From Bacteroidales bacterium (lineage in GTDB: Bacteria; Bacteroidota; Bacteroidia; Bacteroidales; UBA7960), in NCBI GenBank assembly GCA_007118495.1, contig SKRM01000050.1:1-64000 (forward strand): DNA of 64,000 nt, written 5' to 3'. The notes under the pieces were generated by a model. It was not told where the DNA came from, did no database searches, and was given only the letters and a program-made list of their open reading frames with translations. The translations under genes and the position numbers were made by a program. Of the stretch, positions 1 to 64,000 are shown in pieces. The first letter of the stretch is position 1. Every line of letters begins with the position of its first letter.

Positions 1-30
1 CTGACTGCTTTTACGAATACTTTCCATTTT

Positions 31-1950
31 ATGCGACATCTGAAAAATGAAAGGATTGTAGCGGACAACCTTGCTGCTTTGTATCAGAAAGCTGCAGAAC
101 GCTTCGAATCTCTGCCCGCCTTTGCCACCAGAGAGAAGGCCTTGCAATGGAAACCTGTTTCATTCCGCGAACTCTATGAACAGGGCCTTGATCTTGCAAC
201 AGGCTTAATTGACCTGGGAGTTGAAGCAAGAGAACACGTGGGCTTATTCGGTGACAACCGCTTTGAGTGGATATTAGCCGACTATGCCGTTCAGTTTTGT
301 GGGGCAGCTGATGTTCCCAGAGGCAGGGACGTGTCTGACCATGAGTTGGAATATATCATCAGCCATGCTGAAATCAAGGTTTGTCTTGTTGAAACAGAAG
401 CACTTCAAGACAGGGTATTGAAGCTTAAAGATCAACTGCCCTTGTTACGCGAAATCATTGTACTTGACCCGAAAGCAGAGCTCAGTGAAGGGGTATTGCG
501 GCTGCAGGATATTCAGAAAACCGGAGCAGAATTGCGATCAGGTGGAGATACCCGCGCCACAGCACGCATGAAGGGAATCAATCCCGATGATCTTTTTACC
601 CTGATTTATACCTCGGGAACCACCGGAAGACCCAAGGGTGTGATGCTGACCCATGCCAACATGATCAGCCAGATCAGAAACCTACCCGGAATCCATAACC
701 CAAATGACAGGATACTGTCTGTGTTGCCCATATGGCACGTTTTTGAGAGGGTCATCGAAATGTACACCATCAGTTTTGGTGGCTGTACATATTATTCGAG
801 TATTCACACCCTTAGTGATGACATGAAAAATGTTGAACCAACTTTTATGGCATCAGCCCCGCGCTTATGGGAAAAAATACACGAAAAAATCATCCGTGGC
901 GTAAGATCATCCCACCCGGTTAGACAGGTGTTGTTTCATATTGCATATTTCCTCTCAAGACAGTATAAGAACTCTGAATATTTTCTTACCAATAAATACC
1001 TGAAGATGAAGAAAACGCCCTGGTGGCAGTTGATGATTCTCTTTCCATTTCATATCATAAGGTGGTTGATTGTCATGCCCTGGTTTGGTTTCTTCAATGC
1101 CGCGGTGCTTGAACGTGTTCGCCTTGGAGCTGGCGGGTCGCTGTCTGCGACCATTTCTGGCGGAGGTGCATTGCCAATACATATTGACAGGTTTTTTAAT
1201 TATGTGGGCATACCAGTTCTTGAGGGCTATGGCCTGACTGAAACCTCACCTGTTATATCGGTGCGTTCAAGGATGAACCTTGTGGTCGGAACAGTTGGCC
1301 CCCCCATTAGAGAAACTGAAGTAAGAATTGTTGATGTTGAGTCAGGAGATATGCTGTTTCCGAACAACGACATGCCGCACCAGGGGCGTGGTGTCCGTGG
1401 TGAGATTCAGGTGAAGGGTCCTCAGGTGATGGCCGGATATTATAAAGAAGAGGATCTCACCAGGCAGGCTTTTCAGGATGGCTGGTTCCGCACAGGCGAC
1501 CTTGGTGTTCTAACCCATAATGATTGTCTGAAGATATTAGGCCGGTCTAAGGCAACAATAGTTCTTTCAAGTGGGGAGAATGTTGAACCTGAACCCATTG
1601 AAATGCGTCTTCAGCAAAGTCAATATATTGACCAATGTATGGTGGTTGGCCAGGATCAAAAATCATTGGGGGTTCTTATTGTGCCGGTGCTTGAAGCATT
1701 CAGGAAAAATGGTTCGCAGCCAGAGTCACTCGATGAGCTGGTCAAAGATCCTGAAGCCAACCAGATTATTCGCCAGGAGATCAAAAAGCTGATCTCTGTT
1801 TCAAGTGGGTTTAAAAACTATGAACTACTCAGAGATTTCAGGATTCTGAACAGACACTTCAGGGTGGGACACGAACTTACCAATCTTTTTAAGGTAAAAC
1901 GCCATGTGGTAAATACCGAGTTCAATGATGTCATACAGGATCTTTATTAA
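31..1950 (+). CDS. Long-chain acyl-CoA synthetase (AMP-forming)
   Basis: Predicted to activate fatty acids to acyl-CoA through an acyl-adenylate in the cytoplasm or at the inner membrane face. The 639-residue protein has the ANL-family P-loop YTSGTTGRPKG at residues 193-203, GYGLTETSP at 399-407 (adenylate binding), GWFRTGDLG at 484-492 and a Lys-rich C-terminal segment LFKVKRHVV near the end, where the family has its catalytic Lys. Length fits bacterial long-chain FadD/ACSL-like enzymes. The frame stays open upstream to base 1, so a start outside the window cannot be excluded; ATG at 31 gives a normal N-terminus. A BASS-family transporter gene follows after 26 bases on the same strand and may be co-transcribed. 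Substrate chain length is not readable. Confidence 0.93.
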   Translation: MRHLKNERIVADNLAALYQKAAERFESLPAFATREKALQWKPVSFRELYEQGLDLATGLIDLGVEAREHVGLFGDNRFEWILADYAVQFCGAADVPRGRDVSDHELEYIISHAEIKVCLVETEALQDRVLKLKDQLPLLREIIVLDPKAELSEGVLRLQDIQKTGAELRSGGDTRATARMKGINPDDLFTLIYTSGTTGRPKGVMLTHANMISQIRNLPGIHNPNDRILSVLPIWHVFERVIEMYTISFGGCTYYSSIHTLSDDMKNVEPTFMASAPRLWEKIHEKIIRGVRSSHPVRQVLFHIAYFLSRQYKNSEYFLTNKYLKMKKTPWWQLMILFPFHIIRWLIVMPWFGFFNAAVLERVRLGAGGSLSATISGGGALPIHIDRFFNYVGIPVLEGYGLTETSPVISVRSRMNLVVGTVGPPIRETEVRIVDVESGDMLFPNNDMPHQGRGVRGEIQVKGPQVMAGYYKEEDLTRQAFQDGWFRTGDLGVLTHNDCLKILGRSKATIVLSSGENVEPEPIEMRLQQSQYIDQCMVVGQDQKSLGVLIVPVLEAFRKNGSQPESLDELVKDPEANQIIRQEIKKLISVSSGFKNYELLRDFRILNRHFRVGHELTNLFKVKRHVVNTEFNDVIQDLY

Positions 1951-1976
1951 AAGGAGTCAATAAAAAATATTTGAAT

Positions 1977-3032
1977 ATGGAATTTCCATCCCAACTTTTA
2001 TATGCTCAGGACCAGGCACTTTTAGCCGTCATGATTTTTGTGATCATGCTTGGTATGGGAGCCAGTCTTACTGTGGATGACTTCAAGGCAGTTGCCCGAA
2101 GTCCGAAAGGTGTTTTTATTGGGTTTCTATCGCAATTCGGTCTGATGCCCCTCATCGCTTTGGGTTTATCCATTGTTCTTGGTCTTAACCCGGCCTTTGC
2201 CATTGCGTTGATTTTAATTGGTTGTCTGCCAGGTGGGACAACCTCAAATATGTTTACTTATTTTTCGCGCGGATCAGTTGCCCTTAGTATCTCTATGACA
2301 ACTGCCTCAACAGTTGTGGCCCTTTTCATGATGCCCATATTGCTGAATCTCTACACGGTAAGGTTCACTACCCAGATATCCGAAACCATGAGGGCAGCCG
2401 GTGCCGAAACTGATTTTGTCATTCCCACCGGAAATATTATCAGTTCTTTGGTCTTGATATTGGTACCTGTTGTTCTGGGTATGATACTCAGAAGGAAATC
2501 GCCGGGTTGGGCAAAAACTGCCGAAGACACCGCCGGATTTGTTGCCATTATGGTCATATTATACCTTCTTTTAACGGCTTTTGTGCGTCACGGAGGATTG
2601 TTTCTGCAAACACCCGTAACCGTTTATTTTGCCACCATCGGACTAGGGATGGCTGGTTTCTTTTTTGGTTACTGGTTTTCAAGGTTTATTGGAATGTATC
2701 CGCTTTTTCAACGGGCTATCTCACTTGAAACAGGTATACAAAACGGGCCTGTTTCATTTGCCATCATACTGTTGAGCTTTAACGAGCCTGTGCAGAGTCA
2801 GATGCTGTGGCTGGCCATACTGTATTCCACATTCATCGTGATGACCTCATCGGTTATCACACTTTACTTTAGACGTGCGGGGAAGTTTGACTGGGATGTA
2901 TATAAAAACACCCAGGTGCACAATCGTTTATTTGGAAAGGAATATGTAACCAATTATCCTGAAGATTTCCTTACGGCCCGATTGAAAAATGACCCCAGTC
3001 AGGGTACGTTACCCAGTCAGAAGAGAAACTGA
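1977..3032 (+). CDS. Bile acid:sodium symporter (BASS/SBF) family transporter
   Basis: A polytopic membrane protein of about 351 residues with roughly nine hydrophobic segments. The segment GCLPGGTTSNMFTYFSRG (about residues 83-100) is the BASS/SBF signature in the first crossover helix region, followed by VALSISMTT. The family imports organic acids such as bile acids, pyruvate or pantoate with Na+; the substrate here is unknown. ATG at 1977 is preferred; an in-frame TTG at 1971 sits 14 bases after AAGGAG (1951-1956) and is the alternative. It follows the acyl-CoA synthetase on the same strand, so an organic-acid uptake and activation pair is possible but only inferred. Its stop is 4 bases from the convergent TonB receptor stop. 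Confidence 0.88.
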   Translation: MEFPSQLLYAQDQALLAVMIFVIMLGMGASLTVDDFKAVARSPKGVFIGFLSQFGLMPLIALGLSIVLGLNPAFAIALILIGCLPGGTTSNMFTYFSRGSVALSISMTTASTVVALFMMPILLNLYTVRFTTQISETMRAAGAETDFVIPTGNIISSLVLILVPVVLGMILRRKSPGWAKTAEDTAGFVAIMVILYLLLTAFVRHGGLFLQTPVTVYFATIGLGMAGFFFGYWFSRFIGMYPLFQRAISLETGIQNGPVSFAIILLSFNEPVQSQMLWLAILYSTFIVMTSSVITLYFRRAGKFDWDVYKNTQVHNRLFGKEYVTNYPEDFLTARLKNDPSQGTLPSQKRN

Positions 3033-3036
3033 AGGT

Positions 3037-5403
3037 CTAGAAATAGATCCGGTAAGTAACCATAGGCATAAATCCGGTTTGGTATGAAGTACTGACCTCT
3101 TTTTTGTCGTTGTCCCAATTTTGGACAAATACATTCTGGTGGTTGGTGATATTCTGTAAATCCAGTGCCCATTCCTGGTTCATGCTATTGCCATTAAGCC
3201 TGAAAGTTATTCTGGCATTCAGACGGAAATAGTCTGGGTGCCTTTTTTCATAGGCCTCAGTCCAGTTGTATCGGGTTCCACCTTCAGACACAGACCTTTC
3301 AGCATCTATTTCAAGATAACGGTTACCTCCTGCATAAACTGCCTTGATGTCAGCAGCCAGAGTTGATCGCCGACCGGTTTTCCACTCATAGCCCGAAAGT
3401 ACATTAAAAATAAAATTGTTGTTAAATGCTGAATTGCGCCAAATGCCGTCATAACCCCGGTAGCCCGCATCGAATACAGAAGCCGTGAAAAGGTAGTAAA
3501 ATCCTTTATGTAGAAATTTCTCAAGTGTTAACTCAACACCTTTGTTCTCTCCTGAGCCCAGATTTTCCATATCGTCAAAGGCCCAAAACGTAAATGCGCC
3601 TCCCTGGCTTAAAAGCGAGAACTCAGGTCGTCTCCAGGCTACCGGAATGCTGTACAGATGTTGATAGTATATCTCAGTGGTGAGTCTGTGACCTTCACCG
3701 AGCAGCTGATTATAACCTGCTACCAGATGCAGGCTGCGTGACATGTCCAGATTTCGGTTGGTTTGCTCATACGAAAGTTCAAGCGTATCTGTCAACCTTT
3801 GCGCAAAATATACTGCCTTCATTTGTGTCTGGCTATGAAGTCCCCATCCAATATTCATTGAACGGTCTTCTGAAAACTCCCAGGTCAGACCCATGCGGGG
3901 CTCGAGCGCATAGGTGTTGTTTAAAAAAAGATATGACGCGTGTAGTCCGGTTGTCATGGACAATGCATCCGAAAAACGATGCTGCCATTGTGTGAAAACC
4001 CTTGCAAAACTGGTATTCCCTGAAGTATTCAGATATTGAATATATTGAAGATGCCTTTCACTGAACTCCCGACCATTATATCCGATGTCATAGTGATCAA
4101 AAACCACGCCCGCATTTAAATAGTTCCGGGCATTAAAGCGGTGAAAAAACCTGGATGAAATGGTGTATTTTATTTCGCTTAGATCTTCTTTTACTTTTTC
4201 CTGCTCCAGGCTGTAAGAAAGATCATAGATGTTTACTGTCCCCCAAATACCAGTGGCTGCCACGGTGTTTATCACACGGCTGTCGGGGCTGAAATAGTAT
4301 GTGTGGTTAACACCCATCACCCCCATAGAGTTTGTATAAAACAGGTCAGTACCTGAAAAGCCATACTGAGCCTGATCGTCCTGGCTGTCAAGCATGGCAA
4401 TATTGTTTTTTCCGCCCAGGCCAAACAAGGTTAAACGGCCATGTGGTAAGGGCATATTTACTTTAAATGATAAGTCTCTGTATTTTGGTATGGCCGTTCC
4501 AGTTCCAAAATTCATTCCGGCAGCCTGAAGTAATTCAAGTGTGCTATATCGGGCATTTACCAGGTATGAGGCTTTTTGCTGGCTGTTTAAAGGTCCTTCT
4601 GCACCCAATTCGAACCCGTTAAAACCTACCTGTCCCATGAATTCATGTTGCTGATTGTTACCGTTGCGCATCCGAAGGTCAAATGCTCCGGCCAGTGCAT
4701 TGCCAAATTCAGCAGGAAATGCCCCGGTAAAAAAATCTGAGTTATCCAGATGATTGTTGTTGATCATGCTGATAGGTCCTCCGGTTGATCCGATTGACCC
4801 GAAGTGGTTCGGATTTGGAATTTCAACTCCCTCAAGCCTCCATAAAAGACCAAGCGGTGAGTTTCCCCTGATGATGATATCATTACGCTGATCTGATGCC
4901 GATGAAACACCTGCAAAATTAGATGCCATACGCGCCGGATCACCCAGGCTTCCAGCATATCGTTCAGTTTCGTCAATGGTGAATGAACGGGCACTCACCA
5001 TGGCCATTTCATTCATGGGCTGGTCTTTTCTGATCTCAGGCCTTATTTCAACGTCAGCCAGAAGATATACCTGTTCTTCAAGCCTTATGTCAACAACCAG
5101 TTCACGTCCTGCTGTAAGCAGCAAATTTTGTAACATATTTGTTTTGTACCCCATCATGCTTATGCGTATATCAAAACGTCCCAGGGGCATCTTGTCAAAG
5201 CGGTACTCACCGTTGATATCAGTTGAAGTTCCCATCAATGGATCTGAGCCCACAATGATGATTGTTGCTCCAGGCAAGGGTAGCTCGGTGTATGCGTCTA
5301 AAACCACACCCCTGAATGTTTGGCTGAGATCCTGGCCATGGGTATCAGAACCCGGAGAAACGAATAAGATCAATAAAATAAGGCGAAGAATCTTCTGAAA
5401 CAT
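3037..5403 (-). CDS. TonB-dependent outer-membrane receptor
   Basis: 788 residues. There is a signal peptide (hydrophobic residues about 5-20, ending near HGQ), then a carboxypeptidase-like regulatory (peptidase-associated) domain at about 30-110 (GVVLDAYTELPLPGAT, DINGEYRFDKMPLG), a plug-like domain at about 140-260 (NDIIIRGNSPLGLLWRLEG), and a long beta-barrel ending in the aromatic YRIYF. Such proteins import large or chelated substrates across the outer membrane with TonB energy. No SusD partner is adjacent, so this is not a classical polysaccharide locus. The next gene downstream of its promoter side is a MacB/FtsX permease. Substrate unknown. The gap to the upstream gene (5404-5481) shows no clear TAnnTTTG box. 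Confidence 0.9.
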   Translation of the reverse strand: MFQKILRLILLILFVSPGSDTHGQDLSQTFRGVVLDAYTELPLPGATIIIVGSDPLMGTSTDINGEYRFDKMPLGRFDIRISMMGYKTNMLQNLLLTAGRELVVDIRLEEQVYLLADVEIRPEIRKDQPMNEMAMVSARSFTIDETERYAGSLGDPARMASNFAGVSSASDQRNDIIIRGNSPLGLLWRLEGVEIPNPNHFGSIGSTGGPISMINNNHLDNSDFFTGAFPAEFGNALAGAFDLRMRNGNNQQHEFMGQVGFNGFELGAEGPLNSQQKASYLVNARYSTLELLQAAGMNFGTGTAIPKYRDLSFKVNMPLPHGRLTLFGLGGKNNIAMLDSQDDQAQYGFSGTDLFYTNSMGVMGVNHTYYFSPDSRVINTVAATGIWGTVNIYDLSYSLEQEKVKEDLSEIKYTISSRFFHRFNARNYLNAGVVFDHYDIGYNGREFSERHLQYIQYLNTSGNTSFARVFTQWQHRFSDALSMTTGLHASYLFLNNTYALEPRMGLTWEFSEDRSMNIGWGLHSQTQMKAVYFAQRLTDTLELSYEQTNRNLDMSRSLHLVAGYNQLLGEGHRLTTEIYYQHLYSIPVAWRRPEFSLLSQGGAFTFWAFDDMENLGSGENKGVELTLEKFLHKGFYYLFTASVFDAGYRGYDGIWRNSAFNNNFIFNVLSGYEWKTGRRSTLAADIKAVYAGGNRYLEIDAERSVSEGGTRYNWTEAYEKRHPDYFRLNARITFRLNGNSMNQEWALDLQNITNHQNVFVQNWDNDKKEVSTSYQTGFMPMVTYRIYF

Positions 5404-5481
5404 ATATGCAAGTATTATGTGTTTTTATGCTGGGTTCCCGGTAAAAATCGTGCCAAAATATGTTCAGCCAAAAAAAAATGA

Positions 5482-7917
5482 TCATTCATGCCTGAGAGCA
5501 TCCACCGGGTTTGCACCAGTTGATTTATTCGCGTGGTACCAGAGGGTCATAAATATAATGATGATGGCTGAAGAAATGCCGGCGATAAATGGCCAGGGAC
5601 TAAGGTCAATGCGATAGGAAAAATTTTCAAGCCAACGCACTGTATATCCATACGACGCCGGAACAGAAAGCAAAAGAGCTATACCCAGCAGTTTGCCAAA
5701 TTGTTTTGACAAAAGCAGGATGATATTCATCAGGCTTGCTCCGTATGTTCTCCTGATGGCAATTTCGCGTGTACGTTGTTCAACTGAAAACGCTGACAAC
5801 CCAAACAGGCCAGCCAGACTAATAAATATGGCAAATATGGCCAATACACCCAGCAAGCCCGCAGTTTTTCTTTCTTCATCAAGGGTTCCGGCCAGTTGAT
5901 CATCTGTAAATGTATACGCAAATGGATACGCTGGGAGGAACTTGGTCCATGTTTGCTGAATGCGCTGCAAGCCGCTTGCGATGTCGTGCTGATCGAGTTT
6001 TACGCTTATTTCACGACCCGGACGCGACCCCAGAAGTATCATGGGTTCGATGGGCTGATGCAATGAGAAAAAATGAAAATCGCTGACCACGCCCAGTACA
6101 CGGTAGGTATTTTCATAACGCCTGATTGTTTTTCCCACAGGATTTTCCCATCCAAATTCACGCACAGCCGTTTCGTTTAACAACACGCCACCTTGAAGGT
6201 CGGTGGGGTATTCCCATGAAATTGCGCGTCCCTCCAGAATTTCAATTTCAAATAAGTCAATAAAATCAGGATCAATAAAAGCAGCACGAAGAATACGTTC
6301 TTCAGTGCCATATGCTGTCTCGAGAGGCAGGGTCCAGGTTTCAATCATGTTCCCGGGTAAGGGGTTTAGCCTGGATGAACTTACTGCCTGTATGTTGGCA
6401 TGCTGTAAAAGCTCGCTTTTGAAGGTGGCAATCCATTGGGGCGTAATATGCTCAATATTTGGCAAAGTAAAACTTAACCTGTTTTCAGTTGCAAACCCCA
6501 TATCCTTTTTCTCCATAAACCTGAATTGCTGGTATACAACCAGTGTGCAAATGATTATAAAAACAGAGACAAAGAACTGGAATGCAAACAACAGGTTTTT
6601 GACATTTACTGTTTTGCCTTTCATTTTGAATTCTCCCTTAATGGCCTGGATTGCCTGAATACGCGACATGTAAAAGGCCGGATAACTTCCTGAAATCAAA
6701 CTTAGAAAGACAGAAAATCCTAAAATTGCAATGAGGTTAACAGGAGAAAAGAGTGTACTTAGTGAAAGGTTTTTATTCATCAGGTTGTTAAACCCTGGCA
6801 GAAACAATTCGGCAATGATAAGGGACAACAACAAGGAAACTATAATAAAAATACTGGCTTCACCAATGTATTGCATGATCAGTTTTTTCTGGTTTGAACC
6901 CAATACTTTTCTGATCCCCACCTCTTTTGATCTTTTCATTGACCTGGCAATGGACATATTGGTGTAATTAATTACAGCGATGATGGATAAAAAGGCTGCC
7001 AATATGCCAAAGATCACCATGTATCGCTTGTTACCCTTATGAGGATAGCGATCAGGGTTGGCTATTTCGGCGAAAACTTCATTGTCAAAATAAATATCCC
7101 TGAGTGGGGTGAAGTCAAAACGGAGTCTCTCCAATGGGCTTTCTACTGTCCTGCCGGCTACCAGATAGCGCATCACATAATCCTCAAGGTTCCTTTCTTC
7201 AAAATCAATGGGATCAAAATCTTTGTCTACAAGCAAGTATGTGTAAAAATTCATTTGGGTATACCAGTCAATTGTTGCGTAAACAGATGGCAGTATTTCG
7301 TTCAACGCCTGAAAAGGGATGAGGTAATGGAATCTTAAATGGGTTGGTCTGATGGATGATTTTATAACTGAACTTACAACCATCGGGATCTGGTCATTTA
7401 CACGGATTACTTTCCCTATGGGGTTCGTTTCGCCAAAAAATAATCTGGCCTTTTCTTCGGTAAGTACTATACTGTTTGGGTGTGATAATGCTGTTTCTTT
7501 GTTTCCGTAAATGAATGCATAATCGAAGAATTCAAAAAAATTGGTGTCGGCAAATATCAACCCCGATTCAAAAGCAGATTGATCTTCAAAACTGATGAGA
7601 AAATCACCTCTCATGGCTGAAGGATTCATGAGCCGGACATAATCAAGAATTTCAGGATAATCAGCTGTCATGGATGGCCCGACGGGGGCTGCTGAAAGTG
7701 CTGTTCGGAATGATCTTGGCTGCAGCTGGTGAAAACCGACACGGTATATCTGATCAGCTTTTGTGTGCTGACCATCGGCCGAAAGCTCACTGGTTATGTA
7801 TAAGGAGATAATGAGGACAGCAGTCAGGCTTGTGGCTAGACCCAGGATATTCATAAGCGAATAGATCTTACCTTTTAGTATGTTTCTCCAGGCAATGATG
7901 AAATAGTGGTGAATCAT
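5482..7917 (-). CDS. MacB/FtsX-family ABC transporter permease
   Basis: 811 residues with the duplicated architecture common in Bacteroidota: an N-terminal transmembrane helix (about 17-41), a periplasmic MacB-like core (about 45-250), three helices with the FtsX motif (SMKRSKEVGIRKVLGSNQ at about 330), a second periplasmic core, and a final FtsX repeat (SVEQRTREIAIRRTYGAS at about 705). Such permeases normally pair with a LolD/MacB-type ATPase for mechanotransmission or export of peptides or lipids. No ATPase gene lies next to it. It is paralogous to the 805-residue permease at 9416-11833. Cargo unknown. Confidence 0.88.
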   Translation of the reverse strand: MIHHYFIIAWRNILKGKIYSLMNILGLATSLTAVLIISLYITSELSADGQHTKADQIYRVGFHQLQPRSFRTALSAAPVGPSMTADYPEILDYVRLMNPSAMRGDFLISFEDQSAFESGLIFADTNFFEFFDYAFIYGNKETALSHPNSIVLTEEKARLFFGETNPIGKVIRVNDQIPMVVSSVIKSSIRPTHLRFHYLIPFQALNEILPSVYATIDWYTQMNFYTYLLVDKDFDPIDFEERNLEDYVMRYLVAGRTVESPLERLRFDFTPLRDIYFDNEVFAEIANPDRYPHKGNKRYMVIFGILAAFLSIIAVINYTNMSIARSMKRSKEVGIRKVLGSNQKKLIMQYIGEASIFIIVSLLLSLIIAELFLPGFNNLMNKNLSLSTLFSPVNLIAILGFSVFLSLISGSYPAFYMSRIQAIQAIKGEFKMKGKTVNVKNLLFAFQFFVSVFIIICTLVVYQQFRFMEKKDMGFATENRLSFTLPNIEHITPQWIATFKSELLQHANIQAVSSSRLNPLPGNMIETWTLPLETAYGTEERILRAAFIDPDFIDLFEIEILEGRAISWEYPTDLQGGVLLNETAVREFGWENPVGKTIRRYENTYRVLGVVSDFHFFSLHQPIEPMILLGSRPGREISVKLDQHDIASGLQRIQQTWTKFLPAYPFAYTFTDDQLAGTLDEERKTAGLLGVLAIFAIFISLAGLFGLSAFSVEQRTREIAIRRTYGASLMNIILLLSKQFGKLLGIALLLSVPASYGYTVRWLENFSYRIDLSPWPFIAGISSAIIIIFMTLWYHANKSTGANPVDALRHE

Positions 7918-8189
<272 letters not shown>

Positions 8190-9299
8190 CTAGTCGATCA
8201 TGGCTTTGTTTTGTTTTTTGATGTCTTCAAGTCGTCTGGGTCCGATACCATCAATTTGGAGCAGGTCATCAATTGCTTCAAGGGGTCGGAGGTTGATGAT
8301 TTGTTCAGCACGGCCCTGACCGATGTGGACAATACGCATGAGTTCTTCCAGGCTGGCAGCATTCAGGTTAACTGGCATGACGTGAACTTTTCCGTGGATG
8401 ATTACTTCAAAGTCTTTGCCATCAGTTTCAATAATAATATGACCGTAAGTACGATTTTCGTAAATCTTTGTGTTTGTTGCCCTGAGTTTAGCCAGGGTAT
8501 GTGGGTGGGGTGAAATGTCAGGAGCTTCACTACCAGTGGTGATGACACTGATTTCTGGTCGCACAGCCTGCAGAAATAATGTGGTTGAACTTGTGGCCCG
8601 CCCATGGTTGGCCACCTTCAGTACATGACTTCGCAACATGCGAGGCTTTTCCAACAAGATGTTTTCAGCCTTTCTTTCAATATCAGCGGCCAGTAAGAAT
8701 GTGATCCGTCCCAGACGCAACCTGCTAACCAACCCTGCATCATGAACTGAAAGCCCTTCAATACAAATTGGATGAATCACTTCAAGAATTGCGTTACGAT
8801 CCAGTTCCCAAACCAGACCTTTCTGCCCAACAGTATACTGAATGTCCAGATCGTCAATTCTGCCAAGCAGCTTACCATATGTACTCCCAGTATGTGGAAA
8901 GGCTGGATCAACAAATTCTAAAACCACAAATTGATCAATGATTTCAGACATGCCTCCGATGTGGTCACTATGGGCATGGGTGGCCATGAGAACATGGATT
9001 GTGTCAACACCCTGAGAACGCAGATAGGATGAAACATCTGATTCAGCAGTTGCCGCATCTATCAACACAGTCTTGTTGGCTGTTCTGATTAGTATGGCAT
9101 CGCCCTGTCGGGTATTAATAAAATGAACTTGCTGTTTTATCTCGCTTTTTTTTGTATAGCCTGTCCATGCTGTGATATTTATGGCTATGAATTTTCCCGA
9201 TAGCAACAGAGCCGAAAAAAGCAGAAGAACTAAAATAGTCTTGTAGATATGGGTAAGGCGAAGTTTGGCTGAAAAGAAAAGAAATGAATGTTTGGGCAC
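8190..9299 (-). CDS. ComEC-like metallo-beta-lactamase with C-terminal helix-hairpin-helix domain
   Basis: 369 residues from a GTG start at 9299; no in-frame ATG occurs before the catalytic domain. A single hydrophobic helix (about 21-42) anchors or exports the protein. The MBL domain carries THAHSDHIGG with metal ligands H108, H110, D112 and H113, and a later ANHGRATSS segment like the H-H-G-S-x-x-S-S motif of the ComEC C-terminal domain, then SPHPHT. The last ~60 residues (VNLNAASLEELMRI, then IDGIGPRRLEDIKKQ) form a ComEA-type HhH DNA-binding module. The family link points to an extracytoplasmic nuclease or a DNA-processing role; the ComEC channel itself is absent. It sits between two FtsX permeases on the same strand. 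Function is inferred. Confidence 0.82.
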   Translation of the reverse strand: MPKHSFLFFSAKLRLTHIYKTILVLLLFSALLLSGKFIAINITAWTGYTKKSEIKQQVHFINTRQGDAILIRTANKTVLIDAATAESDVSSYLRSQGVDTIHVLMATHAHSDHIGGMSEIIDQFVVLEFVDPAFPHTGSTYGKLLGRIDDLDIQYTVGQKGLVWELDRNAILEVIHPICIEGLSVHDAGLVSRLRLGRITFLLAADIERKAENILLEKPRMLRSHVLKVANHGRATSSTTLFLQAVRPEISVITTGSEAPDISPHPHTLAKLRATNTKIYENRTYGHIIIETDGKDFEVIIHGKVHVMPVNLNAASLEELMRIVHIGQGRAEQIINLRPLEAIDDLLQIDGIGPRRLEDIKKQNKAMID

Positions 9300-9360
9300 G
9301 GCTTATATCATTTGGTTTTTCAATTATACAATTATTTTGTATATGTTTTAAAAAAACATG

Positions 9361-9385
9361 AAAAGGCCAGGCGATAAACCTGGCC
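9361..9385 (-). terminator. Rho-independent terminator after the second FtsX permease
   Basis: Perfect 7-bp inverted repeat GGCCAGG (9365-9371) and CCTGGCC (9379-9385) with a 7-base loop. On the minus strand it is followed by TTTT, then CATG and a run of seven T (9351-9357). It lies 31 bases after the stop of the gene ending at 9416. Confidence 0.8.
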
Positions 9386-9415
9386 ATACTCTTAAAAAAA
9401 CTGTTTTGATGCAGT

Positions 9416-11833
9416 TTAACCTGGATTTCGAAGACTTTCAACCGGATTGATGGTAGCGGCTCTGTATGAGATGGATGCAATAATTGTAACGGCCAGTAAA
9501 TAAAGTGCTACAGCCGGGATCACATAAATGAGCCAGCCAATATCTGCACGGTAGGCAAAACCGTCTAACCACCTGGTGGTGAATATATAGGTTACTGGCC
9601 AGGCAATCAGATTGGCAAGGATGACCAACAGCCCGAATTCATTGCTCACCATGCGGATAATTTCATTGACACTTGCACCCAAAACTTTTCGGATGCCGAT
9701 TTCTTTGATCCGGGTTGTTGAGGCGTATATTGCCAGCCCCACCAGTCCTAAAGCGGAAAGAATAATGGCCAGAACAGCAAATGCAATAACAATTGTTAAT
9801 ACCCTTCTTTCGTTGTCATATTGGTTGTATATGAGTTCTTCAGTAAAGTAGTATTCCAGTGGCCACTCAGGTGCTTCTTTCATCCATATTTCTTCAAGAT
9901 ATGCAAGGATATTGGCATGCTGACCTTCCCGGAATCGCACAATGATATTGAAAAAATTCTGGGGATATATTTCAGGGCTGATGTAAAAAGCCATGGGGCG
10001 TACACTTGAATGCAGTGATGTATAGAAAATGTCTTCTACCACACCAATAACTTGCCTGGGTTGTCCGTCAAACAGTCCGTTTAAAACCGTCCCTATGGGG
10101 TTGTCAACATCCAGGCGTCTGGCTGCCGTTTCATTTATGATCACTGAGTTTGCCGGATCAGTTATGAGGTCCGGATCAAAGTTTCGTCCCTCCAATATCC
10201 TGCTTTGTAAAACTTCAAAATAGCTGGCATCGCAACTTATTCCAGCCATGTGCATTTGCTGCTGGCCATTTCGTCCCTCATACGAGAGACGTGCATAGTT
10301 CATGGGGTCAACAGCCGGAGCATTGTGACTAAGACTTACCATTTCAACATCCGGGTGGCTTAGCAGTTGCTCTCTGAGCCAGGCTGCCCTTGCGGGTGCC
10401 TGCTGTTCAAATGGATTTACAACAGAAATCATATTTTCTCTTTCAAAACCAGGATGCCGGCTGGTCATATAATTCATCTGCCAGTATATGATAATGCTTG
10501 AAACTATAAGGGCAGTTGATACGGCAAACTGAAGCAATAACAGAAACTGTCGCATGCGCAGTTGAACCCGTTTTTTTCGAATCCCTTTTACGCTGGTTAT
10601 CATTTGGTTTCCCTTAATGACTGCGACAGGCTGAAAGCGCGACATAAAACCGGCCGGATAAGCTCCTGCCAGCAAGGGTGTGACGATTAGCAGTGCCAGT
10701 ATCACGATAATAAGCAGTGGATCATTGAAATAGTTTTGGGCCAGGTTTTTGCCCGAAATGTTGTTTAATAGGGGTAAGAGTAGTTCTACCAGTAAAAGTG
10801 CGACCAGCATTGCAATGAATGAAAGTGCAAAAGCTTCCAATAAAAATTGTCTGATAAGTTGTATACGATTTGCACCCAGAACCTTTCTGATTCCGATCTC
10901 TCTTCGCCTGGATACTGCTCCTGCCATTGAAAGGTTAATGAAATTAAAACAAGCCAGAAACAGAATGAGGATGGCTGTTACTGAAAAGATTGCTACTATA
11001 CCCATATCTCCCGTCAAGGCTTTATCCCACCCTATGTGATCTGATTTTAGACGAATATCGGTTAGTGGTTGCAGTCCGATATAGGTGTGGTCTTTATATT
11101 GTTCCCTCACATCCCAGAGTATTGTCTGGATACGTTCTGCCACATGCCTGGGATTTTCTCCGGCCTCAAGCCTCAGGTAGTAACTCGCACTTTGCATATC
11201 CCAACTTGAGGTAAAACCCGGATTCAGCGCCAGTAAACCTTCTAAATTGCACAACATGTTGTACTGAAAATGCGATTGATCCGGATTTGGTTTACTGATT
11301 CCTGTAATGGTAAATGGAACGGTATTGTAAAGATTGACGATTTGTCCCATGGGGTCATCCTGCCCAAAATACCGTTCAGCTGTAGTTTTAGAAATAATAA
11401 TGTCGTGGGGATTTTGCAGGGCTGTTTCCAGGTCTCCTTCAATTAGTTCAATTGAGAGGATATGGAGAAAGTCCGGATCAGCAGCTGCAAACCCTGCTTC
11501 GAGAAGGGGCCGGTTGTTCACATTAACAGGTACATCACTTAGTTCGACTAGTCTGGCTAAGTGACTGACACCTGCAACCTGATTGTCCAGATAATCATAT
11601 AAGGCCCCGGTATGGATTACAGCAGCAGAGCCTGTACCCGGATATTCGTATAAGAGTCTGAATACCTCTTCCGGATTGTGATGATAACGATCAAATCGTA
11701 ATTCATCGGCTACATAAAGAAAGATCATTAAGAAAACTGCCAGCCCCACACTCAGACCAGTGAGGTTGATCAGTGTATAAATATCTTTTTTCCCGATTTT
11801 GCGGAAAAGCGAAGAGATTACATTTTGATACAT
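9416..11833 (-). CDS. MacB/FtsX-family ABC transporter permease (second copy)
   Basis: 805 residues, same layout as the gene at 5482-7917: N-terminal helix (about 20-42), periplasmic core, FtsX-like block with VSRRREIGIRKVLGANRIQ (about 300-318), second core, and terminal block with TTRIKEIGIRKVLGASVNE (about 705-723) plus three closing helices. The two copies align in architecture and motif spacing but differ widely in periplasmic sequence, so they are old paralogues rather than a recent duplication. No adjacent ATPase. Its transcript is probably ended by the hairpin at 9361-9385. It is divergent from hydF across 213 bases. Role (export or envelope stress) is only inferred from the family. 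Confidence 0.88.
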   Translation of the reverse strand: MYQNVISSLFRKIGKKDIYTLINLTGLSVGLAVFLMIFLYVADELRFDRYHHNPEEVFRLLYEYPGTGSAAVIHTGALYDYLDNQVAGVSHLARLVELSDVPVNVNNRPLLEAGFAAADPDFLHILSIELIEGDLETALQNPHDIIISKTTAERYFGQDDPMGQIVNLYNTVPFTITGISKPNPDQSHFQYNMLCNLEGLLALNPGFTSSWDMQSASYYLRLEAGENPRHVAERIQTILWDVREQYKDHTYIGLQPLTDIRLKSDHIGWDKALTGDMGIVAIFSVTAILILFLACFNFINLSMAGAVSRRREIGIRKVLGANRIQLIRQFLLEAFALSFIAMLVALLLVELLLPLLNNISGKNLAQNYFNDPLLIIVILALLIVTPLLAGAYPAGFMSRFQPVAVIKGNQMITSVKGIRKKRVQLRMRQFLLLLQFAVSTALIVSSIIIYWQMNYMTSRHPGFERENMISVVNPFEQQAPARAAWLREQLLSHPDVEMVSLSHNAPAVDPMNYARLSYEGRNGQQQMHMAGISCDASYFEVLQSRILEGRNFDPDLITDPANSVIINETAARRLDVDNPIGTVLNGLFDGQPRQVIGVVEDIFYTSLHSSVRPMAFYISPEIYPQNFFNIIVRFREGQHANILAYLEEIWMKEAPEWPLEYYFTEELIYNQYDNERRVLTIVIAFAVLAIILSALGLVGLAIYASTTRIKEIGIRKVLGASVNEIIRMVSNEFGLLVILANLIAWPVTYIFTTRWLDGFAYRADIGWLIYVIPAVALYLLAVTIIASISYRAATINPVESLRNPG

Positions 11834-11949
11834 ATAAGTTTGATTTTATGTTTCATATATTGCTTTGTATACGTAAGTTTATCAAGTTTTAGGCCAAAAC
11901 GCGTTATTGTTCGTATAATCAGCAATATACGTTTTTTATATATGATCTA

Positions 11950-11966
11950 TATGTTTAAAAAACATA
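11950..11966. promoter_or_regulatory. Perfect inverted repeat upstream of hydF (operator candidate)
   Basis: TATGTTT-AAA-AAACATA is a 7+3+7 palindrome located about 25-40 bases upstream of the candidate -33 element of hydF. It has the size and symmetry of a dimeric regulator site but matches no motif I can name (not FNR TTGATnnnnATCAA). In AT-rich DNA such a palindrome may also arise by chance. Confidence 0.3.
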
Positions 11967-11990
11967 CAGTTTTGTCCGCTTGTGACCACT

Positions 11991-12019
11991 TTTGGATACC
12001 TTAAAAATGAGTATCTTTG
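11991..12019 (+). promoter_or_regulatory. Bacteroidota-type promoter of the hydF-hydE locus
   Basis: TTTG at 11991-11994 and TATCTTTG at 12012-12019 match the Bacteroidota primary-sigma consensus TTTG ... TAnnTTTG with a 17-base spacer, slightly shorter than the usual 19-21. The expected transcript start is near 12026, about 20 bases before the hydF ATG at 12047. Confidence 0.55.
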
Positions 12020-12046
12020 ATTAGTCATTTGTAAATTTTACACCCA

Positions 12047-13276
12047 ATGGTTAAAGGCAGGGAATCAAAACCTCATATTGGCATTTTTGGCCGCAGGAAC
12101 AATGGGAAGAGTTCACTCATCAATGCTCTGGCCGGGCAGGATATTGCCATTGTCTCTGACGTTGCCGGTACCACCACTGACCCGGTTCGCAAGTCGATTG
12201 AAATACCTGGCATCGGGCCTGCCATATTGATTGATACTGCAGGTATCGACGATACAGGTGAGTTGGGAGTAAAAAGGGTATCCCGCTCTTTGTCTGTACT
12301 GAAGCATGTCGATTTGGCCATCCTGCTCATTACCCATAATGTTTTTGGAGATTTTGAGGAAAAACTGATCAAGGAGTTTAACAAGCACGACCTGCCTTTT
12401 GTGGTTATACACAATAAGAGTGATGAAGTTACCCTTGATGAGTCGCTGGCCCATAATATTACAAGCAGGTATGCCACCAAGGTCTGGCCTTTTAGTGCCC
12501 TTAAACCCGACAACCTGGATCAGACTATTTCATTGTTGCAGCGGGCCATGCCCGAAACGGCCTGGCGTTCATCGAGTCTGCTTGGTGATTTACTTCGCTA
12601 TGGAGACCTGGTGGTGCTTATTACGCCCATCGACAACGAAGCGCCTGAAGGAAGGTTAATTCTTCCTCAGGTGCAGGCTATCCGTGACATTATCGACAAT
12701 GATTGTATTGCAGTTGTGGTCAAAGAAAAAGAAGTGGATGCCCTGATGAAAACCCTGCATCCACGCCCTGCACTGGTGGTGACAGATTCACAGGTTTTTA
12801 CCCGGGCAGATGCTTCAGTACCCAGTGACATTCCGCTGACGAGCTTCAGTATCATGTTGGCCAGGCATAAGGGTGATTTTGAAAGTTACCTTAGGGGTAC
12901 ACCAAAAATTGGAAGTCTGAAAGACGGTGACCGGATACTTATGCTTGAATCATGCACACATCATGTGGCTTGCGATGACATAGGACGTGTGAAGATTCCC
13001 CGCTGGATGAGCAACCATACAGGTAAAAGACTTGAGTTTGATGTTGTGGCCGGTCTGGGCGAACTACCAAGACCAATAGAAGAATATGCACTGGTGGTGC
13101 AATGCGGTGGTTGTATGATAACCAGAAGGCAGCTGAAAAACAGACTTAAACAAGCCATTGATGCGGGAGTTCCCGTAACCAATTACGGAATGGCAATTGC
13201 CTGGCTGCATGGTATCTACCACCGGGCCGTGGCACCATTCACCAAACATGAAACAAACCCGGAAATATATCTGTAA
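12047..13276 (+). CDS. hydF: [FeFe]-hydrogenase maturation GTPase HydF
   Basis: HydF is the scaffold and carrier on which the 2Fe subcluster of the hydrogenase H-cluster is assembled before transfer to HydA. The GTPase domain shows the P-loop GRRNNGKSS (residues 15-23), a TTTD switch (42-45) and DTAG (63-66). The C-terminal cluster-binding domain has C303-T-H305 and C353-G-G-C356, fitting the family pattern CxH...HCxxC except that residue 352 is Gln rather than His. Length of 409 residues is typical. A good promoter lies upstream, and hydE follows after an octamer repeat array. No hydG or hydA is present in the window. Confidence 0.96.
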   Translation: MVKGRESKPHIGIFGRRNNGKSSLINALAGQDIAIVSDVAGTTTDPVRKSIEIPGIGPAILIDTAGIDDTGELGVKRVSRSLSVLKHVDLAILLITHNVFGDFEEKLIKEFNKHDLPFVVIHNKSDEVTLDESLAHNITSRYATKVWPFSALKPDNLDQTISLLQRAMPETAWRSSSLLGDLLRYGDLVVLITPIDNEAPEGRLILPQVQAIRDIIDNDCIAVVVKEKEVDALMKTLHPRPALVVTDSQVFTRADASVPSDIPLTSFSIMLARHKGDFESYLRGTPKIGSLKDGDRILMLESCTHHVACDDIGRVKIPRWMSNHTGKRLEFDVVAGLGELPRPIEEYALVVQCGGCMITRRQLKNRLKQAIDAGVPVTNYGMAIAWLHGIYHRAVAPFTKHETNPEIYL

Positions 13277-13282
13277 CCCCAC

Positions 13283-13434
13283 AAACCATCAAACCATCAA
13301 ACCATCAAACCATCAAACCATCAAACCATCAAACCTTCAAACCATCAAACCATCAAACCATCAAACCATCAAACCATCAAACCATCAAACCATCAAACCA
13401 TCAAACCTTCAAACCTTCAAACCTTCAAACCTTC
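13283..13434 (+). repeat. Octamer tandem array (AAACCATC/AAACCTTC x19) before hydE
   Basis: Nineteen head-to-tail 8-bp units: AAACCATC, except copy 7 and the last four copies, which read AAACCTTC. The array fills the gap between the hydF stop and the hydE ATG, ending 16 bases before it. Bases 13274-13452 contain no G on the + strand, so the transcript here cannot form G-C or G-U pairs within itself. The apparent frame through the array (repeated N-H-Q-T-I-K-P-S) is an artefact of the repeat. Confidence 0.97.
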
Positions 13435-13450
13435 AAACCCATTAACCCAC

Positions 13451-14536
13451 ATGCCCAAGTTATTCAAGGACATACTGAATCAAAGCAGTTTCTCCAAATC
13501 CGATCTGGTTACAATGCTATCGGCCGATGAGCAGAACCGTAAATTATTGTTTGACAAATCTGCATCGATAAAGCATGAATATGTAGGCAATAAAGTGTAT
13601 TACCGTGGACTCATCGAGTTTTCAAATCTCTGCGGAAAAGATTGCCTGTACTGTGGTATCAGGGCTGGAAACAAAAAGGCACACAGATATGAGGTTTCTG
13701 AAGAAGAAGTGCTTGAGGCAGCCAGATATGCATGGGAAAACAAGTTTGGGAGCCTGGTTATTCAGGCTGGAGAACGCAGTGGCGCAGACTATGTGAATCG
13801 CATTGAGCGTCTGTTGCATGAAATCAAGAAAATGAGCAAGGGTGAGCTTGGGATTACCCTGTCGCTGGGTGAGCAAAGTGAAGAAACCTATAAGAAATGG
13901 TTTGACGCCGGCGCCCATCGTTATCTTTTAAGGATAGAAGTGTCTAATCCTGAGCTATATCACCGTTATCATCCAAACAATAAAAAGCACGACTATCAGC
14001 AAAGACTCAATGCGCTTTTTTTACTTCGTAAGCTTGGATATCAGGTGGGTTCAGGTGTTATGATAGGTTTGCCATTTCAAAGCCTTGAAGATCTGGCTGA
14101 TGACCTGATGTTTTTTCGTGAACATGATATTGATATGGTGGGAATGGGCCCCTATATCGAGCATGAGGATACTCCCATGTTCGAATACAAAGATCAGCTA
14201 ATGCCTAAAATGGAAAGGTTCTATTTAAGCCTTAAAATGGTAGCTGTTTTGCGAATTATGATGAAAGATATTAATATTGCTGCTACAACCGCTATGCAGG
14301 CCATCGACCCCATGGGAAGGGAAAAATCGATCAAGGTTGGTGCCAATATAATTATGCCCAACCTGACACCCACAAAATACAGAGAAGATTATTTGCTTTA
14401 CGAAGACAAGCCCTGCACAGACGAAGATGCCGAAGAATGTAAACGCTGCCTTGAAGCCCGTATACACATGGCTGGTGGTCAGATAGGATACGGAGAGTGG
14501 GGTGACTCCAGGCATTTTCTTAAACGCAAGACATGA
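13451..14536 (+). CDS. hydE: [FeFe]-hydrogenase maturation radical SAM enzyme HydE
   Basis: Radical SAM enzyme acting with HydG and HydF in building the organometallic H-cluster precursor. The [4Fe-4S]/SAM motif is C61-x3-C65-x2-C68 (CGKDCLYC). The second, family-specific cluster motif C322-x7-C330-x2-C333 is also present, as in the HydE proteins that bind an accessory cluster. Length of 361 residues is normal. ATG at 13451 directly follows the G-free repeat leader and has no Shine-Dalgarno sequence. Its TGA overlaps the ATG of the next gene (ATGA at 14533-14536), so translation of the PPDK-like protein is probably coupled to HydE. Confidence 0.96.
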   Translation: MPKLFKDILNQSSFSKSDLVTMLSADEQNRKLLFDKSASIKHEYVGNKVYYRGLIEFSNLCGKDCLYCGIRAGNKKAHRYEVSEEEVLEAARYAWENKFGSLVIQAGERSGADYVNRIERLLHEIKKMSKGELGITLSLGEQSEETYKKWFDAGAHRYLLRIEVSNPELYHRYHPNNKKHDYQQRLNALFLLRKLGYQVGSGVMIGLPFQSLEDLADDLMFFREHDIDMVGMGPYIEHEDTPMFEYKDQLMPKMERFYLSLKMVAVLRIMMKDINIAATTAMQAIDPMGREKSIKVGANIIMPNLTPTKYREDYLLYEDKPCTDEDAEECKRCLEARIHMAGGQIGYGEWGDSRHFLKRKT

Positions 14537-17500
14537 CACAAAGGAAGTTCACTTCGGGAGCTTTGGAAATCAACCTTGCCCAAACCCGTAAGGCGAACAT
14601 CACTATACCTGAAAACCAGCGGGCATTTCTGGCCCTGTCGTCGAACCATTGGGGTATCCACAAAAGAACAGCTGTCTTTTTTGAAGAACTGAACCACCCA
14701 TATACCAATCATAAGCTGGTAGTTGATGAGTTCAGAAAAATACTACTGGGCGATCGTTGGTTTTATGAGGGGCAAAAAGATGGCCAAAGGTATTTTTTGC
14801 TGCTATTTGATATTGCCGAAAATCTTTTCGGACAACCAATTGGTGAGGATGAAGCAAAACTTCTCCTGGCTAGCTGCCTGATGTTTTTTAGTGAAGCCGA
14901 ACCGGGCACAGTAGCCTGTGAAGCATCACTGATCGGCAAACTTCTTGAAATACTCCGTTATTTAAAAGAGAACAACCCAGAATTACTGATAAAAAATGCC
15001 GGGCAGTTTAAAGTGCATTTAGGTGGAGTGGCTAATGATCCCGTTCATGGCCAGGCAATCTTTTCACTGGTTATGGAAGTGGCAGAAGAAGGTCTGAAAT
15101 ACTGGAAGAAACATACACCAACAGCTAATTGGTTCAGCAAGAGAAAACACCTGTTTAATAAAGATATCAATCATATTGTCAACGATTTAGGAGACCCTTT
15201 CTTTGAAGCCCGGCTCAGTGAGATTCAACAAATATCTGACTGGGATGAAATGTGTAAACGGGTTATGTCCTATTCAGACATGGCTGATTACTTCAAACAA
15301 TATATTGAAACCTTCAGTGGACACGTAGAGAGGTTTTATTATATACTGTTCCTTTTGCATCTGCCCGGAATGGAATCGCTGCGCAGCCAATTGCTATGGG
15401 AGCTGAATAAAACATTGCGTAATATCAGGACAGAGGTCAGGCCTGAATCATTTGCGGACTTTCTGGACAATATTTTTACCCTTTTTGAGGAGCTGAAGCC
15501 TGCATATATGTCAACAGTGCTTGAGTGTTTGCTCACTTTGGGCAAAGAAGTGATTGAGGTAAAAGACAAAAAGATTATCAGCTATTTTGAAAATAAGCTG
15601 ATAGAGATGGGCTTTGTCGGACCGGGTAAGGTGTATATTCAAGAAAACTGGCAGCTCAAGGTTAATCCCAACCATTTGAAAAATATACGTGTTTGGCTGG
15701 AGCTGATTATGCATGCTCCGTATACATTCCGTAAACTGCTCTCGGCGCTGATAGTCAATTTGCGACTTGGGGGGATCTTTATTTTTGACACAGACCTTTT
15801 TCAACGTGATATCACAAAACTACTCAATAGTGATATTTCACCGCTTTACAAACAGATCAAACAGCTTACACGGATATTTCCTGTCTACTTCAATGAGATT
15901 GGTGCAGAGGGTGAATTGCGCGATGTGACTACAATCATGGATGAGATTTCGGGACGACAGGACAAGTTGATACATTTTCTGCGCAAGCAAGTGCATATTG
16001 AGGGGAACAACTCACATATTGATCTTTGCAGGTTAATTTTTCATTACTGGTATGACGGTCACAAAGACCCACTGAAGTTGGTTCTGCCTGAGACAGTTGC
16101 GTCAACTTTGCATTTGGGGAGCAAATGGTTTACAGGAGTCAATAAGCTGCTAAAAGATATTTGTCAAAACAGGCATTGTGCACCCAAAGACTTGCTTCGC
16201 CTTGATGAGCAAACTTTCAGCGATTATGTTGATGCATCAAAAAAGGGAAGTCTGGATGATAAAAAACGACTCAAACTGCTTTTCAGACTCTATGCGCTAT
16301 TACGGGAGAAATACTCCTTTGATCTGGCTGACATCAGAACCCATTTGGCCAAATACCACTTTTTCTCACATCAGGAGATTGATCAATTAGTGAATTTGAT
16401 AAAAGAAAAGAAAGTTGATGCAGGCATACACAAGATATTAGACTTTATGCAGCGATTGAATGAAGTTATCTTTAATCCTGCATTCAGTGAAGGCTGGGAG
16501 AGTATCTACCATAAAAGACATATTGCGTTTGGTATTCCCTCTATGTATGGTCAATACAGAGAAGACAAATTTGAGGCTCTTGGATTGATATTCAGACTGG
16601 AACGTTTGGCCTCGAACCTGATGGAAGAGAAGATTTATGCCACACAATCAGACTACGTGACTGCGCGTTCACTTAAGGTATCATACGATATACTTTGGAT
16701 GTTCAGAAGAGGGCTTGCATTGGATGGGGTTACAAGTCAAGGTTTTGATGCCAACCTGGATATGCTCAGGTATGGTCTGACCAGTGAAAGCTTTTCACTG
16801 GCTCAGTTCATCAACCTGTTTCAGTTTATGGCAAAAAATGTGAAAGATATTACCCATACTTATTTCTTCGGGTTTTATGATCAGCCTCTAAGGATGATTA
16901 TTCCCCAAATTTATGATCCCGACAAAAAACTTGATGACAAACAAAACAATCAGCTTGTTACCAAGCATTCTGAATTGTTCTACCGGGATATTCTCTATAC
17001 TTCATTTTTGATTCAGCTGCTTGATAGTTATATCTCGCGTATGATTCACACCTTGCAAAATATGGTGGATAATTTTCCGCCTGATGTGATTCGCAATATT
17101 ATGGCCTATGACCCTCAGCTGGCTATCAGTCCGCTATATGAGAAGACTCCCCATATGGACAGCCAGATTTTTCTTGGTTCAAAAGCGTATTTTCAGAAGA
17201 AGATTTACTTACAGGGATATCCCGTTCCACCCGGCTTTGTACTGAGTACCGAGGTGTTCAGGCGGCGGCAGGCCATATTTGCCAACTATTTACTGTCAAG
17301 GGAGATGGATAACCTGATAAAACATCATGTTCAGCGGTTGGAGAAAATGTGTGGGCAAAGTTTTGGATGTCCAAGAAATCCACTGCTTTTGTCAGTTCGT
17401 TCCGGAACGGCCATTTCAATGCCCGGGGCCATGAATACCTTTTTGAATGTGGGTTTGAATGATCGCATTACAGAAGCATTGAGCAAGCAGCCGAATTTTG

Positions 17501-18642
17501 GTTGGACTTCATGGGATTGTTACCGCCGCTTACTTCAAAGTTGGGGAATGACATACGGTATCAACAGAGATGTTTTTGATCAGGTGATGATTACCTTCAA
17601 GGAAATATACAATGTGGAGCAAAAGGTTGATTTCAGCCCTGAACAAATGCGAGAAATGGCATTTGCCTACAAGGATGTTTTAAAGAGAGAAAATGTATTT
17701 TTTGAAGAAGATCCGTATAAGCAACTAAGCCAGGCAATTTCATGCGTGCTTGATTCATGGGATTCAGAAAGGGCTGCTGTTTACCGGAATTACCTGCAAA
17801 TAGCCGACGAATGGGGAACGGCAGTGGTTATCCAGCAAATGGTTCTGGGTAATATTGACGTGAATTCGGGGACAGGGGTTGTATTTACCCATAATCCCCA
17901 GGTGCCTAAGCCAGGAATTTACCTCAATGGCGATTTTACTTTATGTAGTCAGGGTGAGGATATCGTTGCAGGCCTGGTTCATGCTTTACCCGTATCAGTT
18001 CTTCAAAAAAACCTCACCAATAGGGATAACCAGCAGGCTTTGGAAGAATTCTTGCCGGGAATCTACAAACGACTTTATGAAATTGCGCATGCGTTGGTTG
18101 AAGAACAGGGTTTTAACCATCAGGAAATAGAGTTTACATTTCAATCACCTGATCCCAATGACTTATATATTTTGCAGATCAGAGATCAGGATACACATAA
18201 AAGTGAACGCTTAAAGGTGTTCACCAGTGAACTTTCGAATATGCAACTTCTGGGTCGTGGAATCGGAGGAGGAGGTGGTGCTCTGAACGGAAGGGTGGCT
18301 ATAGATATGGAAGACATCCTGTCTCTTCGCAAGAAGCATCCTGAAGATCCATGTATATTACTCAGACCTGACACTGTACCTGATGATATTCCAATTATAT
18401 TTGAATGCGACGGTCTGGTGGCGGCCAGGGGGGGTACAACTTCGCATGCGGCGGTTACAGCTGCCAGGCTGGGGAAGGTCTGTGTGCTGAATTGCCTGCC
18501 CCTTTTGGTTAATGAAAAAGAAAAGCGTTGCCTGATAAACGGAGAAGTATTGCAACCGGGCGATATGATCTCCATTGACGGGTTTTCGGGAAACATATTC
18601 AAGGGACATTATAAAACTGACTATACGGAAATTATCCGGTAA
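14533..18642 (+). CDS. Giant PPDK-like protein: unknown ~880-residue N-region, ATP-grasp and phospho-His domains
   Basis: 1369 residues. The first ~880 residues match nothing I recognise; they are rich in Leu, Lys, Glu and Phe and look mainly helical. From about residue 885 the protein follows the PPDK nucleotide-binding domain: KIYLQGYPVPPGFVLST, SVRSGTAISMPGAMNT (954-969), SQGEDIVAGL, and the LYILQIRDQ strand end near 1215. A swivelling phospho-His domain follows with GGTTSH, catalytic H1305, and T1303 at the position PPDK regulatory proteins phosphorylate. The C-terminal PEP/pyruvate TIM barrel of PPDK (another ~350 residues) is absent, so full PEP synthesis from this chain alone is not expected. 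It overlaps hydE by 4 bases and precedes a GAPDH-like gene by 30. Function unknown; a phosphotransfer or dikinase half-reaction is inferred. Confidence 0.85.
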   Translation: MTQRKFTSGALEINLAQTRKANITIPENQRAFLALSSNHWGIHKRTAVFFEELNHPYTNHKLVVDEFRKILLGDRWFYEGQKDGQRYFLLLFDIAENLFGQPIGEDEAKLLLASCLMFFSEAEPGTVACEASLIGKLLEILRYLKENNPELLIKNAGQFKVHLGGVANDPVHGQAIFSLVMEVAEEGLKYWKKHTPTANWFSKRKHLFNKDINHIVNDLGDPFFEARLSEIQQISDWDEMCKRVMSYSDMADYFKQYIETFSGHVERFYYILFLLHLPGMESLRSQLLWELNKTLRNIRTEVRPESFADFLDNIFTLFEELKPAYMSTVLECLLTLGKEVIEVKDKKIISYFENKLIEMGFVGPGKVYIQENWQLKVNPNHLKNIRVWLELIMHAPYTFRKLLSALIVNLRLGGIFIFDTDLFQRDITKLLNSDISPLYKQIKQLTRIFPVYFNEIGAEGELRDVTTIMDEISGRQDKLIHFLRKQVHIEGNNSHIDLCRLIFHYWYDGHKDPLKLVLPETVASTLHLGSKWFTGVNKLLKDICQNRHCAPKDLLRLDEQTFSDYVDASKKGSLDDKKRLKLLFRLYALLREKYSFDLADIRTHLAKYHFFSHQEIDQLVNLIKEKKVDAGIHKILDFMQRLNEVIFNPAFSEGWESIYHKRHIAFGIPSMYGQYREDKFEALGLIFRLERLASNLMEEKIYATQSDYVTARSLKVSYDILWMFRRGLALDGVTSQGFDANLDMLRYGLTSESFSLAQFINLFQFMAKNVKDITHTYFFGFYDQPLRMIIPQIYDPDKKLDDKQNNQLVTKHSELFYRDILYTSFLIQLLDSYISRMIHTLQNMVDNFPPDVIRNIMAYDPQLAISPLYEKTPHMDSQIFLGSKAYFQKKIYLQGYPVPPGFVLSTEVFRRRQAIFANYLLSREMDNLIKHHVQRLEKMCGQSFGCPRNPLLLSVRSGTAISMPGAMNTFLNVGLNDRITEALSKQPNFGWTSWDCYRRLLQSWGMTYGINRDVFDQVMITFKEIYNVEQKVDFSPEQMREMAFAYKDVLKRENVFFEEDPYKQLSQAISCVLDSWDSERAAVYRNYLQIADEWGTAVVIQQMVLGNIDVNSGTGVVFTHNPQVPKPGIYLNGDFTLCSQGEDIVAGLVHALPVSVLQKNLTNRDNQQALEEFLPGIYKRLYEIAHALVEEQGFNHQEIEFTFQSPDPNDLYILQIRDQDTHKSERLKVFTSELSNMQLLGRGIGGGGGALNGRVAIDMEDILSLRKKHPEDPCILLRPDTVPDDIPIIFECDGLVAARGGTTSHAAVTAARLGKVCVLNCLPLLVNEKEKRCLINGEVLQPGDMISIDGFSGNIFKGHYKTDYTEIIR

Positions 18643-18672
18643 AATAAGATATCAACCTTAATCATTGGTATT

Positions 18673-19926
18673 ATGGAAAGCAGGATAAAAAACAAACGGG
18701 TTTTAGGAATTAATGGCTTAGGTCGAATCGGCAAACTTACCCTCTGGCACCAATTGGTGACCCGGTATTTTGATGGCGCCGTTATAAACGTTGGCCGCGA
18801 AGTAGGTACCTCACTGGAGCATATTGTCCAGGCAATTGAAACTGATTCTACTTATGGAAATATCTCCAGGTTTATTTATGGAGTGGGAAAAGCCCATAAG
18901 TCTTTTGAAATCATTGATGAGTCTGAAGGATTGCTGGCTTTTGATGGTTTTTTCATCAAGGTGCTCCGTCAGCATCGTAATCCTTCAGAGATCAGGTGGA
19001 AAGATAATGGAGTAAGTATCGTGGTTGATTGTACCGGACAATTTAATGATCCTACACAGTCAGCTGACTCTGCCAAAGGAAGCCTTAGGGGGCATCTTGA
19101 AGCCGGAGCCAGATTGGTAATCTTGAGTGCACCCTTTAAAATAAAAGACAAAGCGAAAAAGACACCCGACGACAGTGCCATGATGGTTTATGGGATCAAT
19201 CACCTTGATTTTTCGCCCGCAAAACACCGGCTGGTCTCAGCCGCAAGCTGTACAACAACCGGACTGGCCCACATGCTCTATCCACTTCTTGATCGAGAAG
19301 AAACGTCACAGATTATGACCGCATCAATGTCGACGGTACATGCTGCCACAAATTCGCAAAATGTGCTGGATGCTGTACCCAAAGCCATGGCTTCTGACCT
19401 TCGAAAAAACAGATCTGTGCTTAACAACATTATAGTTTCAACAACCGGAGCTGCCAAAGCCCTGGAGAGAATCATGCCCCAGATTGAAGAAATTGGCTTT
19501 ATGGCTGACTCTGTGCGTATTCCAACCAATACAGTTTCACTGATCATTCTGAACATTACCTTTAATTCAAAAATGAACGAAAAAGGCGAGCCCGTAGTCA
19601 ACAAAAAATTCCTTGACAGTGTTTATAAAGAAGCAGCCACTGGCCCACAGAAAGGTTTGCTGGTCTATAGTCACAAACAAAATGTATCGGCCGATCTGAT
19701 GGGATTCTCAGCGGCAGTTGTAATTGAAGGTCATGAAACACATACACGTACAGGCTTTATGCATTTACCAGAGGAGGTATTGACAAGTCACGGCCTTTCA
19801 GCAGGAAAGGATCTCCATTTGCCGGTAACCCATGCAAAAATATTCGGATGGTATGACAATGAGTATGGCAGCTATGTAACCACAATGGGAAAATTAATCA
19901 AATACCTCGATCAAAACCTACAATAA
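18673..19926 (+). CDS. Divergent type I glyceraldehyde-3-phosphate dehydrogenase-like protein
   Basis: 417 residues against ~335 for ordinary GAPDH. The Rossmann motif GINGLGRIGK (12-21), catalytic C193 in SAASCTTT, H223 in TVHAATNSQ, TTGAAKA and the terminal WYDNEYGSY are all recognisable, so the catalytic pair is intact. Extra length lies before the Cys and inside the C-terminal half. The usual A-I-N-D stretch that binds the NAD ribose reads V-I-N-V40-G-R42, losing the Asp and gaining an Arg two residues on; this suggests NADP or another cofactor preference. It may oxidise a phosphorylated aldehyde other than glyceraldehyde-3-phosphate. It lies 30 bases downstream of the PPDK-like gene, probably in one operon with hydF-hydE. 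Confidence 0.85.
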   Translation: MESRIKNKRVLGINGLGRIGKLTLWHQLVTRYFDGAVINVGREVGTSLEHIVQAIETDSTYGNISRFIYGVGKAHKSFEIIDESEGLLAFDGFFIKVLRQHRNPSEIRWKDNGVSIVVDCTGQFNDPTQSADSAKGSLRGHLEAGARLVILSAPFKIKDKAKKTPDDSAMMVYGINHLDFSPAKHRLVSAASCTTTGLAHMLYPLLDREETSQIMTASMSTVHAATNSQNVLDAVPKAMASDLRKNRSVLNNIIVSTTGAAKALERIMPQIEEIGFMADSVRIPTNTVSLIILNITFNSKMNEKGEPVVNKKFLDSVYKEAATGPQKGLLVYSHKQNVSADLMGFSAAVVIEGHETHTRTGFMHLPEEVLTSHGLSAGKDLHLPVTHAKIFGWYDNEYGSYVTTMGKLIKYLDQNLQ

Positions 19927-19973
19927 AAACCAAACCCTTAACCCCATAACCCATAAACTCACTAACTGTTTAA

Positions 19974-20099
19974 CCTTCAAACGCGGCGAAGCCGCCTAAC
20001 TTTCAAACTTTCAAACCTTCAAACGCGGCGAAGCCGCCTAACTTTCAAACCAGCGAACCTTCAAACGCGGCGAAGCCGCCTAACTTTCAAACTTTCAAA
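19974..20099 (+). repeat. 42-bp tandem repeat x3, each carrying a GCGGC-GAA-GCCGC hairpin
   Basis: Three copies start at 19974, 20016 and 20058, exactly 42 bases apart. Each has an identical 35-base core and a 7-base linker (TTTCAAA, CAGCGAA, TTTCAAA). The core contains the perfect hairpin GCGGC-GAA-GCCGC (first copy 19983-19995), flanked by octamer-like AAACTTTC and AACCTTC words. The array ends 8 bases before the ATG of the flavodiiron gene. The words match the octamer array before hydE. The 42-base period is close to four DNA turns, so the three hairpins face one side of the helix. Confidence 0.96.
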
Positions 20100-20107
20100 C
20101 CCTTAAT

Positions 20108-21340
20108 ATGAAACTAGTAAAAGATATAAAGCAGCCGGATACCCAGGTGTTGGAGATAACTCCTGATGTAAAATGGGTAGGAGTAATAGACTATGATATC
20201 GTCACCTTTGATGTGGTGATGGAGACTGAATATGGAACTACCTACAATTCATATTTTATTGATGCAGATAAAAAAGCCCTGGTAGAAACCAGCAAGGAAA
20301 AATTCTGGGATGTTTACCTGGCCAAACTTATCCAGGTAACCAATCCTGCAGAGCTCGAATACATCATACTGAACCATACAGAGCCTGACCATAGCGGTAA
20401 TCTGGCTAATTTGCTGGAGCTGGCTCCAGAAGCCACTGTTGTTGGTACACGACTTGCCATTAGCTACCTGAAAGATTTTTTAGGCAAAGATTTCAGACAT
20501 ATGATTGTTAAAGACGGCGACACACTTAGCCTGGGAAACAAAACCCTGCGTTTTATCGGTGCGGCCAATCTGCACTGGCCAGACAGCATGTATACTTACC
20601 TTGAAGAGGATAAATTGCTTTTTACCTGCGACTCATTCGGATGTCACTATGCGCATCCCGAAATGATCGATAATAAGGTTGGTGACTTCAGCGATGCTTT
20701 CAAATATTATTTTGACGTTATATTAAAGCCTTTCAGTAAGTTCTTATTAAAGGCCATAGAGAAAATCAGGCCATTGGAAATCAATGCTGTGCTTACAGGT
20801 CATGGTCCTTTGTTGCTTCATGACTGGAAAAAATGGGTTGATCTTTCAGAAAACTACGCAAAAGAGGCCGTTCAGACACCCCAAAAAGATCATGTATTTA
20901 TTCCTTACGTGTCTGCATACCATAACACCGGAATAATGGCTGAGGCCATCCGTGATGGAATTTTGAGTGTTGGTGAGTTTACTGTTGAAGTTGCAGACAT
21001 TGAAACCATGCCATTGGGCGATGTTGATGAGAGGGTGGCGAAAAGCAGTGCCATTATAGTGGGCTGTCCAACCATAAACCAGAATATTCTGCTGCCGATA
21101 TACAAACTTTTTGCGGTTATCAGCCCCATCAGAGATAACCGGAAAATAGGAGGATCGTTTGGATCATACGGATGGAGTGGAGAGGCCGGTAAACTGATAA
21201 ATTCGACGCTTGGCAACCTGAAACTGGACGTGCAAGGTGATGGTGTATTTATTAAATTTACACCCCATGAGGATGAATACAGGCTTTGTTATGAATATGG
21301 CAAGCAAATTGCGGACAAAATGTTAGCCAGTAAATTATAA
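20108..21340 (+). CDS. Flavodiiron protein (FprA family A-type flavoprotein)
   Basis: 410 residues. The N-terminal MBL-like domain binds a diiron centre and has all ligands: H90, E92 and D94 in HTEPDH, H156 in HWPD, D175 in CDSFG and H232 in TGHGP. The C-terminal flavodoxin domain (about 250-405) binds FMN (AIIVGCPTINQN, SFGSYGWSGEA). Family members reduce O2 to water and/or NO to N2O in anaerobes, protecting oxygen-labile enzymes. Location downstream of hydrogenase maturation genes fits protection of [FeFe]-hydrogenase or of radical SAM maturases, but that is inferred. No rubredoxin domain is fused. The 42-bp repeat array occupies its leader. Confidence 0.95.
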   Translation: MKLVKDIKQPDTQVLEITPDVKWVGVIDYDIVTFDVVMETEYGTTYNSYFIDADKKALVETSKEKFWDVYLAKLIQVTNPAELEYIILNHTEPDHSGNLANLLELAPEATVVGTRLAISYLKDFLGKDFRHMIVKDGDTLSLGNKTLRFIGAANLHWPDSMYTYLEEDKLLFTCDSFGCHYAHPEMIDNKVGDFSDAFKYYFDVILKPFSKFLLKAIEKIRPLEINAVLTGHGPLLLHDWKKWVDLSENYAKEAVQTPQKDHVFIPYVSAYHNTGIMAEAIRDGILSVGEFTVEVADIETMPLGDVDERVAKSSAIIVGCPTINQNILLPIYKLFAVISPIRDNRKIGGSFGSYGWSGEAGKLINSTLGNLKLDVQGDGVFIKFTPHEDEYRLCYEYGKQIADKMLASKL

Positions 21341-21344
21341 GCAG

Positions 21345-22172
21345 ATGCATAAGCAAATATGGATTTTGGTTTTACTGTTGTGGACATTTACTTCGTGTAC
21401 AGCTGGATTTCGACTGGCACGTAACTTTGTACAACAAGAAACCGATATCCATGTTCTTGTGTTGCCACCCCCAGGTCTGATCAAGACTTTTACGCCAGTG
21501 CACCCTGATAGCCTTGCCCCGGATATTTTTTTTGGTGTTGACCATGAATCGGCCCGTTTTGTTAATACGGTTGATGACTCAACATATATTCACCGTTTTA
21601 TACAGTCATTGGAGTACCACCTTGATTTACTTTATATCACCGTATATGGGCCGGATGAAATTGAAGAATTTTTTGAGCTTGAAATACCCGCTTATATATT
21701 TGCCGTTGGGCAGATGGAGTTGCTTGAGTATATTGAAGTGGAAAGACTTGAAGGGGTATACAGGGGTGATGTCTATACAGAATCGCTTGAACTAACTGTT
21801 CTTGAAAGCAACACGTGGTTCGAATTTGCCCGACTTCATGAGCCTGAAACGGAGGCACAGCTTTTGTTCTCGAGCCATATAACAGGTGACTTGGCTGATC
21901 CCCGTTTTATTGGAAGCGCGCGAACTGGCGGGGTAAGATTTGAGCCGGGCCTATACAGGTTATCAGAGCAAGATCTTTATGACCTGGCGTTTTTTAGTGG
22001 CCGGCAGAATGCCCATAATATTTTTGATCACCTGTTGAATCTTTATGTGGCCAAAGAGCTTGGGCAGAAGCCAAGGGTGATCTACCATTACGACATGCAG
22101 AATCATGCAATACGTGAGGTAGATGCCCCCGGGTTTATTCCAATCGGAAAGCCTGCACAGAACGATCACTGA
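21345..22172 (+). CDS. Hypothetical lipoprotein
   Basis: 275 residues with a type II signal peptide: hydrophobic residues 4-17 and lipobox F-T-S-C18, so it is predicted to be lipidated and anchored in the envelope. The mature part is acidic and shows no domain I recognise; it contains several short E/Y-rich stretches (ITVYGPDEIEEFFELEIPAY). It begins 4 bases after the flavodiiron stop, so it is probably the last gene of that operon. Its TGA abuts the TCA of the convergent tsaD, the two stops forming TGATCA at 22170-22175. Function unknown. Confidence 0.8.
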   Translation: MHKQIWILVLLLWTFTSCTAGFRLARNFVQQETDIHVLVLPPPGLIKTFTPVHPDSLAPDIFFGVDHESARFVNTVDDSTYIHRFIQSLEYHLDLLYITVYGPDEIEEFFELEIPAYIFAVGQMELLEYIEVERLEGVYRGDVYTESLELTVLESNTWFEFARLHEPETEAQLLFSSHITGDLADPRFIGSARTGGVRFEPGLYRLSEQDLYDLAFFSGRQNAHNIFDHLLNLYVAKELGQKPRVIYHYDMQNHAIREVDAPGFIPIGKPAQNDH

Positions 22173-23189
22173 TCAGGATCTATACCTGGTAAAAGGCGCT
22201 ACAGAGTGGTCTGCAAAATCTTTCCGCAGAAACTGATAATACCCTGATATGGCAATCATGGCAGCATTGTCTGTACAATACTCAAATTTGGGTATATATA
22301 CTTGCCAATTTCCGTTTGCTTGCTCTTGTATAAAAGCGTTTCGTAAACCTGAATTTGCAGAAACCCCGCCGGCCATGGCAATATGTCTGATGCCGGTTTC
22401 ATTCGAAGCCTTTCTGAGCTTATTCATCAGGATAGCTACAATGGTTGATTGAATGGATGCAGACAGGTCTTCTTTGTTGTTTTCGATAAAATTCTTGTCT
22501 TCTTTTAATTTATCGCGCAGAAAATAAAGAATGGAAGTTTTCAGTCCGCTGAAACTGAAGTCGAGCCCACCCACCTGCGGATGAGGAAAGGAGAATGCGG
22601 CCGGATTTCCCAAGCCGGCTAGTTTGTCTATAAGCGGACCGCCAGGGTAGGGTAAGCCCATGATTTTGGCGGCTTTGTCAAATGCTTCGCCTGCAGCATC
22701 GTCAATAGTTTGCCCTATAACTTTCATGTCATACGGACTCTCTACCCTGACAATTTGGGTGTGTCCGCCTGAAACAGTAAGACAAAGGAACGGAAAGACC
22801 GGAGCTTTTGGGTGATGTTCGTCTTCGATGAAAAGTGCCAGAATGTGGGCATGCATATGGTTAACCGTGATGAGGGGGATGTCAAGTGCCAGGGCGAAAG
22901 ATTTGGCAAATGAAGTTCCAACCAGCAGTGATCCCAAAAGCCCGGGGCCATTTGTAAATGCCACTGCACTGAGTTGATTTTTATGTATATTTGCTGCATG
23001 CAACGCCTTGCTAATGACTGGAATGATGTTTTGCTGATGTGCCCTTGAGGCAAGCTCTGGGACAACACCTCCAAATTCTTTATGTATATGTTGATTGGCG
23101 ATGAAGTTGGCAAGAATTTTGCGGTCTTTAATGATGGCCGCTGAGGTGTCATCACACGATGATTCAATACCCAGAATATAAATATCCAT
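22173..23189 (-). CDS. tsaD: tRNA N6-adenosine threonylcarbamoyltransferase TsaD
   Basis: Transfers threonylcarbamoyl from TC-AMP to A37 of ANN-reading tRNAs with TsaB and TsaE. The N-terminus GIESSCDDTS, GGVVPELASRAH and the metal-binding NHMHAH are the Kae1/TsaD hallmarks; TVSGGHTQIV and GGVSANSGLR complete the ASKHA nucleotide site. I place the start at ATG 23189 (MDIYILGIESS), which gives 338 residues and matches the family N-terminus; ATG 23216 would add nine atypical residues. A TAACTTTG box on the minus strand (23232-23239) lies upstream. Confidence 0.95.
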   Translation of the reverse strand: MDIYILGIESSCDDTSAAIIKDRKILANFIANQHIHKEFGGVVPELASRAHQQNIIPVISKALHAANIHKNQLSAVAFTNGPGLLGSLLVGTSFAKSFALALDIPLITVNHMHAHILALFIEDEHHPKAPVFPFLCLTVSGGHTQIVRVESPYDMKVIGQTIDDAAGEAFDKAAKIMGLPYPGGPLIDKLAGLGNPAAFSFPHPQVGGLDFSFSGLKTSILYFLRDKLKEDKNFIENNKEDLSASIQSTIVAILMNKLRKASNETGIRHIAMAGGVSANSGLRNAFIQEQANGNWQVYIPKFEYCTDNAAMIAISGYYQFLRKDFADHSVAPFTRYRS

Positions 23190-23231
23190 GATTTTAGCAA
23201 GAGTGTGGCCGCCCATTTTTTAGCCGGAGGA

Positions 23232-23239
23232 CAAAGTTA
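23232..23239 (-). promoter_or_regulatory. -7 box TAACTTTG for tsaD
   Basis: CAAAGTTA on +, hence TAACTTTG on the minus strand, fits TAnnTTTG. It lies 43 bases upstream of the ATG at 23189. No convincing TTTG element was seen 19-21 bases further up. The identical box precedes valS and the LptF/G gene. Confidence 0.4.
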
Positions 23240-23268
23240 TTAAAAAAGCACGAAAAATTCTGACAGGA

Positions 23269-26200
23269 TTGCTTGTAGCAATGATATTGTTTCCAGCACT
23301 GCTTTACGGCCTGCTGCAGAGCCAATATGTGCAAAATTTTCTGGTTCAACATATTGCAAACCATTTCTCTAAAGAGCTCGAAACGGAAATTTCTGTTGGC
23401 AAGGTTAATTTCAGGCTTTTTCGAACCCTTGTGCTTTCTGACGTAGAGCTTTATGACCAACAAGGGGTCCTCATGCTGGAAGCGCCTGAATTCATGGTGA
23501 ATATTGGCGATATCTCATTCAGAGACCGCACAATGCTTATTCGGAAACTCAAACTGGGGCATACATATGTAAATATTTACAGGCAGAAGGATGATCCCGA
23601 TTACAATTTTCAGTTTATTGTTGAATATTTTTCAAGGCAAACACCGCGCGTTACATCACGCAAACCCTGGCAAATCAGTATAGCCTCATTTGAATTGGTT
23701 AGAGCCGGCATCGTGCACAATGATTATCATATGGACGTTTCTGATGGGAGGCTTCATCATGCCAGGCTAAAAGTTGATGAGGTCTATCTGGCCATGAGAG
23801 ATTTTTCCGTGTCTGACAGTGTGTTGGTATTTGAGCTTGATTATTTGCAGGGAAAAGAATCGGGCGGGTTTAATATGAACTATCTTTCAGGAAGTTTTCA
23901 GATTGGCAGAACAGAAACCATCGCCCGTAATATGCTGCTATGGATGGATCAAACCAACCTGAGCATGGATCTGGACCTTTCATACGAAACTGGTTTAATC
24001 AAACAAAACGAAGGCATATCCCTTTCTGGATTTCAAGCATTTTTCAGGCCCTCTGTGGTTGATCTTACCCAAGTCAAATACTTACTTCCGCAATTACAAG
24101 GCTTGTCAGGAAATATGCAACTTGAAGGCGAATTGGTTGGAGATGCCCAATCAATTCATGGAAATCATATTGTTGTTGAATATGGTAACCACACTTCATT
24201 CAGGGGTTCATTTGAGCTTGAAGAATATACCAGTATACGTGATATGCATGGCCAGATACTGCTTGATGCCTTTGTTACTTCAGCCCGTGACCTTGAATCG
24301 TTCACACTGCCAGGTAAAGAAAGTCCCTTGTATATTAACATACCCGCTGAGGCTTATCGCCTGGGCAAGCTTATGGTAAATGGAAGCCTTGCGGGCAATA
24401 TTGACCAATTGGAGTTGGCCGGTGATCTTAGAACAGACATTGGTCGTATGCACGCCCGGTTTAATTTTCACAATTTACCAGAAGATAATATGTATCAATA
24501 CCGCGGTGAGCTTGAAACAATTGGATTTAATGCAGGATATTTTTCAGCTTCCGATAAGTTGCTGGGAAAGGTTGATATGCATATGCACATCGATGGCCGT
24601 GGAACAAGTCTGGATGATTTATACATGGATATTCTGGGCAAGGTGCATCATATTGATGTTTTGGGATATGAATACCGGAATGTTGATTTTGAAGGACAAT
24701 ACAGCGAGGGGCAATTAAGGAGTTTCTTTGTAGTAGATGACCCAAATCTATACCTTGATTTCAGGGGCGTGGCTGAACTTCAAACAGAAACCCCCGTTTT
24801 TGACGTGCGCATTGACATTGATCGTGCCGATCTGACCAAACTGAATATATTTCAGCGGGATAGTCTGTTTTCATCACATCTCTCCATTGCCCTGGATATT
24901 AAGCTGCAGGGCAGTACCCTGAATGATTTGGCTGGTGAGATAAAAATGGGAGATGTTCGCTATGGAGAAACTGCCTTGTACACAGAGAGACCAGATAGCC
25001 TCCAGCTGTTATTCCAAACAGACAGCATCTATATCAACAGTGAGGCCTGGGGGGAGCATACCAGGCATGTACGGTTCAGATCAGATTTTTTGGACGCTGA
25101 TCTGCATGGCTCCATTTTTTATGATCAGTTGATAAACTCCATGGCTCTGTACTCAGGCAGTTACCTGCCATCGCTGTTTACCAACGGGTCATTCATAGAT
25201 AATGGATATGGCTTGCAGCAGGATGTAACATTCTCTTTCAGAATGAAGAACACAGAAGTATTGACTTCTCTGTTCTTCCCTTTCATAAGTATCAGTGAAG
25301 GGGCCTGGGTAAATGGCTTGTTCAGCACAAATGACAATTTGTTCGAAATACAGTCGGAGGCCGATTGGATGACTTTTTCAGGGTACAGGTTCAAAGACTG
25401 GCAAGCCAGCGCCAAACCTTTTGACGACAAATTTATATTGCAGATAAACAGCAATAAGTTTCTGCTTACAGACAGTCTTCATCTGGATCAACTACAGCTG
25501 CATACCACCATTGGATCTGATTCAGTAAATGTGTCATTATTATGGTCAGACACCACTTTGGATAATGGCTCACATGGACAGGTCAATGGATTGCTCCGCA
25601 TTTTTAGTCCCCGGTATGCCATATTTAATTTTCATGAGTCTAAAGCCAGTGTAAACGGTGATTCCTGGATAATTGACACAGAAAATCAGATCATCCTTGA
25701 TTCAGCCAGAATAGAAGTTCATCAACTAATGGTGTACCATGAAGACCAGTTTATGGAGATCGATGGCGTATTCAGTACTGACCCCACCGACATGATGACC
25801 CTTTCATTTTCAAGATTTGATATGGTTTATTCAGATATACTGATGGGGCACAGGAATTTTGAATTCAGGGGACTAATGGACGGCTACCTTGACTTTAAGG
25901 GCATATTTCAGCCTTTCAGCATTGGGGCAAGTCTGTATATTGAAGACTTTTCATTCAACAGTACCAGGCTTGGTGATTTTAGCCTGCAAAGTATCTGGGA
26001 GCGTGAAGCCGGCCTGTTTAACGTTGAGGGTATGATTGTTGACCATACGGATGAGCATCAGAATACTCCACTGCGTATTTCTGGCAGGCTCTACCCTGGA
26101 GGTCAGGCTGATTTTTTTGACCTTGACTTTGATTTGCATGATATGCCATTGGAAGTCTGGACAACATATATGCGTGGATTTGCAAGTGAGTTCAGGGGGA

Positions 26201-27729
26201 ATGGTACGGGTGATCTTCACCTCGGAGGCACTTTGCAGAACCCCGAATTAACCGGATTGGTTAGTGCCAGCGGATCAGGATTCTTTATTCCCTATCTGAA
26301 CAATAGCTTTAGCTTTACCCATGATGTGGAGTTTTTTGGTGATTATTTTGGTTTTGAAGATATGGCCCTCTATGATACATTGGGTAATTCTGCAAAGGTT
26401 TCTGGCAGAATCATGCACCAGGCATTCAAAGACTTTGCACTGGATATATGGCTGCAACCCGACAGAATGCTCATTTTTAACACTACGTCAAGGCATAACA
26501 ATATGTTTTATGGTCAAGCCTTTGTTTCAGGCATGGCTCATATTCACGGTCCGGTTAACAATATCACCATGGATATCAGTGCGCGCACGAATCGGGGTAC
26601 CAGGATATTCCTCCCCCTGAATTATTCGGGTGATGTGAGAGAAAATACTTTCATCTCATTTGTCAGCAAAGCCGAAGAACTTCAGTTTCCTGTTTTTGTT
26701 GCCATGGATATGCCCGGTGGCGTTGCAGTGAACTTTGACCTTGAAGTTACCCCTGAAGCCGAAGTGCAGCTCATGTTTGATTCACAATTTGGTGATATAA
26801 TCCGCAGCAGGGGGGCAGGTAGCCTCAGGCTTGAGGCTACACCGCAAGGAGCTTTCAATATTTATGGAGATTATAATATTGAAGACGGTGAATACTTCTT
26901 TAATCTGCAGAACATCATTAACAAAAGATTTCGCATTGCCCAGGGCAGCCAGATAAGGTGGTCAGGCGACCTCAATGATGCTGATGTGGAGTTGGAGGCC
27001 TCATACCGACTGCGCACACCCTTGTATGACCTGGTGGCTTCAGAGGGCATGGCACCGGATATGATTGAGGCTTACAGAAGGAGAACCCAGGTTGAAACCA
27101 TTCTGATACTTGAGGACAAGCTGTTTAATCCATTGATATCTTTTGATATAAGGGTTCCCGGCGGAGATGAAACCACCCGTGACCTGATTGAAAGGGTCAT
27201 TACTACCGAACAAGAAATGAACAGGCAGGTTTTCTCGTTGCTGGTAATCAACCGTTTTATGCCTACCACTACAGACCAATACAATACGGCACTTGGTTTT
27301 GGTGTGGGAAATACTTCTTCAGAACTTCTTTCAAATCAGTTAAGTAACTGGTTGACGCAAATCAGTTCAGATTTTGATATTGGGGTAAATTACAGACCTG
27401 GTGATGAAATTACCAGCCAGGAAGTTGAACTTGCACTTTCAACCCAATTATTTGATGACAGGGTAACCATAGACGGGAATTTTGGGGTGGCCGGCAACCA
27501 GACAGCCACTGGTTACAGCACCCAGGGTGCCAGCCAGATTATTGGTGATGTAAATGTTGAAGTGAAAATTACACCTGAGGGTAAATTCAGGGTAAAAGCT
27601 TTTAACAGATCAAACACATTTGATATTATCAATACCAACGCTCCTTATACTCAGGGAATAGGTGTTTTTTACCGCCGTGAGTTTGATAGTCTTGAAGAGT
27701 TGTTTCGCAGATCGGTCAGATCAGAATGA
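23269..27729 (+). CDS. TamB-like translocation and assembly module protein (DUF490)
   Basis: 1486 residues or slightly more. An N-terminal membrane anchor is followed by a very long periplasmic region predicted as beta-rich, AsmA/TamB-like, ending in the DUF490 region ([20 protein letters not shown], then [19 protein letters not shown]). TamB-type proteins span the periplasm and move phospholipid and/or help outer-membrane protein assembly with a BamA-family partner. The listed start is TTG 23269; the frame is open back to 23224 without ATG. Upstream in-frame codons encode IKKARKIL, the positively charged flank expected before the anchor, so the true start may be ATT 23239 after GGAGG. The 3' end overlaps ribBA (convergent) by 9 bases. 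Confidence 0.9.
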
Positions 27730-28923
27730 ATGCCCCAGTTTTGTCCTTTTAGTTTCAATATAAATCTTGCAATAATCTGTGGTTTTGACAATGATTGGGA
27801 TGTTTTCAGTGATCTCAATGCCATACCCTGTCAGGCCTGTCTTTTTTCCGGGATTATTGGTGATTAATTTGATTTTTGTAGCCCCCAGATCTCGCAATAT
27901 TTGTGCACCTATTCCATAGTCCCGTTCATCAGCTTTAAACCCCAGTTCGATATTGGCCTCGACAGTATCCATGCCTTTTTCCTGAAGATGGTAAGCCTTT
28001 AGCTTATTAAGCAGACCGATACCCCGGCCTTCTTGATTCATGTACAGTACAACGCCTCGCCCGTCTTTTTCAACCATTTCCATGGCTTTATGAAGCTGGC
28101 CTCCGCAGTCACACTTGCACGAGCCAAAAATATCCCCGGTAATGCAAGAAGAATGTACCCTTACCAGAATCTCTTCGCCTGCCAGCCATTCTCCTTTGGT
28201 AAGTGCCAGATGGAGTTTCCCATTGGTTGTTTGCTTGTAAGCTGTTAGCTTAAAGTGTCCCCATTCAGTGGGAAGGTCAACGGTGATTTCTCTTGAGATC
28301 AGGCTGTCATTTTTGATGCGGTAAGCTATGAGGTCTTCAATTGAAATGATTTTCAGATCAAATTTTTTTGCGATTACAAGCAAGTCGGGCAGTCTGGCCA
28401 TGCTTCCGTCTTCATTCATAATCTCAACAAGAGCTCCTGCAGGCTGAAGCCCGGCCAATCTGGCCAGATCAATGGAGGCTTCGGTATGACCGGCTCTTTG
28501 AAGCACCCCTCCCTCGCGGGCCCGCAGTGGAAAAATATGGCCCGGTCTGCCCAGGTCTTCAGGCTTTGTGTCCGGATCAGCCAATGCCTTTACAGTTTTT
28601 GCCCTGTCTGAAGCGGAAATGCCGGTTGTACAGCCTTTACCCTTTAAGTCAACAGAAACGGTAAAGGGTGTCTCATGAATGGCTGTGTTTTTGGGAACCA
28701 TCAAGTCAAGGTCCATTTGCTCGCACCTCTGCCTGGTGATAGGTGCACAAATTAATCCGCGGCCGTGGGTGGCCATGAAATTAATGATTTCAGGTGTGAT
28801 GGTCTCGGCAGCTGCAATAAAATCACCTTCATTTTCGCGGTTTTCATCGTCAACAACTATGACGACTTTTCCGGCCTTGATGTCTTCAATGGCCGACTCT
28901 ATGGTGTTAAAAGTCTCTTGCAT
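27721..28923 (-). CDS. ribBA: Bifunctional DHBP synthase / GTP cyclohydrolase II (RibBA)
   Basis: 400 residues joining two riboflavin-pathway enzymes. Residues 1-200 form 3,4-dihydroxy-2-butanone-4-phosphate synthase ([38 protein letters not shown]). Residues 205-400 form GTP cyclohydrolase II with zinc-binding Cys residues in [18 protein letters not shown] and the NQEGRGIGL loop. Both active sites look intact. The gene starts 13 bases after the stop of the upstream glycosyltransferase gene, so it may be the last gene of the minus-strand transcript from 32792. The 3' end overlaps tamB by 9 bases tail to tail. Confidence 0.96.
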
Positions 28924-28936
28924 TTCATTTGTGTCG

Positions 28937-30124
28937 TTAAACCTGACTACATATAACTTTGCGTAAAATCGCGGTTGTGCTCTCCCAATTGAAACTTTGA
29001 CTCACAAAGTCATGGCCATTATTTCCAATAACTTGTGCCAATTCCGGATTGCGTAGCAAAGATAATACATGTTGTGCATACTCAATGGTATTTCTTCCGA
29101 TAAGTACCGATGAACCCTCACTGGCATTGATAGCCTGATTGGCCAGATCAGAGGTTATACAGGGTAATTTCATGGCCATGGCCTCAAGCACTTTATTTTG
29201 CAAGCCCGTTCCAATTTGCATGGGTGCTAAAAAGACCCTGGACTGATTGTAATATGGACGGATGTCGGCAACCCATCCGGTGACAGTCACCTTATCTGAG
29301 GCCAGCGCCCTGACACCCTGAGAAGGGTATGCCCCCGCTATTACCACAGTGGTTTCTGGTCTTTCTTTCCAAACCAATGGCATAATATGTTGTACCAAAA
29401 ATTCAGCGCAACGGACATTTGGCGGATAACCCATATTTCCGGTAAATACAATGTCAAACTGTTTTTCAGATAGAGTGGGTTTAAAGTAAACTATATCCAC
29501 CCCGTTAGGGACCACCACCACATCTGTCTTGTGCTTAAGGGGCAATAATTCTCTGTCAGAAAAAGAGATTATGGTCTTATTGTCAAACCAGTCAAAAACC
29601 TTTGTCTCAAAACGTTGCACTCTTTTGTACTCTGTATTTATAAGCAGCCGCATGTACCAGGGAGAGCCCTGAAGTCTTCTTTTTAGTCCGGCTGAAAATG
29701 CATCCTGATAGTCAATTGTTTTGCGAACGGGCAAATTCTTTGCATATGGGGCAGTTCTGATAAGTTGGCAAAACAAATGATCAGGTTGATGCAGTTGAAC
29801 AAGTCTGCCAATTTTTTTCTTGATCCGTTTACTGAAAAAATAGGCTGTCTGAAACGGATAAGAGGTAAACAAGGCACCCACCAGCCGCAGCAGTATCAAT
29901 ATCCTGCTCAGACGCATAAAGTAAACCTTTTCTGCGTAGGGCTGTAACGCACCCATGGCTTCGGGATGGGGTTTCCGGTCACTCAAGGCACAAATAACCA
30001 GATTGAAATATCTTGAGAGTTCACGAACCTGGTGATACGCACGGAGTTTATCACCCTTTTCAAGGGGATAAGGAATCCTGGGCAGGATAATGAATAACGT
30101 ACTTTTTCCCGGATCAGCTGCCAT
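28937..30124 (-). CDS. Glycosyltransferase family 4-like protein
   Basis: 395 residues, GT-B fold. The N-terminal domain begins [21 protein letters not shown], a form seen in GT4 enzymes of surface-glycan clusters. The C-terminal donor domain has [28 protein letters not shown] and the acidic E-x7-type segment [20 protein letters not shown]. Cytoplasmic or membrane-peripheral; donor and acceptor unknown. It follows a second GT4-like gene by 12 bases and precedes ribBA. A role in a lipid-linked or surface glycan is inferred from the neighbouring LptF/G permease. Confidence 0.87.
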
Positions 30125-30136
30125 CCCCTTGATTAC

Positions 30137-31336
30137 TTACTGAGTAAAACATCTGTAAAAATTGATCAGCTTTTCCATCATGGGTTCAGGATGGTGTTGC
30201 TTTACCGCAAAATCTCTGGCTGCACGACCGATGCTCTCCATGCGGTTTTTATCTGCAAAACAATGCACAATGGCTTCGGCCATTTCAGAGGGGGTGTCTG
30301 CCAGTAAAATATTTTCACCATGAGTACAATTAATACCCTCAGCCCCAATACTTGTAGAAACAATTGTCTTGCCAGCTGCCATACCTTCAATAATCTTAAC
30401 CCGCATTCCACCTCCTGAGCGCAGTGGTACCACCATGAGTTCTCGTGATGCCATATAGGTTGAAGCATCTTCTACTTCACCGTCAATGAAAATGTTATCA
30501 CCTTGATATTGTTTAAGTGAAGGTGGGATATTTTTGCCAGCCATATAAAAACCAAGTTGGGAATTTTTCTTTGTCACCAATGGCCAGACATGGTCAAGAA
30601 ACCACTTAATTCCCTCTCTGTTGGGTCGCCAATTCATGCTTCCAAGGTGAAATACACTGTCAGCGATGGCCAGCTCATCGTGTTTGCGATGAAAGGTCGG
30701 ATCTGCAGCCACCGGGATGGTTATAGCCGGATGGTTGAATCCGTTTTTTTCAAAGAAATACTGATCGAGGGGTGAAATGGCAATCAAACCGTCAACCAGG
30801 TGAACCGTTTTCATTTCATACATTTTCAGTCGCCTGGCCAGGAATCTGAAATAAAATTTCTTTATAGGGTTTTTCGCAAAATTTGCCATTCTTTCCCATA
30901 TGAAATGCTCAATATTATGTGATCTGAACAACAGCGTTGCACCGGTATTATCGCGAATTACCGGTATGTAGGGGGTAAGGTGCAGTCCTTCAAGCTGTAT
31001 GATATCATAGGTTTCTTTGCGAAGAATATCTGCTAATCTGCGGGCAAATTTGCTTGAATAAAACCTTGAAATATTATATGACCCTCTGGTAAACAGATTG
31101 GTAAATGCTGGCCAGGGTCTGATTCTTGTGTCGACTTGAAAAATTTCCAAACCGGTTTCGCTGACATAGTCTTTATCCGGGAGGGGTGGTGTTGATTGGC
31201 CGTCACCAGGAGCAAGTGCCATGACTTTGACTTTGATGCCTTTATTCATCAACCCCCTTGTAATCTGGTGCATGGCAATGGATCCGCCGTCGGTGGGTGG
31301 ATAGGGGATCTTATGGCACAGTTGAAGGATACGCAT
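30137..31336 (-). CDS. Glycosyltransferase family 4 protein
   Basis: About 399 residues from ATG 31336 (MRILQLCHKIPYPPTDGG), which gives the standard GT-B N-terminus and sits 4 bases from the upstream stop; the longer frame to 31420 adds an unlikely leader overlapping the upstream gene. The donor domain shows VFHLGSMNWRPNREGIKW, then PLRSGGGMRVKIIEGMAAGKTIVST, the E-containing GT4 motif. The N-terminal opening resembles that of the adjacent glycosyltransferase (IPYP plus charged/Gly-rich loop), so the two probably act on the same glycan. Substrate unknown. Confidence 0.87.
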   Translation of the reverse strand: MRILQLCHKIPYPPTDGGSIAMHQITRGLMNKGIKVKVMALAPGDGQSTPPLPDKDYVSETGLEIFQVDTRIRPWPAFTNLFTRGSYNISRFYSSKFARRLADILRKETYDIIQLEGLHLTPYIPVIRDNTGATLLFRSHNIEHFIWERMANFAKNPIKKFYFRFLARRLKMYEMKTVHLVDGLIAISPLDQYFFEKNGFNHPAITIPVAADPTFHRKHDELAIADSVFHLGSMNWRPNREGIKWFLDHVWPLVTKKNSQLGFYMAGKNIPPSLKQYQGDNIFIDGEVEDASTYMASRELMVVPLRSGGGMRVKIIEGMAAGKTIVSTSIGAEGINCTHGENILLADTPSEMAEAIVHCFADKNRMESIGRAARDFAVKQHHPEPMMEKLINFYRCFTQ

Positions 31337-31340
31337 GTTG

Positions 31341-32792
31341 TCACGAAGATTTATCAGGATTAGATTTTCGCCTGAAAAGGAAAAACTTCTCCAGTTTCTG
31401 CAGGTAGCTGTCTGTATCAAGAAATGATGAATCAGTTGTTGCTTTGATGGTGAGCAGAATACCTACTGGTAGCAGTACTATAGATGACAGCCACATACCC
31501 TGGTGAGCCTCAAGCACACCCTCCCTGACAAATTTCTCTCCCGTCATTGAAATCACATGAAAAGCCACAAACATCAAAACAGAAATAACCATGGGTAAAC
31601 CGAACCCACCTTTTCGGATGATAGCACCCAATGGGGCTCCCACCAGAAAGAGCAATACGCAGGCAAAGGATAAGGTAAACTTTCGGTGAAACTCAATCTG
31701 ATACCTGGCAAGGGTACGTTTTCTTGACCTGAATTCCTCATGTGAAAACCGGGCATGGTCGCGGTTGGTTCTGATCATATCCATGGCAGAGGGTATGATC
31801 ATCAGGGCATCAATGGGGCTGTCGTGTATAAAATTAATGTCAGCCTTGCGAAGTAAATTCTGATCAAGCCTGCTGTAATCAATTGTATCGGAAGGAAAAT
31901 TGTTAAAACGCCTTTTATAAGTGGTTATGTATGCCTGTTTTCGCTTTTCAAGTTCTCTTGAAAGCGAATCTTCATAAAAAATCAGCTGGTTCAGGTTCAG
32001 CATCCTGAAGTGTCCTTTAAAAAGCTCCTCATCGGTTCTGTTGAGGTCGAACATGCTCAGATCAAATTTCAGAACCTTTTTTTCGAAATGGGTTCTCTGA
32101 AATGGCCTGGAAGGATCAAGGGGGCTGCCTGTGCTGTTTTCGAGATAATTTGTGCCTTCATATAAAGTGAGAATCAGAAAATTCTTATCTGGTGTAACAG
32201 CCATGGTGCCCCATTCAGCAATGGTCAGGTTGGTGTTTCCCCGCCGATCACTGTGGTCATAAACCTTTATGCCCCTGAGGGTTTGTCCGCTATCGTCTTT
32301 TTCGTCAACACGTATTACATAGTTATCTATACCATGATAATACATCCCTTCGGTAATATTGAATGCAGGCCTTTGTTGTCTGACATCATACAGCAGCGAT
32401 AAACTTTTCAGGTTGGCTACCGGAAGCACATTGTTTGAGAAGAAGAATCCGGATATGGCCAGAAACATGGAGATCATAACCATGGGCCACATGATACGTC
32501 TGAGAGAAATACCTGCCGATTTAAAAGCAACCAACTCGTAATGCTCCCCCATTTTCCCCATGGTCATGATTGATGACAGCAGCACTGCCAAAGGTAACGC
32601 CAGCGGAACAAATGAAGCTGAAGCATAATACAAAAGTTCGGCTATGATATACCACTCCAGACCCTTGCCAACCAAATCATCTATATACTTCCACAAAAAC
32701 TGCATCAGCAGTATAAAGAGTGAAATAAAAAATGTTGCAATAAATGGTCCGATGTAAGAAGTTATGACCAGTTTGTGCAATTTCTTCATCAT
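31341..32792 (-). CDS. LptF/LptG (YjgP/YjgQ) family permease
   Basis: 483 residues: three N-terminal transmembrane helices (about 12-125, with SFVPLALPLAVLLSSIMTMGKMGEHYELVAFKSAG split across them), a periplasmic jellyroll-like domain (about 130-330) and three C-terminal helices. The family forms the inner-membrane LPS extractor with LptB. The gene heads a same-strand cluster with two glycosyltransferases, consistent with lipopolysaccharide synthesis and export. A second LptF/G copy is not seen. A TAACTTTG box lies 22 bases upstream of the start. Confidence 0.9.
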   Translation of the reverse strand: MMKKLHKLVITSYIGPFIATFFISLFILLMQFLWKYIDDLVGKGLEWYIIAELLYYASASFVPLALPLAVLLSSIMTMGKMGEHYELVAFKSAGISLRRIMWPMVMISMFLAISGFFFSNNVLPVANLKSLSLLYDVRQQRPAFNITEGMYYHGIDNYVIRVDEKDDSGQTLRGIKVYDHSDRRGNTNLTIAEWGTMAVTPDKNFLILTLYEGTNYLENSTGSPLDPSRPFQRTHFEKKVLKFDLSMFDLNRTDEELFKGHFRMLNLNQLIFYEDSLSRELEKRKQAYITTYKRRFNNFPSDTIDYSRLDQNLLRKADINFIHDSPIDALMIIPSAMDMIRTNRDHARFSHEEFRSRKRTLARYQIEFHRKFTLSFACVLLFLVGAPLGAIIRKGGFGLPMVISVLMFVAFHVISMTGEKFVREGVLEAHQGMWLSSIVLLPVGILLTIKATTDSSFLDTDSYLQKLEKFFLFRRKSNPDKSS

Positions 32793-32813
32793 CCGGCTAT
32801 TTGTACCCTACTA

Positions 32814-32821
32814 CAAAGTTA
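32814..32821 (-). promoter_or_regulatory. -7 box TAACTTTG for the LptF/G-glycosyltransferase cluster
   Basis: CAAAGTTA on +, reading TAACTTTG on the minus strand, 22 bases before the ATG at 32792. It matches TAnnTTTG; no clear TTTG partner upstream, where the SDR gene ends. Confidence 0.4.
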
Positions 32822-32833
32822 CATGATTTTAAT

Positions 32834-33598
32834 TCACCAGGCCTCCTTGTTGAAAACAGTAGCTGATGCTTGTGCTGAAGGCATCAGCAGCAAATCATTT
32901 ACATTAACATGTTCAGGAAGGCTGGCGGCAAAAAATACGGCTTCTGCCACATCCTGGCCGGTAAGTGGTTTGTAGCCCTTGTAAACGTTACCGGCTTTTT
33001 CGGTATCGCCGCCAAAGCGTACCACAGAGAATTCAGTTTCAGTTGCTCCCGGACTGATCTGGCTCACCTTGATTCCAAATTGCACCAAATCCATACGCAT
33101 GCCTTTGGTGAGCGAGGAAACGGCATGTTTTGTGGCGCAGTATACATTGCCCCGCTGATAGGTTTCAACACCTGCAATGGAGCCTATATTGATGATATGT
33201 CCTTTACCTGCTTGCTTCATGATTGGGATAATGGCTCTTGACACATAAAGCAAACCTTTGATATTTGTGTCAATCATCTGATCCCATAGTTCAGCACTGC
33301 CCTCATCAATGGTTTCAAGCCCCAATGCGAGGCCTGCATTGTTTATTAGTATGTCAATATTCTTCCAATGAAAGGGCAACTTGTTTATGGCTTTGCTGAC
33401 TGCACCGGCATCGCGCACGTCAAGGCCTATGGCCAATACCGCAGTACCGAATTTCTTTTCTAACTGGTCGCGTAAACTTGTAAGCCTGTCTGCACGTCGT
33501 CCGCAAATAATTAGTTGAAATCCTGAGGCAGCAAATTTTTCTGCGCAAGCCTGCCCGATGCCACTGCTTGCTCCCGTTATAAACACTGTTTTCGACAT
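32834..33598 (-). CDS. SDR-family NAD(P)-dependent oxidoreductase (YdfG-like)
   Basis: 254 residues, classical short-chain dehydrogenase. The cofactor loop is GASSGIG (9-15), NNAG (87-90), and the catalytic set is N113, S140, Y153 and K157. The sequence NAGLALGL and ISPGATETEFSVVRFGGD resemble the YdfG group, which oxidises L-allo-threonine, serine and 3-hydroxy acids with NADP. The C-terminus ends in W. Monocistronic or co-transcribed with the LptF/G cluster 41 bases downstream. A TATCTTTG box lies upstream at 33640-33647. Substrate is inferred only at subfamily level. Confidence 0.9.
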   Translation of the reverse strand: MSKTVFITGASSGIGQACAEKFAASGFQLIICGRRADRLTSLRDQLEKKFGTAVLAIGLDVRDAGAVSKAINKLPFHWKNIDILINNAGLALGLETIDEGSAELWDQMIDTNIKGLLYVSRAIIPIMKQAGKGHIINIGSIAGVETYQRGNVYCATKHAVSSLTKGMRMDLVQFGIKVSQISPGATETEFSVVRFGGDTEKAGNVYKGYKPLTGQDVAEAVFFAASLPEHVNVNDLLLMPSAQASATVFNKEAW

Positions 33599-33639
33599 AA
33601 ATATTGGTTTTTTGTTTCCGTTTACTGGCCCTATGGCTT

Positions 33640-33647
33640 CAAAGATA
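33640..33647 (-). promoter_or_regulatory. -7 box TATCTTTG for the SDR gene
   Basis: CAAAGATA on + reads TATCTTTG on the minus strand, 42 bases upstream of the start at 33598, matching TAnnTTTG. A TTTG is present but only 12 bases further up. Confidence 0.4.
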
Positions 33648-33693
33648 ATCCTTAATATTCAAAGAAATGTTTCATGGGATGGGCATAGTTGCT

Positions 33694-33701
33694 TATTTTT
33701 G
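33694..33701 (+). promoter_or_regulatory. -7 box TATTTTTG for purL
   Basis: TATTTTTG fits TAnnTTTG and lies 35 bases before the purL ATG at 33736. The -33 region has only TTTC at 33670-33673. Confidence 0.4.
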
Positions 33702-33735
33702 CCAAATTACTTTACATACCTTTTAGCTCGAATAT

Positions 33736-35976
33736 ATGGACGCATCTGCAAAGACTCCGCAAGCAGGAATAGAAGTGGCCAAACAACTTGGTCTACTTTC
33801 TGAAGAATACGATCAGATCAGACTCTACCTGGGCAGAGAACCCAATTTCACAGAGTTAAGCATCTATTCGGTGATGTGGTCAGAACATTGTTCATACAAA
33901 AACTCCATTAAATGGCTGAAAACCCTTCCCAGAAAAGGTGATCACCTGTTGGCTGAAGCAGGCGAAGAAAATGCGGGTCTGGTTGACCTTGGAGATGGGT
34001 TGGCGTGTGCCTTTAAGATTGAGTCACACAATCATCCCTCGGCCCTTGAACCCTACCAGGGTGCCGCTACCGGAGTAGGGGGGATTAACCGTGACATTTT
34101 TACCATGGGTGCCCGGCCCGTTGCCCAGCTCAATTCTTTGCGATTTGGCAATCCTGAATTGGAACGAACCAAGTGGCTGATGAAAGGTGTTGTGAAGGGA
34201 ATCGGTGATTATGGAAATGCCTTTGGTGTTCCGGTTGTTGGAGGTGAAGTTTTTTTTGATGACTGTTATACAACCAATCCACTGGTAAATGCCATGTCTG
34301 TGGGAGTTTTGAAAAAAGGGAATACCATTTCAGCAACTTCATACGGAAAAGGCAACCCCGTATTTATTGTGGGGTCTGCAACAGGCAAAGACGGCATACA
34401 TGGTGCTACATTTGCATCAGAAGACATCACCGAAGCTTCGGCCGACAAAATTCCTGCCGTTCAGGTGGGTGACCCGTTTCAGGAGAAACTGTTGCTTGAG
34501 GCAAGCCTTGAGGTAATTAAAACAGGTGCTGTTGTTGGTATGCAAGACATGGGAGCAGCCGGAATAACATGTTCAACCTCTGAAATGTCAGCAAAGGGAG
34601 AACATGGAATGATCATACATCTTGACAGGGTTCCCATGCGTCAGAATGACATGCAACCATTTGAAATACTCCTGAGTGAGTCACAGGAGCGTATGTTGGT
34701 GGTAGTCAAAAAGGGCAGAGAGAAAGAAGTCAAGGCCGTTTTTGATAAGTGGGATCTGAACTGTGTTCAGATTGGCGAAGTAATTGAAGGAGATATACTC
34801 AAATACTATTTTAAGGGTGAACTTGTTGCTGAAGTTCCTGCAGACTCACTGGTTTTGGGCGGAGGTGCACCGGTTTATGACAGAGAATTTTCAGAACCTG
34901 CCTATTTTCGCCAAAAAGATGGTTTCGCTATTGATCAGGTACCTGAACCGTCAGACTATCCGGCGGCAGCCAGATTCCTTTTGGGTTGTCATAATATTGC
35001 TTCAAAAAAATGGGTGATTGACCAGTATGATACCATGGTCGGAACAAAAAACATGACTACAAACCGACCTGCAGATGCTGGTGTGGTAAACCTGAAGGGC
35101 ACAGAAAAAGCCCTGGCGCTGACAGTTGACTGTAATGCCAGGTATGTTCATGCCGATCCTGAAAAAGGTTGCGCTATTGCTGTCGCTGAAAGTGCACGCA
35201 ATATTGTCTGTTCAGGAGGGCTTCCGCTGGCCGTAACCAACTGTCTGAATTTTGGCAATCCATATAATCCTGAAGTATACTGGCAGTTTGTAGGTGCCAT
35301 AAAAGGAATGTCGGTGGCATGCGAAAAGTTTGGTACTCCTGTTACAGGTGGAAATGTGAGCTTTTACAACCAGGCAACCTCAGGCACCGGCACTGAACCT
35401 GTCTTTCCCACCCCTGTAATCGGAATGCTGGGCATTCTTGAGAATAAAGAACACCTGACCGGATTAGACTTTAAAAATGAGGGAGACTTGATCTACCTTA
35501 TTGGGCAATCACAAAATGACATTGGATGTTCAGAATATTTATATCGCTATCACAGTGTAAAATTGTCGCCTGCACCCCATTTTGATCTTGATGAGGAGTA
35601 TGAACTCCAGCAGGCCGTCGCATTGCTGATTCGTGAAAAACTTATTCTTTCTGCCCATGATGTTTCAGACGGAGGATTATTTGTTGGCTTATTTGAGTCA
35701 GCGAGGGTTAACCAGCTTGGATTTCAGATAGATTCAGATGATACAGTCCGAAAAGATGCATTTTTATTCGGTGAAGCCCAAAGCAGGGTTATAATCAGCA
35801 TAAAACCTGAAGATGAGGGCAGGCTGGCTGAGATCATGGCCCAGACCAATGTTCCGTTCAATTTACTGGGTGAAGTAAAAGGACGTGAAGCAATTGTCGA
35901 CGAAAAAAGTTTTGGAAGTATCAGCGAATTGAATGAAATTTATGAGCAGGTGATTCCGGCCATGATGGGTGAGTAA
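33736..35976 (+). CDS. purL: Phosphoribosylformylglycinamidine synthase subunit PurL (small form)
   Basis: 746 residues, the size of the small PurL that works with separate PurS and PurQ, not the 1200+ residue fused form. Catalyses ATP-dependent conversion of FGAR to FGAM in purine synthesis. Motifs include SEHCSYKNS near residue 50, [50 protein letters not shown] and the second-half counterpart [14 protein letters not shown]. purS and purQ are not in the window. A peptide-binding lipoprotein gene follows after 18 bases on the same strand, with no obvious functional link. Confidence 0.96.
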
Positions 35977-35994
35977 GTTAGTAACCAGCTCCAT

Positions 35995-37650
35995 ATGATA
36001 GAGAAACAGATGCATAATGCCAGGTCAGCTATCGTACTGCTTTTCATCGGCATGGTGGTCTTTTCTTGCCGTTCGGGCTTTGAAAATCCCGATAATATGC
36101 AGCTTTTCAGGTATAATGAAGACCTTAATATTACTTCGCTTGATCCGGTATATGCCCGCAACCAGGCCAATATCTGGGGGGTTGCACAATTATTCAACAG
36201 CCTTGTTGAACTTGATGACAGCTTGCATATTAAACCCGCCATTGCGCGGTCGTGGGATATTTCTGAAGATGGGTTGACGTACACATTTACCCTCAGGGAT
36301 GATGTATTTTTTCATGATGATATTTGTTTCACCTCAGGAAAAGGTAGAAGGGTTATTGCCAGTGATGTGGTATTTAGCCTGAACAGACTCATTGATCTAT
36401 CACTGAATTCTCCCGGAGCTTGGGTTATGAACCAGGTAGCCCGACTTGAAGATGGTTCACTGGCAGCATTTGCCCTCAATGACAGTACGTTTGTGCTGAA
36501 ATTAAGCAGTCCCTTTCCACCCATGATGGGTCTTTTGAGCATGCAGTACTGTGCCATTGTTCCCCACGAGGCTATCACTTACCATGGCAGAGACTTCAGA
36601 AGGAATCCGGTCGGTACCGGACCTTTCAGATTTTCTTACTGGAAAGAAGGTGTTAAGCTTGTCTATCTGCGCAATGAAGCATATTTTGAATATGATGGCA
36701 ATTACCGTCTTCCATACCTCGATGCCATCAGCATTAGCTTCATCAAAGACCGGCAGACAGCCTTTCTTGAGTTCATCAAAGGGAACCTGGATATGCTGAC
36801 AAGGGTAGATGCAAGTTATAAGGATGAATTACTAACACCCGTTGGTGAGTTGCAAGAACGTTATCATGACAAGCTGATCAGAATATCTCAGCCATTTTTA
36901 AACTCTGAGTATCTTGGAATTTTGATGAATGAGGAGAGGTTGCCTGACGACTGGCCACTAAGATCAAAAAAAGTGAGACAGGCCCTGAATTATGGTTTTG
37001 ACAGAGAAAAAATGCTGACTTTTCTGCGTAACAATATGGGAACACCTGCCCATGCCGGCTTTGTTCCGGTAGGGATGCCGGGTTTCACCGAAAACAAGGG
37101 TGGCTACCATTATGACCCGGATAAGGCTGCACAACTGCTTGCAGAAGCCGGTTATCCAGGCGGAGAAGGACTTCCTGTAATTACCCTCAGAACGAATCAG
37201 GCATATCAGGACATTGCGCAGTATATTCAGTTTGAACTTGCCAGGCTAGGTTTGCGCATTGATATTGACGTAATGCCTCCGGCAACCCTTCGTGAAATGA
37301 TGGCCAACGGTGAAGCCCCATTTTTCAGGGGTTCATGGATAGCCGACTATCCTGATGCTGAGAACTACCTGGCCTTGTTTTATTCAGCCAACCGTTCACC
37401 TTCAGGTCCAAATTATACCCATTTTTCAAACACTACATTCGACAGCCTTTACGAAGCGTCGCAATTGATAACATCTGATGAGGAAAGGTTTGCCATATAT
37501 CGCAAAATGGATGCCTTGATAACGGAAGAAGCTCCCAAGGTATTTCTGTTTTACGATCAATCGAACCGTTTTGTGCATAAGCAAGTGGAAAATATGACCA
37601 ATAACCCCCTGAATCATTTGATTCTAAAGAGGGTGAGAATCAACAATTGA
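35995..37650 (+). CDS. Oligopeptide-binding lipoprotein (ABC transporter, SBP family 5)
   Basis: 551 residues. Signal peptide type II with lipobox V-F-S-C25, so envelope-anchored. The mature protein follows family 5 peptide/nickel binding proteins: YNEDLNITSLDPVYARNQ, an N-terminal LVELDDSLHIKPAIARSWDISEDGLTYTF region, KVRQALNYGFDREKM and PFFRGSWIADYPDAENYLALFYS near the end. Family members bind peptides for DppBCDF/OppBCDF import. The permease and ATPase genes are not adjacent. ATG 35995 is used; ATG 36010 is a possible alternative. Confidence 0.92.
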   Translation: MIEKQMHNARSAIVLLFIGMVVFSCRSGFENPDNMQLFRYNEDLNITSLDPVYARNQANIWGVAQLFNSLVELDDSLHIKPAIARSWDISEDGLTYTFTLRDDVFFHDDICFTSGKGRRVIASDVVFSLNRLIDLSLNSPGAWVMNQVARLEDGSLAAFALNDSTFVLKLSSPFPPMMGLLSMQYCAIVPHEAITYHGRDFRRNPVGTGPFRFSYWKEGVKLVYLRNEAYFEYDGNYRLPYLDAISISFIKDRQTAFLEFIKGNLDMLTRVDASYKDELLTPVGELQERYHDKLIRISQPFLNSEYLGILMNEERLPDDWPLRSKKVRQALNYGFDREKMLTFLRNNMGTPAHAGFVPVGMPGFTENKGGYHYDPDKAAQLLAEAGYPGGEGLPVITLRTNQAYQDIAQYIQFELARLGLRIDIDVMPPATLREMMANGEAPFFRGSWIADYPDAENYLALFYSANRSPSGPNYTHFSNTTFDSLYEASQLITSDEERFAIYRKMDALITEEAPKVFLFYDQSNRFVHKQVENMTNNPLNHLILKRVRINN

Positions 37651-37656
37651 TCTTGT

Positions 37657-38754
37657 ATGCGAATGGCAAGGCTATTATTATTGGCAACCATGCTTGCTGC
37701 CTGCACAACTTCGGGCTATGCCCAGGGGGCAGTTAACCGGATGTTTGCCGGGTTTCAGTATCACCACCAGAGGCTTTGGGCACATCGCCCTGAGATAGAC
37801 CCCTATAATGACAATTATATCCAATCATTTGAGTTGATTCTGGGAATCAGATCATCAGGAAAACATCATTGGCAACAGTTGTATAACAGTCCATCATATG
37901 GATTGGGTTTCTTTTATAGTGATCTTGGGCATCCTGACGTACTTGGGGAGGTAATGTCGGGATTTGTGTTTTTTGAAGTCCCACTGGGTGAAAGACAAAT
38001 CATAAAGCGCAGGCTGAATACTGCCCTTGGTGTATCGCGGCTGAGCCAGTTTTACAACCCTGATTCCAATCCTGAGAACCAATTTATCGGAACCCCCTGG
38101 AATATACATTTTAACATAAAGTATGGCCTGGTCATCAACATAGCCGGGCAGTTACAGATTCTTCCCGGTGTCTCATTTACGCATTATTCAAATGGTGCCT
38201 ATAAAAAACCCAACCGGGGTCTTAATTTATTCGATGCCAATGTGGGAGTGAGGTTCTATTTGTCGAATCAGGGCAGTTTCTCCCTGCCCGTCAGAGATGA
38301 CATTTTATCAACATGGCCGGGTGATCAGCGCTTTCTTGTTTTATACAGCACAGGTTTAATGCAACGGGATATTGACGACCCGCATTACCGTGCACATACC
38401 CTTAGTTTTGCAGTTGATGAGCAAACAGGACCACGAAGTCGCTGGGGTGTCGGTTTGGAGATTTTTTATGATGACCATGCCAAAGACCTGGCAAGAGAAG
38501 TTGACCTGCAGGCCGGTTTTTCAACATTTGTGCGCGCCGGAGTTTTTGTATCGCATGAAATTATGATCAACAACCTGTCATTACATATGGGTCTTGGTAC
38601 CTATGTTTATCGTGGACAGGAAACAGAACGCCCTGTATACAAAAGAGTAGCACTGCGATATAATCTGGGGTACGGACTATACAGTCATTTTGGCATCAAA
38701 GCACACCAGGGCAGGGCTGACCATATGGAGTGGGGGCTGGGAATAGCCTTGTGA
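37657..38754 (+). CDS. Acyloxyacyl hydrolase / PagL-like lipid A 3-O-deacylase
   Basis: 365 residues with a signal peptide (about 1-22, cleavage near GYAQ) and a beta-barrel-like body. The segment FTHYSNGAYKKPNRG (about 174-188) matches the PagL active-site strand, with H176 and S178 as the expected catalytic pair. PagL removes the 3-O-linked acyl chain from lipid A in the outer membrane. The protein is about twice the size of PagL proper (~150 residues mature), the long form common in Bacteroidota. It starts 6 bases after the peptide-binding lipoprotein. Whether it is active on this organism's lipid A is not known. Confidence 0.75.
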   Translation: MRMARLLLLATMLAACTTSGYAQGAVNRMFAGFQYHHQRLWAHRPEIDPYNDNYIQSFELILGIRSSGKHHWQQLYNSPSYGLGFFYSDLGHPDVLGEVMSGFVFFEVPLGERQIIKRRLNTALGVSRLSQFYNPDSNPENQFIGTPWNIHFNIKYGLVINIAGQLQILPGVSFTHYSNGAYKKPNRGLNLFDANVGVRFYLSNQGSFSLPVRDDILSTWPGDQRFLVLYSTGLMQRDIDDPHYRAHTLSFAVDEQTGPRSRWGVGLEIFYDDHAKDLAREVDLQAGFSTFVRAGVFVSHEIMINNLSLHMGLGTYVYRGQETERPVYKRVALRYNLGYGLYSHFGIKAHQGRADHMEWGLGIAL

Positions 38755-38768
38755 CCTGCAAACAAAAA

Positions 38769-39530
38769 TTATAAAATTTCCTGCAGGCCATCCCATGCGA
38801 GAAAAACCCCTGGAGGTAGCAAGTCTTGTACTTCGCTGTGCAAGCCCATCTGATGGCTGATATGTGTGATATAACCCCTTTCTGGCTTTAGGTAGCGGAT
38901 TATTTCGGTTGCTTCATCAAGTGTGAAATGCGATATATGTTTTTCCTGTCTGAGTGCATTGATCACAACCACCTTTGAACCCTTCATTTTATCAAGTTCT
39001 TCATCCTCAATGCTGTTGGCATCAGTCAGGTACGAGAAATCACCTATCCTGAAACCAAACACCGGCATTTTGTGGTGCATGGCATGGATAGGGATGATAC
39101 ATAATTCATTGATTGAAAGTGGTTGACCATCAATGGTGTGTAGCAGAATGTCAGGAACACCGGGGTATTTGTCTTTTTCAAATGCATAGGCGAACTCCTT
39201 TTTTATTGACTCCAGATCAGTCACCCTTGCAAAAATATCCATGGGTTTTTTTTGTATCCAATTGAATGCCCTTACATCATCAAGCCCTCCGGTGTGGTCT
39301 TTGTGGCTGTGTGTGATCAGAACAGCGTCAAGCTTTTCTACTAGTTGTCCGAGCATTTGCTGTCTGAAATCAGGCCCCGCATCAATCACAACTGTTGACG
39401 AGGGTGTCTGGATTAGGACAGATGTGCGCAATCGCTTATCACGCGAGTCATTGCTTTTGCACACCCTGCACCTGCATCCAACAACAGGAACACCTTGTGA
39501 GGTACCTGTTCCCAATATGGTGACTCTCAT
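38769..39530 (-). CDS. MBL-fold metallohydrolase (PhnP-like)
   Basis: 253 residues from ATG 39530 (MRVTILGTGTSQGVPVVGC), the start normal for this group; in-frame starts at 39545 and 39575 add leaders not typical of it. Metal motif THSHKDHTGG, then HAMHHKMPVFGFRI, DANSIEDEELDKM, and a late H-x-S-H segment (THISHQMG). The cysteines CRCRVC near residue 19-24 match the PhnP zinc-binding region. PhnP-type enzymes are cyclic phosphodiesterases; the Bacteroidota branch is uncharacterised. A TATATTTG box is upstream on the minus strand. Confidence 0.85.
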   Translation of the reverse strand: MRVTILGTGTSQGVPVVGCRCRVCKSNDSRDKRLRTSVLIQTPSSTVVIDAGPDFRQQMLGQLVEKLDAVLITHSHKDHTGGLDDVRAFNWIQKKPMDIFARVTDLESIKKEFAYAFEKDKYPGVPDILLHTIDGQPLSINELCIIPIHAMHHKMPVFGFRIGDFSYLTDANSIEDEELDKMKGSKVVVINALRQEKHISHFTLDEATEIIRYLKPERGYITHISHQMGLHSEVQDLLPPGVFLAWDGLQEIL

Positions 39531-39586
39531 ACCTGCATTTGTCATATTGAAAAATTTTACCCGAACCATCTCCACAGGCCTGTTTG

Positions 39587-39594
39587 CAAATATA
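39587..39594 (-). promoter_or_regulatory. -7 box TATATTTG for the PhnP-like gene
   Basis: CAAATATA on + reads TATATTTG on the minus strand, 57 bases upstream of the ATG at 39530. Matches TAnnTTTG; no -33 TTTG at the right spacing. Confidence 0.35.
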
Positions 39595-39682
39595 GGTAAT
39601 TCAAAAAGGATTTATTACTTTTAGTGCCCATGTCAATAGCTTTGAAAAACAATATTATCAAATCAACTCCAATAATAAACCC

Positions 39683-40420
39683 ATGAAAAATATATTCTTT
39701 ATCATGTTTCTGACTATTGGTCCGGTGGCCTTTTCACAGCCATTAGCTGAAACGTTTCGCACAGATGACCGTCAGGTGAAGATTGAGGATCTTGCAAGCT
39801 ATGGTATTCAAAACCTTTACTCCGAAATGTTACCAGGAACCATCTTTTATGCCAGCGGAAAGTCTGACAGAATGCTTAACTACCACCTGCTGTTTGATTT
39901 CTTTTACTACGAAGACGGAAGAACCGGATACCGTGTTCTGGACAGGCCGGTTGAAATAGACTCTATCCGTGTGGGAGATCAATTATTTACCTATATCGCT
40001 GATAGTGGGTACTTTGAAATTGTTAACAAAACAGACCTTGGGATGCTTCTGATAAAACATGATTTGCATATAGCATCTGAAATTATAGCTCCTTCGGGCT
40101 ACGGAACCAACATCAGGCAAGCTTCGCTTGATCCCATACACACTTATGAGGGGACCGGCAGGGCCAGAGTTATTGATCACTCCACTGTCATACACAATCC
40201 TTCTGGTCAGCGACTTGAGGTGAATTTACGAAAACTCACCCAATACCATCTTGTGCGAAATGATGGTAGCCCCATCAATATTAGTGCGCGGAATCTTATA
40301 TTACAGGCGTTTCCAGCACACAGATCTGAAATCAGAACCTTTATTCGCAGAAATAATATCAGTCTGGACGACCATGAAAACATGGCTGTATTGGCATCTT
40401 ATCTGCTAACATTGAATTAA
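39683..40420 (+). CDS. Hypothetical exported protein
   Basis: 245 residues with a Sec signal peptide (MKNIFFIMFLTIGPVAFS, cleavage near FSQ). No recognised domain. The body is mixed alpha/beta in appearance with Y-, D- and R-rich strands (LLFDFFYYEDGRTGYRV), no cysteines in the mature part, and a short helical tail. Divergent from the PhnP-like gene and 38 bases ahead of a flavin reductase gene. Periplasmic or outer-membrane location is inferred from the signal peptide only. Confidence 0.75.
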   Translation: MKNIFFIMFLTIGPVAFSQPLAETFRTDDRQVKIEDLASYGIQNLYSEMLPGTIFYASGKSDRMLNYHLLFDFFYYEDGRTGYRVLDRPVEIDSIRVGDQLFTYIADSGYFEIVNKTDLGMLLIKHDLHIASEIIAPSGYGTNIRQASLDPIHTYEGTGRARVIDHSTVIHNPSGQRLEVNLRKLTQYHLVRNDGSPINISARNLILQAFPAHRSEIRTFIRRNNISLDDHENMAVLASYLLTLN

Positions 40421-40458
40421 AGACAATCGTCTATTTTTTTTATATTGCATTTTTTTAC

Positions 40459-40983
40459 ATGTATTTTATGGATAAACTGTTTGAGCAAATCAAGGCAGAG
40501 AAACTCGCTGACAATATTTTTAAACTCATTGGTAAAGACTGGATGCTTATTACTGCAGGTTCGCCTGCTGACTATAATATGATGACTGCAAGCTGGGGCT
40601 GTGCGGGCTTTTTGTGGTCAAAACCCGTGATGATGACATTTGTCAGACCACACCGCCTGACTTATGAATACCTTGAAAAGAGCCCGGGTTTCACTTGTAG
40701 TTTTTTTGAAGAAGAACATAGAGAAATGCTGAATCTGTGCGGAACCACTTCAGGGCGGGATATTAATAAAATGGACGTTGACGGACTAACTCCCCTTGAG
40801 ACCCCCTCGGGACATATCAGTTTTAAAGAGGCAAAACTGATCATAGAATGCCGTAAAATCTATTTTGACGACGTAAAACCCGAACTGTTTCTGGCATTTG
40901 AATTGGAGAAGATATATCCGACCAAAGATTATCACCGTATGTATATTGGTGAGATCAGGCAGATATGGGAAAGGAAAAAGTGA
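40459..40983 (+). CDS. Flavin reductase family protein (FMN-binding split barrel)
   Basis: 174 residues of the flavin reductase-like/DIM6-NTAB type: DWMLITAGSPADYNMMTASWGCAGFLWSKPVMM is the FMN-binding N-terminal region, and FVRPHRLTYEYL and CGTTSGRDINK follow the family pattern. It likely binds FMN and reduces a flavin or small substrate with NAD(P)H, cytoplasmic. ATG 40459 is given; ATG 40468 (MDKLFEQ) is equally plausible. The preceding 38 bases are T-rich with no clear promoter box. Confidence 0.85.
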   Translation: MYFMDKLFEQIKAEKLADNIFKLIGKDWMLITAGSPADYNMMTASWGCAGFLWSKPVMMTFVRPHRLTYEYLEKSPGFTCSFFEEEHREMLNLCGTTSGRDINKMDVDGLTPLETPSGHISFKEAKLIIECRKIYFDDVKPELFLAFELEKIYPTKDYHRMYIGEIRQIWERKK

Positions 40984-41036
40984 CCCCACCGCCACTACTT
41001 TTAAAGAACGAGCCTTTAGATTCGGCAAATACTTTG

Positions 41037-41044
41037 TACTTTTG
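41037..41044 (+). promoter_or_regulatory. -7 box TACTTTTG before the DUF6913-dapA pair
   Basis: TACTTTTG fits TAnnTTTG. The predicted transcript start is near 41051, just ahead of a ten-codon mini-frame at 41054-41083, which would leave almost no leader before it. Confidence 0.4.
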
Positions 41045-41079
41045 AATAATATCATGTCGGACAAAAAAAGCTTGTTGGG

Positions 41080-41646
41080 GTGAGCATCATTTCAAACATC
41101 AGACGATTAATCAGGCACTACCTTCTGAATAGATCAATTAAAGAATCGGCGAGGGTTAAACGCTTGGTGGGATATGCCGAAGGAAGGCATGTCCTTGTCT
41201 TATACGATGCTTCAGACAACAACCAGCTAACTGCTGTCGTTAATCTCAAAAAAACTTTTCAGGAAGATGGAATAAAAGCTGATTTTTTGGGGTATTTACC
41301 AAAAAATTTCCAAAAGCCTGAAAATGCCAACACAGACGAGCGCAACAGTCTTATCCACCGTAAGGAACTGTCCTGGAAAATGACACCGTCTGATGGGCTT
41401 ATGCAACAATTACTTGCAGGTCCATTCGACATATTGGTAGATGTGTCACGCGAAAGACATTTCCCGGTTAAATGTCTGGCAGGTCTTGCCAATGCGTCTT
41501 TCAAAGTGGGCATCCATCATGATGAGTATGTTAATGTATATGACCTTACCCTGAAAGTGAATGACACATACCCGGCAGATGAGCTTGCCAGACAGGTCAT
41601 ACACTATTTAAAAATTCTAAAAACACCAGCAACACATGTTAAGTAA
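41080..41646 (+). CDS. Hypothetical protein, DUF6913-like
   Basis: 188 residues from a GTG start. It resembles the uncharacterised family encoded just upstream of dapA in many Bacteroidota (DUF6913, from memory). It is basic at the N-terminus (IRRLIRHYLLNRSIKES) with an alpha/beta body (HVLVLYDASDNNQLTAVVNLKK, FDILVDVSRERHFPVKCLAGLANASFKVG split by loops). No catalytic motif is recognised. The GTG overlaps the TGA of a ten-codon frame starting ATG 41054. The 3' end overlaps dapA by 11 bases, so the pair is almost surely co-transcribed and translationally linked. Confidence 0.78.
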   Translation: MSIISNIRRLIRHYLLNRSIKESARVKRLVGYAEGRHVLVLYDASDNNQLTAVVNLKKTFQEDGIKADFLGYLPKNFQKPENANTDERNSLIHRKELSWKMTPSDGLMQQLLAGPFDILVDVSRERHFPVKCLAGLANASFKVGIHHDEYVNVYDLTLKVNDTYPADELARQVIHYLKILKTPATHVK

Positions 41647-42538
41647 ATTCAAAGGTACGGGTACGGCCATTGTTACACCTTTTCATCCTGAAGGGAGTAT
41701 TGATTTTAATAGTTTTGAAAAACTGATTGAATTTCAGATCAGCAGCGGGGTCAACTATATTGTGTTTATGGGCACAACCGGCGAGTCGGTGGTTCTTAGT
41801 CCTGATGAACAAAATGCCGTAATTAATTGTGCAGTTGAAGTGGTGGCCAGACGGGTTCCGGTGGTTGTTGGCATAGGTGGGAACAACACCAGGGCGGTTA
41901 CAGATATAATCAAGCGGACTCCTTTCGAAGGCATCGATGCTATTTTATCAGTAAGTCCATATTATAATAAACCCCAGCCAAAAGGCTTGTACTACCATTA
42001 CAAGGAAGTATCAGGAGCGTCGCCGGTTCCGGTAATTATATATAATGTTCCTGGACGGACCAGTTCAAATATTGATGCCGAAACCACCCTGAAAATTGCC
42101 CATGGGCTTCAGAATATTGTCGGGGTGAAAGAGGCTTCGAAAGATTTGGAACAAATAGCACGGATCATCAAAGAGAAACCTGAAAACTTCCTGGTAATTT
42201 CAGGAAATGATGAATTGGCCCTGCCTTTTATGTCATTGGGGGGCGATGGTGTGATCTCTGTAATTTCTAATGCTTTTCCTGCCACTTTCTCGAAAATGGT
42301 AAGACTTTGCCTTGAACATGATTTTGCTGCAGCCAGAGCCTTATACCTTCAGTTGTTTGACATTACCCAGGCAATTTATGCCGACGGAAGTCCGTCAGGT
42401 GTAAAAGCCGTGCTGGGCCATAAAGGATTATGTAAGAATGTTGTCAGGTTGCCACTTGTAAAAGTGAACAAGAGCCTGAACATGCAGATCGTTCAGTTGT
42501 TGGAACAATTGAACAATCAGTATGGAATTGTTGACTAA
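41636..42538 (+). CDS. dapA: 4-hydroxy-tetrahydrodipicolinate synthase DapA
   Basis: 300 residues, TIM-barrel class I aldolase. Condenses pyruvate with aspartate semialdehyde in lysine and meso-diaminopimelate synthesis. Schiff-base K165 in GVKEAS, Y136 in IIYNVPGRTS, and the GTTGES pyruvate loop near residue 45 are present. ATG 41636 lies inside the end of the preceding gene (11-base overlap). Length is normal. Confidence 0.96.
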   Translation: MLSKFKGTGTAIVTPFHPEGSIDFNSFEKLIEFQISSGVNYIVFMGTTGESVVLSPDEQNAVINCAVEVVARRVPVVVGIGGNNTRAVTDIIKRTPFEGIDAILSVSPYYNKPQPKGLYYHYKEVSGASPVPVIIYNVPGRTSSNIDAETTLKIAHGLQNIVGVKEASKDLEQIARIIKEKPENFLVISGNDELALPFMSLGGDGVISVISNAFPATFSKMVRLCLEHDFAAARALYLQLFDITQAIYADGSPSGVKAVLGHKGLCKNVVRLPLVKVNKSLNMQIVQLLEQLNNQYGIVD

Positions 42539-42558
42539 GAATATGGTATAATGGTTTA

Positions 42559-44877
42559 ATGATGTTTATGGAACGTCTCATTTTTTTTCGATCCATTCGT
42601 AATGGGTTGCTGTACTTGCTAACCATGTTTGTCTTTCAGTCATTTGCGCAAACAAGCCAACATAAGCTTGACAGCCTGTTTAGTGAGAGGGGAGAGCTGT
42701 ATATTGCCGCGGGAAAGCCTGATGCAGAAATCCTTGACAGAATGTTCACAGATTTCTCGGTTGACAGGCTGACAACCGATTCGATATATCTCTACCTGAA
42801 CAGATATGATCATCCGGCATTTATTAATCTTGACCTTGACTACCGTGTAAAAACACCACCCGGATTTGTTGACTATGATCTTCAGATGCGAACCTGGGAG
42901 CAAATAAAGCAAAAAGATACTGGAAATAATTGGGATTTTTATCCCACCTATGAAGCCTATGTTTCAATGATGTATGGTTTCGAGGAAGCCTTTCCTGATC
43001 TTGTGAAAATACATCACGTAGGTCATACTGTGATGGGAAGGGATTTGCTGTTTGCTGAAATTTCAACTGAACCCGGAGTCAGAAGACCTGTTCCTCAGAT
43101 GAAGTATACATCAACCATGCATGGTGATGAAACAGCTGGTTTTGTTTTATCTCTGCGTCTTATCCACCACTTAATAAGCAATTATGGCCATGATGAGCAA
43201 ATAACCCAATTAATGGATGGCCTTGATATCTGGATTTGTCCCAATGAAAATCCTGATGGAACCTATAGAGACGACAATTCTTCAATTATGGGCGCTACCC
43301 GCGGGAACGCCAACTTTATTGATCTCAACAGAAACTATCCCAACCCGGTCAGATTGCCTTCATCGCCACAGCAAGCTGAGACCACTGCCATGGTTAACTT
43401 TAGTGATACCATGCATTTTATTTTGTCTTCAAATTTTCACGGAGGCATAGAATTGGTTAACTATCCGTTTGATAGTTGGACCTCTGACCAGCGAAAACAT
43501 GCTGACCATAATTGGTGGGTTTCTGTTATGCAAGAATATGTTGATACGGTTAGGAAATACAGTCCGTCAACCTATATGACGGGATTGAACAACGGGATTA
43601 CCCATGGTGGTGACTGGTATGTAGTTTATGGTAGCAAGCAGGATTTTATGAATTACTACCGCAGCTGCCGTGAGTTTACTCTCGAACTAAGCAATACCAA
43701 AATGGTTCCACCTGATCAGCTTCCTCTTTTCTGGGACTATAATCACAGGTCGCTTCTGAGGTATATGGAGCAGGCCACTCTTGGTTTTCAAGGGCTTGTA
43801 TATGATAATGATACAGGAGCACCCTTAGCTGCAAGTGTGTCGTTGAAAGATCATGATGAGTATTACTCGGTGGTTTTCACGCACCCCGAAACAGGTTATT
43901 TCAGCCGGCCCGCATTTGCCGGAGAATATACCATGGTATTATCGGTTGAGGACAATGATGAGTGGGTTGTTGATGAAATTGCTTTCGAGAAAGGGTCGGC
44001 GGCTTACTTCAATTTCGGATTACCTGCAAATTCACCTGCCGAATTGAAAAAGGTAAGAATTAGTCATGAAGGAGACGGCAGGGTATTGCCCCGAAACGGA
44101 GATGTGCTTTTAAACAGTGGAGCCAATTTATTTCTTTCGGCTATACCCGACGAGTCATGGAGTTTTTCACATTGGCAGATCGGTGATGAAAACGTTGTAG
44201 AAGAGGATGTGGTATTGCAGGTTAATGACAACATGGATATCAGGGCACATTTTGTAAAATCTGCCCAGGCACTAATTCGCGTTGAACCCACATCTATTGA
44301 TTTTGGAGCAGTGGAAATTAATATGGAAGAAGGCAAAGTTCTTATAATAGCCAATGATGGGGAGATCCCCCTGAGTATTGATGCCTTCAGATTTTCCAAC
44401 CCTGCATTTTCAACAGATGATGGTCCGCCCTTTGCGGTTATGCACAATGAGTTTGTTTACATCAACCTGATGTTTAAACCCACTGAAGAAAGGGTTTACC
44501 AGGGAGATTTGACCATCAGCAGTAATGCAAATAATGATCCTACTCTCAGAATTAGCCTCAGGGGAGAGGGCAGGTTGCCGGTCAATATTACCGATCCCGA
44601 TGGCGAGCAGAAAAAAGTGCGTCTTGCCGTATACCCAAATCCTGCTGAAAGATACAGTATGGTAAGGATTTACCTGGACAAACCCATGGAGTTTGGCCTT
44701 GATCTTTATGGCATTGATGGCAGACATGTAGGCGCGCTGCTCAGGGGTGTAGTTACTGAAGGGCATCACGAATTTCCTCTTGAGAAACTTTTACCTGCAG
44801 GCACCAAATCAGGTATCTACATTTTAAGGTTGACAACCGGAGAGAAAGTTCTACAAGAACGGATCATACTCAGGTAA
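42559..44877 (+). CDS. Secreted M14 zinc carboxypeptidase with T9SS C-terminal signal
   Basis: 772 residues. Signal peptide (MERLIFFRSIRNGLLYLLTMFVF... ending near SFAQ), then an M14 domain at about 120-410 with zinc ligands H188 and E191 (HGDE), H294 (NFHGG) and catalytic E376 (LELSNT). A carboxypeptidase-regulatory-like beta domain follows (about 415-485), then a segment like the repeats that bury PSN-type cavities (ILPRNGDVLLNSGANLF), an ASH-like beta domain (RVEPTSIDFGAVEI) and a type A T9SS C-terminal domain (about 690-772: YPNPAERYSMV, ending KVLQERIILR). It should be exported by Sec, then across the outer membrane by T9SS and attached to the surface. The first three residues may be leader; ATG 42568 is an alternative. 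Confidence 0.92.
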   Translation: MMFMERLIFFRSIRNGLLYLLTMFVFQSFAQTSQHKLDSLFSERGELYIAAGKPDAEILDRMFTDFSVDRLTTDSIYLYLNRYDHPAFINLDLDYRVKTPPGFVDYDLQMRTWEQIKQKDTGNNWDFYPTYEAYVSMMYGFEEAFPDLVKIHHVGHTVMGRDLLFAEISTEPGVRRPVPQMKYTSTMHGDETAGFVLSLRLIHHLISNYGHDEQITQLMDGLDIWICPNENPDGTYRDDNSSIMGATRGNANFIDLNRNYPNPVRLPSSPQQAETTAMVNFSDTMHFILSSNFHGGIELVNYPFDSWTSDQRKHADHNWWVSVMQEYVDTVRKYSPSTYMTGLNNGITHGGDWYVVYGSKQDFMNYYRSCREFTLELSNTKMVPPDQLPLFWDYNHRSLLRYMEQATLGFQGLVYDNDTGAPLAASVSLKDHDEYYSVVFTHPETGYFSRPAFAGEYTMVLSVEDNDEWVVDEIAFEKGSAAYFNFGLPANSPAELKKVRISHEGDGRVLPRNGDVLLNSGANLFLSAIPDESWSFSHWQIGDENVVEEDVVLQVNDNMDIRAHFVKSAQALIRVEPTSIDFGAVEINMEEGKVLIIANDGEIPLSIDAFRFSNPAFSTDDGPPFAVMHNEFVYINLMFKPTEERVYQGDLTISSNANNDPTLRISLRGEGRLPVNITDPDGEQKKVRLAVYPNPAERYSMVRIYLDKPMEFGLDLYGIDGRHVGALLRGVVTEGHHEFPLEKLLPAGTKSGIYILRLTTGEKVLQERIILR

Positions 44878-44881
44878 ACTG

Positions 44882-47521
44882 TTATAAGCCCCTTAGGCTT
44901 TTGAGTTGCTCTTTGATCACACCAATTCTTGCCAGGGCATCATCCATTTTTTTCTTTTCAAGTGCTACGACCTTTTCAGGTGCGTTATGCACAAATTTTT
45001 CGTTGCTAAGTTTTTTCTCCGAACTTTTCAAAAAACCTTCCTGGTAAATTAGCTCCTCTTCAAGGCTTTTTATCTCTTGTTCTGTATCAATCTGATCGAG
45101 CACCGGAATATGCAACTCAGTTGATCTGACAATGATGCTGACTGCACCCTCTGGTTTGTAATCAATGTATTCAAGTTGACCAATATTGCAGAGTTTCTGA
45201 ATAAGACCGTCAAATGTGGTATCAGGCTTTTGCTTGTTATTCTTTTTGACAAAAAGGCTGATGGGGTCTTTGGGAGACAGTTTCTTTTCCTGGCGCATAT
45301 TTCTGATGGCCATGATTACTTGTCTGGCAAAACCAAAACTATCGTCAAGGGTGACATCAAATTCATCTGCATCGGGCATAGGTGCAATTACTATACTTTC
45401 AGGGTCGTCTGCACTCCGGATATGCTGGAAAATTTCTTCTGATATGAAAGGCATAAAAGGATGCAACACCCTAAGCAGCTTATTGAGAAACCCGATGGTG
45501 GCCTTTAATGTCTCACTATCAATGGGATGTTGGTAGGCAGGTTTAACCATCTCAAGGTACCACGAGCAGAAATCGTCCCAGATGAGTTTATAGACAGTCA
45601 TGAGGGCATCTGCAATGCGGAACTTTGCAAAATGGTCTTCGAGTAGTGCTATTGACTTATTCAGGTTGTTCTCAAACCATTGAACTGCCGTTTTTGAATC
45701 ATCGGTTTGAGCCAGCGACTGATCAACAGTCCAGCCTTTGGTTAGCCTGAAAGCGTTCCAGATTTTATTACAGAAGTTGCGCCCCTGCTCACAAAGGCTT
45801 TCATCAAATAGCAAATCATTTCCTGCTGGGGAGCACAACAACATGCCTACCCTGACCCCATCAGCGCCGTATTTTTCAATAAGCAAAAGCGGATCAGGTG
45901 AATTTCCCAGTGATTTGGACATTTTACGTCCCTGCTTATCCCGAACAATGCCGTGAAGATATACATTGCGGAAAGGAATCTCTTGCCTGAATTCAAGTCC
46001 GGCCATGATCATTCTGGCAACCCAGAAGAAAAGAATCTCGGGAGCAGTAACCAGATCATTGGTTGGATAATAATATTTGATCTCAGGGTTATCTGGCTTG
46101 TTGATCCCGTCAAAAACTGAGATGGGCCATAGCCAGGACGAAAACCAGGTGTCAAGAACATCATCATCTTGCCGCAACTCATCAATTGTAACATAAACCC
46201 CAAGGGTTTCCTGAGCTATTGCAACAGCTTTTTCCTTACTTTCGGCCACCACAAACCGGCCATCAGGCAAATAATAGGCAGGTATGCGATGTCCCCACCA
46301 GAGTTGGCGGCTGATACACCAGTCGCGCACATTTTCCATCCAGTGTTTGTAGATGTTTTTGAACTTTGGCGGATGAAAACTTATGGTATTGTCCATTACT
46401 ACCTCAAGGGCCGGCCTGGCCAGTTCTTCCATTTTCAGGAACCATTGTAACGAGAGCTTGGGTTCAATCACCTCGTCGGTTCTTTCAGAATAACCCACAT
46501 TGTTGGTAATTTCTTCTACCTTAACCAGGTGTCCGTTTTGCTCCAACTCAACTGATATCTTTTCTCTGACTGCGAAACGGTCTTCACCGATATATATCTC
46601 AGCCAGTTCGTTGAGTGTTCCGTCAGGATTAAAAATATCAATTGATGGCAGATTGTGTTTAATTCCGAGGTTGTAGTCATTGATGTCGTGGGCAGGTGTT
46701 ACCTTGAGCGCACCTGTACCGAATTCTCTGTCAACATATTCATCAACAATAAAAGGAATTGGTCTGTTGATCAGAGGAACCAGTGCTTTTTTCCCGATCA
46801 GATGGCTGTACCTTTTGTCTTCAGGGTGAATACACACGGCTGTGTCGCCCAGGATGGTTTCAGGTCGGGTGGTGGCAATGGTGACATATTCATCGCTGCC
46901 TTCAACCTGGTACCTGATATAATAGAATTTTGACCTGACTTCTTTATGCACAACCTCCTCATCTGAAAGAGCTGTCAGGGCCTTGGGATCCCAGTTGACC
47001 ATTCTGACACCTCTGTAAATGAGGCCTTTGTTGTAAAGGTCGATGAAAACCTTGATGACCGAATCAGAAAGGGTTTTATCCATGGTAAAACTTGTCCGGT
47101 CCCAGTCACATGAAGCACCCAACTTTTTGAGTTGTTCCAGAATGATGCCTCCATGCTTTTCTTTCCATTGCCAGGCGTGCTGCAAAAATGTTTCCCGGTT
47201 CAGGTCTTTTTTATCTATTCCTTCACTTTTTAGCTTGCCAACCACTTTGGCTTCAGTGGCAATGGAGGCATGGTCAGTACCGGGCAGCCAGCATGTATTG
47301 AACCCCAGCATACGGGCGCGTCGGACAAGTACATCTTGTATGGTATTGTTAAGCATATGTCCCATATGCAGCACGCCGGTAACGTTGGGTGGGGGTATAA
47401 CCATTGAATAAACCGGTCTGTCATCAGGTACAGACTTGAAATACCCCTTCTCTATCCAGTGGGCATACCATTTGTTTTCTGTATTTATTGGCGAATACTG
47501 CCTGGGAACTTGCTCCATCAT
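44882..47521 (-). CDS. valS: Valyl-tRNA synthetase
   Basis: 879 residues, class Ia synthetase. HIGH-type signature HMGH at 52-55 inside [18 protein letters not shown] at about 531-535, the CP1 editing domain between them ([19 protein letters not shown]), and a C-terminal coiled coil (about 815-879, rich in E/K/L) that binds tRNA. Complete and ordinary. The convergent M14 gene ends 4 bases away. TAACTTTG lies 33 bases upstream. Confidence 0.97.
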
Positions 47522-47553
47522 ATAATATTGGTGTGGAATTTAAAAAAACCAGA

Positions 47554-47561
47554 CAAAGTTA
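47554..47561 (-). promoter_or_regulatory. -7 box TAACTTTG for valS
   Basis: CAAAGTTA on + reads TAACTTTG on the minus strand, 33 bases before the valS ATG. Same 8-mer as before tsaD and the LptF/G gene. Confidence 0.4.
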
Positions 47562-47595
47562 AGAAAAATCAACTTAGAGGTTTGGCGGAATTTTT

Positions 47596-47603
47596 TATAT
47601 TTG
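47596..47603 (+). promoter_or_regulatory. -7 box TATATTTG for the repeat-protein/lplA pair
   Basis: TATATTTG fits TAnnTTTG; predicted start near 47610, leaving a ~57-base leader before ATG 47667. No TTTG at 19-21 bases upstream. Confidence 0.4.
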
Positions 47604-47666
47604 CTTAGCAAGCGGGGTATTCCAACAATGACTTTCTGGCCGCAAAAAATTGTTTAACCCAACAAC

Positions 47667-48512
47667 ATGAGCAATTCCGACAAACATTTGCCGGGAAAAG
47701 GAAAACAAACACCCTCCTCCCTTATCAAGCGGGTTTTTCAGGCTCCTGATTACTTTACCCGTGTTGATGCAATCAAGCAAATTGACGAGCAGGAAATCCT
47801 GATCATGGTGGCCAGGCAAGACAGCGATTATTATGTAAGGCAGTCGGCTGTTGAAAAGATAACCGACCAGGCGGTTCTGCAAGAAATAGCTGCTACGGAT
47901 ACTGACTATTATGTCAGACTTGCTGCTGTGAAAAGGATTGATAATCAGAAAATACTTGCTGGTATTGTACTTGAGAATCAATCTGATTATTACATCTGTA
48001 AAGATGCAATCAATAACATTCATGACAATGATACCCTGGCCAGTTTGCTTGAAGGCTTGACAGACAGGGATATCAAGTCAGCGGTTGTCCAGAAGATCAC
48101 CAATCAGGAAATCCTTGCCAGCATTGCTTGCTGCAACAGTGATTTTTATGTCAGGTCAGATGCTTTGAAGAAGGTGACAGATCAGGACTTGCTTGCCAGG
48201 ATAGCAAAAAATGACAGTGATTATTATGTCAGGGCCCTGGCTGTGCAGCAACTTAAAGATAATGAAGTGATTAAAGACATTGCCCTTAATGATACCGATT
48301 TTTATGTCAGGTGTCAGGCAGTTGCCAGGATATCTGATTCAGATTTACTTAAAATGATTATTGTCAAAGACGATGACTTCGATGTCAGAAAGCGAGCCCT
48401 TGCAAATATCAGAGACCCAAAAGTGCTTATGAAACTGCAGGAAGAACTGTCGGATGCATTTATACTGCGTAAGATAAAATCTCAGTTAGACAATATGCAA
48501 TCCATACCATGA
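47667..48512 (+). CDS. HEAT/LRV-like protein of eight 26-residue repeats
   Basis: 281 residues made of about eight tandem 26-residue units from residue ~32 to ~245, each following AVxxITDQxxLxxIAxxDSDYYVR; the D-S/T-D-Y/F-Y-V-R end is the most constant part, and unit 4 is the most divergent. No signal peptide, so cytoplasmic. This is an alpha-solenoid type, shorter per unit than HEAT (about 37-47) and close to leucine-rich variant repeats (24). Such proteins bind partners rather than catalyse. Its TGA overlaps the lplA ATG (ATGA at 48509-48512), tying the two products together. Function unknown. Confidence 0.85.
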   Translation: MSNSDKHLPGKGKQTPSSLIKRVFQAPDYFTRVDAIKQIDEQEILIMVARQDSDYYVRQSAVEKITDQAVLQEIAATDTDYYVRLAAVKRIDNQKILAGIVLENQSDYYICKDAINNIHDNDTLASLLEGLTDRDIKSAVVQKITNQEILASIACCNSDFYVRSDALKKVTDQDLLARIAKNDSDYYVRALAVQQLKDNEVIKDIALNDTDFYVRCQAVARISDSDLLKMIIVKDDDFDVRKRALANIRDPKVLMKLQEELSDAFILRKIKSQLDNMQSIP

Positions 48513-49486
48513 TTATTGTTCAGCCGGTCAGTCCAAATCCATACATCAACCTGGCACTTGAAGAGTATTTACTGCACAATCTTGACGATGATTTGGTAAT
48601 GCTTTGGCAGAGCGAGCCTGCTGTTGTGATAGGTAAACACCAGAATGCAATGGCCGAAGTTAATTATCGCTATGTTACCAAAAACAAGATTGCTGTGGTA
48701 CGCAGATTGTCGGGAGGAGGAACAGTTTTTCACGGGCCGGGTAACCTGAATTTTACTTTTATCATGCGTGGAATCCAGGGAAAATTAATCGACTTCAAAA
48801 AATATACCCAACCTGTAATTGATTTTCTCAACAAAATAGGCGTTCCTGCAAGCTTTGAAGGGAAAAATGATTTGAGGGTAAATGGATTAAAGATTTCGGG
48901 CAATGCAGAACATATATACAAAAACAGGGTGTTGCATCACGGCACTTTGTTATATGATGCTGATCTGGATGTATTAGGTGAGGCCATCAGGGTGGTTCCC
49001 GGCAAATATGTTCATAAAGGGGTTCAGTCAGTCCGCAGCCAGGTAGCCAATATAGTCAGTTTTCTTCATGAACCATTTTCATATGATGTTTTTTGTGCCG
49101 GGCTGAGAACATACCTGATGGAATATTTCGATATCAGCCAAAGCTGGGAGCCAACGGCTCAGGTTATGAAAAAGGTAGAGCAACTGGCAAAAGATAAATA
49201 CCTTACCTGGAACTGGAATTTTGGCTATTCGCCTGACTATACGTTCAACGGAAGAGCTCTGGTTTCAGGCCAGATGACAATCCTGATATTCGGGGTAAGC
49301 AAAGGGCATATTGCTTCAGTTGAATTTGATCCGGAATTGTTACCGTCGGAATGGCAAAATTTGGAAGATCACCTGAATGGCATCAGGCATTGCCATGAAG
49401 ATATACTGGACGTATTGAAATTGTCGGGCATAGTGAACTCCCGATATAGAAAAATTCCTTCCGGTCTTATGCCTTTGTTTTTTTAG
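48509..49486 (+). CDS. lplA: Lipoate-protein ligase A
   Basis: 325 residues. Attaches lipoate, through lipoyl-AMP, to E2 or GcvH lipoyl domains. The LplA catalytic domain has RRLSGGGTVFHGPGNLNFTF near residues 66-85, GKHQNAMAEVN, KNDLRVNGLKISGNAE with the conserved Lys, and the smaller C-terminal domain from about residue 245. Translation is coupled to the 26-residue-repeat protein. The 3' end overlaps the convergent RNase Z gene by 20 bases. Confidence 0.94.
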   Translation: MIIVQPVSPNPYINLALEEYLLHNLDDDLVMLWQSEPAVVIGKHQNAMAEVNYRYVTKNKIAVVRRLSGGGTVFHGPGNLNFTFIMRGIQGKLIDFKKYTQPVIDFLNKIGVPASFEGKNDLRVNGLKISGNAEHIYKNRVLHHGTLLYDADLDVLGEAIRVVPGKYVHKGVQSVRSQVANIVSFLHEPFSYDVFCAGLRTYLMEYFDISQSWEPTAQVMKKVEQLAKDKYLTWNWNFGYSPDYTFNGRALVSGQMTILIFGVSKGHIASVEFDPELLPSEWQNLEDHLNGIRHCHEDILDVLKLSGIVNSRYRKIPSGLMPLFF

Positions 49487-50291
49487 GTGCATGATCTCTA
49501 ACCGCAATGGTTTCACCCTCGAGGGCAAGCAAAGTATCAGTGAAAAATTGCCTGGCTTCGTCAAGGTAGGCATCTGTTTCTTTATACCTTGCTGAATAGT
49601 GCCCCAACAGCAGTCTGCCTGCCAGGGCTTTTTTGGCCAGTAAGGCTGCCTCAACCGTGGTGGAGTGGTATTTCTCCCTGGCCAGCACGGCGTCGTCATG
49701 CATAAAGGTAGCTTCGTGATAGAGCAGGTCAACACCACGAATCTGGCTGAGGAAACTTTCAGTGTAAGCCGTGTCTGATCCTATGCCATAACTCCTGGGT
49801 CCGGCTTTTCCTTCATGGGGATGGCCTGGTTTTTCTTTCAGGATGAAACCGAAAGTCGGTATCCTGTGTTCCATGGCCATGGTTTCTGCGGTGAGCCATT
49901 TATCTTCGTAAAGAGGTTGTCCACCCTCAAATATTTCATGGAATACCAATTTGTATGATGGGATCAGATCAGCGGTCTCGATCTGTATACGGATAATCTC
50001 TTCAAGCCCTGCTGGTGCATAAATGTGTAAATCATTTTGCCGTCCAAGCAAATGATAGGTGAACAAAAGCCCGGGAAGCCCCAGGTAGTGGTCGCCATGC
50101 AGATGGCTAATGAATATATGATCAATCTTTGAAAAGGGTTGTTTGAATCTTCTGAGCTGCATTTGGCAACCCTCGGCACAGTCAATAAGAAATAGCTTGT
50201 TGTGGTGACGAACAAGCTGACTGCTGGTATGCCTTTCAGAAGTGGGCATAGCAGCCGACGATCCCAATATGGTTGTCTGGAAAAGTACCAT
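49467..50291 (-). CDS. rnz: Ribonuclease Z-like MBL enzyme with an internal deletion
   Basis: 274 residues against about 305 in family members. Processes tRNA 3' trailers in the family. Zinc motif SHLHGDH (H63, H65, D67, H68), H142 in EHRIP, D173 in GSDT, HEATF, and H231 in GHYSARY are all present, so the metal site is intact. The span between FGFI (residue ~150) and SDT is only about 20 residues; in related Bacteroidota enzymes, from memory, this linker is roughly 35 residues longer and carries a G-x-x-x-x-P-x-G-type element. It is the last gene of the M23-dxr-rseP cluster, 7 bases after rseP, and converges on lplA with a 20-base overlap. Confidence 0.88.
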   Translation of the reverse strand: MVLFQTTILGSSAAMPTSERHTSSQLVRHHNKLFLIDCAEGCQMQLRRFKQPFSKIDHIFISHLHGDHYLGLPGLLFTYHLLGRQNDLHIYAPAGLEEIIRIQIETADLIPSYKLVFHEIFEGGQPLYEDKWLTAETMAMEHRIPTFGFILKEKPGHPHEGKAGPRSYGIGSDTAYTESFLSQIRGVDLLYHEATFMHDDAVLAREKYHSTTVEAALLAKKALAGRLLLGHYSARYKETDAYLDEARQFFTDTLLALEGETIAVRDHAPKKTKA

Positions 50292-50298
50292 TTCTGAT

Positions 50299-51621
50299 TT
50301 ACCTGAACAACCTTAAAATATCATTCAGGTTCACAAGTAATATAAGAGCCAATAAAAGAAACATCCCCACCATCTGGGCGTATTCCATAAATTTTTCCGG
50401 TGGTTTTCTGCCCACAATGATTTCATAAAAAAGGAACATGACATGTCCTCCATCAAGGGCAGGTATGGGTAAAATGTTCATCACAGCCAATATGATTGAC
50501 AAAAATGCGGTCATGGTCCAAAAATGCATCCAATCCCAGGTAGGTGAAAAAACGCCACCGATTGTAATAAACCCACCAAGACTTTCCCGGGCATTCACTT
50601 CTGGTTTGAACAAAAGCCCCAGATCACGGAAATAATTCCTGGTGGTTGAGTAGGCTTTACTGATTCCTGCCGGAATGGCACTCAGTAAGCCATATTCACG
50701 TACTTCGGTGCTGAGTATTTCAAAGGGGTCTTTCCGGTAGGCCCCAACCATTGCCTGCCCGGGAATACTTATATCCAAATCAAAGGTCTCTCCGTTTCTT
50801 TCGATAGTAATAGAGGTTTGCTGGCCTGCGTAATCACCTATGGTACGGGCAAACTCAATAAATGACCAGGTGTCTTCTCCCCCAATTCCCTTGATGTGGT
50901 CACCAACCTGAACCCCAGCTTCTCTGGCAGCTGACTCTGGTAAAAATCCGTCTACAATGAATGGAAACCGGATAGATACAAAATCCATCCCACGGGCAGC
51001 GATCAGCTTTCCGAAAAAATCTTCAGGAACCTGTAGTTGTTTGAGATCACTGTTTCTCCTGACAGTAACTTCATACACATCGCCCCGGGCAAAATTGTGC
51101 AGCATTGACATCCAGTCGTCGGGTTTTTCTCCGTTGATCGCCACAATATGGTCACCGGTTTCAAGTCCAATTTCTTTTCCAAGCGACTCAGCGACAATGC
51201 CGTATCTTAGGTTTTCAACGGGCAGATATTCATCGCCCATTGAAAAGAGCATTACAATATATATGAGGGCAGCCAGCACCACATTAAAAAACACCCCTCC
51301 AACCATGACGATCAAACGTTGCCAGGCAGGCTTTGAACGAAACTCATAGGGTTTCGGAGGTTGTTTCATTTGTTCCTTGTCCATTGATTCGTCAATCATG
51401 CCGGCAATTTTTACATAGCCACCAAGTGGAAGCCATCCCATGCCATATTCTGTATCTCCCCGTTTGATTTTAAACAATGAAAACCAGGGGTTAAAGAATA
51501 GATAGAACTTTTCTACCTTGATTTTAAACAGACGGGCAAATAAAAAATGACCCAATTCATGTATGACTACCAGGATTGACAGACTGAGGAAGAACTGCAG
51601 TGCTTTAATGAGAATATCCAT
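50299..51621 (-). CDS. rseP: Site-2 protease RseP (M50 family)
   Basis: 440 residues. Intramembrane zinc protease cleaving anti-sigma factors or signal-peptide remnants. Active-site HELGH at 21-25 in the first helix and NILPIPALDGGH in the third. Two PDZ domains lie between (about 120-200 and 210-295), as in RseP. Four transmembrane segments are visible. Position between dxr and RNase Z on the minus strand fits the common dxr-rseP order. Confidence 0.95.
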   Translation of the reverse strand: MDILIKALQFFLSLSILVVIHELGHFLFARLFKIKVEKFYLFFNPWFSLFKIKRGDTEYGMGWLPLGGYVKIAGMIDESMDKEQMKQPPKPYEFRSKPAWQRLIVMVGGVFFNVVLAALIYIVMLFSMGDEYLPVENLRYGIVAESLGKEIGLETGDHIVAINGEKPDDWMSMLHNFARGDVYEVTVRRNSDLKQLQVPEDFFGKLIAARGMDFVSIRFPFIVDGFLPESAAREAGVQVGDHIKGIGGEDTWSFIEFARTIGDYAGQQTSITIERNGETFDLDISIPGQAMVGAYRKDPFEILSTEVREYGLLSAIPAGISKAYSTTRNYFRDLGLLFKPEVNARESLGGFITIGGVFSPTWDWMHFWTMTAFLSIILAVMNILPIPALDGGHVMFLFYEIIVGRKPPEKFMEYAQMVGMFLLLALILLVNLNDILRLFR

Positions 51622-51650
51622 TGTTATGTATTGATAATTTAGCTGAATGA

Positions 51651-52838
51651 TTAACGGTTAACTGGCTTAATTGTTTTCAACAGATCAATTGCCAGCTCTC
51701 TTGTTTCTTGATCTGTTCTGATGATTTGTTCCAACCCGGGCTCATCAAGGTGAGGAATATCTGTCATGCATCTGCCAATAATATCAGGAATGTCCAGAAA
51801 CCTGGCCTTACCCGATAAGAATGCCTGAACCACCACTTCGTTAGCTGCGTTCATGATGCAAGGCATATTGCCACCCATATTCAGGGCTGTATAGGCGAGC
51901 TGAAGACATGGGAAAGCCTCCATATCAACCTGCTCAAAGCTCAGGCTTGGATAATCAGTAAAACTGAACCTTTGAAAGTCAGATTTGATGCGTCCCGGCC
52001 AGGCCAGTGCAAACTGAATGGGTAATTTCATGTCTGGAAGACCCATTTGGGCTTTCATGCTTCCATCTTCAAATTGCACAATAGAGTGGACCACCGACTG
52101 GGGGTGTATAATCACGTCAATACGCGATGCCGGAACATCAAACAACCACCTGGCCTCAATTACCTCAAGCCCTTTGTTCATCATGGAGGCTGAATCAATG
52201 CTAATTTTGTTGCCCATATTCCAGTTTGGGTGATTGAGGGCCTGCTCTCTGGTAACATATTGCATTTGTTCACGGGTCATGCCCCTGAATGGACCTCCGC
52301 TGGCGGTAAGGTATATTTTTTCAATGGGATTATCTTCTTCTCCCATCAGGCACTGATAAATGGCCGAGTGTTCAGAGTCAACCGGAAGCAAATTGACCTC
52401 TCTCTCACGGGCCAGTTTTGTAATCAATTGGCCAGCCACAACCAACGTTTCTTTATTGGCAAGCGCAATATGTTTTCCGCTTTTGATGGCATTTAAAGTG
52501 GGCCTGAGTCCTGAAATCCCTACCAGGGCTGATAGCACCATATCTGCACCTGGCATACCTGCTGCTTCTTCCAGAGCTTGAACTCCGGACAAAACCTTCG
52601 TCTTTGTACCCTTCAGGGCCTCCTTTACCTGGGCTTCATGTAGTTCATTTGCTATTACAACCAGTGCTGGTTTATAATAGAGGGCTTGCCTGATAAGCAA
52701 ACTGGCATTGTTTTGCGCACTGAGCATCTCTATTGCAAACAGGTTGGGGTTACCATCAATAACTTCAAGAGCTTGACGGCCTACCGAGCCGGTTGAACCC
52801 AGTATGGCGATTTTTTTCAGGGGCTTTTTCAGGCTCAT
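51651..52838 (-). CDS. dxr: 1-deoxy-D-xylulose 5-phosphate reductoisomerase
   Basis: 395 residues. Second step of the MEP isoprenoid pathway, converting DXP to MEP with NADPH. GSTGSVGRQALEVI (14-27) binds NADPH; the metal and substrate sites are PVDSEHSAIYQ, TASGGPF and the KISIDSASMMNKGLE block. Length and motifs normal. Its ATG overlaps the stop of the upstream M23 peptidase by 4 bases (ATGA). Confidence 0.96.
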   Translation of the reverse strand: MSLKKPLKKIAILGSTGSVGRQALEVIDGNPNLFAIEMLSAQNNASLLIRQALYYKPALVVIANELHEAQVKEALKGTKTKVLSGVQALEEAAGMPGADMVLSALVGISGLRPTLNAIKSGKHIALANKETLVVAGQLITKLAREREVNLLPVDSEHSAIYQCLMGEEDNPIEKIYLTASGGPFRGMTREQMQYVTREQALNHPNWNMGNKISIDSASMMNKGLEVIEARWLFDVPASRIDVIIHPQSVVHSIVQFEDGSMKAQMGLPDMKLPIQFALAWPGRIKSDFQRFSFTDYPSLSFEQVDMEAFPCLQLAYTALNMGGNMPCIMNAANEVVVQAFLSGKARFLDIPDIIGRCMTDIPHLDEPGLEQIIRTDQETRELAIDLLKTIKPVNR

Positions 52839-53713
52839 TGAAAAACAATATAATCAAGTGGATTAACAGGACTTCCGTTGAACCAAAGCTCAAAATGCAG
52901 GTGGGTACCCGTTGAATACATGCCAGTGTCTCCAATAATTGCGATGGCCTCACCAGCTTCAACAAAGCTACCCTGCTCTTTTAGGAGTGCACTGTTATGC
53001 TTATAGACTGAAACCATATTGTTGCTATGTTGCAGGGCAATGGTATAACCCGTTTCCATTGTCCAGGATGCAAACACCACCGTGCCATCAAGCGTGGCTT
53101 TGATAGCTTCATTCATTCCCGCAACAATATCCACACCAAAATGCCCCTCGGCGGGATTGAAATAATTGGTAACCATTCCGTTTAATGGAGAGAAAAAGGT
53201 GAAAAAAACCGGGTGTTGCACAAACTGAACTTCAGGAGCAAGCCAGATACTGGTTTCAGCGCTTAAGCCTTGTTCCATTTCAACCCTAAGGAGGGAGTCT
53301 TCTCTTGACCTTGGAAAATTTTCAGCTGAGAATTCTGACAAATCCGCAAGGCTATCGGGAATTTCATCTACCAGATCTCTGCCTTCGACAATATTTCTAA
53401 TATTTAATATATAAAGATCTTTCTGACGCAGGTCTCTTTCAAGTGAATCTGTCCGCAATGATAATTCTCTGAGAACCTCCCTTGTGTTAAAGTCGGCATA
53501 ACCAGGTATATACTCTCTAAGCGGGGTAAATGCAATAAGGTATATGGTCCCGACAATGAGCAATATGGTAGCTGTTCCTGCAAAAATAAACACATTGAAG
53601 CGTGTGAGCTTGAATCGCAGTTTCTCCTCCATGGTGTAATCATTGAGGATTACCAGGCGGTATTTATGATGGAGTTTTTTCAGAAATCCTCCATTTTTCT
53701 TGTCAGCTTCCAT
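52835..53713 (-). CDS. M23-family metallopeptidase
   Basis: 292 residues from ATG 53713 (MEADKKNGGFLKKLHHKYR). The frame opens at TTG 53746, but a TAATTTTG promoter box overlaps that codon, so the ATG is preferred. One transmembrane helix (about residues 43-60), a coiled-coil-like stretch (about 75-115), and a C-terminal LytM domain with zinc ligands in HFGVDIVAG and HLHFELW. The family cuts peptidoglycan cross-bridges or acts as a non-catalytic amidase activator; the H-x3-D and H-x-H ligands here suggest a working zinc site. First gene of a cluster with dxr, rseP and RNase Z. Confidence 0.9.
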   Translation of the reverse strand: MEADKKNGGFLKKLHHKYRLVILNDYTMEEKLRFKLTRFNVFIFAGTATILLIVGTIYLIAFTPLREYIPGYADFNTREVLRELSLRTDSLERDLRQKDLYILNIRNIVEGRDLVDEIPDSLADLSEFSAENFPRSREDSLLRVEMEQGLSAETSIWLAPEVQFVQHPVFFTFFSPLNGMVTNYFNPAEGHFGVDIVAGMNEAIKATLDGTVVFASWTMETGYTIALQHSNNMVSVYKHNSALLKEQGSFVEAGEAIAIIGDTGMYSTGTHLHFELWFNGSPVNPLDYIVFQ

Positions 53714-53743
53714 GCTTTGTGCCCACTTTTTTATGCTATTCCG

Positions 53744-53751
53744 CAAAATTA
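53744..53751 (-). promoter_or_regulatory. -7 box TAATTTTG for the M23-dxr-rseP-rnz cluster
   Basis: CAAAATTA on + reads TAATTTTG on the minus strand. It overlaps the TTG at 53746, and the predicted start near 53737 leaves a ~24-base leader before ATG 53713. This decides the start of the M23 gene. Confidence 0.45.
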
Positions 53752-53804
53752 ATCATTTTGACGGTGACAGCGCCCAATGAATAATATTTTTAGAAAATGG
53801 GAGT

Positions 53805-53812
53805 TATATTTG
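53805..53812 (+). promoter_or_regulatory. -7 box TATATTTG for the sprE/porW-like gene
   Basis: TATATTTG fits TAnnTTTG; the predicted start near 53819 leaves a ~14-base leader before ATG 53833. No clear TTTG at -33. Confidence 0.45.
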
Positions 53813-53832
53813 TGGAATAATAAGGCTAATGC

Positions 53833-56475
53833 ATGCTTAAACCAATAAATTCTGCAGGGAGGCCATTTCTCTTTCTGTTGGTGTTATTTTCTGTGTCGTT
53901 GCAATGGGGCTGTTCAACACAAAAGAATTCTTTTGTAAACAGAACCTACCATACCGTCAACGCAAAATATAATGGGTATTTCAATGCGCGTGAAAACTAC
54001 CAGCAGGGTATCAGGCGGTTAGATGAAAGCCATGTGGACAACTTTGATCAGATTCTTTCTGTTTTCCGGTATGCTTCTGAACAGGATCGCCGCGGTATAA
54101 ATAACCAGATGGAAGTGGCCTATGAAAAAGCCAGCCTGGTGATCAGAAGGCACTCCATGAATATCAGGGGTGTTGAGTATAACAAATGGATTGATGAATC
54201 ATTTTTCCTTATAGGTAAAACCCAATATTTCAGACAGGAATACACGCTGGCCATTCTTACTTTCGAATATATCATCAGACAATACGACACCCAAAGAAGT
54301 CATGACTCCAAAGTATGGATAGCCAAAAGCTACCATCAACAGGGGCGTTATGACCGGGCCGCAACCATGCTTGATCTGCTTGAAAGGCATGATCGTGAAG
54401 GTCTGCTTGCCAGTGAAACTGTGGCTCTTTTCCGTAAAACCTATGCCGATCATCATATCCGTCAAGGCAATTATGCACAAGCTGCAGTGCAATTGGAAAA
54501 AGCGCTGAACCACATCGATCAAAAGCAGGAAAGATCGAGACTCACATTTATCCTGGCACAGCTATATCAGCACTCCGGTCAGTTTGCCCTGGCTCAGCAG
54601 ACCTATGAAAGGGTACTCAGGCAGCGTCCTGATTTTAACCTTACATTTCAGGCCCGCATCGGAATGGCCATGGCGTATGACCCTTCAGTTGGAGGAAGCG
54701 CAGCCATCCGTTCACAGCTAGTGAATATGCTTGAAACTGACAGAAACAGACCATTCTTTGATCAGATATATTATGCCCTTGCACAGTTGGCCCTCCGCCG
54801 TGGCGATGAGGCTGAAGCTGTCAATATGCTGGAACGATCTGTTGAGGTAAGCAGAGACAATAACATCCAGAAAGGTCTTTCATTTCTTCGCCTGGGAGAG
54901 ATCTATTTTAGTCATCCCGATTACCTTAAGGCAAGCACCTACTATGATAGTGCAGCCACTTTTTTGCCCCAGGGATATGAAGATATACATGAAGTAATGG
55001 CTCTTCAGTCTGTTTTGTCTGATATTGCCCGCCAGGCGCGCATCATTGAAAGAGAAGACTCATTGCAGCGACTTGCTGGTATGCCCAGAAATCAGCAATT
55101 GGCAGTTATTGATGGGATTATTGCCGAATTAAGGGCAGACCAGGAGCTTGCCAGGCAACAAGATCGTGAACGTGATCAGGCCATGAGAGATGCTGCCCAG
55201 ATGGCCAGGCAAACAAGAGGTATGACTGATCAGGAGAGAGGGTGGTATTTTTATAACCCTACGGCAATTAGCCAGGGGAAAAATGAATTTCTTGGCCGGT
55301 TTGGTGACAGGCCCCTTGAAGATATGTGGAGAATCAGCAACCGACGAGCCATTGCGTCAGGTTTTGATGATTTGCAATGGGATGACATGGAGGATGAAGA
55401 AATCGAACCATCGGGCGATGTTCTTAACAGAGAAACGTATTTACGCAATATTCCCAATACTCCCGAGCAGATTATGACTTCAAATGAACGCATGGCAAGG
55501 GCATATTATCAAATGGGTCTGATATTCAGAGACAGGCTTGGCGACAAGCAGAATGCAATTGAGAGCCTTGAATCATTGGTCATGCGTTTTCCGGGTTCAG
55601 ATCCTGAACTCAGGGCTTATTACTATTTGTATTATCTGCACCGTGACAGCGGGAACAATAATGCCGCCCAGAATATTCGCAGCAGCTTGTTGTCAAGGTA
55701 TCCTGATAGCGAATACGCCAAGATCATAGGCGATCCGTCTTATGTTGAACGATTGCGTGCCCGTGAAAATTTGGGCGCACGTTTGTACGAAGAGAGTTAT
55801 CATGCGTTTTTTGCCCGACGGTTTGATGTCATTGAAAGGAATGTGGGCGCACTGGATACCCTGGATGTATCGCATGAACTTGAGGCCCAATTTATGTATC
55901 TCTATGCACTTGCTCTGGGACAAACCGATGACAATGTGCTGTTTCGTGATAAATTGCAACATATTGTAAAATCATACGAAGGAACCCCGATACATGATCC
56001 GGCTACCCTATTGCTGGCTTCGCTTGATACCGCTACCCCAGGTTCTTTTACACCCGGTGAGGCCGAAAGACAAAGGTCTGAAGATAAAATAATTCCTGAC
56101 TTTTCGCCCTTTACATATACGCCTGAAACTGCCCATTTCTTTATGGTGGTTGTCAGAACACGAGATCTTGATCCTTCGGGGATTAGCCAGCGCGTTTCTA
56201 CTTTTAATGCAGAGCACTTTTCAGAATCAGAACTGGCTGTAAGCAATGTGTTTTTCAAAGACGATCTTCACCTGATTACTGTGACAAATTTCTCCAACAA
56301 AGCAAGGGCTATGGATTATTACAGAGAAATAGTCAAATCAGAGAATCTTGGCACGGGTCAAAGGGGTATGCCAGGTATATTTGTGATATCGGTTGACAAT
56401 TATCCCGTTTTTTATCAAGAAAAAGAACTTGATTTGTACAGCAGGTTTTTTGACTATCATTACCTCGATAAGTAA
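53833..56475 (+). CDS. T9SS/gliding lipoprotein of the SprE/PorW type (TPR)
   Basis: 880 residues. Lipobox W-G-C27 after a hydrophobic signal, followed by STQKNSFVNRTYHTVNAKYNGYFNARENY, the hallmark opening of SprE/PorW. Many TPR-like units run from about 90 to 400, then an E/D/R-rich linker (about 415-520), further TPRs, and a repeated beta domain at the C-terminus. PorW links the T9SS inner-membrane motor to outer-membrane parts. With the M14 peptidase carrying a T9SS signal in the same window, a working T9SS is likely. No other por/spr/gld genes are seen here. Symbol left blank because sprE and porW naming differs by lineage. Confidence 0.9.
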   Translation: MLKPINSAGRPFLFLLVLFSVSLQWGCSTQKNSFVNRTYHTVNAKYNGYFNARENYQQGIRRLDESHVDNFDQILSVFRYASEQDRRGINNQMEVAYEKASLVIRRHSMNIRGVEYNKWIDESFFLIGKTQYFRQEYTLAILTFEYIIRQYDTQRSHDSKVWIAKSYHQQGRYDRAATMLDLLERHDREGLLASETVALFRKTYADHHIRQGNYAQAAVQLEKALNHIDQKQERSRLTFILAQLYQHSGQFALAQQTYERVLRQRPDFNLTFQARIGMAMAYDPSVGGSAAIRSQLVNMLETDRNRPFFDQIYYALAQLALRRGDEAEAVNMLERSVEVSRDNNIQKGLSFLRLGEIYFSHPDYLKASTYYDSAATFLPQGYEDIHEVMALQSVLSDIARQARIIEREDSLQRLAGMPRNQQLAVIDGIIAELRADQELARQQDRERDQAMRDAAQMARQTRGMTDQERGWYFYNPTAISQGKNEFLGRFGDRPLEDMWRISNRRAIASGFDDLQWDDMEDEEIEPSGDVLNRETYLRNIPNTPEQIMTSNERMARAYYQMGLIFRDRLGDKQNAIESLESLVMRFPGSDPELRAYYYLYYLHRDSGNNNAAQNIRSSLLSRYPDSEYAKIIGDPSYVERLRARENLGARLYEESYHAFFARRFDVIERNVGALDTLDVSHELEAQFMYLYALALGQTDDNVLFRDKLQHIVKSYEGTPIHDPATLLLASLDTATPGSFTPGEAERQRSEDKIIPDFSPFTYTPETAHFFMVVVRTRDLDPSGISQRVSTFNAEHFSESELAVSNVFFKDDLHLITVTNFSNKARAMDYYREIVKSENLGTGQRGMPGIFVISVDNYPVFYQEKELDLYSRFFDYHYLDK

Positions 56476-56480
56476 AACCT

Positions 56481-56511
56481 TTTGAGGGCAATCATTTTTA
56501 TTTTACATTTG
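56481..56511 (+). promoter_or_regulatory. Promoter of the bactofilin-atp operon
   Basis: TTTG at 56481-56484, 19-base spacer, TACATTTG at 56504-56511. Both elements and the spacing match the Bacteroidota primary-sigma consensus, the best promoter in the window. Predicted start near 56518; first ATG at 56546. Confidence 0.7.
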
Positions 56512-56545
56512 CCTTTCCAGTCAATAAGAACAACCATATAGTTGA

Positions 56546-56956
56546 ATGTTTAACACAAAGAAAAATAAACAAAAGATGGCCAAACAACAAGAACCTGACC
56601 ATACCGCCATAAACCTGGTGGGTGCGGGCACAACCATCAAGGGAGAGATTATATCAAAAGGTGATATAAGAATAGATGGAAAAATCATTGGACAGGTACG
56701 TTCAGAGGGAAAAATTGTCATAGGGAATACAGGTGTTATCGAAGGTGACGTTTTTTGTAAAAATGCTGATTTTTCAGGAAGTGTCAAGGGCAAGGCTGAA
56801 GTAAATGAATTACTTGTTCTTCAAGCATCTTCTATCTTTTTGGGGGATATCATAACAAATAAACTTTCCATTGAGCCAGGAGCCAGATTCTCTGGTACCT
56901 GCAGCATGGATAAAGATTCGGGCTCTAAAGTTTCTGTCGACGGGAAAAACTCCTGA
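56546..56956 (+). CDS. Bactofilin family cytoskeletal protein
   Basis: 136 residues. The central ~90 residues are a right-handed beta-helix rich in G, I and V (GTTIKGEIISKGDIRIDGKI, IVIGNTGVIEGDV), flanked by basic/polar tails, which is the bactofilin (DUF583) layout. Bactofilins polymerise without nucleotide and mark positions for cell-wall or appendage machinery. ATG 56546 gives MFNTKKNKQKM; ATG 56576 (MAKQQEPD) is also possible. It is first in the transcript leading to the F-ATPase genes. Confidence 0.9.
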   Translation: MFNTKKNKQKMAKQQEPDHTAINLVGAGTTIKGEIISKGDIRIDGKIIGQVRSEGKIVIGNTGVIEGDVFCKNADFSGSVKGKAEVNELLVLQASSIFLGDIITNKLSIEPGARFSGTCSMDKDSGSKVSVDGKNS

Positions 56957-56976
56957 CAAGAATAAAGAGGCATGTC

Positions 56977-57360
56977 ATGGCATTAAATTTCAAGGTTTTT
57001 TTTCGGCAACTCACCAGATTTACGCTGGTGGTTGTTTTGGTATACACAGTCATAATGCTGTTCTTGCCCTCTGCCTATATCTCAGACGTTTTCTGGGCTT
57101 TTATCCCATTTTTCTATCTGGTCGTGCTTTTATCAAAATACGCCCTCAACTTGCTGACTCGCAATAAAAAAAGTGATTTTACAAGTCAATTTATAAGCAT
57201 CACGGTTATCCGCTTTTTGGTTTATGTTGGTGTATTGCTCACTTACGCCCTGCTCAGACCTGAAGATGCCATTGTTTTTGTAATTACTTTTTTTGTGATT
57301 TATTTTATCTACACCATGTTTGAAGTTGCTTTCCTTTACCGTGAGTTGAGTAATAAGTGA
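56977..57360 (+). CDS. Small four-helix membrane protein before atpB (AtpI-like by position)
   Basis: 127 residues with four hydrophobic helices (about 14-33, 39-58, 70-90, 96-118) and short basic loops (RNKKSDF). Sequence similarity to AtpI is not obvious; the call rests on topology and on its place directly before atpB in an atp operon. AtpI-type proteins assist c-ring assembly. It lies 20 bases after bactofilin and 39 before atpB. Confidence 0.7.
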   Translation: MALNFKVFFRQLTRFTLVVVLVYTVIMLFLPSAYISDVFWAFIPFFYLVVLLSKYALNLLTRNKKSDFTSQFISITVIRFLVYVGVLLTYALLRPEDAIVFVITFFVIYFIYTMFEVAFLYRELSNK

Positions 57361-57399
57361 CTTTTGATCGTGGTTTTTTGAATCTAAAGCTTTGAGGCC

Positions 57400-58593
57400 A
57401 TGGATGATCACAGAACGGGTTGGCCCAATTCATCATCAGGCCATCAATACCTTCGTACTTGCTATTTGAAGTGCGCCTGCATCTTGTTTTCTCTTAACCT
57501 TCTGACAGTTTTGCCCTTATTGGCGAACGATGGTCGTGATGCACAATCAATTGACGGGATTACCATTGAGGTTGAGGAACCAATGCCGAAAGCCGTTGAG
57601 TCAACTTTCAATGCCCGCAAGGTTATTGTTGATCACGTGCTGGACAGTTATGACTGGCATTTGTTTGATATCGGAGAGACAGCATTCTCTCTACACCTTC
57701 CCGTTATATTGTTTTATGAAGGTCGTCTCTTTGTCTTTTCAAGCCGGAGGTTTGACCACGGATATGCCAGTTTTAAGGGTTTTGGCCTGGCAAGTGACGG
57801 TCCCAAAAAGGGAAGGGCAATACGGGTGTTGGATGATGGTAAAACCCCTGACCCTGAGGCGTCTGCCGTGTATGATTTCTCCATTACCAAAACAGTGTTG
57901 GCGGTTTTTATTTCATCTGCTCTTCTGTGCTTAATCTTCATCAGCATAGCCAGGCGTTACCGCAAAGATGAGGTTTTTATTATTCCCAAAGGGCTTCCTG
58001 CATTTTTTGAACCGATCATTCTTTTTGTTCGCGACCACGTGGCCATATTGGCCATTGGTCAGGAGAAACACAAGCGCTTCATGCCTTACCTGTTGACGGT
58101 ATTCTTTTTTATATTTCTGAACAACCTAATGGGGTTGGTGCCAGTATTTCCGGGTGGTGCCAATGTTACGGGCAATATCAGTGTAACTTTTGTTTTGGCC
58201 ATGTTTACTTTTTTTGCCACGCATTATTATGCCAACCGAACCTACTGGCGACATATGTTTAACATGCCGGGTGTTCCGTTTTTTCTTAAATTTCCCATTC
58301 CCATACTACCTCTAATAGAAGTTGTTGGAGCCCTGATTAAGCCTTTTGTGTTAATGATCAGGCTTTTTGCAAATATTACAGCCGGACATATGGTAATACT
58401 GAGTCTGACAACTCTTATATTTGTTCTGGGCATGGTAAGTATTTATCTGGGTTTTGCCATTTCGCCCATAACCTTGGTGTTTTTGGTTTTTCTGAATTTC
58501 TTGAAAATACTGGTTTCGTTTCTTCAGGCATATATCTTTACACTCTTCAGTGCCTTCTTTTTTGGAATGGCCGTGCCTGACGCACATGATTAA
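57400..58593 (+). CDS. atpB: F-ATPase subunit a
   Basis: 397 residues, longer than the ~270 of E. coli because of an N-terminal extension typical of Bacteroidota (a hydrophobic signal-like segment about 27-45 and a ~120-residue extracytoplasmic domain). The core has five or six helices. The essential Arg sits in FVLMIRLFANITAGHM (about residue 320), with PLIEVVGALIKPF before it and FLQAYIFTLFSAFF at the end. Forms the ion half-channels against the c-ring. Confidence 0.94.
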   Translation: MDDHRTGWPNSSSGHQYLRTCYLKCACILFSLNLLTVLPLLANDGRDAQSIDGITIEVEEPMPKAVESTFNARKVIVDHVLDSYDWHLFDIGETAFSLHLPVILFYEGRLFVFSSRRFDHGYASFKGFGLASDGPKKGRAIRVLDDGKTPDPEASAVYDFSITKTVLAVFISSALLCLIFISIARRYRKDEVFIIPKGLPAFFEPIILFVRDHVAILAIGQEKHKRFMPYLLTVFFFIFLNNLMGLVPVFPGGANVTGNISVTFVLAMFTFFATHYYANRTYWRHMFNMPGVPFFLKFPIPILPLIEVVGALIKPFVLMIRLFANITAGHMVILSLTTLIFVLGMVSIYLGFAISPITLVFLVFLNFLKILVSFLQAYIFTLFSAFFFGMAVPDAHD

Positions 58594-58632
58594 ACAAACA
58601 ATGAACTATTAATCAAATACAAATCTGGAACA

Positions 58633-58896
58633 ATGATGTCACTAATGTATGTATTGATAAACACAGTGGATATAGTCCACGAGTGGATTAAACTGGGTGC
58701 GGGCTTTACGGCGGTTATCGCTGTATTTGGTGCTGCATGGGGTATAGCCAATATCGCAAAGAGCGCCATTGAAAATATAGCCCGGCAACCTGAAGCAGGT
58801 AACGACCTGAGGTCGTCAATGATTGTAGCAGCGGCCCTTATTGAAGGTATAACCTTTTTTGCCCTGGTGATCATTCTGCTGACTTTGTTTGTATAG
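58633..58896 (+). CDS. atpE: F-ATPase subunit c
   Basis: 87 residues, two helices joined by the polar loop ARQPE. The ion-carrying carboxylate is E71 in ALIEGITFF. Helix 1 reads GAAWGIANIAKSA, where most c subunits have an alternating GxGxGxG run; Ala and Trp replace several of these Gly. E71 is followed by Gly rather than Ser/Thr, so H+ rather than Na+ coupling is more likely, but this is inferred. ATG 58633 or 58636 may be used. Confidence 0.93.
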   Translation: MMSLMYVLINTVDIVHEWIKLGAGFTAVIAVFGAAWGIANIAKSAIENIARQPEAGNDLRSSMIVAAALIEGITFFALVIILLTLFV

Positions 58897-58959
58897 GCCG
58901 TTTTTTTGGATTTTTCTGAAAGATGCACCCCCCGTGTGGTATAGAATCTATTGATAATT

Positions 58960-58988
58960 ACTGCGCTGGTGGTTTTAACCAGAGCAGT
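58960..58988 (+). other. Strong RNA hairpin between atpE and atpF
   Basis: Arms ACTGC/GCAGT (58960-58964 with 58984-58988) and CTGGT/ACCAG (58966-58970 with 58978-58982), separated by one G-A mismatch and closed by a 7-base loop. It sits in a 106-base gap, much longer than the other atp gaps, 14 bases before the atpF ATG. No T-run follows, so it is not a simple terminator; a role in mRNA processing or atpE excess is inferred. Confidence 0.7.
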
Positions 58989-59002
58989 TAAAACAAGTTG
59001 TT

Positions 59003-59497
59003 ATGGAATTATTGATGCCAGGACTCGGACTGGTCTTCTGGATGACAATTGCTTTTGGTATCGTGCTTTACGTTTTAAAGAAATATGCCTGGGGCACCAT
59101 ATTGGAGGTCTTATACGAAAGGGAGCGACAGCTGGCCAGATCATTGAGCAATGCCAGGCGAATAGAACAGGAGATGGCAGGCCTTGAAGAACTAAAGATG
59201 GTAAAAGTTGCTGATGTAGAGAAGCAATGTGAAGAATTGAAAGCCAGGGCTCGTCTTGAAGCCGAACAGATTATTGAGCAGGCCAGGGAAACAGCCAGAG
59301 AAGAAGCGAAGATCATAGCCGGAAAGACAGATGAATTGGTAGCTGCCTATAAGCGAGCGGCTTTGCGTGAAATCAAAGGGCAACTTTCTTCCCTTTCACT
59401 TGATATGGCTGAAAAGATCATGCAAGAAGAGTTCAGCGACAGGGAGCGAAATGCCAGGTATGTTGGCAAACTTTTAGATAAGGTAGACCATAACTGA
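59003..59497 (+). CDS. atpF: F-ATPase subunit b
   Basis: 164 residues. One N-terminal membrane helix (about 6-26: GLGLVFWMTIAFGIVLYVL) and a long charged helix that dimerises as the peripheral stalk (EAEQIIEQARETAREEAKI). Ends close to atpH (10-base gap). Ordinary length and layout. Confidence 0.93.
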   Translation: MELLMPGLGLVFWMTIAFGIVLYVLKKYAWGTILEVLYERERQLARSLSNARRIEQEMAGLEELKMVKVADVEKQCEELKARARLEAEQIIEQARETAREEAKIIAGKTDELVAAYKRAALREIKGQLSSLSLDMAEKIMQEEFSDRERNARYVGKLLDKVDHN

Positions 59498-59507
59498 TCA
59501 TTGTATT

Positions 59508-60053
59508 ATGCCAGTAAACCAACATACACTAAATAAACGTTATGCCAAGGCTTTGCTTGGCCTGGCAATTGAGAACAATATCCTTGAGCGTTCGTTCAGA
59601 GATATGAAGACAGTGTATACGGTTTTTGCCGAAAATAAAACCTTAAAAATACTGCTCAAAAGTCCTGTCATCAGGGTGTCAAAAAAGCAGAACGTGCTTA
59701 GGCATCTGTTTGAAAAGTCGATGCATCCCCTTATTTTGAGGTATATGATGATCATCGTCAAAAAACAAAGGGGTAGCATGCTTGACGGTATATCAGCAGC
59801 CTACCTGACTGTTTACAAGCAATACCTGGGTATAGAGACAGTTAAAATCACCACTGCACTTCCATTGAACGCTGTGCTCAGAGACAGGGCCATGGAAGCA
59901 GCCCGCAAAATTACACCATACGAAATTGAGTTTGAAGAAAGAATTGATCCGGAGCTTATCGGAGGCTTTATTCTCAATCTGGGTGACAAGCAATACGATG
60001 CAAGTATCAAAAACAGGCTATCCAGGGTAAAAAAGCACCTTACGAAACAATAA
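59508..60053 (+). CDS. atpH: F-ATPase subunit delta
   Basis: 181 residues. N-terminal six-helix OSCP/delta domain opening with NKRYAKALLGLAIEN, and a C-terminal beta domain ending GGFILNLGDKQYDASIKNRL, the family tail that contacts b. Connects the stalk to the F1 head. Precedes atpA by 16 bases. Confidence 0.94.
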   Translation: MPVNQHTLNKRYAKALLGLAIENNILERSFRDMKTVYTVFAENKTLKILLKSPVIRVSKKQNVLRHLFEKSMHPLILRYMMIIVKKQRGSMLDGISAAYLTVYKQYLGIETVKITTALPLNAVLRDRAMEAARKITPYEIEFEERIDPELIGGFILNLGDKQYDASIKNRLSRVKKHLTKQ

Positions 60054-60069
60054 ATGAATATGCAACCCA

Positions 60070-61671
60070 ATGTCTGAAATAAAACCTTCTGAAATTTCTG
60101 CCATCCTCAGACAGGAAATGGCCGGGTTTAACGTAGATACTGAACTTGAAGAGACCGGCACGGTTTTACAGGTAGGTGATGGCATAGCGAGAATCTACGG
60201 GCTGACCAACGCCTGGTCAGGTGAGATGGTGCAATGTAACGATGATGGGCTGACAGGTGTTATACTAAACCTTGAAGAAGACAACGTCGGAGTGGTTATG
60301 CTTGGTGACGCACGTGGCCTGAAAGAGGGCGATGTTGTAAAAAGAACCGGGCATATTGTGTCCGTTAAGGTTGGAGAATCGCTACTCGGAAGGGTGGTAA
60401 ATACCCTGGGTGAACCCATCGACGGAAAAGGTGGCTTTGAGAGCCCCATGTACGAAATGCCTCTCGAGAGAAGAGCCCCAGGGGTAATCTACAGACAGCC
60501 TGTAAATCAACCTCTGCAAACCGGCATTAAAGCCATTGATGCCATGATCCCCATCGGACGCGGACAACGTGAACTGATTATTGGTGACAGACAGACCGGG
60601 AAAACGGCCATTGCTTTAGATACGATCATCAACCAACGGAAAAATTTTGAACAGGGAAATCCACTGTACTGCATTTATGTAGCCATTGGCCAAAAAGGGT
60701 CGACTGTGGCCAACATAGTCAATCAGCTTGAAAGACACGGGGCCATGGATTATACTGTTGTGGTTTCTGCAACAGCCAGTGATCCTGCATCCATGCAGTT
60801 TTTTGCGCCTTTTACCGGGGCTGCCATAGGCGAATTTTTCAGGGATACGGGTCGCCATGCACTTGTTATATATGATGACCTTTCAAAGCAAGCCGTTTCG
60901 TACCGTGAAGTATCCCTGCTTTTAAGAAGACCACCGGGAAGAGAAGCCTACCCCGGAGATATTTTTTTCTTGCACTCACGCTTGTTGGAAAGAGCTGCAA
61001 AGATCATTTCATCAGATGATATTGCGCAGAAAATGAATGATATCCCTGAATCTATCCAGTCAATGGTCAAGGGGGGAGGTTCGCTTACGGCTTTGCCCAT
61101 TGTTGAAACCCAGGCAGGTGACGTATCAGCATACATACCTACCAATGTAATTTCCATAACTGACGGGCAGATATTTCTTGAATCAGCACTATTCAACGCG
61201 GGGATCAGGCCTGCCATTAATGTGGGTGTTTCAGTAAGCCGTGTGGGAGGCAATGCCCAGATGAAAACGATGAAGAAGGTGGCAGGTACCTTAAAAATTG
61301 ACCAGGCCCAATACAGGGAGCTTGAAGCATTTTCAAAATTCGGTTCTGACCTGGATGCTGCCACAAGACAGGTGCTTGACAAAGGTGCAAGAAATATGGA
61401 GATTCTTAAACAAGGCCAGTTCAATCCGGTGCCTGTCGAGGAACAGATAATCATTCTTTACTGTGGCACCCGGGGCCTCATGACAGTTATTCCAGTTAAA
61501 CGGATCAGAGAATTTGAAACTGAACTCATGAGGCTGGTCAGGAGAAAATATCCGGAACTTTTGGCAGGATTAAGACAGGATGGGTTTGATGATGCGATGA
61601 AAAATGTACTTGACTCAGCCATAGAGCAAACTATCGGACTTCTGGTCGGACCACCATCTGAAAACATCTGA
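60070..61671 (+). CDS. atpA: F-ATPase subunit alpha
   Basis: 533 residues. Walker A GDRQTGKT at 172-179, [10 protein letters not shown], and the alpha-type [20 protein letters not shown] block. Non-catalytic nucleotide-binding subunit of F1. No atpD (beta) or atpC (epsilon) gene occurs in the window; a split atp cluster is common in Bacteroidota. Confidence 0.97.
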
Positions 61672-61687
61672 TCGATAATATGAGCCA

Positions 61688-62578
61688 ATGGCGAGCCTGA
61701 AAGAAATACGAACCCGCATTGCATCCATCAGATCTACCAGGCAGATCACAAGTGCCATGAAAATGGTTTCTGCCTCGAAGCTGCGAAAGGTGCAGACCAA
61801 TATTGTGCACCTGCGCAGGTATGCCACAATATTGAAAAAAATCACCTCTGAGGCTTTGGAACAGATTCCTGTTGATCAGAAGAGTGTATTTGCGAAAACC
61901 AGAACATCAGGCGATGTATTGGTTATTTGTTTGGGTTCAAACAAAGGACTGTGCGGAACTTATAATGCTTTACTTATTAAACATACCATAAGGGAGCTAA
62001 AGAAACTTGAACACCAGAAAGAGGTTGCCAGACTAATGGTAGTGGGGAAAAAGCCTGCTTTGTTTTTTCAGAAAAAGGGATATAAACTTGTGGAGGCAGA
62101 CCATGAACTTATGGATAAGATCAGTTACGAATCTGCATGTGGATTTGCACAAAAGCTAATGGCCCTGTTTCTCAAAGAGCATTTCAATCGCATCATATTG
62201 GTGTATAACCGATTCAAAAATGCCGTTGTGCATGAGCTGACGGCCGAGCAAATACTGCCACTGCCTGATGATGAGGTGAGAGAGGCAGCCGAAGTGGATG
62301 ACCTGCCTGAAGACGACTACACAGTAATTCTTGAACCCAGCCCGCAAGAAGCAGGTGAGGTGTTGATCAACCGTTTTATTTGCTATAACACTTACAGGAT
62401 TATACTTGATGCATCTGCTTCTGAGCATGGAAGTCGGATGACTGCCATGCATAAGGCCACAGACAATGCCGACGAGATGCTTAAAACCCTTACTCTGTCA
62501 TATAACAAGGCAAGGCAAGCTGCTGTAACCAGAGAACTGCTGGATATTGTCGGTGGTGCGTCCAATGGCCGCAAATAA
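61688..62578 (+). CDS. atpG: F-ATPase subunit gamma
   Basis: 296 residues. Central rotor shaft. N-terminal helix MASLKEIRTRIASIRSTRQI followed by TSAMKMVSASKLRK, and the C-terminal helix SEHGSRMTAMHKATDNADEM, are the coiled coil inside F1. Between them is the Rossmann-like domain with GSNKGLCGTYN. Last gene of the atp cluster; xdhC converges 3 bases away. Confidence 0.95.
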   Translation: MASLKEIRTRIASIRSTRQITSAMKMVSASKLRKVQTNIVHLRRYATILKKITSEALEQIPVDQKSVFAKTRTSGDVLVICLGSNKGLCGTYNALLIKHTIRELKKLEHQKEVARLMVVGKKPALFFQKKGYKLVEADHELMDKISYESACGFAQKLMALFLKEHFNRIILVYNRFKNAVVHELTAEQILPLPDDEVREAAEVDDLPEDDYTVILEPSPQEAGEVLINRFICYNTYRIILDASASEHGSRMTAMHKATDNADEMLKTLTLSYNKARQAAVTRELLDIVGGASNGRK

Positions 62579-62581
62579 AAC

Positions 62582-63544
62582 TCACCTGGGGCAATTTTTT
62601 GTTTCAACCATTTTTGCTGCAATGCTAAGGGCAATTTCAGCCGGGGTGACTGCGTGTATCGGGATACCCATGGGAGAGTCGACCTGGTTTAGTTTGTCTT
62701 TACCAAAACCTTTTGCCAGTAATTCGGTAAATATTTTGTTGATTTTGTTTCGGCTGCCGATCATGCCCAGGTAACACAGGGGCAGGTCAAGCATTTGTTC
62801 AAGAATCATTTTGTCGCTTTCGTGTGAAACCGTCATGATGCAAACAAAAGCTGTCTCATGATGCAGAATTTCCTTTGCGGCGTTGGTATAATCAATCTGC
62901 TTTTTCTGATGTGCGTGCATGTTATTTTTCATGGTCATTAAAGACAGCCTGTCGTCAAATACCATCACCCTGAAGCCTGCCAGATTACAAACCTGACTCA
63001 GTGGCAAGCTAACATGGCCACCACCAAAAATATATACCGTATCAGGTGGCTTGATCAATTCACGGTAAATGATTGGTTCAGCACTTTGCTGCATGGTTTT
63101 TTCGTTTGAAATGGAATCAGTGTGCCCATCAAGTGATAAACCACTTGATGTAATGCTTAACACGCAACTTCTGCCCTCATGCATGGCCGACAAAATGGCG
63201 TCGGCCATGATTTTATCGCTTTGCGACAGGGGAACGAAAACCTGCGATTGACTGCCAGCACAGATCAGACCAGAAGCTTTTTCACCAGCGTCTTTTGAGT
63301 GTTTTACCTGTTCTTTAAATATTTTGGTGGTTCCGGCAATCAGTTTTTGCTGTGCCAATGAAACCATATTGTATTCCATGATGCCCCCGCCAATTGATCC
63401 TGCAATGGGTCCGTGCTTGTCAACCAGCATTTTAAACCCCGGTTTTCCGGGACTGCTACCCTTAATATCAGTTACCACAATAAGCATGAGTGACTCATTG
63501 TCTGCCAGTCTTTTACTTGCCTCAATCCAAAATTCTATGCCCAT
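62582..63544 (-). CDS. XdhC/CoxI family molybdenum-cofactor maturation protein
   Basis: 320 residues. N-terminal CoxI-like domain with TDIKGSSPGKPGFKML and GSIGGGIMEYN, where most members have G-G-C-V-E; here residue 55 is Ile in place of the Cys. A second conserved Cys, C95, is in LICAGS. The C-terminal Rossmann domain has VYIFGGGHVSLPL (about 171-183) and YLGMIGSRNK. XdhC proteins bind, and help sulfurate, the molybdenum cofactor for xanthine dehydrogenase-type enzymes. A YgeY-like gene begins on the other strand 100 bases away, as in yge-type clusters. Confidence 0.9.
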   Translation of the reverse strand: MGIEFWIEASKRLADNESLMLIVVTDIKGSSPGKPGFKMLVDKHGPIAGSIGGGIMEYNMVSLAQQKLIAGTTKIFKEQVKHSKDAGEKASGLICAGSQSQVFVPLSQSDKIMADAILSAMHEGRSCVLSITSSGLSLDGHTDSISNEKTMQQSAEPIIYRELIKPPDTVYIFGGGHVSLPLSQVCNLAGFRVMVFDDRLSLMTMKNNMHAHQKKQIDYTNAAKEILHHETAFVCIMTVSHESDKMILEQMLDLPLCYLGMIGSRNKINKIFTELLAKGFGKDKLNQVDSPMGIPIHAVTPAEIALSIAAKMVETKNCPR

Positions 63545-63644
63545 GGCTCAGCTTGGTTTACATCTTGATTTGGTAAAAATACAAAAACCAATAAAGCTAT
63601 TTGGTCATTCAACAAATTGCATAAAAAAACATATCTTTAAGCCA

Positions 63645-64000
63645 ATGTATAAATCTTTTATTATGGTGCCCGCAGAACAGATCAAATCGCTCGCAGCCAA
63701 ATATAGCCAGGATACAGCTGCAATACTTTCAAGCCTTGTAAAGCACAAATCTGTCAGCCTTCATGAAGGGCAGGTACAGCATGAACTCATCAGGCAGATG
63801 CAAAAGGCCGGGTTTGATGAAGTAAGGATGGACGGCCTTGGAAACGTTATTGGCCGTATTGGTTCAGGAAAACGTATCATAGCCTTTGATGCACACATGG
63901 ATACAGTTGACATTGGCAATTTAGACAATTGGGATTTTGACCCGCTGGAAGGGAATATCTCGGATGGTTTTGTCCACGGACGTGGCACAGCTGACCAAAA
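63645..64000 (+). CDS. YgeY-family M20 peptidase-like hydrolase (truncated at window end)
   Basis: Only the first ~118 residues lie in the window, running off the right edge. FDAHMDTVDIGN carries the first metal ligands of M20 enzymes, and GRGTADQK matches the second. The block NWDFDPLEG is the hallmark of the YgeY group, annotated as linked to selenium metabolism. ATG 63645 (MYKSFI) or ATG 63663 (MVPAEQIKS) may be the start; the second aligns better with YgeY. Adjacent xdhC supports a purine or selenium-hydroxylase cluster to the right. Confidence 0.85.
   Translation, partial: MYKSFIMVPAEQIKSLAAKYSQDTAAILSSLVKHKSVSLHEGQVQHELIRQMQKAGFDEVRMDGLGNVIGRIGSGKRIIAFDAHMDTVDIGNLDNWDFDPLEGNISDGFVHGRGTADQ

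Follow-up and report, generated by a model that had tools for sequence, protein, structure and literature searches.

AAC-punctuated, strand-locked hairpin arrays in the intergenic regions of a Bacteroidales genome

The flavodiiron leader and its 42-bp repeat

We analysed a stretch of 64,000 nucleotides (hereafter the window) from a Bacteroidales bacterium (contig SKRM01000050.1, assembly GCA_007118495.1). On its forward strand, a gene encoding a glyceraldehyde-3-phosphate dehydrogenase (GAPDH)-like protein (18673-19926) is followed by a flavodiiron gene (FprA/flavorubredoxin-like; 20108-21340), both family matches lying below the curated cut-off. The stop at 19926 and the ATG at 20108 are separated by 181 bases, and nearly all of this leader (19927-20107, forward strand) is an array punctuated by the trinucleotide AAC. 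Five degenerate AAC octamers (AACCCCAT AACCCATA AACTCACT AACTGTTT AACCTTCA) occupy positions 19940-19979. Tandem Repeats Finder (period 42, 3.1 copies, score 232) and alignment of the copies then delimit three 42-bp repeats on the same strand, at 19972-20013, 20014-20055 and 20056-20097. Copy 3 equals copy 1 (42/42). Copy 2 agrees with them at 38 of 42 positions, its four changes all falling within one octamer, which there reads AACCAGCG and keeps its AAC.

Each repeat carries an 18-nt hairpin unit on the forward strand (19980-19997, written AAC-GCGGCGAAGCCGC-CT, then 20022-20039 and 20064-20081), and the hairpin itself, the 13-mer GCGGCGAAGCCGC (GCGGC-GAA-GCCGC), lies at 19983-19995, 20025-20037 and 20067-20079. 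The coordinates and Tandem Repeats Finder thus confirm the three hairpins in exact 42-bp steps described by the initial annotation. The 35-base cores that it reported are indeed identical (19974-20008, 20016-20050 and 20058-20092), and the full repeat is slightly longer, as 42-mers starting from 19972. The same annotation placed the end of the cores 8 bases before the ATG, a figure that fits only an end at 20099; the last core stops at 20092, which leaves 15 bases up to the ATG. When up to two mismatches were allowed, the 13-mer was found at three places in the window, a number reached by 1 of 100 shuffles; for the 13-mer without mismatch and at exact 42-bp spacing, chance is negligible.

The leader can be parsed as five octamers followed by three 18-nt units, separated from each other by three octamers. 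The 42-bp period is therefore the sum of one hairpin unit and three AAC octamers (18 + 24), and when a hairpin unit is excised in silico, the octamer ladder stays in register. The stem of all three hairpins is fully paired over 5 bp and lacks the GA/GA mismatch described below. Their 13-mer includes the sequence of the d(GCGAAGC) mini-hairpin, which, like tandem sheared G-A pairs, is very stable in single-stranded DNA. Judging from the sequence, a 42-bp block inside an AAC octamer array was recently triplicated in tandem at this place. Taken alone, such a triplication is ordinary; its interest is that it gives entry to a regular, strand-locked hairpin system.

The Bacteroidetes promoter motif TAnnTTTG is absent from the leader, and Rfam covariance models gave no match in the window at gathering scores. 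A Rho-independent terminator was rejected, the hairpins being followed by CTAACTTTC and no T run.

AAC octamer ladders

The flavodiiron leader contains 13 pairs of AAC at a distance of 8; the highest count in 20,000 shuffles was 5. The part preceding the repeats (19927-19982) has five such pairs, a count equalled by none of 20,000 shuffles. A sister array lies in the same locus, between the hydF stop and the hydE start (13277-13450, forward strand): it is a near-exact array of about 20 copies of AACCATCA/AACCTTCA octamers, with no hairpin. A likeness between these two leaders had been proposed from a few flanking words; it is real and stronger than claimed, as both are ladders of AAC plus five bases, with AAC on the sense strand in each. 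The window also holds, at 8124-8176, a perfect heptamer array of GTAGAAA (7.6 copies), which reads TTTCTAC on the strand of both flanking genes and whose period of 7 differs from that of the AAC octamers.

We then looked for such ladders elsewhere in this genome. Five AACs at 8-nt steps matched at 111 overlapping places, the reversed control at 21. When all 64 trinucleotides were tried at periods 5 to 15 over 334 kb, degenerate ladders were most numerous for AAC and GTT at period 8, with three each. With no word specified in advance, the search returned 11 arrays at lag 8, and none of the remaining lags between 5 and 13 gave more than 4; AAC or GTT was within the top three constant words in 9 of these 11. 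Across the GTDB family, ladders were found in 38 of 47 genomes with a species-specific fill, a count that overstates the AAC signal, since the reversed control also matches in 32 of the 47, presumably through octamer repeats containing CAA. In another species, the orthologous flavodiiron leader (locus L046, about 1250-1500) has its own array of AGCAGATT octamers, and its AAC-flanked hairpin is a different one (CCTGTCTGCC...GGCAGACTG).

A family of GA/GA hairpins in the source genome and its range

The initial annotation had suggested that the hairpins might be a mobile palindromic element, an idea that a core confined to this leader would have contradicted. The genome-wide search found the 13-mer at 10 places, three in the flavodiiron leader and seven elsewhere, and none for the reversed control. 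These further copies, together with a large family of related hairpin units, support the suggestion. To describe this family, we scanned 392,828 bases of the source genome for GC-rich hairpins with a finder that presupposes no AAC and no mismatch type; as this sample was partly picked for matches, the densities obtained are not genome-wide. Among the 242 hairpins found, 118 have one 2x2 internal loop, which is GA/GA (or TC/TC on the other strand) in 94. Three dinucleotide shuffles of the same DNA gave no GA/GA hairpin, nor did 86,925 bases of orthologue loci or 69,061 bases of family ladder loci (one of which, L156, is from the source genome), and five other Bacteroidia gave a single one in 181,473 bases.

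The GA/GA hairpins are punctuated by AAC on one strand only. On the GA strand, AAC lies within 5 nt upstream of all 94 and within 6 nt downstream of 91, with no GTT; the base preceding the upstream AAC is T in 55 cases, C in 33, A in 5 and G in 1. Hairpins with a perfect stem, the type found in the flavodiiron leader, follow the same rule: 36 out of 124 are delimited on both sides, and all 36 have AAC and AAC on the same strand, never AAC facing GTT. Moreover, orientation is shared within every one of the 64 neighbour pairs closer than 80 bp, and 51 of these pairs are spaced by 25-28 bp. Elsewhere, the genome has arrays made up of unlike hairpins, in which AAC bounds every unit on a single strand, and the same hairpin sequences recur at many unlinked places. 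In one intergenic region (L177, G000:C32, 1607-2359), the AAC ladders and the hairpin units lie on opposite strands; a second cluster, 7 kb away, is in the opposite orientation. The initial annotation had also proposed that the hairpins lie on one DNA face. A spacing of 42 bp does make four turns, yet the usual distance between close family neighbours corresponds to about 2.5 turns, which rules out helical phasing as a rule of the family.

We also examined how the stems vary. In a first set of units of one shape (14 distinct 21-mers), 95.9% of cells pair, double changes affect five of the seven pairs, and none of 500 shuffles equalled the covariation score, both GA steps being invariant. In a second set (8 distinct 19-mers), every cell pairs, four of six pairs show double changes and the GA steps are again invariant; the number of double-changed pairs was equalled by 133 of 500 shuffles and the covariation score by none. 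Both sets were picked by shape, which biases them toward pairing and GA steps, so the independent evidence for GA/GA is the word-free count of 94 out of 118. The loops vary among units. The hairpin structure is thus kept while the sequence changes: the arms co-vary and GA/GA stays constant.

The 94 hairpins group into 29 clusters, practically all of which are intergenic. Seventeen lie inside open reading frames of at least 100 aa, and 13 of these are in frames of 100-101 aa made of array sequence, the other four lying where genes end or within a frame that runs off the contig end; insertion into gene bodies was rejected on these grounds. The 49 flanking frames have no common family except two alpha/beta hydrolases, and no transposase appeared among the best 25 of their 110 families. 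In addition, 7 of the 29 clusters lie less than 200 bp from a contig end (G000 contigs C10, C11, C18, C26, C50, C57 and C70), so the arrays seem to break short-read assembly and copy numbers are minima.

We next considered how far the family extends. In the genus, the 13-mer core was found in 2 of 21 genomes, the source genome and one other, whose only copy has no AAC context, and in the GTDB family in 14 of 47. In the sister-genus loci examined, most copies form the tip of a long palindrome and have different flanks: there, GCGGCGAAGCCGC caps an extended inverted repeat whose arms are of the TCATTCCGAAC type and which is not AAC-punctuated. The arms of these palindromes (L106-L123), of the TCATTCCGAAC...GAGGAATC type, can themselves be read as hairpins with a GA/GA step. 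A pattern for the commonest shapes gave 47 matches in the source genome, all hairpins by eye (three with one imperfect pair); nine other genomes of the family gave one or two matches each, none of them a hairpin. At the level of the phylum, a looser pattern matched in 148 of 395 genomes, and among the matches listed outside the source genome, complementary inner arms were seen by eye in isolated cases only, one of which is a sequence common to G113 and G239. The strongest other genome (G277, 30 matches) was set aside as chance in a GC-rich genome. The hairpin family therefore appears to be large and limited to one species, expanded only in the source genome among the genomes searched.

A looser core, GAGCGNAGCGA, is greatly over-represented in some other Bacteroidia and gave 760 matches against 2 for the control in G508, which belongs to another family of the class. 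These elements have no AAC punctuation in the ten places examined, so GA/GA hairpins may range beyond the AAC grammar. In the G508 loci (L296-L299), GAGCGNAGCGA forms part of mosaic elements bounded by GACC...GGACACGCCC ends; hairpins of a similar GA/GA style have expanded massively in this genome. Plasmid and phage collections gave no match to one array, and plasmids none to a second. In viral contigs, an 18-mer matched four times, in unrelated sequence without AAC arrays; a second pattern did not match, and a third matched 54 times, four with a complementary inner stem, none of which was followed by an AAC junction of the present kind. The titles, abstracts and passages of the open literature searched hold no description of AAC-punctuated hairpin arrays, and the core strings have no match in its paper text.

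Finally, all 20 flavodiiron orthologue loci with upstream DNA lack both the core and a strict ladder, which rules out a conserved leader and leaves the protein-binding role proposed for this gene unsupported; the same is true of its regulation by the hairpins. The GAPDH-like and flavodiiron genes, 181 bp apart here, are separated by about 63 bp and about 30 bp in two relatives that keep the gene order and have neither core nor ladder, and by about 398 bp in a third. Given these leaders and gap sizes, the array is either young here or was lost elsewhere. With only about 85% of protein residues in common with the flavodiiron protein, the nearest orthologues are too divergent to show an insertion polymorphism.

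Possible origin of the arrays

The systems closest to these hairpins are the REP elements with their TnpA-REP/RAYT transposases (REPtrons, BIMEs, REPINs), which are also small, intergenic, high-copy hairpins with a short tag 5' of the hairpin foot. E. coli REPs need both the tag and a 2x2 stem mismatch for recognition by the transposase (PMC8266576), and the mismatch is strand-specific, as here. Alternative complementary stem residues are mentioned for REPs in another paper (PMC3733652), and a Bacteroidetes subclass with atypical structures in a third (PMC6006769). The present family is likewise high-copy, intergenic and made of hairpins with a strand-specific irregular stem, the three leader units having regular stems. 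However, its tag is YAAC, with AAC at every one of the GA/GA hairpins, and not GTAG/GTRG or CGTC; the tag stands on both sides of the units in head-to-tail arrays, and the mismatch is GA/GA. Moreover, the REP-associated tyrosine transposase that the initial annotation proposed to look for is missing: the Y1 (IS200/IS605-type) family PF01797 gave no match in the source genome, which is 98% complete, whereas it matches in 5 of 14 control genomes. These hairpins thus work like REPs and cannot be classed as REPs, since their tag differs and no Y1 transposase was found.

The octamer ladders recall the TAACTGA heptamer arrays. As described (PMC4679880), these are intergenic, TAAC-containing short tandem repeats, often just before start codons, that occur in Bacteroidetes among others, and relatives may be without them. 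The present ladders differ in having a period of 8, with AAC as the sole constant part and a variable fill of five bases, and hairpin units use the same punctuation; membership of this type, which has a fixed heptamer, was therefore rejected. Other small elements are known: the small dispersed repeats of cyanobacteria are about 21-27 nt long and have no known transposase.

We lean, by a small measure, toward mobile REP-like palindromes with a YAAC tag, combined with slippage, rather than a gene switch. Dispersal, polarity, AAC punctuation, covariation around an invariant GA/GA, intergenic location and expansion in the source genome were all directly observed; from these we infer mobility via single-stranded DNA, a role of YAAC as both tag and target, and slippage. 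In this reading, each hairpin unit stands 0-2 nt after a (T/C)AAC tag, always on the strand of the tag and mostly with a GA/GA tandem mismatch. The GA strand would fold on single-stranded DNA, and a strand-specific enzyme would recognise the hairpin together with YAAC, move the unit and insert it beside another YAAC. As units would insert beside YAAC, arrays would grow head to tail and octamer ladders could serve as landing strips. Slippage would later copy blocks, such as the 42-bp block of the leader, giving the triplication. Several results count against mobility, namely the perfect stems of the leader hairpins, the absence of a Y1 transposase, the octamer arrays of the 38 family genomes, which lack these hairpins, and contig C48, where four consecutive units are of one kind, i.e. 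local duplication also builds arrays.

These same four tandem units, together with the identity of copies 1 and 3 of the 42-mer, the near-exact array before hydE and the excess of arrays at lag 8, are what would be expected if replication slippage and template switching were the whole story, AAC being the microhomology on which a stalled strand realigns and the hairpins promoting the stalling, with nothing mobile or selected. We consider this unlikely, albeit worth keeping in mind, as local slippage leaves unexplained the identical hairpin sequences at many unlinked places, and template-switch correction of palindromes should erase GA/GA, which is kept while its neighbours co-vary. The position of the flavodiiron array could instead suggest an AAC-rich, G-poor hairpin leader that tunes the translation or stability of the mRNA through an RNA-binding protein: the array ends near the start codon, AAC is on the sense strand here and before hydE, the predicted fold is more stable than shuffles (z -2.7, 0/200 as stable), and TAACTGA repeats before start codons have been proposed as translational sites (PMC4679880). 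However, AAC is sense in 9 and antisense in 5 of the 14 clusters between co-directional genes, so such a role is not general; with unrelated flanking genes, no Rfam match and 20 orthologue loci out of 20 without the core, we regard it as improbable.

An integron-like origin appears more improbable still, to the point that we would be surprised by it. It would make the units attC-like, with GTTRRRY/RYYYAAC punctuation, folded as single strands and moved by a tyrosine integrase. The likeness to attC sites lies in polar, heterogeneous arrays, a folded single strand and AAC/GTT at junctions, some of which fit the core (e.g. GCCTAAC/GTTAGGC). Nevertheless, many junctions fall outside GTTRRRY, no cassette separates units that are mostly 25-28 nt apart from centre to centre, and no integron integrase exceeds the family cut-off (TIGR02249) in the source genome; the five matches below it are of the kind that all 14 control genomes also give.

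Beyond mobile palindromes with a YAAC tag, a broader conjecture can be put forward, which we hold to be rather doubtful. A single strand-specific system cutting YAAC on single-stranded DNA, outside Y1 transposases and integrons, would add, swap and spread both the 8-nt spacers and the GA/GA hairpins, and the intergenic regions of these Bacteroidales would then be written as AAC-delimited units. The AAC-marked octamer arrays found in most genomes of the family suggest a wider process of intergenic writing.

Few repeats are as common in bacteria as small palindromes, and the way in which they spread remains poorly understood. The grammar of the present family is unusually clear, with a single strand, a single three-letter mark, a tandem mismatch that does not vary and co-varying arms, so that the features being recognised can be read by eye and the units offer a direct substrate for assays. 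Should an enzyme turn up, it would count as a new mover of minimal DNA; with no enzyme involved, these arrays would show how far slippage and DNA structure can reach.
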